A stretch of DNA of 47,503 nt from Aquabacterium sp. (GTDB lineage: Bacteria > Pseudomonadota > Gammaproteobacteria > Burkholderiales > Burkholderiaceae_C): positions 1 through 47,503 of the forward strand of contig JAKLLB010000025.1 in assembly GCA_023150345.1 (NCBI GenBank), in the 5' to 3' direction. This document shows, piece by piece, positions 1-47,503 of the stretch. Under the pieces are notes generated by a model. That model saw nothing but the letters and a program-made list of their open reading frames with translations, was not told where the DNA came from and did not search any database. A program made the position numbers and the translations under genes. Numbering within the stretch: position 1 is the stretch's first letter; every line of letters begins with the position of its first letter.

Positions 1-63
1 GCGGGCGTCAGCAAACGCGTACGCGAGTCGGGCCTGAAGTGCCTGCAGCCGTGCATCCATCAT
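1..63 (-). CDS. rnc: Ribonuclease III, N-terminal fragment (cut by window edge)
   Basis: Only the first 21 codons are present; the gene continues past base 1. The translation starts MMDARLQALQARLAYAFAD, which fits the N-terminal helix of RNase III, the double-strand-specific endoribonuclease that processes rRNA precursors. Two adjacent ATG codons (63 and 60) could each be the start. Its position directly after lepA, lepB and a DUF4845 gene is the usual betaproteobacterial order, which supports the call more than the short sequence does. It starts 34 bases after the DUF4845 stop. Confidence 0.78.
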   Translation of the reverse strand, partial: MMDARLQALQARLAYAFADAR

Positions 64-97
64 CGGTCGGATCGGCGCGCGACAGGCCGCGCGTGCG

Positions 98-481
98 TCA
101 CTTGGAGCGGCCTTCGTACTTGATCAGGAGGTAGACCGGTTTGATCAGCTCGACCTCCTTGTTGTAGGCGAAGCTGATCACCACGCGGTCGTTCTCCTTG
201 GTGATGTCGAGATCCTTGCCTGAGATCGACTCGATGGAGTACTCGATATCCCTTTGCCGGTCGAACGCGGCCCGGATCCCCGCTACGGTGGGCGGCGGTG
301 CTGCCGCCACCCGATCGATGGCGCCTTGGATGGCCTGGAACTCGAGCACGGTGGGAACCGCACGGATGAGCACGTACCCGATGAAGCCCACGATGACCGC
401 CCAGCTCAGCAGTCCGATGAGCGTGATGCCGCGCTGCGCGCGCCGACCAACGAGTTGCGTCATGTTGCCTTTCCTGGCCAC
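98..481 (-). CDS. DUF4845 membrane-anchored protein
   Basis: Small protein of 127 residues (121 if the second ATG, at 463, is used). After a short basic N terminus (RRAQRG) there is one hydrophobic segment, about residues 20-43, then a soluble domain of about 80 residues ending in basic residues. This matches the DUF4845 family, found between lepB and rnc in betaproteobacteria and of unknown function. The segment after RGITLIGLLSW looks superficially like a type IV pilin N terminus, but the conserved pilin Glu5 and prepilin context are absent. It lies 5 bases after the lepB stop, so it is probably cotranscribed with lepA-lepB. Confidence 0.85.
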   Translation of the reverse strand: MARKGNMTQLVGRRAQRGITLIGLLSWAVIVGFIGYVLIRAVPTVLEFQAIQGAIDRVAAAPPPTVAGIRAAFDRQRDIEYSIESISGKDLDITKENDRVVISFAYNKEVELIKPVYLLIKYEGRSK

Positions 482-486
482 CAGGC

Positions 487-1455
487 TCAGTTGAAGCCGC
501 CGATCCGCCCGAGGTTACCGAAATTCATCCAGACGAGGAACGCCCGTCCGACGATGTTTTCATCCGGAACGAAGCCCCAGTAGCGTGAGTCTTGCGAATC
601 GTCACGGTTGTCACCCATGACGAAGTAGTGTCCAGCGGGTACCTTGCAAGTCACACCCTCGACACTGTAGCGACAGGACTGCGCCATCGGGAAGGCCTTG
701 GGCTCGACGCCGTACAGCGGCACACGGCCCGGGTCGACCAGGATGTCGTGCCGACGCTCGCCGAGTTGCTCGGTGTAGCGTTTGGCATAGCGCATGCTGT
801 GCTCGTCGTAGTAGTCGCCCTGCGCTTCGGTGGTGACCGGCTTGCCGTTGATCGTCAGGCGCTGGTTGAGGTAGGCGACCTCGTCGCCGGGCATGCCGAC
901 CACCCGCTTGATGTAGTCGATGCGCGGATCGACCGGGTAACGGAACACGATCACATCGCCCGCTTTCGGGTCGTGATTGGAAATGATCTTCTTGTTCAGG
1001 ACCGGCAGCCGCACGCCATAGTGGAACTTGTTCACCAGGATCAGGTCGCCCACCAGCAGCGTGGGAATCATCGAGCCCGAGGGGATCTTGAACGGCTCGA
1101 ACAGGAACGAGCGCAAGAGGAAGACGGCGAGGATCACCGGGAAGAGCCCGGCTGTCCAGTCGAGCCACCACGGTTGCGCCAGCAGCTTGTGGCGGGCGGC
1201 CTGCACATCGGAGTCGACCTTCTCGATGCCCTGGCGAGCCAGCGACTCCATGCGCTGGGCGTGGTCGCGTTCGAGCTGCTGTGCGGCCTGCTGCCGCGCG
1301 GGCGCGAACTTCAGCCGCTCAGCCAGCCAGTAGCCGAAGGTGACCAGTGTCAGGAGGAACAGCAGCAACGAAAAGTTGCCGATCCAATGACCCATCCACC
1401 AGCCGCCCAGGTACACCGCCAGCGCGGCGAACAGCGCGATCGTGAGGCTACTCAT
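487..1455 (-). CDS. lepB: Signal peptidase I
   Basis: Inner-membrane serine protease that removes signal peptides from exported preproteins. The start chosen gives 322 residues and sits 2 bases after the lepA stop; the open frame extends upstream but there it overlaps lepA. Hydrophobic segments lie at about residues 3-19, 28-43 and 100-116. The catalytic serine is in SGSM (Ser128) just after the last segment, the general base is Lys183 in YIKRVVG, and the box E motif GDNRDDSQDS is at 281-290. All catalytic boxes are intact. Three N-terminal hydrophobic segments instead of two is common in betaproteobacterial LepB. Confidence 0.96.
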   Translation of the reverse strand: MSSLTIALFAALAVYLGGWWMGHWIGNFSLLLFLLTLVTFGYWLAERLKFAPARQQAAQQLERDHAQRMESLARQGIEKVDSDVQAARHKLLAQPWWLDWTAGLFPVILAVFLLRSFLFEPFKIPSGSMIPTLLVGDLILVNKFHYGVRLPVLNKKIISNHDPKAGDVIVFRYPVDPRIDYIKRVVGMPGDEVAYLNQRLTINGKPVTTEAQGDYYDEHSMRYAKRYTEQLGERRHDILVDPGRVPLYGVEPKAFPMAQSCRYSVEGVTCKVPAGHYFVMGDNRDDSQDSRYWGFVPDENIVGRAFLVWMNFGNLGRIGGFN

Positions 1456-1457
1456 CG

Positions 1458-3266
<1,809 letters not shown>

Positions 3267-3376
3267 GCAGGTCGGGCAGACGTCGCGTGCGCCATCGGTC
3301 GAGGCGGTTCGAACCGCTCTCAGCGCGTGCTCCCGGTGCGACGCGAGGTGTCGGCGGACGCGTCCGCGAGGGAGCT

Positions 3377-3408
3377 AAAAAAAAGGCACGTCCAAGAGGA
3401 GACGCGCC
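3377..3408 (-). terminator. Rho-independent terminator upstream of lepA
   Basis: Read on the minus strand: 8-bp stem GGCGCGTC/GACGTGCC with one G-U wobble, an 8-base loop, then eight T residues (3384-3377). The pattern is strong. It lies only 111 bases before the lepA start, so it could end the candidate small RNA described next or attenuate transcription into lepA. Confidence 0.8.
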
Positions 3409-3440
3409 TTCCAACAAAACGTATGGCAACTGCTTGTTGG
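3377..3440 (-). ncRNA. Candidate structured small RNA or lepA leader
   Basis: A TACAAT element at 3447-3452 (minus strand) predicts a start at about 3440. The transcript would begin exactly on the 5' arm of a perfect 7-bp hairpin (CCAACAA/TTGTTGG, 3411-3417 with 3434-3440), continue directly into the terminator hairpin (3385-3408), and end in eight U residues, about 64 nt in all. No convincing reading frame covers it. I see no good -35 hexamer. It could equally be a lepA attenuator leader. Confidence 0.35.
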
Positions 3441-3446
3441 GCCTTC

Positions 3447-3452
3447 ATTGTA
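3447..3452 (-). promoter_or_regulatory. Putative -10 element (TACAAT)
   Basis: TACAAT on the minus strand, 5 of 6 matches to the sigma-70 -10 consensus. The same hexamer recurs upstream of rfbD and of the 97-residue ORF in this window. There is no recognisable -35 at 16-18 bases. Predicted start about 3440. Confidence 0.35.
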
Positions 3453-3779
3453 GCCAAAACCACCGGCCGGGAACCCGCGCCGTTGCTTGTTTTTCTGCCG
3501 TTGCGGGGTGCCAACACGGGCAAACCATCCACAGCTTATCAACAACACGTTCCGTGTCTTTCGAATGCAAGGAACGGGCCAGCGAATATTGGCGAAAACG
3601 GATTCAATCTGCGATTCGATGGAAAGATTTTAACCTGAAATGAAGTCAATCCAGGTCTATCGCTTAGTAAGTTAGTATACACACACTTTCGTGGCGAAAT
3701 CGCTTGTCGCGCGCGGCAACTGAATCCCGACTCTGAAGCCTTGCGCCAAGCCCCAGCGCGAATCACCTTCCGCATCATG
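3453..3779. other. Intergenic region between the mucD terminator and the lepA leader
   Basis: No gene recognised. The stretch is visibly more A/T-rich than its surroundings. On the minus strand a TATACT hexamer (3674-3679) is a possible -10 for transcription toward lepA. The open frames that cross it (up to 79 codons) have no recognisable composition or motif and are taken as chance. Confidence 0.5.
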
Positions 3780-3805
3780 AAAAAACCGACTGGGGGTGTC
3801 GGGTT
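3780..3805 (-). terminator. Rho-independent terminator after mucD
   Basis: On the minus strand CCGAC, a 7-base loop and GTCGG (3802-3786) are followed by six T residues (3785-3780). It starts 35 bases after the mucD stop codon and is oriented to end the rpoE-rseA-rseB-mucD transcript. Confidence 0.7.
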
Positions 3806-3839
3806 CTGGGTGGCGTCGGAGCAGTGACGGACGGCGGGT

Positions 3840-5300
3840 TCAGCGCTGCGGGCGGATGACGAGGATGTTGGTCAATTCACCTTGACGCACCAGGACACTG
3901 ACCGACTTCTGCTTGTCGATGCGTCCCGCCACGTCGGCAAACTGTCGGGCGCTGCTGATGTCGGTGTTGTCCAGCGCAAGGATGACGTCGCCCTCTCGGA
4001 TGCCTGCGCGCGCTGCAGCGGCTTCTGACGCGTCCACACGCACGCCGCCCCTGATCTTGAGTTCCCGGCGCTCTCCCTCGCCAAGATCACTCACCGACAG
4101 CCCGAGCGCGCTGCGTGCGGCCGGACCACCCGGTCCTGGGCCCTGCGCCTGCCGCGTGGGTGATTCGGACTCGAACTCGCCCACTGTGACCGACAGATCG
4201 CGGTAGCCCCCCCTGCGGAAGACCTGCAGCACCGCGCGCAAGCCTGGGCGGATACCCCCGATGATGCGCGGCAGATCATTCGAGCTTTCCACGGCACGGC
4301 CATCGACCCGAGTGATGATGTCCCCGGGCTCGATGCCGGCCTTGTCGGCCGGACCGCCCGATTCGGCGGCGCGCACCATCGCACCCACGGCCTTGCCCAG
4401 CCCGATCGACTCCGCCACATCCTTGGTCACCGGCGCGATGGTCACCCCGATGCGGCCCCGGACCACCCGACCGCTGGCACGCAGTTGGTCGGCGACGCGG
4501 CTGGCCTCATCGATGGGGATCGCAAAGGCAATGCCCATGTAACCGCCCGAGCGACTGTAGATCTGCGAATTGATGCCCACGACCTCGCCGCGCAGGTTGA
4601 TCAGCGGCCCGCCGGAGTTGCCGGGGTTGATCGCCACGTCGGTCTGGATGAAGGGCAGGAACTCGCCGGTTTCCCGGCCCTTCGCGCTCACGATTCCTGC
4701 GGTGACCGTATTGGCCAAGCCGAATGGCGATCCGATCGCCATCACCCATTCGCCGACCCTGAGGCGGTTCACATCACCGAGCTTCACCGTCGGCAATCCA
4801 CTGGCCTCGATCTTGACAACCGCCACATCGGTGCGTCGGTCGGCGCCGACGATGCGGGCCTTGAACTCGCGCTTGTCGGTCAGCGAAACCAGCACCTCGT
4901 CAGCGCCATCCACCACATGCGCATTGGTCATGATGTAGCCGTCTGCGCTGAGGATGAAGCCGGAACCGACGCCGCGCTGCTGGGGTTCATCGTCGGACCC
5001 GCGCGGATTGCCCCGACGGCCGGGCAACGGCAGTCCGAATCGGCGCAGGAACTCCTCGACATCAGGATCGAGTTGACCTCGCTCGAAGCCCGGGGCCGCG
5101 CGCGACCGCTCCAGCGTGCGGATGCCCACCACCGACGGCCCCACGCGCTCGACGAGTTCGCTGAAGTCAGGCAGATCCCCGCGCGCGCTCGCCGGTTGCG
5201 GCCACCCGACTCCAGCGAACAGCACGGCCCCGGCCAGCATCCAGCCCATCACCAAACGCCCAATCCCTGCGCCCGTCACGCTCACGACTGATCTCCCCAT
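3840..5300 (-). CDS. mucD: Periplasmic serine endoprotease, DegP/MucD (HtrA) family
   Basis: Periplasmic protease and chaperone that degrades misfolded envelope proteins and feeds back on sigma-E activity. The start at 5300 gives 486 residues and falls 13 bases after the rseB stop. A signal peptide covers about 1-39, ending PASA before RG. The trypsin-like domain has the triad His128 (NAHVV), Asp158 (RRTDVAVV) and Ser229 (GNSGGPL). Two PDZ domains follow at about 275-365 and 400-480. It is the last gene of the sigma-E module and has its own terminator. The DNA holds a run of seven C residues (4207-4213) inside the coding region. Confidence 0.95.
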   Translation of the reverse strand: MGRSVVSVTGAGIGRLVMGWMLAGAVLFAGVGWPQPASARGDLPDFSELVERVGPSVVGIRTLERSRAAPGFERGQLDPDVEEFLRRFGLPLPGRRGNPRGSDDEPQQRGVGSGFILSADGYIMTNAHVVDGADEVLVSLTDKREFKARIVGADRRTDVAVVKIEASGLPTVKLGDVNRLRVGEWVMAIGSPFGLANTVTAGIVSAKGRETGEFLPFIQTDVAINPGNSGGPLINLRGEVVGINSQIYSRSGGYMGIAFAIPIDEASRVADQLRASGRVVRGRIGVTIAPVTKDVAESIGLGKAVGAMVRAAESGGPADKAGIEPGDIITRVDGRAVESSNDLPRIIGGIRPGLRAVLQVFRRGGYRDLSVTVGEFESESPTRQAQGPGPGGPAARSALGLSVSDLGEGERRELKIRGGVRVDASEAAAARAGIREGDVILALDNTDISSARQFADVAGRIDKQKSVSVLVRQGELTNILVIRPQR

Positions 5301-5313
5301 GCTCCGGTTTCGC

Positions 5314-6306
5314 TCAAGGCTTGCGTTGCAACGCCGCTTCGAACAGCGCAATGGTCTGCATCGGGACTTCGCCAACGATCGTCAACCACCACTGGCCGTG
5401 GCGCGTCATCGATACGTGTGCCGCCCCAGAAGAGGTGCTCACAGGCACATGCCGCGACTCATCGTACGGCTCGACGAAGACCGAGACGTGGGTGAGGCCG
5501 TCGGAGAACACCGACTGCAACACCATGGGTGCATCGGACGCGCCGGACCCTTCCAGCGGGCGCTGGACACAGCTGATCAGTTCGAACCCAGGCACCGCGC
5601 GGGCCAACGCCCAGCCTTGGGAGTCCAACTCCACCTGCCGCGTCGGCGGCCGCAAGACTCGGTAGCCGTCGAGCTTCTTGCGCGGGTTCACCTGCGCCTG
5701 GGCGGCCCTGGGCGAATCGATCGCCACGTCGGAGAACGCGGCCGACTCGAGCACCTCGCCGCCCGCTGCCAGCACATCGGCCCGCAGCAACAGGCCGGTC
5801 TCACGGTCGGCCCAGAGCCGCTGCGCAAAACGCCATTGGTCGCGCGGCCTGAGCAGCAGCACCTGGGCGTCGCGCCCGGCCACTCGGGCGATACCCTGCT
5901 GACGCAGTTCATAGCTCTCGTGCGCCCGCTGCGCCGACTTCGGCAACGACGGGAATCCCGCCACCCCATCCAGCTTCTCGTGCACGGCCAATCGGTCGCG
6001 CGGCCATAACGTGTAGACGACGTCGTTGTGGCGGATCTGCTCCTTGGGTCGCTCACCGTCGAGCGTCTCGACACGCTCGTAACGTTGACGGCCATCGACG
6101 TGGTGGCTCACCCGCGACGACGACACCACTCCAGCGGAGGTGATGGCCAGAGTCCCCAGGTAGCTGCGCTGCTGCGCGGCCTGTTGCATGCGCGTCAGCC
6201 AGGCCGACACATCGGCCGATTCCGGCAGCGGCGCGCCCGAGGCAGCTGCGCAGCTCAGTGCCAGGGCCGAACAGCAGGCCCGCGCCGCAAGCGAGAGCGA
6301 CCTCAC
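5314..6306 (-). CDS. rseB: Sigma-E factor regulatory protein RseB/MucB
   Basis: Periplasmic protein that binds RseA and shields it from DegS, and that senses lipids or mislocalised lipopolysaccharide in studied homologues. The best start is GTG at 6306, 2 bases after the rseA stop, giving 330 residues. A signal peptide runs about 1-25 (SLSLAARACCSALALSC then AAASGAP). The MucB/RseB N-terminal lipid-binding domain (about 30-205) and C-terminal domain (about 225-325) fit the family in length and in motifs such as SYLGTL and QRYERVETLDG. Order and spacing (rpoE-rseA-rseB-mucD) are canonical. Confidence 0.92.
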   Translation of the reverse strand: MRSLSLAARACCSALALSCAAASGAPLPESADVSAWLTRMQQAAQQRSYLGTLAITSAGVVSSSRVSHHVDGRQRYERVETLDGERPKEQIRHNDVVYTLWPRDRLAVHEKLDGVAGFPSLPKSAQRAHESYELRQQGIARVAGRDAQVLLLRPRDQWRFAQRLWADRETGLLLRADVLAAGGEVLESAAFSDVAIDSPRAAQAQVNPRKKLDGYRVLRPPTRQVELDSQGWALARAVPGFELISCVQRPLEGSGASDAPMVLQSVFSDGLTHVSVFVEPYDESRHVPVSTSSGAAHVSMTRHGQWWLTIVGEVPMQTIALFEAALQRKP

Positions 6307-6308
6307 GT

Positions 6309-6920
6309 TCAACGGTCCTCGCCTGCGCGGCTGTCCACGTTGCGCACAGTGGCGCCGGGCACATAGACCGCCGCCGTGTTCGAGACCTGCCGGTGCGCCG
6401 CCAGGTAGCGATCCAGCCGCGCATCCCGGATCACGGCACTGGCCGAACGCGGGCCGACGGCCTGTGCGGCGACTGCCGGCGAAGCCTGCGGAACGCTCGT
6501 GCGCATCACGACGAGAACCCCTGCCACGGCCGCCACGCCTGCGGCGGCGGCCATGGGCGCCCAGGTGCGGACGCGGACGGAGCGGCGGCCCGGTGACTCG
6601 GGCACGACCGCGACTGGCGCATCGGCACCGCCAAGCGCTCCGGGGCTCAACGGCACTGGCTCGGCCGCCAGACGCTCTCGCACGCCGGCCAGAAAGGCCT
6701 GCGCCCGGCCCGCATCGCACGCCAGTTCCCCCGAGCGCAGCACGTCCCCGATCAGGTGATAGGTGTGCCAGCACTCACGCACATGCACGTCGGCCCGCCA
6801 GGACGCGCACGCGCCCTCGATGTCGACATCCGCCAGATCGCCGTCCATCAAGGCAGAGAACTTCGCGCGTGGCGAGGGCTCGCTATCAGAGGTGTCGTGC
6901 ATGTTCATGTGCGGTTCCAT
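6309..6920 (-). CDS. rseA: Anti-sigma-E factor RseA/MucA
   Basis: Single-pass inner-membrane protein that holds sigma-E inactive until cleaved. The cytoplasmic RseA_N domain is recognised by AKFSALMDGDLAD (19-31) and WHTYHLIGDVLRSGE (about 51-65). A transmembrane segment is at about 119-139 and the periplasmic tail, about 60 residues, would contact RseB. Three ATG codons close together (6920, 6908, 6902) make the start uncertain; the longest gives 203 residues and lies 26 bases after the rpoE stop. Confidence 0.92.
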   Translation of the reverse strand: MEPHMNMHDTSDSEPSPRAKFSALMDGDLADVDIEGACASWRADVHVRECWHTYHLIGDVLRSGELACDAGRAQAFLAGVRERLAAEPVPLSPGALGGADAPVAVVPESPGRRSVRVRTWAPMAAAAGVAAVAGVLVVMRTSVPQASPAVAAQAVGPRSASAVIRDARLDRYLAAHRQVSNTAAVYVPGATVRNVDSRAGEDR

Positions 6921-6946
6921 CGAGCCTAGATCGTGGTGCCATGGCC

Positions 6947-7558
6947 TTACCAGCGTTCGCCTTCACGCGTGTGCAGCAATGGCCGCAACCGCTGGGCGAT
7001 CGCCTCGCGGGCGCGATAGATGCGCGAACGCACTGTACCGATCGGGCAGTTCATCAACTCGGCAATCTCGTCGTAACTCAGACCTTCGATCTCGCGCAGC
7101 ACGATGGCCTGGCGCAGATCGTCGGATAGCGCCTCTATCGCCGCATTCACCGTCTCGGCGATTTCCTTGCTGGCCAGCATCGCCTCGGGCGTTGCGCCAT
7201 CGGTTAGTTCGCGCTCGGCCCGGGAAGTTTCCTGCGAATCATCGTCGGTCGTGGCCAAAGCCGACTCGGTCACCACCGGGTCGCGTTTCAGATCGACCAG
7301 CGCCTTCTTGGCGGTGTTGACGGCGATACGGTACAGCCAGGTATAGAACGCGCTATCCCCGCGAAACTGAGGCAGTGCACGGTAGGCCCTGACGAACGAC
7401 TCCTGGGCGATATCCTGAACCAGGTCGGAGTCGCGAACCATGCGCGCGATCAGGCGTTCGAGCCGGCGCTGGTACTTGACCACCAGCATCTCGAAGGCCC
7501 GCACATCGCCGCGCTGGGCGCGCGCCACCAGTTCGAGGTCAGCCGCGTCGCCAGTCAT
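6947..7558 (-). CDS. rpoE: RNA polymerase sigma-E factor (RpoE/AlgU, ECF family)
   Basis: ECF sigma factor for the envelope stress response, 203 residues. Region 2 contains FRGDSAFYTWLYRIAVNTAK, almost identical to the E. coli RpoE core. Region 4 contains LSYDEIAELMNCPIGTVRSR, the helix-turn-helix that reads the -35 element. An insertion rich in charged residues between regions 2 and 4 (about 95-130) is somewhat longer than in E. coli, as in other betaproteobacteria. I looked for a sigma-E-type promoter (GAACTT and TCTGA) just upstream and saw none, so transcription probably enters from fabF or from within the preceding small gene. Confidence 0.96.
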   Translation of the reverse strand: MTGDAADLELVARAQRGDVRAFEMLVVKYQRRLERLIARMVRDSDLVQDIAQESFVRAYRALPQFRGDSAFYTWLYRIAVNTAKKALVDLKRDPVVTESALATTDDDSQETSRAERELTDGATPEAMLASKEIAETVNAAIEALSDDLRQAIVLREIEGLSYDEIAELMNCPIGTVRSRIYRAREAIAQRLRPLLHTREGERW

Positions 7559-7595
7559 GTGGCGGTTTCCGAGTCAGCGGCGGCACGGCACACCG

Positions 7596-8129
7596 TCATG
7601 GCCGCGGTTTCGGATCCGACGGCGCCAGGCCGCACGGGTGGTACAGAGCCACCCGCAGCGCATGCCACCGGGTGGGCGCGGCCTGCCGGACAGCGGTGAT
7701 CCGCAGCGACCGGCCACCATGATCGGGCTTGGCCTTCACCAGCAGCCACGCGCCCAAGTCCCACTGGACCCGGACTGTGGCCAGCGCCACCGGGTCCGGC
7801 TCGACACCATGGTCAGACCCAGGACCCGCGTCGCTGCGGTTGTCATCGCGGCGGGGCAACCAATACCAACTGCCGCCGTCCCAGCGCAGCCCTCCCCTTG
7901 CGGGCCGCCACATCACATGCGCGCTGGCTGCCCCGAGCACGGCAACCAGAGCCAGCAGCGCCCAGGGTGCCTTCGGCGAGTCGATCAATGAAGCGGGCTC
8001 CTGCACCGACCACGACCACAGCCAAGCCACCAGGGCGGCGGCGGTGGCTCCCGGCACGGCCGCTGCCGCCAGCCGATGCAGGCCAGTGCCGGGTATCGGG
8101 AACTCCACCGCGGGTGGGGCGTGGCGCAT
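7596..8129 (-). CDS. Small membrane protein, YgfX/CptA-like
   Basis: 177 residues. Two hydrophobic segments (about 18-41 and 55-72) are followed by a soluble part in which GAWLLVKAKPDHGGRSLRI and TRWHALRVALYHP resemble the end of YgfX/CptA-type proteins (a WxL stretch, then an Arg/Trp-rich LRxxLY motif). That resemblance is by eye and moderate. The gene lies 20 bases after fabF and 37 bases before rpoE, so it joins the fatty-acid operon to the sigma-E operon. The known YgfX partner (YgfY/SdhE) is not adjacent. Function here is unknown. Confidence 0.6.
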   Translation of the reverse strand: MRHAPPAVEFPIPGTGLHRLAAAAVPGATAAALVAWLWSWSVQEPASLIDSPKAPWALLALVAVLGAASAHVMWRPARGGLRWDGGSWYWLPRRDDNRSDAGPGSDHGVEPDPVALATVRVQWDLGAWLLVKAKPDHGGRSLRITAVRQAAPTRWHALRVALYHPCGLAPSDPKPRP

Positions 8130-8149
8130 GCCGCTGGCGTCGGCTGGGC

Positions 8150-9394
8150 TCAGACGCGCCGCAGGACGAGGGTACCGTTGGTGCCGCCGAAGCCGAAGTT
8201 GTTCTTCACGGCCACGTCGATGCGCATTTCGCGCGCCGTGTTGGCACAGTAGTCCAGATCACACTCGGGATCGGGCGTGAAGAGATTGATCGTCGGCGGC
8301 GAGACCTGGTGGTGCAGCGCCAGAACGGTGAACACCGTCTCGACGCCACCGGCACCGCCGAGCAAGTGCCCGGTCATGGACTTGGTGGAGTTCACCACCA
8401 GCTTATGGGCCGCCTCACCGAAGGCCAGCTTGATGGCGTTGGTCTCGTTGGCATCGCCCAGGGGGGTCGACGTGCCATGGGCGTTGAGGTACTGAACCTC
8501 GTCTGCGTTGACGCGCGCATTGCGCAGCGCCGCACGCATCGAGCGTTTCGGGCCGTCGACGTTGGGCGCCGTCATGTGGTACGCGTCGGAACCCATGCCG
8601 AAGCCGATCAGCTCGGCATAGATCTTGGCCCCCCGACGACGGGCATGCTCGTACTCCTCGAGCACGACCACGCCGGCGCCCTCACCCAGCACGAAGCCGT
8701 CGCGGTCCTTGTCCCAGGGGCGCGAAGCGGTCTTGGGGTCGTCGTTGCGCGACGACAGCGCACGGGCCGCGGCAAAACCGCCCACCCCAAGCGGCGACAC
8801 GGTGGACTCGGCACCCCCGGCCACCATGACGTCGACATCGCCGTACTCGATCATCCGGCCAGCCTCGCCTATGCAGTGCAGGCCCGTTGAGCAAGCGGTC
8901 ACGATCGACAGGTTCGGACCGGTGTAGCCGTAGCGGATCGAGATGTGCCCCGAGATCATGTTGATGATCGACGAGGGCACGAAGAACGGCGAGATTCGCC
9001 GGGCGCCGCGCTGCACGTAGTCGTTCTGGGTCTGCTCGATCATCGGCAGTCCGCCGATGCCGGACCCGACCATGCACCCGATGCGTTCGGCCTGGCTCTC
9101 GTCGAGCTCGGCCAGCGTGGGCAGGCCGGCATCGGTCACCGCCTGGATCGCCGCAGCCATGCCGTAATGGATGAACGTATCCATGTGGCGGGCCTCCTTG
9201 CCGGGGATGTAGTCCTCGACGTTGAAGCCCTTGACCTCGCCAGCGAACCGGCAGGCGAACGTGGACGCATCGAATCGCGTGATGTGATCGATGCCCGAGC
9301 GACCAGCCACCAGGTTGGCCCAGCCCTCGGCCACGGTGTTGCCCACCGGGCTGATGAGCCCGAGGCCGGTGATGACGACGCGGCGGCGACTCAT
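8150..9394 (-). CDS. fabF: 3-oxoacyl-[acyl-carrier-protein] synthase II
   Basis: Condensing enzyme that elongates acyl-ACP with malonyl-ACP. At 414 residues it has the usual length. The thiolase-fold catalytic triad is Cys168 (VTACSTG), His306 (NAHGTSTPLGD) and His343 (SMTGHLLGGAGG), with Lys338 in NSTKSMTG. It lies 10 bases after acpP, the common fabG-acpP-fabF arrangement, so all three are likely cotranscribed. Confidence 0.97.
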   Translation of the reverse strand: MSRRRVVITGLGLISPVGNTVAEGWANLVAGRSGIDHITRFDASTFACRFAGEVKGFNVEDYIPGKEARHMDTFIHYGMAAAIQAVTDAGLPTLAELDESQAERIGCMVGSGIGGLPMIEQTQNDYVQRGARRISPFFVPSSIINMISGHISIRYGYTGPNLSIVTACSTGLHCIGEAGRMIEYGDVDVMVAGGAESTVSPLGVGGFAAARALSSRNDDPKTASRPWDKDRDGFVLGEGAGVVVLEEYEHARRRGAKIYAELIGFGMGSDAYHMTAPNVDGPKRSMRAALRNARVNADEVQYLNAHGTSTPLGDANETNAIKLAFGEAAHKLVVNSTKSMTGHLLGGAGGVETVFTVLALHHQVSPPTINLFTPDPECDLDYCANTAREMRIDVAVKNNFGFGGTNGTLVLRRV

Positions 9395-9404
9395 TGAAGT
9401 CAGG

Positions 9405-9644
9405 TCAGGCCTTTTGGTGCTTGATCGCGTAGTCGACCGCGAGCTGCACGGTGGTGATCTTCTCGGCTTCCTCGTCGGGAATCTCGATGCCGAATTCGTC
9501 TTCGAGGGCCATCACCAGTTCCACCGTGTCCAGCGAATCGGCGCCCAGGTCGGCCACGAAGGCCTTCTCATTGGTGACGTCGGACTCGGGCACGCCGAGC
9601 TGTTCGGCGATGATCTTCTTGACACGGGATTCGATGTCGCTCAT
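9405..9644 (-). CDS. acpP: Acyl carrier protein
   Basis: Carrier of growing acyl chains, 79 residues, strongly acidic. The 4'-phosphopantetheine attachment site is Ser37 in [10 protein letters not shown]. The start is fixed by a strong Shine-Dalgarno sequence (GGAGGAG) directly upstream. That sequence lies inside a small perfect hairpin, and a TAGAAT -10 element sits 37 bases before the start (see separate entry), so acpP probably has its own promoter in addition to read-through from fabG. Confidence 0.98.
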
Positions 9645-9645
9645 G

Positions 9646-9686
9646 ACTCCTCCAGGAGTGGGTGCAAAAACCAGCCCGCGATTCTA
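9646..9686 (-). promoter_or_regulatory. acpP promoter -10 and ribosome-binding-site hairpin
   Basis: On the minus strand TAGAAT (9686-9681) predicts a start near 9674. A weak -35 (TTAGAG) lies 18 bases upstream. The Shine-Dalgarno GGAGGAG (9653-9647) is partly paired in a 5-bp stem ACTCC/GGAGT with the loop TGGA (9659-9646). Folding would hide part of the ribosome-binding site; whether that matters for this very highly expressed gene is unknown. Confidence 0.5.
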
Positions 9687-9762
9687 ACGGCGCTGCGGTG
9701 TCCACTCTAAGACACGCGCGCGCCGGGCCGTCCGGGCTCGAAACGGCCGGCCGCGGGGGCCA

Positions 9763-10500
9763 TCAGTTCATGAACATGCCGCCGTTGACATGGATCTCGG
9801 CGCCGGTGATGTACCCCGCCAGCGGCGAGGCCAGGAACGCCACCGCATGAGCCACCTCTTCGGCGGTACCCAGGCGCCCGAGCGGGATCTGCTGCTGCAG
9901 CGCTGTCTTCTGCGCCTCCGGCAGCACCTCGGTCATGTCGGTGGCGATGAAGCCCGGGGCGATGCAGTTCACGGTGATCTGCCGACTGCCCAGCTCACGC
10001 GCCAGCGCGCGTGTGAGGCCGGCGACCCCCGCCTTGGCGGCCGCGTAGTTGGCCTGGCCAGCGTTGCCGCTGGCGCCCACCACGGAGGTGATGTTGATGA
10101 TGCGACCGTGGCGCTGCTTCATCATCGTGCGCATCACGGCCCGGCAGCAGCGGAATACCGCCTTGAGATTGGTGTCGAGCACCGCATCCCAGTCTTCGTC
10201 CTTCATCCGCATCGCCAGGTTGTCGCGGGTGATGCCGGCGTTGTTGACCAGCACGTGCAGCCCGCCGTGGGTCTTGACGATACCCTCGATCGCCGCGTCG
10301 ACCGCAGCGCCATCGGTCACGTTCAGGCACAAACCCTGGCCGCCGCTGGTAGCCAAGGCCTGCCCCACCGCTGCGGCGCCGGCCTCGGTGGTCGCGGTGC
10401 CGACGACGATGTAGCCCTGGTCCGCCAGGGTGGACGCGATCGCCCGCCCGATGCCCCGTGACGCGCCCGTGACCAGCGCCACCTGCTTGACTGCGTTCAT
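9763..10500 (-). CDS. fabG: 3-oxoacyl-[acyl-carrier-protein] reductase
   Basis: NADPH-dependent short-chain dehydrogenase that performs the first reduction of the elongation cycle. The start at 10500 gives 245 residues and overlaps the fabD stop in an ATGA; the longer open frame lies over fabD and is rejected. The nucleotide-binding motif TGASRGIG is at 11-18, NNAG at 86-89, and the catalytic residues are Ser139, Tyr152 and Lys156. The C terminus (GAEIHVNGGMFMN) is the family standard. Confidence 0.97.
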   Translation of the reverse strand: MNAVKQVALVTGASRGIGRAIASTLADQGYIVVGTATTEAGAAAVGQALATSGGQGLCLNVTDGAAVDAAIEGIVKTHGGLHVLVNNAGITRDNLAMRMKDEDWDAVLDTNLKAVFRCCRAVMRTMMKQRHGRIINITSVVGASGNAGQANYAAAKAGVAGLTRALARELGSRQITVNCIAPGFIATDMTEVLPEAQKTALQQQIPLGRLGTAEEVAHAVAFLASPLAGYITGAEIHVNGGMFMN

Positions 10501-11435
10501 ACCCGCATCCCTCGCGTTTCCTGCAGGCTTGCAGGATCGAAAAGCGCACCCGCAACGGCGTCGCCGTCGATGCGCCGCACCATACCGGCCAGCACCTTGC
10601 CCGGCCCGCACTCGATGAAGTGCGTGATGCCGCGGCCGCGCAGCGCCTGCACCACCTCGACCCACCGCACCGGCCCGTAGGCCTGCCGGTACAACGCGTC
10701 TCGAAGCGCGTCGGGCGTCGTCGGCGCCTGCACGTCGATGTTGTTGATCACTGGAATTCGCGGCGCGTCGAAGACCACGGTGGCCAGTCGTTCGCGCAGC
10801 CGATCGGCCGCCGGCTTCATCAGACTGCAGTGAAACGGTGCCGAGACAGGCAAGGGCAGCGCTCGCTTGGCACCCATGCCCTTGAGGACTTCGCAGGCCT
10901 GGTCCACGCCGGCACGGCTGCCGGCAATCACGGTCTGCTTGGGGTCGTTGAAGTTGGCCGCAGCAACCACTTCACCACTGCGCGCGGCCACCTGCTCGCA
11001 ACCCAGTTGCACGGCGGCGGCGTCCATGCCCAGGATGGCGGCCATGGCACCAGCACCCACCGGCACCGCTTCCTGCATGGCCTGGGCGCGAAAACGCACC
11101 AGCGGCAGTGCCTGAGCCAACGTCAGCGCACCGCTGGCCACCAGCGCGGCGTATTCGCCCAGCGAGTGCCCGGCCATGGCCTGCGGGTCGGCGCCACCCT
11201 CGGCCTTCCAGGCCCGCCAGCAGGCGACGCCTGCGGTCAGCATCACCGGCTGGGTGTTCGTCGTGAGGTCGAGCTGTTCCTTCGGGCCGTGTGCGATCAG
11301 ACGGGCGATGTCTTCGCCCAGCGCGGCCGAGGCCTCTTCGAGTGTGGCGCGCACCGCGGCGTGGTCGCCCCAGGCGTCGAGCATGCCCACGGCCTGTGAC
11401 CCCTGGCCGGGAAAGAGGAATGCGAACGCGGTCAT
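10497..11435 (-). CDS. fabD: Malonyl-CoA:ACP transacylase
   Basis: Loads malonate onto ACP for chain elongation. 312 residues. The nucleophile elbow GHSLGE gives Ser91; the catalytic His sits in SAPFHCSLM (about 200) and the oxyanion Gln in FPGQGSQ (11). The start matches the family N terminus (MTAFAFLFPGQGSQ). It is translationally coupled to fabG by an ATGA overlap and separated from fabH by 65 bases. Confidence 0.97.
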   Translation of the reverse strand: MTAFAFLFPGQGSQAVGMLDAWGDHAAVRATLEEASAALGEDIARLIAHGPKEQLDLTTNTQPVMLTAGVACWRAWKAEGGADPQAMAGHSLGEYAALVASGALTLAQALPLVRFRAQAMQEAVPVGAGAMAAILGMDAAAVQLGCEQVAARSGEVVAAANFNDPKQTVIAGSRAGVDQACEVLKGMGAKRALPLPVSAPFHCSLMKPAADRLRERLATVVFDAPRIPVINNIDVQAPTTPDALRDALYRQAYGPVRWVEVVQALRGRGITHFIECGPGKVLAGMVRRIDGDAVAGALFDPASLQETRGMRV

Positions 11436-11500
11436 CGGTCGGTCGGTTCGGTTGGACGAAGTGGCAGAAGACGCAGCCTCGGATACGGCAGGCGGCGAAC

Positions 11501-12499
11501 TCAGAGGTCGAGCAGCACCGCACCCCAGGTGAAGCCACCGCCCACGCCCTCGAGCAGCAACGTGTCGCCGCGTTGAACGCGGCCCGAGCGCAGCGCGACA
11601 TCGAGAGCGAGCGGGATCGATGCGGCCGAGGTGTTGCCGTGTTCATCGACGGTGACGATGAGCTTGTCCAGGGGCATGCGCAGCTTGCGCGCCGTGCCCT
11701 GCATGATGCGGATGTTGGCCTGGTGCGGGATCAGCCAGTCGATGTCGGACTCCTCGCGCCCAGCCTTGGCCAGCACCCGGCGCGCGGCCTGCTCGAGCAC
11801 GCCCACGGCCAGCTTGAACACCGCTTGGCCGTCCATCTGCAGCAGGGGATGCCCGATCACCTGACCGCCCGACACATGGCCCGGCACGCACAGGATGCCG
11901 ACATGCCGCCCGTCGGCATGCAGGTCGGTGGCCAGCAGGCCGGGGCACTCGCTGGCCTCGAGCACCACCGCGCCGGCGCCATCGCCGAACAGCACGCAGG
12001 TGGTGCGGTCGTTGAAGTCGAGCAGCCGGGAGAACACCTCGGCACCGATGACCAGCGCACGGCTCGCGCTGCCGGCGCGGATCATCGCGTCGGCGACCGT
12101 GAGGGCGTAGACGAAGCCCGAGCACACGGCCTGCACGTCGAACGCCGGGCAACCCTGGATGCCCAGCTTGGCCTGCACGATGCATGCGGTCGACGGAAAC
12201 ACCATGTCCGGCGTGGAGGTCGCGACGATGATGAGGTCGATGCCCTCGGGCCCGCAGCCGGCGGCTTCGAGCGCATGGCGCGCGGCGACGACGGCCAGAT
12301 CGCTCGCCGGCACGCCAGGCTCCGCGAAGTGGCGGGCGTGGATACCGGTGCGCGCCACGATCCACTCATCGGAGGTGTCGATGCCTCGGCGCGCCAGGTC
12401 GGCAGCCATGTCGGCGTTGGTCACCCGGCGTGGCGGCAGCATGCTGCCGGTGCCGACGATGCGGGAGTAGCGCGGGGTCGCGGGCGTGTGGGGTGTCAT
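11501..12499 (-). CDS. fabH: 3-oxoacyl-[acyl-carrier-protein] synthase III
   Basis: Starts fatty-acid synthesis by condensing acetyl-CoA with malonyl-ACP. 332 residues with catalytic Cys126 (DVQAVCSGF), His259 ([10 protein letters not shown]) and Asn289 ([10 protein letters not shown]). The ATG overlaps the plsX stop (ATGA at 12499-12496). The 65-base gap after the gene holds a short CCGA repeat just before fabD but no clear promoter. Confidence 0.97.
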
Positions 12500-13593
12500 G
12501 CAGCGTGGGCGGCAGCGGGCTCGTCCGGGCCCGCGGGAGCCGCAGCCAGCGTGGCGCGGATGCGGTCGTGCACCCGGTCGAGCAGGCGGTTGCGGGCGGC
12601 ATCATACGCCCGCTCGAGAGCCCGCCCGAATGCGTAGGCATCGGACGACCCGTGTGCCTTGAACACCAGGCCACGCAGACCGAGCAAGGCGCCACCGCTG
12701 TAGCGCCGGTGGTCGACACGCGACTTGAACCGCTTGAGCACCGGCAACGCGACCAGCGCGGCCAGGCGTGTCAGCGGCGTGCGGCTGAACTCCTCGCGGA
12801 TCATCTGCGTGAGCATGCCCGCCAGGCCTTCGGAAGTCTTGAGCGCCACATTGCCGACGAAGCCGTCGCACACCACCAGGTCGGTGGTGCCCTTGAAGAT
12901 GTCGTTGCCCTCGACGTTGCCGTGGAAGTTGATCTGCCCCGCCGCGGCGGCGGCGCGCAGCAGTTCGCCGGCCCGCTTGATCGTCTCGCTGCCCTTGATC
13001 GTTTCCTCGCCGATGTTGAGCAGCCCGACGCTGGGGTCTTCGTTGCCGTCGAGTGCGCTGACCAGTGCGCTGCCCATCACGGCGAACTGCAGCAGGTGCT
13101 CCGCCTCGCAGTCGACGTTGGCGCCGAGGTCGAGCACCTTGGTGAAGCCGCCTCGGGCATTGGGCAGCAACGCGGCAATGGCCGGGCGGTCGATGCCCGC
13201 GAACGTCTTGAGCACGTAGCGCGCCACGGCCATCAGGGCACCGGTGTTGCCCGCCGACACACAGGCGTCGGCCGCCGAGTGGCCGTTGTCGTCGGCCTTG
13301 AGCTGGGCGATGGCCACTCGCATCGACGAGTCGCGCTTGCGGCGCAGCGCCACCTCGACCGCGTCGTCCATCGACACCACCTCGGTGGCCACGACCCGGT
13401 TGCAACGCGCCCAGCCGGCGGCCGGCGCCAGCGCGGCTTCGGTGCCCACGAGCACGAGGTCGGCCAGCGGATGTGCGTCCAGGAATGCGCGGCAGGCCGG
13501 CAACGTGACCGAAGGGCCATGGTCGCCGCCCATGCAGTCGACGGCCAGCCGCACGCGCGCCAGCGGTTGGAGGGGAGTGTGGGCAGTGGACAC
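12496..13593 (-). CDS. plsX: Phosphate acyltransferase PlsX
   Basis: Makes acyl-phosphate from acyl-ACP, the first step of the PlsX/PlsY route to phosphatidic acid. 365 residues. The N-terminal motif [13 protein letters not shown] (about 16-28) and the region [10 protein letters not shown] are diagnostic. The last 20 residues are Ala/Pro-rich and look dispensable. It follows rpmF after 215 bases and is coupled to fabH. Confidence 0.96.
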
Positions 13594-13614
13594 GGCTCAG
13601 GAGAACAACGACGA

Positions 13615-13645
13615 AGCCCGGCCACGCACTGGACGGGGCCGGGCT
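13615..13645. repeat. Perfect 9-bp inverted repeat between rpmF and plsX
   Basis: AGCCCGGCC at 13615-13623 and GGCCGGGCT at 13637-13645, with a 13-base loop. No T tract follows on either strand, so it is not a standard terminator. It lies 22 bases before the plsX start and could set the rpmF to plsX expression ratio by stalling or RNA processing. Confidence 0.45.
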
Positions 13646-13808
13646 GACAGTGGGTGCATCACCTCGGGCGGGACGATGGCGTCACGGTGCCGCGGCAGAT
13701 CGAACTCGACATGCGGACCGCACGGCAGGGACGGGCGCAGCACGCCGCAGCGGGACGCACGAGCGCGCGGCTACCCAAGGGCCGCGCCCTGCGGGCGGCC
13801 CAGCGGGC

Positions 13809-13991
13809 TCACGCGTCCTGCTTGGTCTTGAGGACCTTGCGGCCGCGATAGAAACCGGTGGGGCTGATGTGATGACGCAGGTGGGTTTCGCCCGTGGTGG
13901 ACTCGACGGCAACGCCGGGCACCGTGAGCGCATTGTGCGAGCGGTGCATGCCACGCTTGGAGGGCGACTTCTTGTTCTGCTGGACGGCCAT
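13809..13991 (-). CDS. rpmF: 50S ribosomal protein L32
   Basis: 60 residues starting [20 protein letters not shown], nearly the E. coli L32 N terminus, with the conserved [16 protein letters not shown] near the end. It is a cysteine-free form. The yceD-rpmF-plsX-fab order is typical of proteobacteria and couples ribosome and lipid synthesis. Confidence 0.97.
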
Positions 13992-14289
13992 GGAAAGACT
14001 CCTGATCGGAAACCGCGGGCACCGTCCCTCGCCCCATGTTGCACCATGGGCCCGAACCAACGACGGACACGGGGCCGGGCCACGCAGGACCTGCAGACCG
14101 GCGCGCGTTGCGTGTTGCGAAGCAACCGGCACGCAGCACCGGCCCAACGGTGCACCTGCCACCCAACCCCGTGGGTTCGGCGGGCCCGCCACGCGGCATG
14201 CAATGCCACTGCGGAAAAGCGTCGGACTATATCACGGCAGCCGCCTGGGGCACACCCGCTTGGCAACGCCTCGACCCTCGCGGCCGGGG
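13992..14289. other. Intergenic region between yceD and rpmF
   Basis: 298 bases with no recognisable gene. It contains the small palindrome GTTGCGAAGCAAC (hairpin with a 5-bp stem) and C/G-rich repeats. No convincing promoter was seen; an rpmF leader is the simplest reading. Confidence 0.45.
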
Positions 14290-14853
14290 TCAGCTCGGTG
14301 TTCGGCGCTTCAAGCCCTGAAGCGCGGCAAACGGGTGCGGGGCGGCCTCTTCGGGGCCAACGTCGGGCAATCCTTCGTCGGTACTGACTGGCAGGGGATG
14401 CGGGCAGCGCTCGTGCCGCGGCACCAGGGGCAGGGCCAGCAGGAGCTCGTCCTCGACCAATTCCTGCAGGTTGAGCGATCGGGTCAGGGCCAGCACGTCA
14501 TCCTCGAGCTCGGCATCGAGCGCCTCGGCCAGCGACTCGTCGCGCACGAACCGGATGCGGCGATCGACATCGAGCGGCAACGCGAGCGGCTGCAGGCAGC
14601 GCTGGCACGCCATCCACACGGCGCCATGCGCGCGCAGGCGCAGCCACGTCTGCGGCTCGCCGCCCCGAACCGGCTCGAGGCTGGCCTGGGCCGACCATTC
14701 GACCTCGCCCGCGGGGGCGTCCGCCGGACGGATCTGCAACTCGTTCAGTCGACTCAGCTCGTCGGCCGGCCAGCGCCCCTGCAAGGTGCCGCCTTCGGCC
14801 GCCAGTGCGGCCACGTCGAGGCGTCGCGGGTCATGCACACGGGGTTTCATCAC
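14290..14853 (-). CDS. yceD: YceD/DUF177 family protein
   Basis: 187 residues, or 186 from the second ATG. The CQRCLQPL motif (Cys83, Cys86) and a later acidic half ending in RHERCPHPLP are the YceD/DUF177 pattern. In plants and bacteria family members affect 23S rRNA accumulation; the exact biochemical role is not established. It is divergent from maf, with 54 bases between the starts, and is followed by rpmF. Confidence 0.9.
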   Translation of the reverse strand: MMKPRVHDPRRLDVAALAAEGGTLQGRWPADELSRLNELQIRPADAPAGEVEWSAQASLEPVRGGEPQTWLRLRAHGAVWMACQRCLQPLALPLDVDRRIRFVRDESLAEALDAELEDDVLALTRSLNLQELVEDELLLALPLVPRHERCPHPLPVSTDEGLPDVGPEEAAPHPFAALQGLKRRTPS

Positions 14854-14895
14854 CGCCAGTGTACGGTCGCCAGGAACGACGGCAGGCCCTCATTG

Positions 14896-14901
14896 GACAA
14901 T
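14896..14901 (+). promoter_or_regulatory. Putative -10 element of maf (possibly leaderless)
   Basis: GACAAT lies so that the predicted start (7 bases downstream, 14908) is the A of the maf ATG, which would make a leaderless transcript. No clear -35 was seen. No Shine-Dalgarno sequence precedes the ATG, consistent with this reading. Confidence 0.3.
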
Positions 14902-14907
14902 AGCGCG

Positions 14908-15516
14908 ATGACTGCGACGCGCCCTGCCCTCATCCTCGGCTCCACGTCGCGCTATCGGCGCGAATTGCTGGAGCGTCTGCGGCTGCCTTTCGAGGCGGTG
15001 GCACCCGATGTCGACGAGACCGCTCGGCCTGGTGAATCCCCGGCAGACCTGGCGTTGCGCCTGGCCTGGGCCAAGGCGCGCGAGGTGTCCGCCCGCCACC
15101 CCGTTGCCGTGGTGATCGGCTCGGACCAGGTGGCCGACCTCGACGGCATGCCACTGGGCAAGCCGGGCGACCGCGAGCGGGCCGTCGCGCAACTGCGCCG
15201 AATGAGCGGGCGCGCCATCGTCTTCCAGACGGCGGTGGCCGTGGTGCGCGGCGACACCGGCTATGCACAGGCCTGCGTCGTGCCCGTGACCGTACGGGTG
15301 CGCCCGCTTGCCGACGACGAGATCGGCTACTACCTGGACGCCGAGCAGCCCTATGACTGCGCCGGCAGTGCAAAGGCCGAGGCCTTGGGTATCGCGTTGC
15401 TGCAAGCCATCGAGTCGGACGACCCCACTGCCCTGACGGGCCTGCCGCTCATCCGCACCTGCCAGATGCTGCGCGAGGCGGGCATCGATCCGCTGCGGCC
15501 GGCCACGACTGCCTGA
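14908..15516 (+). CDS. maf: Maf-family nucleotide pyrophosphatase, YceF type (7-methyl-GTP)
   Basis: 202 residues. The N terminus LILGSTSRYRRELLERL followed by VAPDVDETARPGESP and IGSDQV matches the YceF subgroup, which hydrolyses 7-methyl-GTP and related modified nucleotides. The C terminus (LTGLPLIRTCQMLREAGIDP) is also YceF-like. The neighbourhood of yceD and rpmF agrees with this assignment. It lies 7 bases before the methyltransferase gene. Confidence 0.92.
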   Translation: MTATRPALILGSTSRYRRELLERLRLPFEAVAPDVDETARPGESPADLALRLAWAKAREVSARHPVAVVIGSDQVADLDGMPLGKPGDRERAVAQLRRMSGRAIVFQTAVAVVRGDTGYAQACVVPVTVRVRPLADDEIGYYLDAEQPYDCAGSAKAEALGIALLQAIESDDPTALTGLPLIRTCQMLREAGIDPLRPATTA

Positions 15517-15523
15517 CTCGTCC

Positions 15524-16342
15524 ATGCCCGGCACACGACCACCCTCGGCACCGGCGGATCGGCCGTCGCCCGCCCCAGACGGCGCAGCCTGTGGCCGCCT
15601 GTGGCTGGTGCCCAACACGCTGGACCTGGGCACCGGACACGACACGCCACTGGAACAGCTGCTGCCGCGTGCGGTGATCGAGCGTGCCGCGATGCTCGGA
15701 CACTGGGTGGTTGAAAACGCCAAGTCGGCGCGCGCACTGCTCAAGCGCGTCGACGCGCTGGTGCCGCTGGCGCAACCGCTGCAACAGGTGCAGATCACGG
15801 AGCTGCCCCGGCCACGCAAGGACGGGCGCACCGATGCCGACGCGCAGGCCTACGACCAGCTGCTGCTGCCGGCGCTGCACGGTCACGAGCTGGGCCTGCT
15901 GTCGGAGGCCGGACTGCCCGCGGTGGCCGACCCCGGGTCGCGCCTGGTGCAGGCGGCCCACCGGCACAGCGTGACAGTCGAACCGATGTCCGGGCCCAGT
16001 TCGCTGCTCATGGCCCTGGCAGCCAGCGGCCTGAACGGCCAGAGCTTCGCTTTCGTGGGCTATCTGCCAGTCGACCCGGTCGCCCGTGCCGCGCGCATTC
16101 GCGAGCTCGATGCCCTGTCGCGCCGATCGCACCAGACCCAGCTGGCGATCGAAACGCCCTATCGCAACGCCGCGCTGCGCGCGGCGCTGATCGAGCACTT
16201 GCAGCCAGGCACCCAACTGGCCGTGGCCAGCGGGTTGACGCTGGCCGGGGGCCGGTGCATCAGCTGGCCGGTCGCGCGGTGGCGCCGCGAGGTGCCGGCA
16301 CTCGACGATCGCCTGCCGGCGGTCTACGCCTGGTTGGGCTGA
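15524..16342 (+). CDS. SAM-dependent methyltransferase, tetrapyrrole-methylase/RsmI-like
   Basis: 272 residues, with about 25 extra Pro/Ala-rich residues at the N terminus. Similarity to RsmI (16S rRNA C1402 2'-O-methyltransferase) is seen in LSEAGLPAVADPGSRLV (SAM site) and VEPMSGPSSLLMALAASGL. It lacks the usual RsmI N terminus LYVVATPIGN, having LWLVPNTLDLG instead. It probably belongs to the YraL-related subgroup often found beside maf in betaproteobacteria, and its substrate is unproven. Its stop codon abuts the stop of the convergent helicase with no space for a terminator. Confidence 0.8.
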   Translation: MPGTRPPSAPADRPSPAPDGAACGRLWLVPNTLDLGTGHDTPLEQLLPRAVIERAAMLGHWVVENAKSARALLKRVDALVPLAQPLQQVQITELPRPRKDGRTDADAQAYDQLLLPALHGHELGLLSEAGLPAVADPGSRLVQAAHRHSVTVEPMSGPSSLLMALAASGLNGQSFAFVGYLPVDPVARAARIRELDALSRRSHQTQLAIETPYRNAALRAALIEHLQPGTQLAVASGLTLAGGRCISWPVARWRREVPALDDRLPAVYAWLG

Positions 16343-17806
16343 TCAGCCGCGCCCGCCGCCCAGCAGCGCGGCCACCTTGCGCTTGGCGCGGATGTTGCCC
16401 CCCAGCGGGCGTACGGCCGGTGTCGCCGCCGGGGCGGGCACGGATGACGGCGCCGCAGCAGCCGTTGGCTCGTAAGGCTGATCGAAGATCGGGTCCTGCG
16501 GCACACGTCCGACCGACATGCGCGGCCGCGGCACTTCGTCATCGCGCCGGAGGGCGCGCTCGTCGTCATCGCGGCGCGGTCGGCGCTCTTCATCTTCGGT
16601 GTCGCGCCGCGGCCGGCGGCGCGGCCGATCGTCTTCGAGCTCGAAAGCCTCGAGGTCGAGCTTCTTCTTCAGCAGTTTCTCGATCTCGACCACCAACCGG
16701 CCGTCTTCTCGGTCGACCAGCGTGATGGCCAACCCGGATGCGCCGGCACGACCGGTGCGGCCGATGCGGTGCACGTAGTCCTCGGCATTGAACGGGACAT
16801 CGAAATTGAACACCGCTGGCAGGTCGGCGATGTCCAGGCCGCGCGCGGCCACGTCGGTGGCCACGAGCAACTCGACATCGCCACGCTTGAAGGCGTCGAG
16901 CGACTTCAAGCGCTCGTCCTGCGACTTGTCGCCGTGCAGTGCGGCCGTCTTCAGCCCGTCGCGCTCGAACGAACGCGCCAGTCGGGCGGCACCCAGCTTG
17001 GAGTTGACGAATACGATGGCCTGCGTGAGCTCGCGCTCGCGCAGCACCTGCCTGACCGCGCGGCGCTTGTCGTCTTCGTCGATGCGGTAGAAGTGCTGCT
17101 CGACCGTGGACGCGGTGGCATTGGGCCGCGCCACCTCGACGGTGACGGGATCCTGAAGGTAGCTCTGGGCCAGGCGCTTGATTTCGGGCGAGAAGGTGGC
17201 CGAGAACAGCAGCGTCTGCCGCTGCTTGGGCAGGAAGCTCAGGATGCGCTGCAGGTCGGGCAGAAAGCCGATGTCGAGCATGCGGTCGGCTTCGTCGAGC
17301 ACCACGTACTCGACCTGATTGAGCACGCAGTTGCGCGCTTCGATGTGATCGAGCAGGCGGCCAGGCGTGGCCACCAGGACCTCGACGCCGCGCTTGAGCT
17401 CGGCCGTCTGCGGTTTCATGTCGATGCCGCCGAACACCACGGTGGACCGCAGCTGCGTGTGCTTGGCGTAGGTCTGCACGCTCTTGGCCACTTGGTCGGC
17501 CAGCTCGCGCGTAGGCGCCAGCACCAGCGCACGCACCGGATGCCGCGCGGGAGACATCGATGCGTTCTCGTGGGCAAGCATGCGCTGAAGCAGCGGCAGC
17601 GTGAAGGCGGCTGTCTTGCCGGTGCCGGTCTGCGCCGCCCCCATCACGTCGCGCCCGTCCAGGACGATCGGGATCGCCTTGGCCTGGATCGGGGTCATCG
17701 ACGTATAGCCGGAGTCGGCCACCGCGCGCAGCAGCTTGGCGTCGAGCGCGAGGGTCTCGAACTTCGGTGCCGGCGCAGGCTCGGCGGTGGAGGTGGTGTC
17801 GGTCAT
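16343..17806 (-). CDS. rhlE: DEAD-box RNA helicase, RhlE type
   Basis: ATP-dependent RNA helicase of 487 residues from the start at 17806; an upstream extension of the open frame covers the divergent rfbD region and is rejected. Motif I is AQTGTGKT (58-65), Ia PTRELA (98-103), II DEAD (171-174), III SAT (202-204), and motif VI HRIGRTGR is intact. The tail from about residue 385 is an Arg/Asp-rich low-complexity stretch, then Pro/Ala-rich, then a basic end (IRAKRKVAALLGG). Such tails bind RNA and help targeting. Confidence 0.93.
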   Translation of the reverse strand: MTDTTSTAEPAPAPKFETLALDAKLLRAVADSGYTSMTPIQAKAIPIVLDGRDVMGAAQTGTGKTAAFTLPLLQRMLAHENASMSPARHPVRALVLAPTRELADQVAKSVQTYAKHTQLRSTVVFGGIDMKPQTAELKRGVEVLVATPGRLLDHIEARNCVLNQVEYVVLDEADRMLDIGFLPDLQRILSFLPKQRQTLLFSATFSPEIKRLAQSYLQDPVTVEVARPNATASTVEQHFYRIDEDDKRRAVRQVLRERELTQAIVFVNSKLGAARLARSFERDGLKTAALHGDKSQDERLKSLDAFKRGDVELLVATDVAARGLDIADLPAVFNFDVPFNAEDYVHRIGRTGRAGASGLAITLVDREDGRLVVEIEKLLKKKLDLEAFELEDDRPRRRPRRDTEDEERRPRRDDDERALRRDDEVPRPRMSVGRVPQDPIFDQPYEPTAAAAPSSVPAPAATPAVRPLGGNIRAKRKVAALLGGGRG

Positions 17807-17896
17807 GAACCGGGGATTATCCCGCACCCCGGTGTCATCGGTGCGACGGCGCCCCGACCCCCTGTCGGGGGTGCCGCGCCCGGCGAACCCCCCGCC

Positions 17897-17902
17897 TACA
17901 AT
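17897..17902 (+). promoter_or_regulatory. Putative -10 element of the rfbDC operon (TACAAT)
   Basis: TACAAT 9 bases before the rfbD ATG; the predicted start (about 17909) leaves a leader of only 3 bases. No good -35. A stem-loop CCCCGAC/GTCGGGG (17852-17870) lies upstream, between the divergent rhlE and rfbD starts. Confidence 0.4.
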
Positions 17903-17911
17903 CTGGAACCG

Positions 17912-18856
17912 ATGAAGATCCTGCTGTTGGGTCCCGATGGCCAGGTGGGCTGGGAACTGCGCCGCGCGCTGGCGCCGCTGGGCGAGGTGGTGGCCGCCGG
18001 CCGGGCCGAGGGCGCCGATTTGTCGCAGCCCGAAGCGCTGGCCGCCCTCGTGGCGCGCGTCGCGCCGCAGGTCGTCGCCAATGCCGCGGCCTATACCGCG
18101 GTCGACCGCGCAGAGGGCGAGCAGCAGCTGGCCCGCACGGTCAACGCCCAGTCGCCGGGCCTGCTGGCGCGGGCCGCCGCCGCCAGCGGCGCCTGGCTGC
18201 TGCACTTCAGCACCGACTACGTGTTCGACGGCTCCGGCAACGATCCACGGGATGAACGGCACCCGGTCGCGCCCCTGTCGGTCTACGGCCGCACCAAGCT
18301 CGAGGGCGAAGAACTCATCCGCGCCAGCGGCTGCCGGCACCTGATCCTGCGCACGAGCTGGGTGCATGCGGCTCGCGGCCAGAACTTCGCCCGCACCATG
18401 CTGCGCCTGGCCGCCGAGCGCGACCAGTTGCGGGTGGTCGACGACCAGGTGGGCGCCCCCACGGGCGCCGACCTGCTGGCCGACTTGTCGGCCCACCTGC
18501 TGCGCGTGGCCCGCGCCCGCCCCGAGGTGAGCGGCACCTACCACGCCTGCGCGGCTGGCCACACCAGCTGGTGCGGTTATGCGCGTCATGTCATCGGCTG
18601 GGCCGCGAGCCGGGGGCGGCCGCTGCGCACCACGCCGGCGCAGGTGCTGCCCATCACGACCGCCGAGTACCCCCTGCCTGCACCGCGACCGCTGAACTCG
18701 CGCCTGGATACCCGCAAGCTCTGCACCACGTTCGACGTCACGCTGCCACACTGGCAGGCCGGGGTCGAACGCATGCTGGCCGAGGTGCTCGACCTGCCCC
18801 TGACCGCGCCGGTCGCGCCCGGCGCAGCCGCCTCCATCGCCGCCCCCACCCGATGA
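17912..18856 (+). CDS. rfbD: dTDP-4-dehydrorhamnose reductase
   Basis: Last step of dTDP-L-rhamnose synthesis. 314 residues. The nucleotide-binding loop GPDGQVG is at 8-14, with FSTDYVFDG at 99-107 and the catalytic pair Tyr125/Lys129 in YGRTK. The C terminus carries an extra Pro/Ala-rich tail of about 20 residues. It overlaps rfbC by ATGA. The first two pathway genes (rfbA, rfbB) are not in the window. Confidence 0.95.
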   Translation: MKILLLGPDGQVGWELRRALAPLGEVVAAGRAEGADLSQPEALAALVARVAPQVVANAAAYTAVDRAEGEQQLARTVNAQSPGLLARAAAASGAWLLHFSTDYVFDGSGNDPRDERHPVAPLSVYGRTKLEGEELIRASGCRHLILRTSWVHAARGQNFARTMLRLAAERDQLRVVDDQVGAPTGADLLADLSAHLLRVARARPEVSGTYHACAAGHTSWCGYARHVIGWAASRGRPLRTTPAQVLPITTAEYPLPAPRPLNSRLDTRKLCTTFDVTLPHWQAGVERMLAEVLDLPLTAPVAPGAAASIAAPTR

Positions 18857-19416
18857 AGTTCCTGCCCACCAGCCTGCCCGGTGTCGTCATCGTCGAGCCC
18901 GCCGTGTTCGGAGACGATCGCGGCTGGTTCATGGAAAGCTACAACCAGCGGCGCTTCGTCGACGGACTCGCCTCGCTGGGTCTGCCGGCGCCCAGGCCCT
19001 TCGTGCAGGACAACGAATCTCACTCGCGCGCCGGTGTGCTGCGCGGGTTGCACTATCAATTGCCGCCGCATCCGCAGGGCAAGCTGGTGCGCGTGGTCCA
19101 CGGCGCGGTGTGGGACGTGGCCGTGGACATCCGGCGCCACTCGCCGCACTTCGGACGCTGGGTGGGCGTGGAGCTCACGGCCGAGAACCGGCGCCAGCTG
19201 TGGATCCCCGAAGGCTACGCGCACGGCTTCGTCGCGCTGGCCGACGACACCCGCTTCCTGTACAAGACCACCGACGTCTACGCGCGCGACTGTGAGCGCG
19301 CCATCGCCTGGAACGATGCCACGCTGGCCATCGCCTGGCCGCTGCCTTGCGGCCCGCTGCTGGCGCCCAAGGATGCCGCCGCACCGGCGTTCGCCCAGGC
19401 CGACGTTTTCGACTGA
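18853..19416 (+). CDS. rfbC: dTDP-4-dehydrorhamnose 3,5-epimerase
   Basis: Cupin-fold epimerase of 187 residues. The catalytic base is His67 in LRGLHYQ, and the conserved FLYKTTDVY (about 135-143) carries the catalytic Tyr. The start is fixed by the ATGA overlap with rfbD. It supplies the substrate for RfbD, so the gene pair is functionally reversed relative to the pathway order, which is common. Confidence 0.95.
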
Positions 19417-19445
19417 CCCACCCCGAAGCCGCCCGGAACCCGCCC

Positions 19446-20480
19446 TTGAACACACGCCCGCGCTACGCACAGATTCGACAGGCCCTGCAGGAGCAGCCGG
19501 GCACCTGGCTCGTCACCGGCGTGGCCGGCTTCATCGGCAGCCACCTGCTCGAGCACCTGCTCGGCCTGGGCCAGACCGTGGTGGGCCTGGACAACTACGC
19601 CACCGGGCATCGGCATAACCTTGAGGATGTGCGTCAGCGCCTCGGCGAGCCCGCCTGGGCACGCTTTCGGATGATCGAGGGCGACATCCGGCGCCTCGCG
19701 GACTGCCGAGACGCCTGCAAGGGCGTGCGCTGGGTGCTGCACGAGGCGGCGCTGGGCTCGGTGCCGCGCTCGCTGGCCGACCCGATCACCACCAACGAGG
19801 TGAATGTCGGCGGCTTCCTCAACATGCTGGTGGCGGCTCGCGATGCCGGCGTCCAGGGCTTCGTGTATGCCGCCAGCAGCTCCACCTACGGCGACCACCC
19901 CGGCCTGCCCAAGGTCGAGCATGCCATCGGCAACCCGCTGTCGCCTTATGCGGTGACCAAGTACGTCAACGAGCTCTATGCGTCGGTGTTTGCGCGCAGC
20001 TACGGCATGCACACCATCGGGCTGCGCTATTTCAATGTGTTCGGCCCGCGGCAGGATCCGCAGGGCGCCTATGCCGCGGTGGTGCCGCGCTGGGCTGCCG
20101 CCATGCTTCAGGGCCAGGCCGTCCAGGTCAACGGCGACGGCCTGACCAGCCGCGACTTCTGCTATGTCGACAATGCGGTGCAGGCCAACCTGTTGGCGGC
20201 CATGGCCACCGATGCACAGGCCCTGGACCAGGTCTACAACGTGGCCGTGGGCGACCAGACCAGCCTGAACGACCTGCAGGCGCTGCTGGCAGCCGAGCTC
20301 ACGCAGTGCCGGCCCGGCCTGGTGGTGCCGCCGCCCGTGCATGCCGGTTTCCGCGCGGGCGACGTGCGCCATTCACGCGCCGACATCACCAAGGCCCGCG
20401 AACTGCTGGGCTACGAGCCCACGCACGACATTCGCGCCGGACTGTCTCTGGTGGCCCGGTGGTACGCCGGGCGGCGCTGA
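19446..20480 (+). CDS. wbpP: UDP-N-acetylglucosamine 4-epimerase, WbpP/TviC type
   Basis: Extended SDR enzyme interconverting UDP-GlcNAc and UDP-GalNAc. I choose the TTG at 19446, giving 344 residues, because the next residues ([12 protein letters not shown]) align with the WbpP N terminus and no ATG fits; the family is about 341 residues. Motifs: GVAGFIG (25-31), [13 protein letters not shown], and the catalytic Tyr168/Lys172 in YAVTKYVNE. Many blocks ([28 protein letters not shown]) are near-identical to WbpP. It implies GalNAc or a derivative in the surface glycan. Confidence 0.92.
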
Positions 20481-20529
20481 CGGCCGATCAAGGCGCCGCA
20501 CACCGCCACCGGCCCGAGCTCTCCATACC

Positions 20530-22122
20530 GTGAACGCCGGACCGCTGACTCACCTGGGCCGCTACGAGCTGGTGCGGGTGCTGGGCCGCGGCGCGATGGG
20601 CCTGGTCTACGAGGGCCGCGACCCGCGCCTGGGCCGCAAGGTGGCGATCAAGACCATCCTGAAGACGCACCTTGCCGACCCCGCGCTGGCGCGCGAGTAT
20701 TCCTCGCGGTTCGTGCGCGAGGCCCAGGCCGCAGCCCGGCTGGCGCACCCGAACATCGTGATCGTGCACGACTTCGGCGAGGACGACGAGGTGTCGTACC
20801 TGGTCATGGAGTTCATCGAGGGCCGCGAGCTGGCCCAGCTGTTCGACGAGCGCACGCCGTTCGACCTGGCCTCGGCCGTGCGCATCGTCTGCGACTTGCT
20901 CGAAGCCCTGGCCTACGCGCACGACCACGGTGTCGTGCATCGCGACGTCAAGCCGGCCAATGTGATGATCGACCGTGCCGGCCGCGTGAAGCTCACCGAC
21001 TTCGGCGTGGCCCGGCTGGTCGACTCCAACGCCGACCGCACGCTGCCCGGCACCATGGTGGGGACGCCCAGCTACATGTCGCCGGAGCAGGTGCAGGGCC
21101 TGGCCGTTGGTTCGCGCACCGATCTCTTCGCGGTCGGCATCGTGCTGTACCAGTTCCTCACCGGCAGCCGCCCGTTTTCGGGTGGTGGCCCGTGGGAGAT
21201 CCAGCGCCAGATCGTCCACGATCAGCCCCGCGCACCGTCGATGGTGAATCAGTCGCTTCCGACGGCGCTCGATGCCGTGATGCAGCGAGCCCTGGCCAAG
21301 GATCCGCACGACCGGTACCCCGACGCGCGGACATTCGCCGCTGACCTGCAGCGGGCAGCCGGCGTGGCACCCGATCACGAAAGCGCCAGTTCGGCCACGC
21401 CAGTCGACAGGAGCGCCGCGTCCACGGCACCCACACCGACCGGCCCCGGTTCCGCCGCAAGCGCGACGGCTCCGGCAGACACTCGCTCCGGCGCGACAGT
21501 ACCGATCACGTCACCCCGCGCCCGCAGCCCAGGCGCGCCGACGCACCTGGCCGACCCCACGGCGACGCGCCCCCTGCCGTCGGGCGACCCAACCGTACCC
21601 TTCGCCGGCCCGGCGCAACCCGAAACTGCCCGCCGATGGCGCTGGGCCGGTCTCCTGGCGCTGGCCGGTGCCGCCGGCATGGCGCTGCTGTGGAGCCGCA
21701 TGCCCGCCGATCCATCGGTTGGCGCCCCGTCGGCGTCCATGCCGGCCAGTGCCGCACGAGCGGCGGCACCTGGCCCCAGCGCAGCGGCCAGCCGCACCCT
21801 GCCCATCATCGGCATCGCCCCCGCCGCATCGCCGGTGCCCGGCATGGCCTCGGCACCAGCGGCGCCGGCATCGCCAGAACCGCAGGTCCCTGCGACCGCT
21901 GCCAGCGCCAGGGCAACCCCTGCCGCCAGTCGGGTGACCAGCGTCACTCGCCCGGCGCCCGATGGCGCGGCTACAGTCGGCGGCATCCGACCCGGGGGCG
22001 ACGCGGCCACCCGACCGGCCAAGCCGGGCAACCGGTGCGCCGAGCTGCTCGAGCGCCTGCAATTGGGCGAGGAGCTCTCGCCCGACAACTTGCAGATGTT
22101 CCAGAAGGAGTGCAAGCGATGA
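20530..22122 (+). CDS. Membrane Ser/Thr protein kinase (Hanks/PknB type)
   Basis: The GTG start at 20530 gives 530 residues. Kinase domain about 11-275: glycine loop GRGAMGLVYEG, Lys41 (VAIK), HRDVKPAN (137-144), DFG (157-159) and SPE in place of APE (184-186), so it is catalytically complete. A Pro/Ala/Thr-rich linker follows, one transmembrane segment (about 372-388), a long Ala/Pro-rich periplasmic stretch, and a conserved-looking end (NRCAELLERLQLGEELSP). It overlaps the next gene by ATGA. It lies between sugar-nucleotide and glycosyltransferase genes, so regulation of polysaccharide assembly or a cell-wall signal is a reasonable inference. Confidence 0.92.
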   Translation: MNAGPLTHLGRYELVRVLGRGAMGLVYEGRDPRLGRKVAIKTILKTHLADPALAREYSSRFVREAQAAARLAHPNIVIVHDFGEDDEVSYLVMEFIEGRELAQLFDERTPFDLASAVRIVCDLLEALAYAHDHGVVHRDVKPANVMIDRAGRVKLTDFGVARLVDSNADRTLPGTMVGTPSYMSPEQVQGLAVGSRTDLFAVGIVLYQFLTGSRPFSGGGPWEIQRQIVHDQPRAPSMVNQSLPTALDAVMQRALAKDPHDRYPDARTFAADLQRAAGVAPDHESASSATPVDRSAASTAPTPTGPGSAASATAPADTRSGATVPITSPRARSPGAPTHLADPTATRPLPSGDPTVPFAGPAQPETARRWRWAGLLALAGAAGMALLWSRMPADPSVGAPSASMPASAARAAAPGPSAAASRTLPIIGIAPAASPVPGMASAPAAPASPEPQVPATAASARATPAASRVTSVTRPAPDGAATVGGIRPGGDAATRPAKPGNRCAELLERLQLGEELSPDNLQMFQKECKR

Positions 22123-23417
22123 GCCTGTGCAAACCACCGATGGGCACCGCGGGCGTGAGCTGGACCTGGGCCGCACTGCTCGGGCTGGCCGTGGCGTGGA
22201 CCGGCTGCGCCACTCCCGAGGCACCGCCGCCGGCGCCAGTCGCCGCGCCGGCGCCGGTGGTCAGCGCGCCACCGCCTGCAGCGCCGGCGCCACCACCACC
22301 GCCGTCACCGCCGCCCATCCTGCCGTTCGACGAGGCCATGCTCAGCGCGGCCCAGAACCTGCTCGGTCGCGCCCAGTTGCAGGCGCCACCGGCCGGCTCA
22401 TCGCGGCATGCGCTGGTGATCGATCCGCTGATCGACGGCGTGACGGGCCTGCAGTCGGTGGCCACCCAGGCCATGGGCGCGCGCATCGTGGCGTTGGTAC
22501 GTGAACGCTATCCCCAGTACGAGGTACTGGAGTTCACCGCGGCCAACGTGCAGAAGTCGCCACTGGTACTGGTAGGCACGTTCACGGGGGTGAACGCCGA
22601 GCGCAAGACCGAGGGCAAGCGCGAGGCCTACCGGATCTGCCTTGCGCTGGCTGACCTGCGCTCGGGCAAGCTGGTCGGCAAGGGGCTGGCGTTTGCCAAG
22701 CCCGAGGGGGTCGACCCGACGCCGCTGCCGCACGACCGCGACAGCCCGGCATGGGCCGAGGACGCCACCACCAACGGCTACATCCGCACCTGCCAGGGCA
22801 CGCGGGCTGGCGATCCGATCCACCCGGCCTACATCGATCGCATCGTCGCGGGCTCGCTCATCGCCGAGGCCACCCAGGCCTATAACGCCGGCCGCTACAA
22901 GGAGGCCCTGGAGCTCTACGACACCGTGGCCCGCTCGCCCGAAGGCAAGCAGTTCCGTGTCTACAGCGGGCTCTACCTGACCAACTGGCGTCTGGGCCGC
23001 AAGGACGCCGCGATCAAGGCATTCGGGCAGATGGTCGACCAGGGGCTGCAGAACCAGCGCCTGGGCGTGAAGTTCCTGTTCCGCAAGGGCTCGACAGTCC
23101 TTGCCCGGGAGCCGGGCCCCAATGCCGCGCCTTATCCGCTGTGGTTGGCCGAGATTTCCACCCAGGCGTCACGGCGCAACACCTGCATGGAAGTGGTGGG
23201 GCACGCCAGCCCCACCGGCCCGGAGGCGGTCAACGATCGGCTGTCGGGGTTGCGGGCCGAACACGTGAAGGGGCAGTTGAGCCGCGCGGCGCCGGCGTTG
23301 GGCAAGCGGGTCACCGCCCGTGGCGTCGGCTCGCGCGAGACGCTGGTGGGCAACGGCCGCGACGACGCCAGCGACGCGCTGGACCGGCGGGTCGAGTTCA
23401 AGGTGATGTCCTGCTGA
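22119..23417 (+). CDS. OmpA-like lipoprotein, partner of the kinase
   Basis: 432 residues. The N-terminal hydrophobic stretch ends AWTGC, a probable but imperfect lipobox (Cys29). A Pro-rich spacer (about 35-65) is followed by a domain of unknown type (about 75-215), a TPR-like helical segment (AYNAGRYKEALELYDTVARS), and a C-terminal OmpA-type peptidoglycan-binding domain with NDRLSGLRAEHVKGQL and DALDRRVEF. It overlaps the kinase stop by ATGA. I infer an outer-membrane or wall-contacting sensor or effector for the kinase. Confidence 0.8.
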   Translation: MSLCKPPMGTAGVSWTWAALLGLAVAWTGCATPEAPPPAPVAAPAPVVSAPPPAAPAPPPPPSPPPILPFDEAMLSAAQNLLGRAQLQAPPAGSSRHALVIDPLIDGVTGLQSVATQAMGARIVALVRERYPQYEVLEFTAANVQKSPLVLVGTFTGVNAERKTEGKREAYRICLALADLRSGKLVGKGLAFAKPEGVDPTPLPHDRDSPAWAEDATTNGYIRTCQGTRAGDPIHPAYIDRIVAGSLIAEATQAYNAGRYKEALELYDTVARSPEGKQFRVYSGLYLTNWRLGRKDAAIKAFGQMVDQGLQNQRLGVKFLFRKGSTVLAREPGPNAAPYPLWLAEISTQASRRNTCMEVVGHASPTGPEAVNDRLSGLRAEHVKGQLSRAAPALGKRVTARGVGSRETLVGNGRDDASDALDRRVEFKVMSC

Positions 23418-23450
23418 GCGACGCGCCGTGTGTCCCGAGGTCGCTACGGA

Positions 23451-23501
23451 AGTGACGGCCGTCACTGTCTTGTGGGTGGGTCCGCGTCTACAGTCCGCCC
23501 C
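23451..23501 (+). promoter_or_regulatory. CRP-family operator and class II promoter candidate
   Basis: AGTGACGGCCGTCACT (23451-23466) is a perfect 16-bp palindrome with the CRP/FNR-family core GTGA-N6-TCAC. TACAGT (23489-23494) is a possible -10; the predicted start is about 23501, placing the operator centre near -42.5, the class II activation geometry. It would drive the glycosyltransferase genes starting at 23708. Confidence 0.5.
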
Positions 23502-23707
23502 GACGCATTGCAGCAGTTGCACCCGCAGTACCGCACGCCCCGGCTGCGGGCGAATGTTGCGCGACATTTCTGTTCTGAAACCATTTTGTAACCTACACCC
23601 GGGCGCTGTCTCGCAGTGGTGACAAAACGTCAATTCCTCTTATGAATCAACAGCTTGGCTGTACGAATCGTGAGTCCCATCACGGACTCGGTTAAACTGC
23701 CGCCGCC
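23502..23707 (+). other. Leader region with small hairpins before the glycosyltransferase genes
   Basis: No gene. Contains three small dyads: AATGT/ACATT (23553-23568), ACAGC/GCTGT (23650-23662) and a perfect 6-bp GAGTCC/GGACTC hairpin (23672-23689) that ends 18 bases before the ATG. More A/T-rich than its neighbours. A TTAAAC hexamer after the last hairpin could be a second -10. Confidence 0.4.
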
Positions 23708-24790
23708 ATGGCGATGACCACAGAAAAGCCGCGGAGCACCGCGCACATCGGCCGAGGGACCACCGCACAACCGAGCAAGGTTGCGGAGCTGCTCTCGCCC
23801 TGGGAGGAGTTCCGGCGCATCATCCCGCTGGTCTCGCTGAAATCGCTGCTGCACCGGCCGCATCCGGCCGTGCCAAAGGTGGCGGTGCTGCTGTGCACCA
23901 TGCAGGCCCAGCGCTTCCTGGCCGAGCAGCTCAATTCCGTCGCCACGCAAACCCATCCGTCGTGGGCCATCTGGGCGTCGGACGACGGCTCGCACGACTA
24001 CACCCACGACATCCTCGAGTACTACCAGTCGCACTGGGGCGAGGACCGCATCTCCATCCACGAGGGGCCGGCCGAGGGTTCGACCGCCAACTTCCTGTCC
24101 CTCACCTGCCGGGCGGACATCGAAGCCGACTACTTCGCCTACGCCGACCAGGACGACATCTGGGAGTCCGACAAGCTCGAGCGCGCGGTGGCCTGGCTGC
24201 AGACGGTGCCACCCGATGTGCCCGCGCTGTACGGCTCGCGCACGCTGCTGGTCGATGCGCGCAACCAGCACATCGGCTACTCGCCACTGTTCGAGCGGCC
24301 GCCCAGCTTCCGCAACGCCCTGGTGCAAAGCATCGCAGGCGGCAACACCATGGTGTTCAACCGCGCGGCGCGCGACCTGCTGCGCAAGGCCGGCGAAAAC
24401 GTCGAGGCGGTCACCCACGACTGGTGGGCGTACATGCTGGTCACCAGTTGCGGCGGGCGGGTGTTCTACGACTCCCATCCCACCGTGCGTTATCGCCAGC
24501 ACGGCGAGAACCAGTTCGGTGCCAATGTCGATCCGGTGGCGCAACTGCGCCGCGCTCGGCTGCTGCTGCAAGGTCGCTTCCGCGGGTGGGTCGACGCCAA
24601 CCTGAAGGCGCTGCACCGCGTGCGCCACCTGATGACGCCCGAGAACCAGCACGTGCTCGACGATTTCGTGCAGGCGCGCCAGCGCTGGCTCGGTGCGCGC
24701 CTGGTGGGCCTCAAGCGCGCGGGCATCCACCGCCAGACGGCCCTGGGCAACCTGGGCATCACCCTGGCGGCGCTGATCAACCGGCTCTGA
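23708..24790 (+). CDS. Family 2 glycosyltransferase, rhamnosyltransferase-like
   Basis: 360 residues. The GT-A fold starts at about residue 56 with VAVLLCTMQAQRFLAEQL; SDDGS (91-95) and DQDD (147-150) are the nucleotide and metal-binding motifs, and GGNTMVF plus THDWW fit the acceptor and catalytic region. The first 50 residues are an extra, poorly conserved N terminus; no Shine-Dalgarno is seen, so an internal start is possible. Its nearest character is the GT2 group acting on dTDP-rhamnose, in keeping with rfbDC upstream, but the donor is inferred. Confidence 0.87.
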   Translation: MAMTTEKPRSTAHIGRGTTAQPSKVAELLSPWEEFRRIIPLVSLKSLLHRPHPAVPKVAVLLCTMQAQRFLAEQLNSVATQTHPSWAIWASDDGSHDYTHDILEYYQSHWGEDRISIHEGPAEGSTANFLSLTCRADIEADYFAYADQDDIWESDKLERAVAWLQTVPPDVPALYGSRTLLVDARNQHIGYSPLFERPPSFRNALVQSIAGGNTMVFNRAARDLLRKAGENVEAVTHDWWAYMLVTSCGGRVFYDSHPTVRYRQHGENQFGANVDPVAQLRRARLLLQGRFRGWVDANLKALHRVRHLMTPENQHVLDDFVQARQRWLGARLVGLKRAGIHRQTALGNLGITLAALINRL

Positions 24791-24804
24791 TCGCGGCAGG
24801 CCCC

Positions 24805-25854
24805 ATGAACGAAGCGGCGCGTGCGACCGCTGCCATCGTGGTGATCTACCGGACCAGTGCCGATCCGGCGCCCCTGCTGCGCCAGTTGCACGATGCGGTG
24901 GCGCACTGCGTGGTGGTCGACAACGCCCCGCAGGGCCACCCGGCCGTCGCCGGCCTGGTGCCTGGCGATCGCCTGTCGGTGCTGCGCAACGCCAACCGCG
25001 GCGGCCTGGCGGGTGCCTACAACCGCGCGCTGGCCCATCTGGAAGGCCGTGTGCCCGGCTTGCAGCAGGTGGTGCTTCTCGACGAGGACACCGATGCCAG
25101 TGCCCTGGGCCCGCTGCTGGCCGATGCGGCCGTTCAGGCCCTGCTGGCCAACGCCACCACGGCTGCCGTGGCACCGGCCTACCGCGACCGCGCCACCGGC
25201 CTGCGCGGCAAGCACATACGCCTGGCACGCTGGCGGCTGGGCTATCTGCCGCGCCGGTTCGAGGGCATCGAGCCGGTGGCCTTCGCCATCAACTCCATGT
25301 CGGTCTGGCGACTGCCGGCCTTGAGGCGCATGGGGCCGTTCGACGAAGCCCTGGCCGTCGATCATGTCGACACCGATGCCTGCCTGCGTGCCCGCGCCCT
25401 GGGCCTGACAGTCCATGTGCACGGCGGCATCGAGTTCGAGCACTCCATCGGCCAGCGCCGGCCGTTCCGGCTGCTGGGGGTGCAGATGCAAGCCGGCGGC
25501 CACTCGCCGGCGCGCCGCGCGATGATCGGGCGCAACACCACCTGGTTGGCCCGGCGCCATCTGTGGCGCGAGCCGGCCTTCGCCTTCCTGTGCGCCAGCC
25601 GCCTGGCTTACGAAGCCGTGGGCATCCTGATGGCCGAGGATCATCGGCTGGCCAAGCTGACCGCGCTCGCCGCCGGCATCGCCCGCGGGCTGTTCGGCCC
25701 GTGGCCGCCCACGCATGCCATGCCTGGCCGCCTGGCCGCGCGCTCCACGCCCGCCGAAGGCTCGCGCTCATCGGCGCGTGAGGGTGCGCCGGAGGCCCCG
25801 CACGAAGCCCCACGTGAGGCAGCGGTAGCCAGCAGCGCCCGGGAACTGCCGTGA
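24805..25854 (+). CDS. Family 2 glycosyltransferase, rhamnosyltransferase (RfbF/WbbL-like)
   Basis: 349 residues. VIYRTSADPAPLLRQL, VVDN (37-40), NRGGLAGAYN (64-73) and LLDEDTD (91-97) form the GT2 pattern of bacterial rhamnosyltransferases; FAINSMSVWR and FDEALAVDHVDTDACLRA give the acceptor region. The last 60 residues (Ala/Glu/Arg-rich) look disordered. The stop overlaps the start of the next gene in GTGA. Confidence 0.87.
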   Translation: MNEAARATAAIVVIYRTSADPAPLLRQLHDAVAHCVVVDNAPQGHPAVAGLVPGDRLSVLRNANRGGLAGAYNRALAHLEGRVPGLQQVVLLDEDTDASALGPLLADAAVQALLANATTAAVAPAYRDRATGLRGKHIRLARWRLGYLPRRFEGIEPVAFAINSMSVWRLPALRRMGPFDEALAVDHVDTDACLRARALGLTVHVHGGIEFEHSIGQRRPFRLLGVQMQAGGHSPARRAMIGRNTTWLARRHLWREPAFAFLCASRLAYEAVGILMAEDHRLAKLTALAAGIARGLFGPWPPTHAMPGRLAARSTPAEGSRSSAREGAPEAPHEAPREAAVASSARELP

Positions 25855-27071
25855 CCGACCCGGCGGCGCTGGGGCTGCGCCGTGCGGGTGCCTGGGCCAT
25901 GGTGGCCGCAGGTTGGGCTGCCTATGCACCCCTGGGCTTGAAGTATCTGGCGGTGCTGGGCCTGGCCGCCACATCGGCACTGTGGTTGCATCGCAGTGGC
26001 GGCTGGCCGACGCTCACGCGGCAGACCACGATCAGGGTCGCCGTGGCGTTCTGGCTGCTGGTGCTGGCGTCTCTGGCCTGGACCACTGGGCCCGGCGCCA
26101 TTGCCGCCAGCCAGTGCGGCCTGTACGCCTTGCTGATGGCGGTGCCGGTCATCGCGCACGGCTGTCCGCCGGCGCTGGCCGCACGGGCGCTGCGCCACTA
26201 TGCCGCGGCATCGGCCGTGGTGGGCAGTGCCATCGTGCTGCACCGGGCCGGCGTACTGCCCGAGCACGTCTTGGGCCACAGCAGCGTGTGGGCCGAGGGC
26301 AACCAGCGCATCGCCACCTCGCTGGTGCTGGCGCTGGGTGCCGCCGTGGCATCGGCACTGGCCCTGCAATCACACCTGCGCACGCGCGACGGCGGCAACC
26401 ACCGCGGCACCATCGTCTGGACCCTCGCCGCCGGACTGGCCGTGCTGGGCCTGTCGCTGCAGGATCGCCGCACCGGCATGCTGGCGCTGCCGGTGCTGCT
26501 GGCCGTGCTCGGCCTGGCACACCTGCGACGCCCCCGCCAGCGCGTGGCGGCGGTGCTGGCGGTGCTGCTGCTGTCGCTGGCGGCCTGGCAGTTTGCCCCG
26601 GGCGTGCGCGGACGCATCGACGAAGGACTGAACGAAGTTCGAACCTATCAATCCAGCGACACGGCCGCCACGAGCTGGGGCATGCGGCTGCGCCTGGCCG
26701 AGCACACGCTCGACATGATCCGCGAACGCCCGCTGTTCGGGCACGGCGTGGGCAGCTGGATCACTCAATGGCGCCAGCGTGTCCAGCCCGGGCTGCTGAT
26801 CTCCATCCACACCACGCCCCACAACGAGTACCTGCTCGTCACGTCGCAGCTGGGCATCGTCGGCCTGATCGCCCTGCTCGGCGTGCTGGCCACCCAGCTG
26901 CACACCGCCTGGCGCGCCGGCCCCCCCGGCTACCCCGCACTGATGGCGTGGACCGCCATCGCCTGCACCGGAATGTTCAACGTGGTGCTGCGCGACGCCA
27001 AGTTCGCATTGCCCATGCTGCTGGTGGCGGGGTTGGGGGGGGCGGTGGCGAGGGGCCGTCACCCGGCCTGA
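25851..27071 (+). CDS. O-antigen ligase/polymerase (WaaL/Wzy family membrane protein)
   Basis: 406 residues from a GTG that overlaps the preceding stop. About ten to eleven hydrophobic segments; a large periplasmic loop carries RLRLAEHTLDMIRERPLFGHG followed by TTPHNEYLLVTSQLG, the Wzy_C/O-antigen ligase signature including the His-Asn-Glu core. Whether it ligates or polymerises cannot be told from sequence. Two homopolymer runs lie near its 3' end, C7 (26931-26937) and G8 (27035-27042). It overlaps the convergent methyltransferase gene by 13 bases. Confidence 0.87.
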   Translation: MTDPAALGLRRAGAWAMVAAGWAAYAPLGLKYLAVLGLAATSALWLHRSGGWPTLTRQTTIRVAVAFWLLVLASLAWTTGPGAIAASQCGLYALLMAVPVIAHGCPPALAARALRHYAAASAVVGSAIVLHRAGVLPEHVLGHSSVWAEGNQRIATSLVLALGAAVASALALQSHLRTRDGGNHRGTIVWTLAAGLAVLGLSLQDRRTGMLALPVLLAVLGLAHLRRPRQRVAAVLAVLLLSLAAWQFAPGVRGRIDEGLNEVRTYQSSDTAATSWGMRLRLAEHTLDMIRERPLFGHGVGSWITQWRQRVQPGLLISIHTTPHNEYLLVTSQLGIVGLIALLGVLATQLHTAWRAGPPGYPALMAWTAIACTGMFNVVLRDAKFALPMLLVAGLGGAVARGRHPA

Positions 27072-27979
27072 TCGGTCTGCCTCTTGGCCCACTCGAGCAG
27101 GGCGCCCTTGAGTTGAACAGGACGGCTCTGCGGAAAGACGGCCGGTATGTACACGGGGCCGTCGACATCCGCCACCTTGCGCGCGCGGATACGCAACACC
27201 TGACCGTTCAGTGCGGGATCACTGGAGTGTTCAGCCAGGAAAGCCTTCACCGCTTCGGGCACATGCATGGGGTAGTAGTCGACGGTCGTGAGCTCCTGGA
27301 CTTCAAGCCCGTGTGCTTCGAGCAGGGCCCTGCACTCCGATGCAGTCCAGAGGTGAGGATGCCCGGACTCGATCGCTTCGTAGAACTGGTTCCGTCCGTT
27401 TGGATTCAGCTGAAGAAGCAGGTTCATCAGGACATCCATGCCACATGCGTTTGGCGTGGTCAGGAACAGATTGCCGCCGGGTGCCAAGACCCGGCTGATC
27501 TCGGCGATCGTCCATGCCGGATCCCGAAACAGATGCTCGAGCACCTCGGTGAAGATCACATCGGTGGCAGAGTGCGACTCGAACGGAAACCGTTCGGACT
27601 CGATGTCGATGCGCGTGATCGGGTAGGGACTGAACGGAATGTCGATCGAGATCGTGTGGAACTCGCTGGCCGGGTGCAACTGCCGCAGGAAGTGCGTGAT
27701 GAACGGCTTGTCTGATCCCAGCTCGATAACGACAGCCCCATAAGCCTGCGAGCACATGTCGATGTAGCGCGCCCTGTGATAAAGCGCATCGTCACAGAAC
27801 AATGGCCTGACATCGGACGGCAAGTAGTCGTAGAAGTCCTTGACCTTCGTGTCGTACCCGGCCTTGAAGTCATCAAGCAAGCGCAGCACGGCGGGATCGC
27901 GGCTGCGTGCCAGTTCATGGCTTGTACTGGCGCTGGCCGAACGCCCCAGCACGCCTTTGACAATGTCTTTGATCCCCAT
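27059..27979 (-). CDS. Class I SAM-dependent methyltransferase
   Basis: 306 residues. Motif I is the variant VIELGSDKPF (84-93), lacking the second glycine of the usual GxGxG. FTEVLEHL (143-150) and LAPGGNLFLTTPN are the post-motif I and motif III segments of Methyltransf_11/23 proteins. A GT-cluster role such as sugar O-methylation is inferred from position. Base composition appears lower in G+C than that of the neighbours, which could mean later acquisition. It follows the GT8-GT4 gene after 88 bases and ends inside the convergent ligase gene. A small inverted repeat (CGAATC/GATTCG, 27997-28010) lies before its start. Confidence 0.85.
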   Translation of the reverse strand: MGIKDIVKGVLGRSASASTSHELARSRDPAVLRLLDDFKAGYDTKVKDFYDYLPSDVRPLFCDDALYHRARYIDMCSQAYGAVVIELGSDKPFITHFLRQLHPASEFHTISIDIPFSPYPITRIDIESERFPFESHSATDVIFTEVLEHLFRDPAWTIAEISRVLAPGGNLFLTTPNACGMDVLMNLLLQLNPNGRNQFYEAIESGHPHLWTASECRALLEAHGLEVQELTTVDYYPMHVPEAVKAFLAEHSSDPALNGQVLRIRARKVADVDGPVYIPAVFPQSRPVQLKGALLEWAKRQTDQAG

Positions 27980-28067
27980 GGGCTAATCCGGCTCTTCGAA
28001 TCGTGATTCGCAAGTGTGCCCCAAACCCCGGCGTTGTCCGCCCGGTGTCACAACCCTGCGCGCGTGC

Positions 28068-30722
28068 TCAGGCCTCGGAACGAGAGGATATGGCGTCGAT
28101 GCGACGCCGTATTCGGTCGCCGATCACTTCGGGCGCCAGCATCGCGATGCAATCATGGCGCGCGCGCTGTCCAATCCGGCGCCGCAGTCCTTCGTCGCTG
28201 GCGACCTGACGCAGCTTGGCGACTGCATCATCCAGAGCTGGCTCGGCCCAGCGCTCACCCTGACGGTACGGCCCATGGTCCCGGTCCAGGACGCGCAGCG
28301 TGTAGTCGACGGGCAGCGCGTTCTCCGCGGTCATGAAATCCATGTTGCCGGACCAGCCCGTGGCGACCACGACCTTGCCGCGGACCATCGCCTCGGCGAT
28401 GACAAGACCAAAACCCTCGGCCCGATGCAGCGAGACGAAGCAGTCGACCGAATCCAGCAGGCAATTCAGGGCGCTGCGATCGAGATAGTCCGGCAACACG
28501 TGCACGCCCGTGTGCTGCGCAGCCAAGTCGCGCAACCGGGCCATGGCCGCGGTGTCACGGTCGGCGTTGGAGATCTTGATCACGAGCTCGACATCGTCGG
28601 TGCGCCCGGCAAACGCAGCAATGAACGCCTCGATGGCCCCCAACGGATTCTTGCGTGCTGCGCTGCTGAGCATGTCCGCCATCGCCAGGAAGGCGACGCT
28701 GCCAGGGCGCAGGCCGAACCGCGCGCGATCCGCTGCGGCAACGGACGGAATGGCGATCGAATGCGGCATACATACGACGGGAACGGGGGAGGCCTCGCCG
28801 ATGGCGCGTTGGCAGAAGGTCGACGGCACCCACACCTCATCGACGTGGGCAAACGCGCCCCACCATTCCTTCGGAAAGCGCTCCAGCTCCCAAGCCCAGA
28901 AGCCGATGCGGCGCTGCGCCGCGAACGGCCCCTCGCCGAGCATCGTGCGAGCCAACGGCATCTGGTCTGCGTTGATGTGGAAAAGGCTGATCGCGTGTTG
29001 TCGATCGTTCACCAGCGGCCCATCGAGCGCGGCCTCCATGCGCGATACGTTGCCCGCGCGAAAGTCGCGCACCGAGTGGGCGATATCAATGGTGGCCAGT
29101 GCTCGCAGAGTGGAACGCGCCGACTCGCCGACGCCGCTCTCGGCCTGCAGGTAGCCGATCACGGTGATGCCGGGTGGCAGCGCTGCGCCCCGCGCGACGG
29201 CCACGTTGGCCGCGGTGGCCGCCGCGGCCGGCCGACTGGCAAACGCGCGCCGCACGAGGTAGGCGCGAACGCGCTGTCGCAGCGCCGGTGTCGACAGGGG
29301 CCGAGCCAGGTGCCGGCCCTGCCAGGCCAGCCGGTAGGCCCACCGAAACAGTGGCGACCCGCCTGGTCGCGTGCCAGCCGGGGCGGTGCCCACACCGGGC
29401 AAGGCCACAGCCTGTGCGCCTGCATGCGTACCGTCGGCTCCACCGCTATCAGCGTCGCTGGCCGCACGCGCAACCGCCGATGCCAGCGCGACCGTGCCGA
29501 CTCCACGCAGCAGTTCGCCGCTGACGCGCGCTTCCTCGCCCGCGCGTTCGACGAACCAGGCCGCGTAGGCCTCACGATGCGCGCCTAGCACGTCGGGAAA
29601 TGCCGCCTGCAGGTCGGGCCGCGAACGGTGCAGTTGCAGCGCCAGGCGGGTCAGCGGGGGATCGAGTTGATCGACCGGCTCGGTGAGCATGCGCACGAGC
29701 GTGCGCGCGCCCTCGACGCTGCGCAAATCCGGCAAGGGCTTGTCCCATTCGAGCTCTTGGCGGATGACCTGGCGCGCGCACTCAGGCAGCACGGTGCCAT
29801 CGGCGAGTGTCGCGTAGGCATACGGGATCGCCGCATAGCGCTCGCGTCCGTGGCGATCGAGGCGCTCGACGTACTGACGGAACAGCGCCTGCACCGCAGG
29901 CGTACAGCGTTCCAGCGTGTAACGGTCCTGGTGCTTGCTGATCGATCGGGTCTTGGGGTCGTAACCCGAGAAGTGGAAGAAGAACAGCGGCTGTCCATTG
30001 ACCCGAAAGCCGCTCTCGTCCGCATCCACATGGCGATGGGCAAGGTTCCAATAGGCCACGTTCCAACCCGGATCGCGCTCGATGTACACGCGCTCGAACA
30101 GGCCAGGCACGAGGTCCATCCACTTCTGGTCGGTGAACAGGCCGCGTGGAATGTCAACCACGCAATCGCGCTGCAGCTTCGCTTCCCACCAACGCAGCAG
30201 CCGTGCGGTGCCCGCGCTGCGTCGCAGCGCCAGGAACCCGAGGTTGTAGCTGCCGCTTTGCACGATGGACAAGTCCGACGGATGCCGGTCATCCATGAGC
30301 GGCGCGGTGAGATGCGGCGTCAGCACCACGTCGGCGTGGTCCAGCCGCTGCAGCAATGGCGTGCCGCTGGAGAACAGCTGGATGTCCGGATCGAAGTAGA
30401 TGACCCGCTCCCAAGGACCGGAGGCGAACAACTTGTTGAAGGCGTAGGGCTTGATCGCCGTGTTGAGTTCGAGGATCGTGTACTGCACGATCATGCGGTC
30501 GACATGAGCGATGTTCAGCGCGTCGATGTCGATCAGCTCAATGCCGGCATCCGTGAGGTCGACGCCCTCGCCGGCATCGCACAAGACGATAGTGCGGTGG
30601 GTGTGCGGCAGGAAGTCGGCCACGCTCTCCATCAGGTTGAGCGCGTAGTGCAGGTAGTTGCGCGAAACGATGGTGAAGACGCAGGTGCGCCACTCGGTCT
30701 TTGGGCCTGGTGCCATGTTCAT
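28068..30722 (-). CDS. Bifunctional glycosyltransferase: GT8-like domain plus GT4 domain
   Basis: 884 residues. N-terminal part (about 10-300) has GPWERVIYFDPDIQLF with the DPD metal motif (111-113), QSGSYNLGFLALRRS and FTDQKWMD, as in GT8/GT24-type enzymes. A helical linker of about 200 residues follows, Ala-rich in its second half. From about 520 a GT4 (GT-B fold) domain runs to the end: GYLQAESGVGESARSTLRAL, then the donor motif HRAEGFGLVIAEAM with its E-x7-E pattern. Each domain looks complete, so one polypeptide probably adds two sugars. It is coupled to the GT2 gene by ATGA. Confidence 0.87.
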   Translation of the reverse strand: MNMAPGPKTEWRTCVFTIVSRNYLHYALNLMESVADFLPHTHRTIVLCDAGEGVDLTDAGIELIDIDALNIAHVDRMIVQYTILELNTAIKPYAFNKLFASGPWERVIYFDPDIQLFSSGTPLLQRLDHADVVLTPHLTAPLMDDRHPSDLSIVQSGSYNLGFLALRRSAGTARLLRWWEAKLQRDCVVDIPRGLFTDQKWMDLVPGLFERVYIERDPGWNVAYWNLAHRHVDADESGFRVNGQPLFFFHFSGYDPKTRSISKHQDRYTLERCTPAVQALFRQYVERLDRHGRERYAAIPYAYATLADGTVLPECARQVIRQELEWDKPLPDLRSVEGARTLVRMLTEPVDQLDPPLTRLALQLHRSRPDLQAAFPDVLGAHREAYAAWFVERAGEEARVSGELLRGVGTVALASAVARAASDADSGGADGTHAGAQAVALPGVGTAPAGTRPGGSPLFRWAYRLAWQGRHLARPLSTPALRQRVRAYLVRRAFASRPAAAATAANVAVARGAALPPGITVIGYLQAESGVGESARSTLRALATIDIAHSVRDFRAGNVSRMEAALDGPLVNDRQHAISLFHINADQMPLARTMLGEGPFAAQRRIGFWAWELERFPKEWWGAFAHVDEVWVPSTFCQRAIGEASPVPVVCMPHSIAIPSVAAADRARFGLRPGSVAFLAMADMLSSAARKNPLGAIEAFIAAFAGRTDDVELVIKISNADRDTAAMARLRDLAAQHTGVHVLPDYLDRSALNCLLDSVDCFVSLHRAEGFGLVIAEAMVRGKVVVATGWSGNMDFMTAENALPVDYTLRVLDRDHGPYRQGERWAEPALDDAVAKLRQVASDEGLRRRIGQRARHDCIAMLAPEVIGDRIRRRIDAISSRSEA

Positions 30723-31780
30723 TGGGTCCGTCGTTGCCAGGCGCTGTGAAAGGCCCGCAGCGGGCCTTGTGCCAGGTGGGCCTCGAGTGCCGAAGTGAGG
30801 GCCCGAATCTCTGTCTCGCGGGCAGCAATCACCGCCAGCAGGCCGGCGGCGTGGGCCGCCGCGTCGGCCAGGCTCGTGTCGCGCGCCGCCACGATGGCAT
30901 GCAGATCGTGCGCACGCGCGGTCAGCGCCGCAATCTCGGCTTCGCGTGCGGCCAGCATCTGCCGCATCCCGTCGAGCGAGGCCCGGGCCTCGCTCAGCGC
31001 CTCATCGGCGGTACCAGCACGCCGGTACAAGGTCTGGACATAGCCCATCCAATGCGCCAGCGCGCCGGGCGCCATGCGTTGCTGCCACTTTGACCACAGC
31101 CGCGAGCGCGCAGCCAGGGTCGATGCGTGGTCGGTGAATACGCCTGACGCTTCGGCGTCTTCGGCAACGACATAGCGGGCACTCACGCCCGGGGCGCGCA
31201 CAAAGCGACCGTGCTCAGCCAACTGCAGCCAAAAGTCCCAATCCTCAAAGAGCAACTGGTCCTCATCGAAACGGCAGTCGGCAGGCGCTTGCGTGCATCT
31301 GCGCCGGAAGAGCACCGCGTGCATCGGCAGGTAATTCTCGAATCGCAGGCGCTCAGGGTCGAAGTCGGCCTCGAATCGATGGCGGCTGCACCATCCTGTC
31401 GGCATCAGACTACCCAGGTCCACGTCCGAGTAGGCCGCTACCGCGTCGGGATGCTCTTCGAGCGCCCGAGCCAGCTTGTCCAAATGGCCCGGCAAAAAGA
31501 CATCGTCGTCATCCAGGAAGATGAGCCACTCCCCGCGCGCGCGGTCCAGCCCCGCATTGGCCGCTGCCGGGCGCGGTAGTGGCTGTGCCGGGACGTCGGC
31601 CAGTTCGATGGCTATGCCCTGCGGCCCCAAAGGCAGCGGCTGGTGCGCACGGCCGCTGGCAGGCACCACCAGCACCTCGACCGGTCGCCAGGACTGGGCC
31701 AGGACCGACTCCAGTGCCGCACTCAGGCTCGGGCGATCCATGCTGCGGATGATCACGCTGATGAGTGGCGGTGATGTCAT
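30719..31780 (-). CDS. Family 2 glycosyltransferase with C-terminal coiled coil
   Basis: 353 residues. SVIIRSMDRPSLSAALESV and LIFLDDDDVF (DDDD at 90-93) define the GT2 fold; EDWDFWLQLAEHG carries the catalytic ED. From about 265 to 340 the protein is an Ala/Glu-rich helix with a repeated unit (AAREAEIAALTARA, then IAARETEIRALTSALE), a predicted coiled coil that could join it to the neighbouring glycosyltransferases. Both ends overlap neighbours by ATGA. Confidence 0.88.
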   Translation of the reverse strand: MTSPPLISVIIRSMDRPSLSAALESVLAQSWRPVEVLVVPASGRAHQPLPLGPQGIAIELADVPAQPLPRPAAANAGLDRARGEWLIFLDDDDVFLPGHLDKLARALEEHPDAVAAYSDVDLGSLMPTGWCSRHRFEADFDPERLRFENYLPMHAVLFRRRCTQAPADCRFDEDQLLFEDWDFWLQLAEHGRFVRAPGVSARYVVAEDAEASGVFTDHASTLAARSRLWSKWQQRMAPGALAHWMGYVQTLYRRAGTADEALSEARASLDGMRQMLAAREAEIAALTARAHDLHAIVAARDTSLADAAAHAAGLLAVIAARETEIRALTSALEAHLAQGPLRAFHSAWQRRTQ

Positions 31781-33783
31781 GGTGAATCCTGCCTCTCATT
31801 CGTGTGCCCGCCTTCGATCGAAGTCGATCGGGGTCGCGCCGGTCGCTCACAATAAAGGAAGGCTTCTGCCGCTGCGCCCGGCCGTGCTTGGCCCATGAGC
31901 AACGCACGATAGCGCGCCAAGCCTTCGGCGCCCTCGAGGTAATTGCCGCATGTCAACGCCGTTCGGTGCTCGCGCACTGCGGCCAGCTTGTCGACCAGTA
32001 CGGATGAGATGTCGAGCACATGGCTGGGTTGTATCGCGTGCCACGTTTCGTAGTGCCACACCGCCTCGACACTCGGTATGTCATTCGCAGCGGCGATCGC
32101 AGCCCACGCCACCACGCGATGATCACGGTGCAGGTCTTCGGCGTCGGGCGCAAGGATCCAGTTGGGTTCAAATTCACGTACTTGATCGACGATAGCGCCG
32201 CGCAGCGAATCGTCGAGCTTCAGTGCGCCATCCTCGAAGCGCAGCCAGACATGATCGGTGACGCCAAGGTGCCCGAGCGCCGCTACGAACTCGCGATGGC
32301 GCACGACATCGGAGCCAGCGGGCAGACCGCCAGCGCCGGCACCGTTGGTCACGAGCACCACCCGAACGGCCACGCCGGCACGGGTGAGCAAGGCCAGCAT
32401 TCCACCGCAGCCTATGGACTCGTCATCTGGATGGGGTGCCAGGACCAGCACGCGCCGCGCCTGCTCCAGCGGCAGCGGTCGCGGCAGCGCGCACAGCGCA
32501 TCAACCACAGGGGCAGAAGTGGCCACGGCCTCAGTGGGGGTCGCCAGTGTGCCCTTGGCGCTTGGTGAATCCCCCACGTCCGTCGTCTCGGTCACCAAGC
32601 TGCCCGGATCGCCGTCGTAGATGGCCTCGAGTTGCTGTGCAACTGCCTTTGCGTCGGGCCAGCTCAGCGCATGCCGCTCGCCGGCCCGCGCGACACGGCT
32701 GCGCAACATCGGGTCATCCAGCAGCGCCACGATCGCCTTGGCTGTATTGTCGACCAGTCCAACATCGCCGGCCGGCACCAGCAACGCTGCGCCGCCAGTC
32801 ACTTCGGCGATGCTGCCTGCCGCAGTGCAGACCGATGGAACGCCCATGCGCAAGGCCTCGAGGTTGGCCATGCCGAACGACTCGTTGCGGGAGGTGCAGA
32901 CATACACATCGGCTGCGGCGAGGTATGGAGCCACGTCGTCGACGGCTGCCACTTGCAGCGTGACGGCGGTGCCCGGTGTCAGTGCCAGCACGTGCTCGAG
33001 GCCAGCAGCATCGCCCTCGCCCAGCACGTTCAGTGTAAGTGGCCGCCCAAGTGCCATGCAAGCGCGTAACAAGGCATCGAACCGCTTGACCGGGTTCAAG
33101 CGCCCGATGGCCAGCACATGCACGGCGTCGCTATCCCAGCCGAGTAACGCCCGTGCTTGCGCACGATCCATCGCATGCAAGACCGGCCTCGGGTGTGGGA
33201 CGGTACGCCAGTGACCAGGAACATCGGGCAGCGCTAGGTCTCGAGCCAGCTGGGCGCGGGCACTGTGGCTGGGGCAGATCACCCATCGGGCTGCCGCAAG
33301 CACCTTTGATTCCAGGCACCGGTGCCAGCGCAGCAAGGCGGGCGAGTACGGCACCCCCTCCTCACCGGTCGCATCCGCATACGCCCCGAACCCATGCTCC
33401 GTCACGCCCCAGCGCAGCGGTGGGCCGCGGTACACGAGGCGAGCGAGCCGGAAGCCCCAGGCCATCCACGGGTCGTGCAGGTGCACGATGTCGGCGCGCA
33501 TGTCGCGGGCCACCTTGGCTGCCAGGCGCCCCATGTTCAGACGTTCAATCCAGACAGCGGCCAGCACACGGCCCGGCGCGCCGGCCAGGCGCTCGCCCCA
33601 GCGGCCCAGCCGCTCGGTCCAGCGCTGCTGCCATGCCCGCCCGCGCGGGCTCTGGTCGTCCTGGGTGAGATAGCGCACCTCGTGGCCGCGCGCCTGCAGT
33701 GCCTGCACCACCGGCGCGAGGCTGCGGCCGATTCCGTAGCGGCGGTCGCTGCCGATCTCGCGGGTGACGTGCAGGATGCGCAT
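31777..33783 (-). CDS. Fusion of GT4 glycosyltransferase and PIG-L/LmbE deacetylase
   Basis: 668 residues. Domain 1 (about 1-390) is a GT4 enzyme: N-terminal ILHVTREIGSDRRYGIGRSL, VLAIGRLNPVKRFDALLRA, and the donor site CTSRNESFGMANLEALRMG. After a linker (about 391-440), domain 2 has LVLAPHPDDESIGCGGML with HPDDE at 451-455 and HRDH at 552-555, the zinc-binding motifs of PIG-L/LmbE de-N-acetylases. A plausible job is transfer of an N-acetyl sugar followed by its deacetylation, but substrate and order are inferred. Coupled to the downstream GT2. Confidence 0.9.
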   Translation of the reverse strand: MRILHVTREIGSDRRYGIGRSLAPVVQALQARGHEVRYLTQDDQSPRGRAWQQRWTERLGRWGERLAGAPGRVLAAVWIERLNMGRLAAKVARDMRADIVHLHDPWMAWGFRLARLVYRGPPLRWGVTEHGFGAYADATGEEGVPYSPALLRWHRCLESKVLAAARWVICPSHSARAQLARDLALPDVPGHWRTVPHPRPVLHAMDRAQARALLGWDSDAVHVLAIGRLNPVKRFDALLRACMALGRPLTLNVLGEGDAAGLEHVLALTPGTAVTLQVAAVDDVAPYLAAADVYVCTSRNESFGMANLEALRMGVPSVCTAAGSIAEVTGGAALLVPAGDVGLVDNTAKAIVALLDDPMLRSRVARAGERHALSWPDAKAVAQQLEAIYDGDPGSLVTETTDVGDSPSAKGTLATPTEAVATSAPVVDALCALPRPLPLEQARRVLVLAPHPDDESIGCGGMLALLTRAGVAVRVVLVTNGAGAGGLPAGSDVVRHREFVAALGHLGVTDHVWLRFEDGALKLDDSLRGAIVDQVREFEPNWILAPDAEDLHRDHRVVAWAAIAAANDIPSVEAVWHYETWHAIQPSHVLDISSVLVDKLAAVREHRTALTCGNYLEGAEGLARYRALLMGQARPGAAAEAFLYCERPARPRSTSIEGGHTNERQDSP

Positions 33784-33804
33784 GTGCGATCGCGAATGTC
33801 GTGC

Positions 33805-35589
33805 TCAAGTGAAGTCGGCGTCGCCGGCCATAAGCAGCCAGCGGCGGTCGGCCGTGATGCGCAGGCCTTCGGTCCAGGCGCTCTCAGGCACCGAGATCTC
33901 CAGCGGGTGCACGCTCGCCGCGCCAGGCAGGGCGCCTTCGAGCAGCGGCAGCTGCGAGCGCGTGACCCAGCATTCCACGCGGCTCGCGCCCTGGGTGCCA
34001 GCCCAGGCCGCGGCACGGCCGAGCATCTCGTTCAGGCGCGGCACAGGCGCCACCAGGTCGACCACCCGCCACAGGCCGTCGTCGTGCGTGCGCAGCACGG
34101 CCAGGCCCACGGGCCGACGCCACCAGCGGCTGCGCAGCAACAGCAGCCGGTAGCGGCGCGACGGATGGTGGCGGTAGCGGTGCTCGATCCACGCGGCATC
34201 GCGCACGCCCAGGACACGCGCGCCGGCGGACACCCGCATGGCCGACCACAGCTCGTCCACGATCGCGCGCTGGCCAGGATCGAGCGCCCCCTCGCTGCCC
34301 CAGTCGTCGACCCTGGCGGCGGCAGTGCGGTGGGCTTCGGGGGTGCCGCACAGCGTCGACTCCAGCCGCACCATCTGATCCACCTCGCGATACAAGCCCA
34401 GCTTCTCGGCCACGCGAAAGGCGCGCGTGGTCGGGAAGCCAAAGCCCACCGCGTGCGGGGCGCCCCATCCGATCTGCTGCTCCAGGAACGTGGCGGTGAT
34501 GGCCAGCAGCGGGCCGCTGCCGTTGAGCGAGGCGCGCGCCTTCGGAGCCACCATCACGTCGCAGACCTGGCACGCCAGGAGGTCCTGCCCGGCCGCATGC
34601 ACGCGGCGCGTCATGCCGCCGAAGTGCGCCACCAGTTCGCCGTCGCGTTGCAGGCCCACGGCGTGACCGCGACCATCGCCGTACTTCCAGCGCCACTCGT
34701 CGGCGGACATGGCGTGTCCGAACACACGGGCAAACAGCTCGCGCATGGCATCGGCACGCGCGGCATCCAGCGCCACCGGACGTGCCGCCGCCGGGCCTGG
34801 CCGCGTGTAGCGCAGCAGCGCATAGCCGTAGACACCCTGCCGATACAGCGCCTGGCTGCGCAGCAGCGCGGCGTCCAGGCCATCCAGCGCCGCGGCGTCC
34901 AACCCAAGCTCACGCATGAGCGCGTCGCGCTCGCTGCGCGTGGTGCGCAACAGGTAGTCGAGCGTCGGCTGCACGGCCTGCGACAGATCGATGTGCTGCT
35001 CGAGCTGCCACCCGAAACGCGCGGCCAGGGCCTGGAAGTGCGCGAGGTGATGCAAGCCGGTGTGGCCGGGCTCGTCGCGCTTGAGCGCAAACTCGTCCAT
35101 CACCACCAGCGTGGCTGGCCCTGCCGCAAGCAGACGCTCGGCGGCCTCGAACAACGCCAGAGGCGCGATGTACTGAGCGCTCTCCTGGAACAGCAGCGCG
35201 TGCCACTGGCCGGCATGGTCGGCGTAGTCCTCCAGTCGCGAGCAGGTCAATGGCAGGGCCGTCCCGTGGCGTGCGTGCGCGGCGTCGATCTGGGCCGGCT
35301 CGGGCGTGATGCCGTGGGCGTCGTAGCCGGCTGCGCGCAAGCGGGCCAACGTGGTGCCCAGGCCGATGCCGACTTCGAGCAGGCGGCACGGCGGCGGCAG
35401 CGCCTGCCACAGCAGTTCGCTGGCGCGCTCCTGGGCGCGGCGCACATCGTTCTGACCGTGCTCGAACACCGCGAAATGCAGATAGTCGGCCTGGCCCTCC
35501 ACCTGCTGCAGCAGGTGGGCATAGACGTTCAGCGGGAACGAAAACGCGCGCATCGCGGCGGCCCACCCGGTTTCGGCAGCGCGCTTCAC
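33805..35589 (-). CDS. Fusion of SAM methyltransferase and GNAT-like acyltransferase
   Basis: The GTG at 35589 overlaps the wzt stop (GTGA) and gives 594 residues. The N-terminal methyltransferase (about 20-285) has motif I LLEVGIGLGTT (70-80). The C-terminal part (from about 296) looks like a GNAT acetyltransferase: DEWRWKYGDGRGHAVGLQ, GELVAHFGGMTRRV, LACQVCDVMVAPKARASLNG (in place of the usual R-G-x-G-x-G/A acetyl-CoA loop) and FGFPTTRAFRVAEKLG. A role in capping or decorating an exported glycan is inferred from its place after Wzt. Confidence 0.72.
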   Translation of the reverse strand: MKRAAETGWAAAMRAFSFPLNVYAHLLQQVEGQADYLHFAVFEHGQNDVRRAQERASELLWQALPPPCRLLEVGIGLGTTLARLRAAGYDAHGITPEPAQIDAAHARHGTALPLTCSRLEDYADHAGQWHALLFQESAQYIAPLALFEAAERLLAAGPATLVVMDEFALKRDEPGHTGLHHLAHFQALAARFGWQLEQHIDLSQAVQPTLDYLLRTTRSERDALMRELGLDAAALDGLDAALLRSQALYRQGVYGYALLRYTRPGPAAARPVALDAARADAMRELFARVFGHAMSADEWRWKYGDGRGHAVGLQRDGELVAHFGGMTRRVHAAGQDLLACQVCDVMVAPKARASLNGSGPLLAITATFLEQQIGWGAPHAVGFGFPTTRAFRVAEKLGLYREVDQMVRLESTLCGTPEAHRTAAARVDDWGSEGALDPGQRAIVDELWSAMRVSAGARVLGVRDAAWIEHRYRHHPSRRYRLLLLRSRWWRRPVGLAVLRTHDDGLWRVVDLVAPVPRLNEMLGRAAAWAGTQGASRVECWVTRSQLPLLEGALPGAASVHPLEISVPESAWTEGLRITADRRWLLMAGDADFT

Positions 35590-36830
35590 GATGGCCTGTG
35601 CACCGTTGCAGCCACGCCCGCGCCGGCATCGGCCGACCGGCGCCACTGGTGGGGCAGCGCCACCAGGCCCTGCCGCACATCGGCCTGCACCACCTCGAAA
35701 GCCAGGGCGTGATGCGCCGCCGCATACAAATTGATCGCCCGGTCGCACAACACGAACACCGACACGGTGTAGCGGCCCTTGAGCAGCGGCAGCGCCGGGA
35801 AGTCGATGGCCATGGCCACGCTGCCGTCGGGCTGCCGCGGCAGGGCGAAATGGTCGAGAAAGCTGCCGGCGCTGGTGAGTTCGCGGCCGTCGTCGGTGTA
35901 GATCACCACGCCCAGCGTCGGGCATGGAATGGTGGGGTCGGTCTGCAGTTGCACCTGCACGGTGAGCGCGTCGATGCCGCTGCGCAGTGCCGTGCCGTGC
36001 GGCGGCGGCGCGATGCGCACGTCGACGATGCGCGCCGCGGACGATTCGCTGCGCGAGGGCTGCACGGGCGTTGCCTCGCCGCTGCCGTCGCCGTTGCGCG
36101 ACAACCAGGCGCCGTACTCCACCACCGCCTGGTGCGATGGCCCGTCGTAGCGCAGATCGCCTTCGTGCAACCAAAGTGCGCGGCCGCACAGCTGCTCCAC
36201 CTGGAACAGCGAGTGCGAGCAGAACAGGATGGTGGCGCCACGCTCCTTGAGCGCCATGATGCGCTCGAACGACTTGCGCGCGAACACGCCGTCGCCCACC
36301 GACAGCGCCTCGTCGATCACCAGGATGTCAGGCTCGACGCTGGTGGCCATCGAGAACGCCAGGCGCACGAACATGCCGCTGGAGTAGCTGCGCACCGGCT
36401 GGTCGATGTACTCGCCGATGCCGGCGAACTCGATGATCTGCGGCAGGCGCTGCTCCACCTGCGCCGCGGTGAGGCCGAGCAACGGTCCGTTCAGGCGCAC
36501 GTTCTCGCGGCCCGTGAGCTCGGGGTTGAAGCCCGCGCCCAACTCGAGCAGCGCGGCCACCCGGCCGTGCACACGGCACTGCCCGCGCGTGGGCTGCAGC
36601 ACGCCGCAGATCAGTTGCAGCAATGTGGACTTGCCGGCGCCATTGCGGCCGATCACACCCACGGACTCGCCCCGCCGCACCTGCAGGTTCACCTCGCGCA
36701 GCGCGTGGTGCAGGTGCCCGCTGGCGCGGCGGCCCAGCAACTGATCGGCCAGCCGGCGCAGCGGGCGCGACTCCAGCGAGTAGCTCTTGGCCACTCCCTG
36801 CAGGTCGATCACGACGTCGTGCGCGGTCAT
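35586..36830 (-). CDS. wzt: Polysaccharide ABC exporter ATP-binding protein with C-terminal glycan-binding domain
   Basis: 414 residues from the start at 36830. Walker A GRNGAGKST (61-69), signature YSSGM (149-153) and Walker B ILVIDEAL (169-176). The C-terminal extension (about 260-400), with AARIVDVRI and GVVIYTDDGRELTS, is the beta-sandwich domain of Wzt proteins that recognise the capped end of the polysaccharide (known from O9a/O8 systems). It pairs with Wzm, 4 bases upstream. The terminal modification enzyme such systems need could be the fusion protein encoded directly downstream. Confidence 0.94.
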   Translation of the reverse strand: MTAHDVVIDLQGVAKSYSLESRPLRRLADQLLGRRASGHLHHALREVNLQVRRGESVGVIGRNGAGKSTLLQLICGVLQPTRGQCRVHGRVAALLELGAGFNPELTGRENVRLNGPLLGLTAAQVEQRLPQIIEFAGIGEYIDQPVRSYSSGMFVRLAFSMATSVEPDILVIDEALSVGDGVFARKSFERIMALKERGATILFCSHSLFQVEQLCGRALWLHEGDLRYDGPSHQAVVEYGAWLSRNGDGSGEATPVQPSRSESSAARIVDVRIAPPPHGTALRSGIDALTVQVQLQTDPTIPCPTLGVVIYTDDGRELTSAGSFLDHFALPRQPDGSVAMAIDFPALPLLKGRYTVSVFVLCDRAINLYAAAHHALAFEVVQADVRQGLVALPHQWRRSADAGAGVAATVHRPS

Positions 36831-36834
36831 GGTC

Positions 36835-37626
36835 TCAGACCAGATCGGCAAAGCCGGGGCGCAGGCGCGCGAACATCCAGCGCGCGACCAGCAGCAGCAA
36901 CAGCACCGCGGCCAAAGGCACCACGGCGTCGGCCCAGGCATAGGCGTCGCCGAACCAGGCCGCACGGGCCAGTTCGATCGGGGCCGACAGCGGGTTCAGT
37001 GCGAGCAGCACGCGCAGCGGCTCGGGGGCGGCCCGGCTGGCATAGAACACCGGCGACAGGAACAGCAAGCCCGAGGTGACCAGCGGCACGATGTGCTGCA
37101 GGTCGCGCAGGTAGCAGCCCAGCGCAGCCAGCGCGAGCGCCAGCGCCAGTTGCAGCGCCAGCATCCAGCCCCACGCGGGCAGCAGCAGCAGCCAGCTCCA
37201 TTGCGCGCCGGACCCCGTGGCCAGCAGCCAGGCGCCCAGCACCAGCATCTGCAGCGCGGTGTGCACGGCGACCTGCATCACCAGCGCCACGCACAGCAGC
37301 TCGAGCGGGAACACCACCCGCTTGACGAGATTGGCGTTGTCCTGGATGAGCCGGGTGGCGCGCGTGGCCACCTCGGCCACGGCGCTGAAGACGATGAGCC
37401 CCGCGAACAGCCGCGCCGCGAAATCCAGCCCCGCACTCGGGCCGGCGGCCTGCCCTGCCCAGCGGGCCTGGAACACACCCTGGAACACCAGCGCATAGAT
37501 GGCCACCATGGCCAGCGGCGCCAGCAACGCCCACGCGAGCCCGCCCACGCTGCCCCGGTAGCGCGCCATCAGGTCGCGCTTGGCCAGGGGCCAGGCCAGC
37601 CGCAGGGGGTCGGTCAGGCGGTGCAC
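36835..37626 (-). CDS. wzm: Polysaccharide ABC-2 permease
   Basis: 263 residues with about six hydrophobic segments. The N terminus LAKRDLMARYRGSVGGLAWAL and later LVTSGLLFLSPVFYA are the ABC2_membrane pattern of Wzm/KpsM/TagG permeases. It exports the lipid-linked polysaccharide across the inner membrane together with Wzt. It is separated from the PPIase gene by 1 base. Confidence 0.94.
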   Translation of the reverse strand: MHRLTDPLRLAWPLAKRDLMARYRGSVGGLAWALLAPLAMVAIYALVFQGVFQARWAGQAAGPSAGLDFAARLFAGLIVFSAVAEVATRATRLIQDNANLVKRVVFPLELLCVALVMQVAVHTALQMLVLGAWLLATGSGAQWSWLLLLPAWGWMLALQLALALALAALGCYLRDLQHIVPLVTSGLLFLSPVFYASRAAPEPLRVLLALNPLSAPIELARAAWFGDAYAWADAVVPLAAVLLLLLVARWMFARLRPGFADLV

Positions 37627-37627
37627 G

Positions 37628-38533
37628 TCAGCGGGTTTGCGATATGGCGGTGATGCGGATTTCGTTGACGGGGACGTTGGTCAGCGTGATGGGCGGGCTC
37701 GAGCCGCTGACCAGCAACGACGTGGTGACGACCGAGCCGATGGAGTCAGCCACATCCATGCCCGACACCACCGTGCCGAACACGGCATAACCAGGGCTGG
37801 ACGCGTCCACGTAGTCGAAGTCCGCATTGTCGGCCAGATTGACATAGAACTGCGTGGTGGCGGAGTTCAACTCCGTCGTGCGTGCCATGCCGACGGTGCC
37901 GCGCAGGTTCTTCAGGCCGTTGTTGGATTCCAGCTCGATCGGCGCCAGCGTGGCCGCCTTGGGCGACAGCCCGGTGACGTAGCCGCCGGCCTGGATCAGC
38001 ACGCCCGGCACGGCGCGATGGAACAGCGTGTTGCGCAGGAACGGTGTCGTCTGGTTCACGTAGGCCAGGAAGTTGTCCACCGCCTTGGGTGCGCGCACCG
38101 GATCGAGTTCGAGCACCATCGTTCCCGTGACCGAGGTACTCGCCTGCGCGGCCGTGATGGTGACCTGCGGCAGCGGGATGTCCAGCCGCAGCGTGGCGAT
38201 CTCCTTGCCCTCGCCATTGCGCACGCGGGGCTGGAACGAGCCCAGCGTGGTGACCTTGCAGGTGAAGGTCTGGGTACTGTCGGTGGCGCCGGCGGCAGCC
38301 GTCATGGCGCCGCAACCGGGTTCGGCGCTCACCGTGATGCCGTTGTTCAGGCCGTTGCCACTGACCACGACGCTCACGGTCTTGCTGTAGGCGACGCTCG
38401 TGGCTGACATCGTGGAGACGACCGGCAAGCCGCTCGTGCCGCCGCCGCACGACGCCAACAGCGCAACAACCGGCAGCACCAGCAGGCGGTGCGCGGCCGG
38501 CAGGAAACGTTCGAGGCAAAGCTTGGGGTTCAT
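37628..38533 (-). CDS. Lipoprotein cyclophilin-type peptidyl-prolyl isomerase
   Basis: 301 residues. Lipobox LLASC with Cys29 predicts an outer- or inner-membrane lipoprotein. An Ig-like N-terminal domain (about 35-125) precedes a cyclophilin domain (about 130-295) with FHRAVPGVLIQAGGY holding the catalytic Arg, and QFYVNLADN. It helps proline isomerisation in the periplasm. Placed between a TolC-type channel and Wzm with overlaps or near overlaps, it is likely a dedicated folding factor for this export locus. Confidence 0.88.
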   Translation of the reverse strand: MNPKLCLERFLPAAHRLLVLPVVALLASCGGGTSGLPVVSTMSATSVAYSKTVSVVVSGNGLNNGITVSAEPGCGAMTAAAGATDSTQTFTCKVTTLGSFQPRVRNGEGKEIATLRLDIPLPQVTITAAQASTSVTGTMVLELDPVRAPKAVDNFLAYVNQTTPFLRNTLFHRAVPGVLIQAGGYVTGLSPKAATLAPIELESNNGLKNLRGTVGMARTTELNSATTQFYVNLADNADFDYVDASSPGYAVFGTVVSGMDVADSIGSVVTTSLLVSGSSPPITLTNVPVNEIRITAISQTR

Positions 38534-40047
38534 GGCTGGCGGACCGCTGGGGCGGCGGTTGCGTTCGGTGTGGACAGTGCAGCCGTGGCTGCGTTCGCGG
38601 CTTCGGCGGTTGCCGCGGCAGGCGCTGCCGTGGCAGCGGGCGGGGGCACCGATGCGGTGGCCGGCACGCCGAGCAGGCGGTTCACGTCGGCCACCACCTC
38701 GTCGTGGGGCATGCCTGAAGCGGCCATCAGGCGCAGCCGAGACATCAGGTGGTCGTAGCGCGCCTGGGCAAGGTCGCGGCGCGAGGCATGCAGCCGCGCC
38801 TGGGCATCCAGTACGTCGCTGGTGGTGGCCATGCCGCCGTCCAGCGACCGCGTGGCACCCTGCAGCGTCACTTCGTTGGCCGCCACGGCGCGCATCAGCG
38901 CCCCCACCTTGTGCACGCCGTTGCGCGTGGCCAGGAACTGGCGCTGCACCTCGCTCTCGACGGCTTCGCGCTCATTCTTGAGCTCGGCTTCCGCGCGGGC
39001 CTGATCGGCCAGCGCCTGCTTCACACCGGCCTCGGTGCCGCCGCCGTTGTAGAGCGGCACGCTCACCTGAACGCCGATGGACCCCAGCACGTTGGTCTGG
39101 TTCAGGCTGGTGATCGAGTCGTTCGTGTTGCGCGCCAGGCTGGCCACCAGGTCCACCCGCGGGTAGTGCCCGGCCGCCTGGCGGCCCACACCGAGCCGGG
39201 CGGCCATCAGTGCCTGGGTGCGCGCCTGCAGCTGCGGGCTCTGGCGCAGCGCGATCTCGAGCCACTCCACCAGCGATTGCGGCTCGAGGGGCGGCGGCTC
39301 GCGATCGGCCTGGGGCCGCTGCAGCGCCAACGGGTCGGTGCCGGTGACACGCTTGAAACCCCGCGTCGCGACCTCCTCCAGGTCCCGTGCCTCGAGCGCC
39401 TGCACTCGCGCCAGTTCGTAGGCCGACTGCGCCTGTGCCACCTCGGTCCGGGTGCCCTCGCCCCGCTTGTAGCGCTGCTCTGCGCGGGTGAGCAACCCCT
39501 GAGCCGACTGGCGCTGCGTCTGCGTGAGCGCCACGTTGTCGGCGGCCAGCAGCACCTGCAGGTAGGCCATGCCCAGGCGGTCGAGCAGTTCGTTGCCGCG
39601 CTGGCGATACACCGACTCGGCCGCCTCTACCTGCACTTGCGCCTGCTCGTGGCGCCGCATGGCTTCCACGTTGAACAACGGCATGCGCACCGACAGGTTG
39701 GCCTGCGGCGAGGAGTAGGCCACGTCGGTCTTGACCTCCTGGTTCAGCGAGTTCTGGAATGAGCGGGTGCCGGAATAGTCGGACCGCGAGAGGTTCAGCC
39801 CTGCCGCTGGATACAACGCCGACCGAGCGATGGGCACCAGCTGCCGGTTGGCATCGAGCTCGTGCTGGGCGGCACGGTACTGCGCGTCATGGGCGCGTGC
39901 CGCGGCATAGGCCTCGGCAAAGCTCATGGCCTGCGCGCCGGCCGTCGCACACAGGCAGGCCAATGCCACCAGTCGGGGCGCCCAAAGCCGTGCGGCCCCG
40001 TGACGCTCGGGATGCCGCCCTGCGGTTCGTGCAGCACGCATGCTCAC
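38530..40047 (-). CDS. TolC-type outer-membrane channel of a type I secretion system
   Basis: 505 residues from GTG at 40047, which overlaps the adaptor stop (GTGA), or 503 from ATG at 40041. Signal peptide ends about residue 39 (ATAGAQA). The two helical hairpin repeats of the TolC/PrtF family cover about 45-460 (LARAGxx-like patterns, QRYKRGEGTRTEVAQAQSAYELA and SLDGGMATTSDVLDAQARLH). The last 45 residues are Ala/Pro-rich. It forms the outer-membrane exit for the ABC/HlyD genes upstream. Confidence 0.92.
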   Translation of the reverse strand: MSMRAARTAGRHPERHGAARLWAPRLVALACLCATAGAQAMSFAEAYAAARAHDAQYRAAQHELDANRQLVPIARSALYPAAGLNLSRSDYSGTRSFQNSLNQEVKTDVAYSSPQANLSVRMPLFNVEAMRRHEQAQVQVEAAESVYRQRGNELLDRLGMAYLQVLLAADNVALTQTQRQSAQGLLTRAEQRYKRGEGTRTEVAQAQSAYELARVQALEARDLEEVATRGFKRVTGTDPLALQRPQADREPPPLEPQSLVEWLEIALRQSPQLQARTQALMAARLGVGRQAAGHYPRVDLVASLARNTNDSITSLNQTNVLGSIGVQVSVPLYNGGGTEAGVKQALADQARAEAELKNEREAVESEVQRQFLATRNGVHKVGALMRAVAANEVTLQGATRSLDGGMATTSDVLDAQARLHASRRDLAQARYDHLMSRLRLMAASGMPHDEVVADVNRLLGVPATASVPPPAATAAPAAATAEAANAATAALSTPNATAAPAVRQP

Positions 40048-41420
40048 TCCTCGGTCAGGGCCGCCGCCACACGCTTGGTCAGCGGATGCAGCAGATAGGT
40101 CATGAGCGAACGCTCGCCGGTCTTGATCAGCACCTCGGCCTGCATCCCCGGTTGCATCACGCGCTTGCCCAGGGCCTTCTGCCCCTCGGGCGTGAGAGCG
40201 ACACGGGCCAGGTAGTGACTGATCGGGCCCATCGGCGTCTGTTCCTGCACCGCGTCGGCCGACAACGACACCACCTTGCCGTGCACCACGAGCTGCGGCG
40301 CGTCGGCAAATGCGGTGAAGCGCACCTCGGTTTGTTCGCCCACTTTCACGCGGTCGATGGCGTAGGGTGGCACCTTGGCGTCGAGCAGCAGCGTCTCGCC
40401 ATGAGGGACCACTTCCATCAGACGCTGACCAGGCGTGACCACGGCGCCGGAGCCGCTGACGTTCAGCGCGATCACCTGGCCATCGGCCGGGGCCTTGACC
40501 TGGGTGCGGCCGAGCTCGCCCGTGATGGCGGCCAGCCGCTCCTGGTTGGCCTGCACCTCGCGCCGCAGTTCGGCCAGTTGCCCCGACACCTCCTTGAGGT
40601 AGTCCTGCTCGCGCTGCGCGATGCGCAGCCGGGCCTCGGCGATGGCGCTCTGGGCGCGCTGGATGTTCGTCTGCAGATCGGCCAGCGAGGTGCGCAGCTC
40701 GGCCTGGGCCTGCTCGAGCTGCAGGGCCTGGTTGCGCGGCGCAAAGCCCTCGTCGGCCAGTGCCTTCACGTTCTCGAGCTGGCGGGCCTGGATGGCCAAC
40801 TGGCCGCGCCGGCTTTCGGCCATCTGGTTGAGGCCGGCGATCTGCCCTTCCAGTCCGGCGATGGTCTGGCGCGCGGCGCCCAACTCGGCGGCCTGGGAGG
40901 CCCGGCGCGAGTTGAACAGCTGCTGCTGCACGCTCATGTGCTGGGTGGCTGCGGCCTCGGTGGCGGACATCAGATCAGGATGGAAGGCGATGCTCGCGGC
41001 GCCGCTCACTTCGGCCATCAGTCGGCCCTCGAAGGCGCGCTGGGCCAGGTAGTTCTGGCGGATGGTCTCGTGGGCGGCGCGCGTGGTGCTGTCGTCCAGC
41101 ACCACCAGCGGATCGCCGCGCTTGACCTCCTGGCCTTCCTTGACGAGCACCTTCTGGACCACGCCACCTTGCATGTGCTGCACGGTCTTGCGCTGGGTCT
41201 CGAACGACACCACCGCGGGCGCCGCAACGCCCTCGTCCAACGGCGCCCAGGTGGCCCAGGCCAGGAAGAGGCCGAAGCCCACCACCAGCACCCACAGGCC
41301 CAGTCGGATCACAGGGCGGGTATCGGTCTTGAGCGCCACGTCGTCGACATCGGTCACCGGTGTCGAGCGGGGGGCAGCGGCGAGGTCGGCTCGCGCGATG
41401 GGGTTGGCGTTCGTGTTCAT
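40044..41420 (-). CDS. HlyD-family membrane fusion protein (periplasmic adaptor)
   Basis: 458 residues from the start at 41420, which overlaps the ABC gene by ATGA. One transmembrane segment at about 38-57; a lipoyl/barrel half at about 65-115 (VSFETQRKTVQHMQGGVVQ, VLVKEGQEVKRGDPLVVLDD); a long alpha hairpin (about 115-325); then the second barrel half (RTQVKAPADGQVIALNVSG). Typical PrtE/HlyD adaptor linking ABC protein to TolC. Confidence 0.95.
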   Translation of the reverse strand: MNTNANPIARADLAAAPRSTPVTDVDDVALKTDTRPVIRLGLWVLVVGFGLFLAWATWAPLDEGVAAPAVVSFETQRKTVQHMQGGVVQKVLVKEGQEVKRGDPLVVLDDSTTRAAHETIRQNYLAQRAFEGRLMAEVSGAASIAFHPDLMSATEAAATQHMSVQQQLFNSRRASQAAELGAARQTIAGLEGQIAGLNQMAESRRGQLAIQARQLENVKALADEGFAPRNQALQLEQAQAELRTSLADLQTNIQRAQSAIAEARLRIAQREQDYLKEVSGQLAELRREVQANQERLAAITGELGRTQVKAPADGQVIALNVSGSGAVVTPGQRLMEVVPHGETLLLDAKVPPYAIDRVKVGEQTEVRFTAFADAPQLVVHGKVVSLSADAVQEQTPMGPISHYLARVALTPEGQKALGKRVMQPGMQAEVLIKTGERSLMTYLLHPLTKRVAAALTEE

Positions 41421-43189
41421 GCTTGCGTGCGGGCCGTCGAGGCCTCGGTTCGTGTCACCACGGGCAGGATGCGGGAGATCTGCCCCTTCTCGAGGATGAG
41501 CACCCGGTCGGCCGCGGCCAGCAGGTGCTGCTGGTGGACGATCATGAAGACCGTCTTGCCGCGGGACTTGAGTTCGCGCACCGTGCGCACCAGCGCGGCC
41601 TCGCCGGCGTCGTCGAGGTTGGCATTGGGCTCGTCGAGCACCACCAGCGACGGATCGCCCAGGATGGCGCGCGCCAGGCCGATGCGCTGGCGCTGGCCGC
41701 CCGAGAGCATGCCGCCGGCCTCGCCCATGGGCGTGTCGTAGCCCTTGGGCATGCGCAGGATCATCTCGTGGATGCCGGTGCGCTGGGCGGCTTCGATCAC
41801 CTGCTCGGCCGGTGTGTCGGCAAAGCGGGCGATGTTCTCGGCGATGGTGCCGTCGAACAGCTCGATGTCCTGCGGCAGGTAGCCCAGGTGCGGGCCGAGG
41901 TGCTCGCGCGACCACTCCTCGATGGGGTGGCCGTCGAGCAGCACCTGGCCTTCGGTGTGCGGCCAGATGCCGACGATGCAACGCGCCAGGGTGCTCTTGC
42001 CGGCGCCCGACGGCCCCACGATGGCGATCACTTCGCCCGCCTGGAAGTCGGCCGTCAGACCACCCAGGATGGGTTGCGCGCGCCCCGGAGCCCGTGCCAC
42101 CAGGCCGCTCAGGCTCACCTGGCCGGTCACGTCGTCGCCGACGTGGCGGTCGGCGCGCTCGGGGTGGGCTTCGAGGAGCTGCTCGAGGCGCGCATAGGAA
42201 GTACGCATGTCCAGGAGCTGCCGCCAGGCCTGCGTGAGCACGCCCACCGGCCGCAGGGCGTTGCCCATCAGTGCATTGCTCGCGATCATCGCGCCGGCAC
42301 TGATGTGCCCGTCGATGGCGAGCAGCGCGCCCATGGCCAGCATCAATGACTGCTGGGTGTACTGCACGTACTTGGTCACCGCCTGCACGCGATGGGCACC
42401 TTCGGCTGCGCCCGCCTGTGCGGCCAGATGCCGCTCGTGCAGCGCCAGCCAATGCTGGCGCAGGCTCGACAGCATGCCCATGGCATACACCGTCTCGGCG
42501 TTGCGCAGCTTGCCTTGCAGGTAGCCGGTCGACTCGGCGAGGCTGGTCTGGGCCTGCTCGTGCCGCCGCACCGTGTAGCGGTGCCCGAACACGGCCACGG
42601 CGAACATCACCGCTGCACAGACCACGGCGGTCCAGCCCAGCCACGGGTGCATCAGGAACAGCACGGCGATGTACACCACCGTCCACGGTGCATCCATCAG
42701 CGCGAAGGCACCATTGCCGGTGAGGAACTGGCGCAGGTTGGTCAGGTCATTGAACGCCTGCAGCGGATTTCGCCCGGCACCGCTGAGGCTGGCCTCGAAG
42801 CTGCTGCGGAAGACGGCCGAGTTCAGCGCCTCGTCAAACCGGGCCCCGGCCCTGACCAGCAACCGCGAGCGCAGCCATTCGGCAAAGGCCATGGTGAGGA
42901 AGAACAGCACCATCACCGCCGACAGCACCAGCAACGTGACCTCGCTGCCGCTGACCAGCACGCGGTCGTACACCTGCATCATGTACAGCGTGGGCGTGAG
43001 CATCAACACGTTGGCGAAGAAGCTGAACACCGCCACCCAGGCCAGTTCACGCTTGAACAACGCCAGTGTGCGGCCCAGCTGGCTGCGCTGGAAGAAGCCG
43101 CCGCCCGTGGCCACGGGGGCCGATGCACGCGCGGCGCTGCGTGAGCCTGTTGCGGCACCGGTCAGCGCCTGTGTCGTCGTGGTGGTCAT
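41417..43189 (-). CDS. Type I secretion ABC transporter, PrtD family (second of two)
   Basis: 590 residues. Transmembrane domain about 50-325 followed by the ATPase domain: Walker A GPSGAGKST (392-400), signature LSGGQRQRIGLARAI, Walker B SLVVLDEPNANLD and the switch His region in MIVHQQHLL. There is no N-terminal peptidase or C39-like domain, as in PrtD/LapB-independent RTX exporters. The N terminus has a 30-residue Thr/Ala-rich lead. ATGA overlaps at both ends. Confidence 0.94.
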   Translation of the reverse strand: MTTTTTQALTGAATGSRSAARASAPVATGGGFFQRSQLGRTLALFKRELAWVAVFSFFANVLMLTPTLYMMQVYDRVLVSGSEVTLLVLSAVMVLFFLTMAFAEWLRSRLLVRAGARFDEALNSAVFRSSFEASLSGAGRNPLQAFNDLTNLRQFLTGNGAFALMDAPWTVVYIAVLFLMHPWLGWTAVVCAAVMFAVAVFGHRYTVRRHEQAQTSLAESTGYLQGKLRNAETVYAMGMLSSLRQHWLALHERHLAAQAGAAEGAHRVQAVTKYVQYTQQSLMLAMGALLAIDGHISAGAMIASNALMGNALRPVGVLTQAWRQLLDMRTSYARLEQLLEAHPERADRHVGDDVTGQVSLSGLVARAPGRAQPILGGLTADFQAGEVIAIVGPSGAGKSTLARCIVGIWPHTEGQVLLDGHPIEEWSREHLGPHLGYLPQDIELFDGTIAENIARFADTPAEQVIEAAQRTGIHEMILRMPKGYDTPMGEAGGMLSGGQRQRIGLARAILGDPSLVVLDEPNANLDDAGEAALVRTVRELKSRGKTVFMIVHQQHLLAAADRVLILEKGQISRILPVVTRTEASTARTQA

Positions 43190-44964
43190 GCGGCACCTCC
43201 GGGCAGCGCGGCGCGCGGTGCGGCCGCCTGGCGGGCGGCCTCCATCTGCGCGCGCGCCTGTTCATTGGCCTTCTTCAGTGCGGCCAGCACCTCGTCGCGC
43301 GGGCCGAAGAAGGCGGCCTGGCCGTCGTTCATCACCAAGAGCTTGTCGAATGCCGGCATGAGCGTCGTGCGGTGGGTAATGGCCACGACGGTGACGCCGC
43401 GCGACTTGAGGACCTGCAGCATCTGCAGCAGCGCCTTCTCGCCGGCCTCGTCGAGGCTGGAGTTGGGTTCATCGAGCACCAGCAGGCGCGGCTCGCCATA
43501 AACCGCGCGGGCCAGGCCCAGGCGCTGGCGCTGGCCCCCGGAAAGCACCGCACCGTCGTCGCCGATGCGTGTGTCGTAGGCCTGCGGCAGCGCCTCGATC
43601 ACATCGGCCATGCCCACCAGTTCGGCCGCGGCGCGCACACGGGGCATGTCGACATCGCCGAAGCGGGCGATGTTCTCGGCCACGGTGCCGTCGAACAACT
43701 CCACCGTCTGCGGCAGGTAGCCGACATGGGGCCCGAGCTCGTCTTTCTTCCAGGCGTGCACGTCGGCACCGTCCAGGCGCACCTTTCCGCCCGCTGCCGG
43801 CCAGATGCCCATCAGCAGGCGGGCCAGCGTGCTCTTGCCGCAGGCCGACGGGCCGATCACACCGACCACCTCGCCCGGCCGAGCCGCGAAGCTGATGCCC
43901 TTGAGGATGGGCAGCGGGCTGCCCGGTGCGCCGGCCAGCACGGCCTCGACGCTGAGCTGGCCCTTGGGCGCGGGCAGCGGCATGTGTGCGTCGTTCTCGG
44001 GTGGCTTGCCCAGCAAGGCATCGAGCCGGCCGTAGGCGTCGCGCACCCCCACCACCAGCCGCCATTGACCCACCAGCTGGGCCAACGGCTGGAGTACGCG
44101 GCCACCCAGGATGGAGGCGATGATGAGCATCGCGCCGCCACCCCAGAGCTTGTTGTAGAGCATCAGCCAGCAGGCGCCGCCGAGCAGCAATGAGCTCTGC
44201 ATGGTCTGCACCAGGCGCGCCAGTGTCGCGCTCAGGCCGCCGTAGTCGGACGCCTCTGCCTGGCGGGCCAGGAATCGGCGCTGCAGGCGCATCCAGCGGG
44301 CGTGGATGGCGCCGAGCATGCCCATCGACTCGATGACCTGCGCGTTCTTCAGGCTCGATGCGGCATAGGTTTGCGCCTGGATCGAGGCCCGCTGCGCTTC
44401 GGTGAGCAGCGGCATGGTGCGGCGCTCGGTGAGCACCGCCAGCAGCACCTGCAGGCCGGCACCGGCCAGCGCGAGCAGCCCCAGCCAGGGGCTGATGGCA
44501 AACAGCAGCGCCAGGCAAATGAGCGCGGCGGGCGTGTCGAGCACGGCCGTGATGGCGGGTGTCGACACGAACTCGCGCAGGGTGCGCAGGTCGTTGAAGG
44601 GCTGCGTGGTGCCGCCGGGCTGGCGCTTGAGGTTGGCCTCGAAAGCGACGTCGAACAGCCGCGCGCGCACCCGGGCATCGATGTCTTCTCCGGCCTGGTG
44701 CAACAGGCGCGCGCGCACCAGATCCAGCAGCTCGAGCACCACGTACACACCCAGCACCATCACCAGCAGCCAGCCCAGGGTGGCGGCATTGCGGCTGTTG
44801 AGCACACGGCCGTACACCTCGAACATGAACCACGATGGCGTGAGCATGAGCAGGCCGGTGACCACGCTCAGCCAGCCGGCCTGGGCCCAGCGCGGGCGTT
44901 GCTCGCGCATCACGCCCTGCAAAAAGGTTGCCGCTGCCGCGGCCTTGGGTTGCGGTGCACTCAT
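43186..44964 (-). CDS. Type I secretion ABC transporter, PrtD family (first of two)
   Basis: 592 residues, same architecture as its downstream neighbour: transmembrane domain about 28-310, Walker A GPSACGKST (371-379) in which Ala-Cys replaces Gly-Ala, signature LSGGQRQRLGLARAV, Walker B LLVLDEPNSSLD, switch region AITHRTTL. Two coupled PrtD-like genes suggest a heterodimer, or two exporters with one adaptor and channel. It overlaps the TnpB-like gene upstream by ATGA, so their translation is probably coupled. Confidence 0.93.
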   Translation of the reverse strand: MSAPQPKAAAAATFLQGVMREQRPRWAQAGWLSVVTGLLMLTPSWFMFEVYGRVLNSRNAATLGWLLVMVLGVYVVLELLDLVRARLLHQAGEDIDARVRARLFDVAFEANLKRQPGGTTQPFNDLRTLREFVSTPAITAVLDTPAALICLALLFAISPWLGLLALAGAGLQVLLAVLTERRTMPLLTEAQRASIQAQTYAASSLKNAQVIESMGMLGAIHARWMRLQRRFLARQAEASDYGGLSATLARLVQTMQSSLLLGGACWLMLYNKLWGGGAMLIIASILGGRVLQPLAQLVGQWRLVVGVRDAYGRLDALLGKPPENDAHMPLPAPKGQLSVEAVLAGAPGSPLPILKGISFAARPGEVVGVIGPSACGKSTLARLLMGIWPAAGGKVRLDGADVHAWKKDELGPHVGYLPQTVELFDGTVAENIARFGDVDMPRVRAAAELVGMADVIEALPQAYDTRIGDDGAVLSGGQRQRLGLARAVYGEPRLLVLDEPNSSLDEAGEKALLQMLQVLKSRGVTVVAITHRTTLMPAFDKLLVMNDGQAAFFGPRDEVLAALKKANEQARAQMEAARQAAAPRAALPGGAA

Positions 44965-45632
44965 GGGGCGTGACTCGGAAGGTGGGTTGCCGCCATGGCC
45001 AGTTCGGCCGGCATGGGCAGGGGTGGGTCGTCGGTGACGATCACGTATTCGGGCAGTTCGCCGTTCGCGGCGGCCTCTTCGGTGGCGATGGGTGCGTCGC
45101 CGTCTTCGGCAGGCGCTGCGAACTGAAAGCTCAGCCGAAAGCGCCCACCCGCGCGGTCAAGGACGATCTCGCGCAGCTTCTCGGTACGAAAGCGCTCTTC
45201 GTAGTCGGGCGTGAGATCGAGCTGGAACTTCATGCGGCCATCGAGCGTGAACATCGACGCCTGGCCGTCCTTGATGCTCAGCGTGTGCCGATCGAAGTAC
45301 ACCGGCGACTGCGGCAGGAACTGCACCCGCGGCAATGCACGATCGCCCAACCGTCCCAGGTTGAAGGGACTGGACGGATGCTGGTAGACGATGCGACAGG
45401 TGCGGGACACGGAGTAGATGGCGTTGCAGATCATCTGCGAGCCCAGTTCAGGAAAGCGTTGCCGCAGCGGCTTGTAGGCCATGTGGTGCAGCGCCACCCG
45501 GTTCCAGCAGCGGGTTTGCTGCACCACCGGCGCCAGCGCGTTGCACACCTGCGCGAACGCCTGTTGCAGGGCGCAAAGGCGCTGCTCCTGGGCGGGGGTG
45601 TTGCGCAGCGTCAGCCGAACCACGGAATTCAT
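44961..45632 (-). CDS. TnpB-like protein without RuvC nuclease domain
   Basis: 223 residues. Residues 1-85 (VVRLTLRNTPAQEQRL, then YKPLRQRFPELGSQ and ICNAIYSVSRTCRIVY) resemble the N-terminal domain of IS605/IS607 OrfB (TnpB) proteins; residues 108-172 (VYFDRHTLSI, FTLDGRMKFQLDL, REIVLDRAGGRFRLSFQF) resemble the strand-rich block that in TnpB immediately precedes RuvC. Where GIDLG of RuvC should begin there is instead an acidic tail of about 50 residues. So the nuclease is absent, not mutated. The frame is intact and its stop overlaps the start of the first ABC gene, which argues for a working, domesticated gene. The ATG lies inside a perfect inverted repeat with no Shine-Dalgarno at normal distance. 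Function unknown. Confidence 0.75.
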   Translation of the reverse strand: MNSVVRLTLRNTPAQEQRLCALQQAFAQVCNALAPVVQQTRCWNRVALHHMAYKPLRQRFPELGSQMICNAIYSVSRTCRIVYQHPSSPFNLGRLGDRALPRVQFLPQSPVYFDRHTLSIKDGQASMFTLDGRMKFQLDLTPDYEERFRTEKLREIVLDRAGGRFRLSFQFAAPAEDGDAPIATEEAAANGELPEYVIVTDDPPLPMPAELAMAATHLPSHAP

Positions 45633-45666
45633 ATAGGAGCGCGATGGTACCTTGCTCCTATATGAA
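45628..45666. repeat. Perfect 13-bp inverted repeat covering the start codon of the TnpB-like gene
   Basis: TTCATATAGGAGC (45628-45640) and GCTCCTATATGAA (45654-45666) separated by 13 bases. The ATG of the TnpB-like gene is in one arm. The arms are A/T-richer than the surrounding DNA. No T tract follows, so it is not a terminator. Possible roles: protein operator (arm centres 26 bp apart), an mRNA hairpin hiding the start codon, or a relic of a transposon end. Confidence 0.9.
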
Positions 45667-45773
45667 GTCAAGCCCGATGTCGCGCGCGTGCACCGCGGCG
45701 CACGCATTTGCCCTGCATCGACCCCAACGGCGCAGTTCGCGCCCGTGCCGACAGACCGCGCGAGCTGCGGCGA

Positions 45774-46295
45774 TCAGTGCAGTGCGCCCCCTACACCGGG
45801 CTGCGGCGCCGTCCGCTCGAGTGGCAGCTCGGGCAGCGCCCAGTGGGCAACGGCCACGCGGCGGCTGAGCGCGTCGACCAGTGCATGCAGGGTCGGGTTC
45901 GACAGCACCAGCGCCAGCGGCGGCTGGCCCCGGCGCTCGAACTGCACCACCCAGCGCGCATCGGCCCGGCGGCGCCCGCACACCACCTTGGTGACCAACA
46001 CGGGCGGTTGCTCGGGTGCCGGTGCGTCGTCGGCGGCCTCAGTGCGGGTGGGCACCTGGCTGGACACGGCCTGGTGGTGCGCGGCCGAAACCACGGCGCG
46101 GGCACCCTTGTCCATACGCTCGGGCAACTCGGCAGAAAGGTCGACCATGGCCTGCAGGTCGCGGCGCAGCGCAATGCAGATGCGGCGCGTGAGATGCAGC
46201 CAGTGTTCAACTGGCTGGCCGTCCACCCGCAACGTCAGGCGCAGCAGCAGCCGGTCTTCCAACGGGTCGTAGCGGACGCTGATGTTCAGCAGCAT
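45774..46295 (-). CDS. Hypothetical protein of the secretion locus (173 aa)
   Basis: No family recognised. It begins with strand-like segments (LLNISVRYDPLEDRLLLRLTL), then a helix (LTRRICIALRRDLQAMVDL), a Pro/Ala/Glu linker (about 95-112) and a second strand-helix half (LVTKVVCGRRRADARWVVQF and SNPTLHALVDALSRRVAVAHW). The two halves have a similar strand-then-helix layout. No signal peptide or membrane segment, so cytoplasmic. It lies 70 bases after the 97-residue gene and 141 bases before the TnpB-like gene. A cytoplasmic helper of substrate handling is only a guess. Confidence 0.7.
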   Translation of the reverse strand: MLLNISVRYDPLEDRLLLRLTLRVDGQPVEHWLHLTRRICIALRRDLQAMVDLSAELPERMDKGARAVVSAAHHQAVSSQVPTRTEAADDAPAPEQPPVLVTKVVCGRRRADARWVVQFERRGQPPLALVLSNPTLHALVDALSRRVAVAHWALPELPLERTAPQPGVGGALH

Positions 46296-46305
46296 GATGG
46301 GCGAA

Positions 46306-46334
46306 GGGCCCTGCCGGCTCCCGCCGCAGGGCCC
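46306..46334. repeat. Perfect 9-bp inverted repeat between two small genes
   Basis: GGGCCCTGC (46306-46314) and GCAGGGCCC (46326-46334) with an 11-base loop, lying between the 97-residue and 173-residue genes, 11 bases before the latter's start. No T tract. May be an RNA processing or stability element. Confidence 0.5.
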
Positions 46335-46365
46335 CGCAGGGCGTGTGGGCGGGTGGCGCCCGGGA

Positions 46366-46659
46366 TCAGGCCTTGGCGTCGGCGGCAGGCTTGTCGTCGG
46401 CCTTGGCTTCCTTGGCCTTGGCCACGCGCTTTTGCTGGCGGGTCACCAGTTCCTTGACCATCTGCTGCTGCATGGCCACACCGTTGACGAACGAGTCGAC
46501 CGGCAGCACGAGCTGGTGGGTGATGTCCATCTTCAGGCCGTCCTTGCCGTCCTTGGTCTTGGCCGGGCCGGCGATGGTGGCGAGGTCGATGCGGACCAGG
46601 CCGTTCTGCAGGGACAGGCCGACCACGCGGTCGGCGAAGACGATTTGCTTGTTTGCCAT
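46366..46659 (-). CDS. Small cytoplasmic protein of the secretion locus (97 aa)
   Basis: 97 residues starting MANKQIVFADRVVGLSLQNG. The core (about 8-73) reads strand-strand-strand-helix, ending HQLVLPVDSFVNGVAMQQQM, a layout that weakly recalls DUF3467-type small proteins; I do not claim membership. The end (from about 76) is a Lys/Ala/Asp-rich tail. No signal peptide. A TACAAT -10 element lies 87 bases upstream, so this gene may start the transporter transcript. Confidence 0.75.
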   Translation of the reverse strand: MANKQIVFADRVVGLSLQNGLVRIDLATIAGPAKTKDGKDGLKMDITHQLVLPVDSFVNGVAMQQQMVKELVTRQQKRVAKAKEAKADDKPAADAKA

Positions 46660-46745
46660 GGTGTTCTCGGTACGAAGCGTGAGAAAGCCGCCCCACTCTG
46701 CATTGCGCATGCGCGCGTGCTGCTCGGGCGGATGAAAAACCGGTG

Positions 46746-46776
46746 ATTGTAGTTCAGCGGTGCCGCGCGGCACCGC
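46746..46776 (-). promoter_or_regulatory. Putative promoter and 20-bp palindrome upstream of the 97-aa gene
   Basis: GCGGTGCCGCGCGGCACCGC (46757-46776) is a perfect 20-bp palindrome. On the minus strand it is followed after 5 bases by TACAAT (46751-46746), with a predicted start near 46739. The palindrome occupies the -35 area, where a bound repressor would block polymerase; it could also act as a hairpin at the end of the preceding small ORF. Confidence 0.45.
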
Positions 46777-46810
46777 AGGCACAGATGCTGTGGAGATGCT
46801 CTGGAGATGC

Positions 46811-46984
46811 TCAGAGCCCGGCTTCGCGCAGGCGCTGCAGGAAGTCTTTCTGCGCGGGATGCTGGATGACGACCACGCGTGACCGCCGCAGCGACGCGTT
46901 CGGGCGCACCGCGGGCTGCCGGGCGCTGTGGCCGGCGACCGGCTTCGGGCTCAGAAGGCTGGGGTGGGCGGGAGGCGGCGACAT
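46811..46984 (-). CDS. Possible small ORF (57 aa)
   Basis: Starts MSPPPAHPSLLSPKPVAGHS and ends RSRVVVIQHPAQKDFLQRLREAGL-like, quoted here only in part: the last 18 residues are VVIQHPAQKDFLQRLREA plus GL. The C-terminal half has a plausible strand and amphipathic helix and G/C-rich third positions, but no family is recognised and no Shine-Dalgarno is visible. It begins 27 bases after the predicted start of the CRP-type promoter, which is the main reason to keep it. Confidence 0.38.
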   Translation of the reverse strand: MSPPPAHPSLLSPKPVAGHSARQPAVRPNASLRRSRVVVIQHPAQKDFLQRLREAGL

Positions 46985-47010
46985 GGTGCGGACTCGGTGG
47001 GTGACGGTGT

Positions 47011-47060
47011 GGAAGGGATTTTGTCGGCGACCGGTCACTTTGGATGTGATGGCTGTCACT
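47011..47060 (-). promoter_or_regulatory. CRP-family operator and class II promoter candidate
   Basis: On the minus strand AGTGA-N6-TCACA (47060-47045) matches 9 of 10 bases of the CRP consensus TGTGA-N6-TCACA. CAAAAT (47023-47018) is a possible -10; the predicted start at 47011 puts the operator centre at -41.5, the exact class II position. Downstream are the 57-aa ORF and the small genes leading into the type I secretion operon. Confidence 0.55.
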
Positions 47061-47185
47061 TGTTCGGCACCACTGGCGTATGGCACATCAATGCACTGAA
47101 CCAGGGAATACCTACAACATGCGATCGGACCACCGTCGGTTCAAGCCAAATACGCCTCCACGCCCCTCCGTTACCACGCGATGAG

Positions 47186-47212
47186 AAAAAAAACGGGCCC
47201 CGAAGGACCCGT
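47186..47212 (-). terminator. Rho-independent terminator after the secreted-protein gene
   Basis: On the minus strand an 8-bp stem ACGGGTCC/GGGCCCGT (one G-U pair) closed by a TTCG tetraloop and followed by eight T residues (47193-47186). A very strong terminator, 53 bases after the stop of the partial gene. Confidence 0.92.
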
Positions 47213-47224
47213 TCTTAGCTGAAT

Positions 47225-47248
47225 GGGTAGGGGCGATCACCCCTACCC
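47225..47248. repeat. Perfect 9-bp hairpin just after the secreted-protein gene
   Basis: GGGTAGGGG (47225-47233) and CCCCTACCC (47240-47248) with a 6-base loop, 17 bases after the stop codon at 47266 and 12 bases before the terminator stem. Tandem 3' hairpins like this often protect abundant mRNAs from exonucleases. Confidence 0.7.
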
Positions 47249-47265
47249 GTCGACACAGCAACTCG

Positions 47266-47503
47266 TCAGGCGAAGTTGGCAGCGTCCCAGTTGCCAGCAA
47301 CCAGCTCGGTAGTGCTGTTGATCGTACCAACCAGCGTAACGCTCGGCGTGAAGCCGGCGCCAGCCGTGGTGTCCTGCACGAAGTACACCAGGTACGGATT
47401 GACAGTGCTGTCTGCCGCCCCATCCGCATCAGCGGTGACCAGAACTACCGCCTTAGCGTCATTGGCAAGAACGACATCGCCGTTCGCGATCGTCAACGAG
47501 CCC
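47266..47503 (-). CDS. C-terminal fragment of a probable type I secretion substrate
   Basis: The frame is open to the window edge; 79 codons are visible, the gene starts outside. The fragment is rich in Ala, Thr, Val, Asp and Asn, has few charged basic residues and no Cys, and reads as beta strands (DAKAVVLVTADADG, YLVYFVQDTTA, SVTLVGTINSTTELVAGNWD) ending in NFA. That end is typical of RTX-type, S-layer-like and other beta-rich proteins whose type I secretion signal is C-terminal. The adjacent exporter supports this. No calcium-binding nonapeptides are in the visible part. Confidence 0.72.
   Translation of the reverse strand, partial: GSLTIANGDVVLANDAKAVVLVTADADGAADSTVNPYLVYFVQDTTAGAGFTPSVTLVGTINSTTELVAGNWDAANFA

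Follow-up and report, generated by a model that had tools for sequence, protein, structure and literature searches.

The window, i.e. the whole stretch of 47,503 nucleotides analysed, carries a gene for an RuvC-less, TnpB-derived protein (termed X) directly in front of genes for a type I secretion system (T1SS; Table 1). The reading frame of the original prediction, for which no strand had been given, was found intact on the minus strand, and its stop codon overlaps the start of the adjoining ABC transporter gene by ATGA as described there. The assignment of the surroundings to a type I secretion operon was borne out by the NCBIfam models named in Table 1, all scores being over the cut-offs (605.6 and 641.6 bits for the two ABC transporters, 339.8 bits for the HlyD-type and 252.6 bits for the TolC-type protein).

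Table 1. Genes and predicted regulatory features around gene X, in window coordinates.
Feature	Position	Strand	Remarks
TolC-type outer membrane protein	38530..40047	minus	TIGR01844
HlyD-type membrane fusion protein	40044..41420	minus	TIGR01843; start codon inferred
PrtD-type T1SS ABC transporter 2	41417..43189	minus	TIGR01842
PrtD-type T1SS ABC transporter 1	43186..44964	minus	TIGR01842; ATGA overlap with X
Gene X (223 aa, RuvC-less, TnpB-derived)	44961..45632	minus	ATG at 45632, stop codon 44961-44963, frame intact
Predicted operator half-site TTCATATAGGA	45628..45638	plus	reads TCCTATATGAA on the gene strand; overlaps the ATG of X
-10-like hexamer TACCAT	45644..45649	minus	between the half-sites; ends 11 nt before the ATG
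Second predicted operator half-site TTCATATAGGA, inverted	45656..45666	minus	
-35-like hexamer TTGACT	45666..45671	minus	16 bp from the -10-like hexamer; consensus match only
Conserved 173-aa protein, upstream of X	45774..46295	minus	62% in G143/L030, 41% in L013
Small conserved protein, upstream of X (start inferred; about 97 aa)	46366..46659	minus	67% in L030
C-terminal end of probable exported protein	47266..47503	minus	ORF open at window edge; contig ends at 47503

The two conserved proteins encoded upstream of X matched no family of Pfam, NCBIfam or PHROG. By eye, the 173-aa protein resembles a family of 165-184 aa that four other loci encode on the downstream side of X (in L008 at 5425-5980, counted from the start of X), and this family is possibly a further accessory of these exporters. 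At the corresponding place upstream of X, a giant RTX-repeat protein of 2416 aa is encoded in the sister genome G143 (L093, 10714-17964, minus strand). The cargo of the exporter is probably an RTX-repeat protein of this kind, the counterpart of the reading frame cut at the contig end.

Relationship of X to TnpB

Residues 1-175 of X correspond to the WED and REC half of TnpB and Cas12f (WED1-REC-WED2, about 1-175), and an acidic tail follows. All 50 PDB entries listed by the structure search were TnpB, Fanzor or Cas12-family proteins. Models of X were superposed with residues 1-173 and 1-176 on residues 3-175 and 3-178 of ISDra2 TnpB, and thus contain both WED and REC; the comparison with the N-terminal domains of TnpB that had been proposed as a check gave a match. 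Sequence identity to the solved relatives listed was just 6-14%.

A profile built from 33 X proteins scored 135.8 bits against the full-length TnpB of G208/L104 and 130.1 bits against that of Methylomarinovum, the best control score being 5.3 bits. Reversed and 20-fold shuffled copies of the 19-sequence test set, in which one mis-extracted stub of L083 was included, served as controls. The profile match stops at TnpB residues 168-170, ahead of RuvC, which starts at residues 178-179 (GVDVG). X is therefore without RuvC (D-E-D), and its 223 aa also contain no CCCC zinc-finger TNB domain (zinc ribbon). The layout of TnpB up to the start of RuvC had been read correctly from the sequence, and both motifs singled out in that reading, YKPLRQRFPELGSQ and VYFDRHTLSI...FTLDGRMKF, are present in X.

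When X was searched by itself, it hit no family of Pfam, NCBIfam or PHROG and gave no convincing match to a PDB sequence, so that recognition of its homology to TnpB needs intermediates or structure. The profile (A1) comprised 33 of the 44 X proteins (omitted: L002, L031-L033, L035, L036, L038, L040-L042 and L044); it gave two weak matches to PDB sequences (E 0.93 and 1.1), and its 33 members hit no TnpB family in Pfam. Among ten distant TnpBs, the eight listed scored at most 1.2 bits with the X profile, and among nine nearer ones the TnpB of Natrialba scored 2.6 bits, which is under the control maximum. A mixed profile (A2) was discarded; it reached TnpB and Cas12 of the PDB via the RuvC half, four alignments having no usable N-terminal match, and hence says little about X.

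In viral contigs no relative was found with profile A1 or the L083 TnpB, and two distant relatives were found with the L104 TnpB. Eleven of 17 plasmid matches were annotated as TnpB or transposase; another one, hmgA (E 7), was judged to be a chance match. The weak family-search matches L046-L051 (E 3e-6 to 8e-3) were likewise treated as chance, and no TnpB was seen by eye among their long ORFs.

The RuvC half and tnpA gave no tblastn match at E values up to 1 in the 44 loci and the window; the tnpA of L104 was used as tnpA query, and both controls were recovered. The genome to which the window belongs (94% complete) had no match to PF07282 at E 0.001 and none to the left-end pattern of the TnpB transposons described below. 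One Y1 (IS200-type) transposase was observed on another contig of this genome, C24 (L240, 7568-7927).

With K/R and D/E counted, the net charge is +11 for residues 1-172 and -10 for residues 173-223, in agreement with the acidic tail originally described for the X of the window. Over the 44 loci the charge of the tail ranges from -11 to 0; the tail is thus not strongly acidic in every locus. A PEYV motif is conserved in it, and the strand bearing this motif (residues 191-200) was modelled with a mean pLDDT of 93 in the X of the window and of 81 in that of L029. In the N-terminal half, G64-S65-Q66..C69-N70 are invariant.

Conservation and distribution of X

A scan of genome contigs yielded 28 relatives, and a family search of 200 genomes gave strong matches in 16 and weak ones in 7. 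In all 44 loci, the window included, an ABC transporter gene directly follows X at an estimated gap of -24 to +151 bp, with ATGA at the stop codon of X in 30 of them. Counted from the matched start, X has 197-234 aa in 43 loci, L002 being cut; a decaying TnpB remnant was rejected on the basis of this length range. The survey of homologues recommended with the original prediction therefore revealed a conserved length (about 200-230 aa) and a conserved ABC neighbour, not random-length remnants beside tnpB. Some loci are not independent (L015 equals L035 where compared, and L002 is 95% identical to the window). A further weak match, L045, stops near a contig end and adjoins the same ABC gene.

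In two Azonexus MAGs (L022 and L026), X precedes one ABC gene, and no second one was seen in the stretch examined; X is thus tied to the exporter in general and not to the ABC pair. In L040 (genome G009), X is seemingly extended N-terminally by 80 residues and would begin at the ATG of the operator, 240 bp upstream of the usual one. Beside partition genes on a Methylocalor plasmid (L084, 4001-4492), there is a short stretch related to X or TnpB that looks decayed.

In a tree of 33 X proteins and 8 TnpBs, X formed one clade (100/99) with the TnpBs L082 and L104 as neighbours (94/86, not starred); long branches occur for several of the TnpBs in this tree, and L083 groups with L085 (86/35). Where class or family is named, the bearers of X are Betaproteobacteria of nine families. 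A phylum sample of 398 genomes contained X in G000 and G087 alone, plus one TnpB, and accordingly X is uncommon outside its group.

Sites at the start of X and the boundary of TnpB transposons

X is preceded by an inverted repeat, TTCATATAGGA...TCCTATATGAA, the right arm of which contains the start codon. This conserved TAM-like operator at the start of X itself was absent from the original prediction and is the strongest clue to the function of X. The exact 11-mer was present in 37 of 43 loci in a scan running from 300 bp before the gene to 20 bp inside it, and a site with up to two mismatches occurred in all 43 loci having upstream DNA (L002, with 4 bp upstream only, is outside this count). 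At the same threshold, 448,496 bp contained 141 matches, and 118 of these fell in the 320 bp scanned at the start of X; both counts include overlapping off-by-one matches. In the 4.58-Mb assembly of the organism, the two half-sites of the window are the sole exact copies; five one-mismatch sites were found, compared to one for a control pattern. The exact inverted pair was detected in 9 of 200 family genomes, all within the 16 strong-X genomes and always at the start of X, in G009 over an in-frame ATG further upstream; it was absent from the other 7 of these 16 and from all 184 genomes without a strong X.

The 11-bp sites usually flank the -10 box and overlap the ATG of X. Between the arms, a TAnnnT box ending 7-12 nt before the ATG was found in 26 of the 30 loci in which the right arm fits the ATG pattern (shuffled spacers give 0.14). 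As expected of an autorepressor, the operator lies, on sequence alone, inside the predicted promoter of X, and the X mRNA is predicted to be nearly leaderless. A site with up to two mismatches covers the ATG in 31 of 43 loci. In the remaining 12 (L003, L008, L009, L017, L018, L022, L025, L032, L033, L040, L041 and L044) no such site lies over the matched start, and repression by blocking of the start would thus not be universal; in L040 the site is at the upstream in-frame ATG instead.

Some loci have direct repeats, back-to-back repeats or single sites, arrangements that fit DNA binding rather than an RNA hairpin. Among 24 distinct pairs the operator measures 32-47 bp, and this variable spacing of the arms is in keeping with monomers that bind independently of each other. 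Where positions 9 and 12 deviate, the two arms of a locus deviate alike (permutation p 0.0018 and 0.0002), and agreement was weaker at positions 14 (p 0.050) and 15 (p 0.033); these p values are rough, as the loci are related.

The three nearest intact TnpB transposons found, on the Methylomarinovum tepidoasis plasmid IN45P (L082), in G208/L104 and on the gut contig MT839988.1 (L083), all have TTCAT in front of them, the five bases with which the 11-bp site of X begins. Their left ends align (TTCAT, then AGAA...AGGAAACC-hairpin), and the DNA to the left is unrelated. TAMs of IS605 elements sit directly before the left end of the element; TTCAT is hence the likely TAM of the three elements. An uninterrupted site in G242 supports insertion of the G208 element at this left-end junction and reads TTCAA, so that the last T of TTCAT is drawn from the three elements only. 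The left-end pattern matched 92 viral stretches as well as 11 of 398 genomes, but the hairpin was kept in already-known elements only (4 matches in 106 loci, of which two belong to one element), and the TAM is therefore deduced from three elements. Given a 5-mer, several registers and two strands, the occurrence of TTCAT within the operator could be due to chance. An annotated IS4-family transposase gene lies between the left end and tnpA in the Methylomarinovum IS605 element (L082, 4006-5566), which looks like the insertion of a second element.

In ISDra2 TnpB, K76, F77 and Q80 on one helix are described as reading the TAM (PMC10097598). By position, in an alignment made by eye, this helix corresponds to G64-S65-Q66..C69-N70 of X. 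GSQxxCN occurs in the three TTCAT TnpBs and not in five other TnpBs compared.

A candidate TAM-reading autorepressor

X is probably an exapted TAM reader, acting as a protein-only autorepressor of its secretion operon. This reading builds on the homology, the fold, the loss of RuvC, the conservation of the operon, the conservation and co-occurrence of the operator, and the TTCAT boundary. X would be the TAM-reading half of an IS200/IS605 TnpB that lost its nuclease and was taken up, in a single event, into a betaproteobacterial type I secretion operon. Single molecules would bind the asymmetric 11-bp TTCATATAGGA, which would begin with the five bases of the ancestral TAM and generally flanks the -10 box on either side. 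In most loci, bound X would hide its own start codon along with the transcription start and the -10 box, and would shut off X together with the overlapping ABC exporter gene. That X itself reads the operator, that it does so without RNA and that the outcome is repression are suggested by the arrangement of sites and genes. We lean, by a small degree, towards a WED/REC cleft that became, without nuclease or guide RNA, a sequence-specific transcription factor reading the TAM plus six bases. The acidic tail may sense some export-related signal, and with its PEYV strand is the obvious place to look for what relieves repression.

X shares with the TnpB of IS200/IS605 elements the WED and REC fold, the GSQxxCN helix, the FDxRT and GR motifs, and, as the start of its operator site, the TTCAT boundary. 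In contrast to TnpB, X has neither RuvC nor zinc ribbon, its loci have no match to tnpA or the RuvC half, it bears a conserved tail, and instead of standing in a transposon context it is followed by a T1SS ABC gene in 44/44 loci. TldRs resemble X as exapted TnpBs tied to a non-transposon gene (here the ABC gene) and inferred to repress transcription (PMC13418256). They differ in that an inactivated RuvC is kept and a guide RNA is used, as that source describes; the distinction from nuclease-dead relatives with a degraded RuvC fold, drawn in the original prediction, agrees with this description. Unlike TldRs, X has its own promoter as predicted target, via a conserved sequence. Cas12f (9i8y, 8j12, 8dzj), unlike X, is a CRISPR effector with a nuclease half and a guide RNA; Cas12f is described as acting as a dimer and TnpB as a monomer (PMC10097598).

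Classical bacterial autorepressors are small and are encoded directly behind an operator that lies over the promoter. X is like them in all of these features; it differs in that the WED/REC cleft of TnpB, not a helix-turn-helix, would read the DNA, and in having asymmetric sites of variable spacing and orientation.

A TldR-like X that kept a guide RNA, used TTCAT as TAM and had a very short guide, made up of AUAGGA and a single base specific to the locus, is less likely than the protein-only mode, and we consider it rather doubtful. It would account for an operator of TAM plus 6-7 bp and for the agreement of the arms within a locus at position 12, and weakly at 14 and 15, which fits a 7-nt guide; the TldRs described in PMC13418256 are RNA-guided repressors that target DNA. 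According to the structural description of TnpB, however, the omegaRNA scaffold is gripped by WED and RuvC, with RuvC in three of four contacts described, the TAM duplex sits in the WED/REC cleft, and the omegaRNA is encoded by the 3' tnpB/right-end region (PMC10097598). Set against this description, X appears to have lost much of the omegaRNA-binding surface with RuvC and to have kept the TAM-duplex cleft, and the overlapping ABC gene takes the place where the omegaRNA would be encoded; both points favour guide-free reading. Furthermore, ATAGGA is conserved across families, where guides would be expected to drift, and Rfam gave no match up to E 1 in 43000-47503. Of 48 tests for a second occurrence of a half-site 10-mer at another place in the same locus, 1 was positive (about 0.17 expected), too few to tell. 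The original prediction holds for an RuvC-less TnpB derivative fixed in a T1SS operon and probably regulating it, and found no support on its RNA side.

It is improbable that another host regulator binds the operator and that X serves the secretion system as a structural or chaperone-like component. X does adjoin the exporter gene throughout, and the PEYV motif of its tail could contact the ABC protein or its substrate. A general regulator would, however, be expected to have further sites, whereas in the 200 family genomes the exact pair was confined to the start of X and to strong-X genomes, and both the TAM match and the fold would have to be coincidences. Still more remote is an mRNA hairpin hiding the start codon, with X as an RNA-binding translational regulator: in the window, a putative hairpin of 13 bp would hold the ATG in its 3' arm, but the -10-like box would lie inside its loop (26/30 loci), so that transcription would begin only within that 3' arm, and the direct, back-to-back or single sites of several loci cannot form a hairpin.

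To our knowledge, the known descendants of TnpB (Cas12, Fanzor and TldR) all keep the RNA-guided architecture. No description of an RuvC-less TnpB family in secretion operons was found in a literature search conducted mostly without subscription papers. If X is indeed a protein-only autorepressor, it would represent a class of DNA-binding domain that arose from an RNA-guided nuclease and whose operator still shows the ancestral TAM. The PAM/TAM-reading module could then stand alone as a transcription factor, X would provide a TAM-reading fold that is minimal by nature and possibly free of RNA, and the origin of TnpB-derived control over a secretion operon would be explained.
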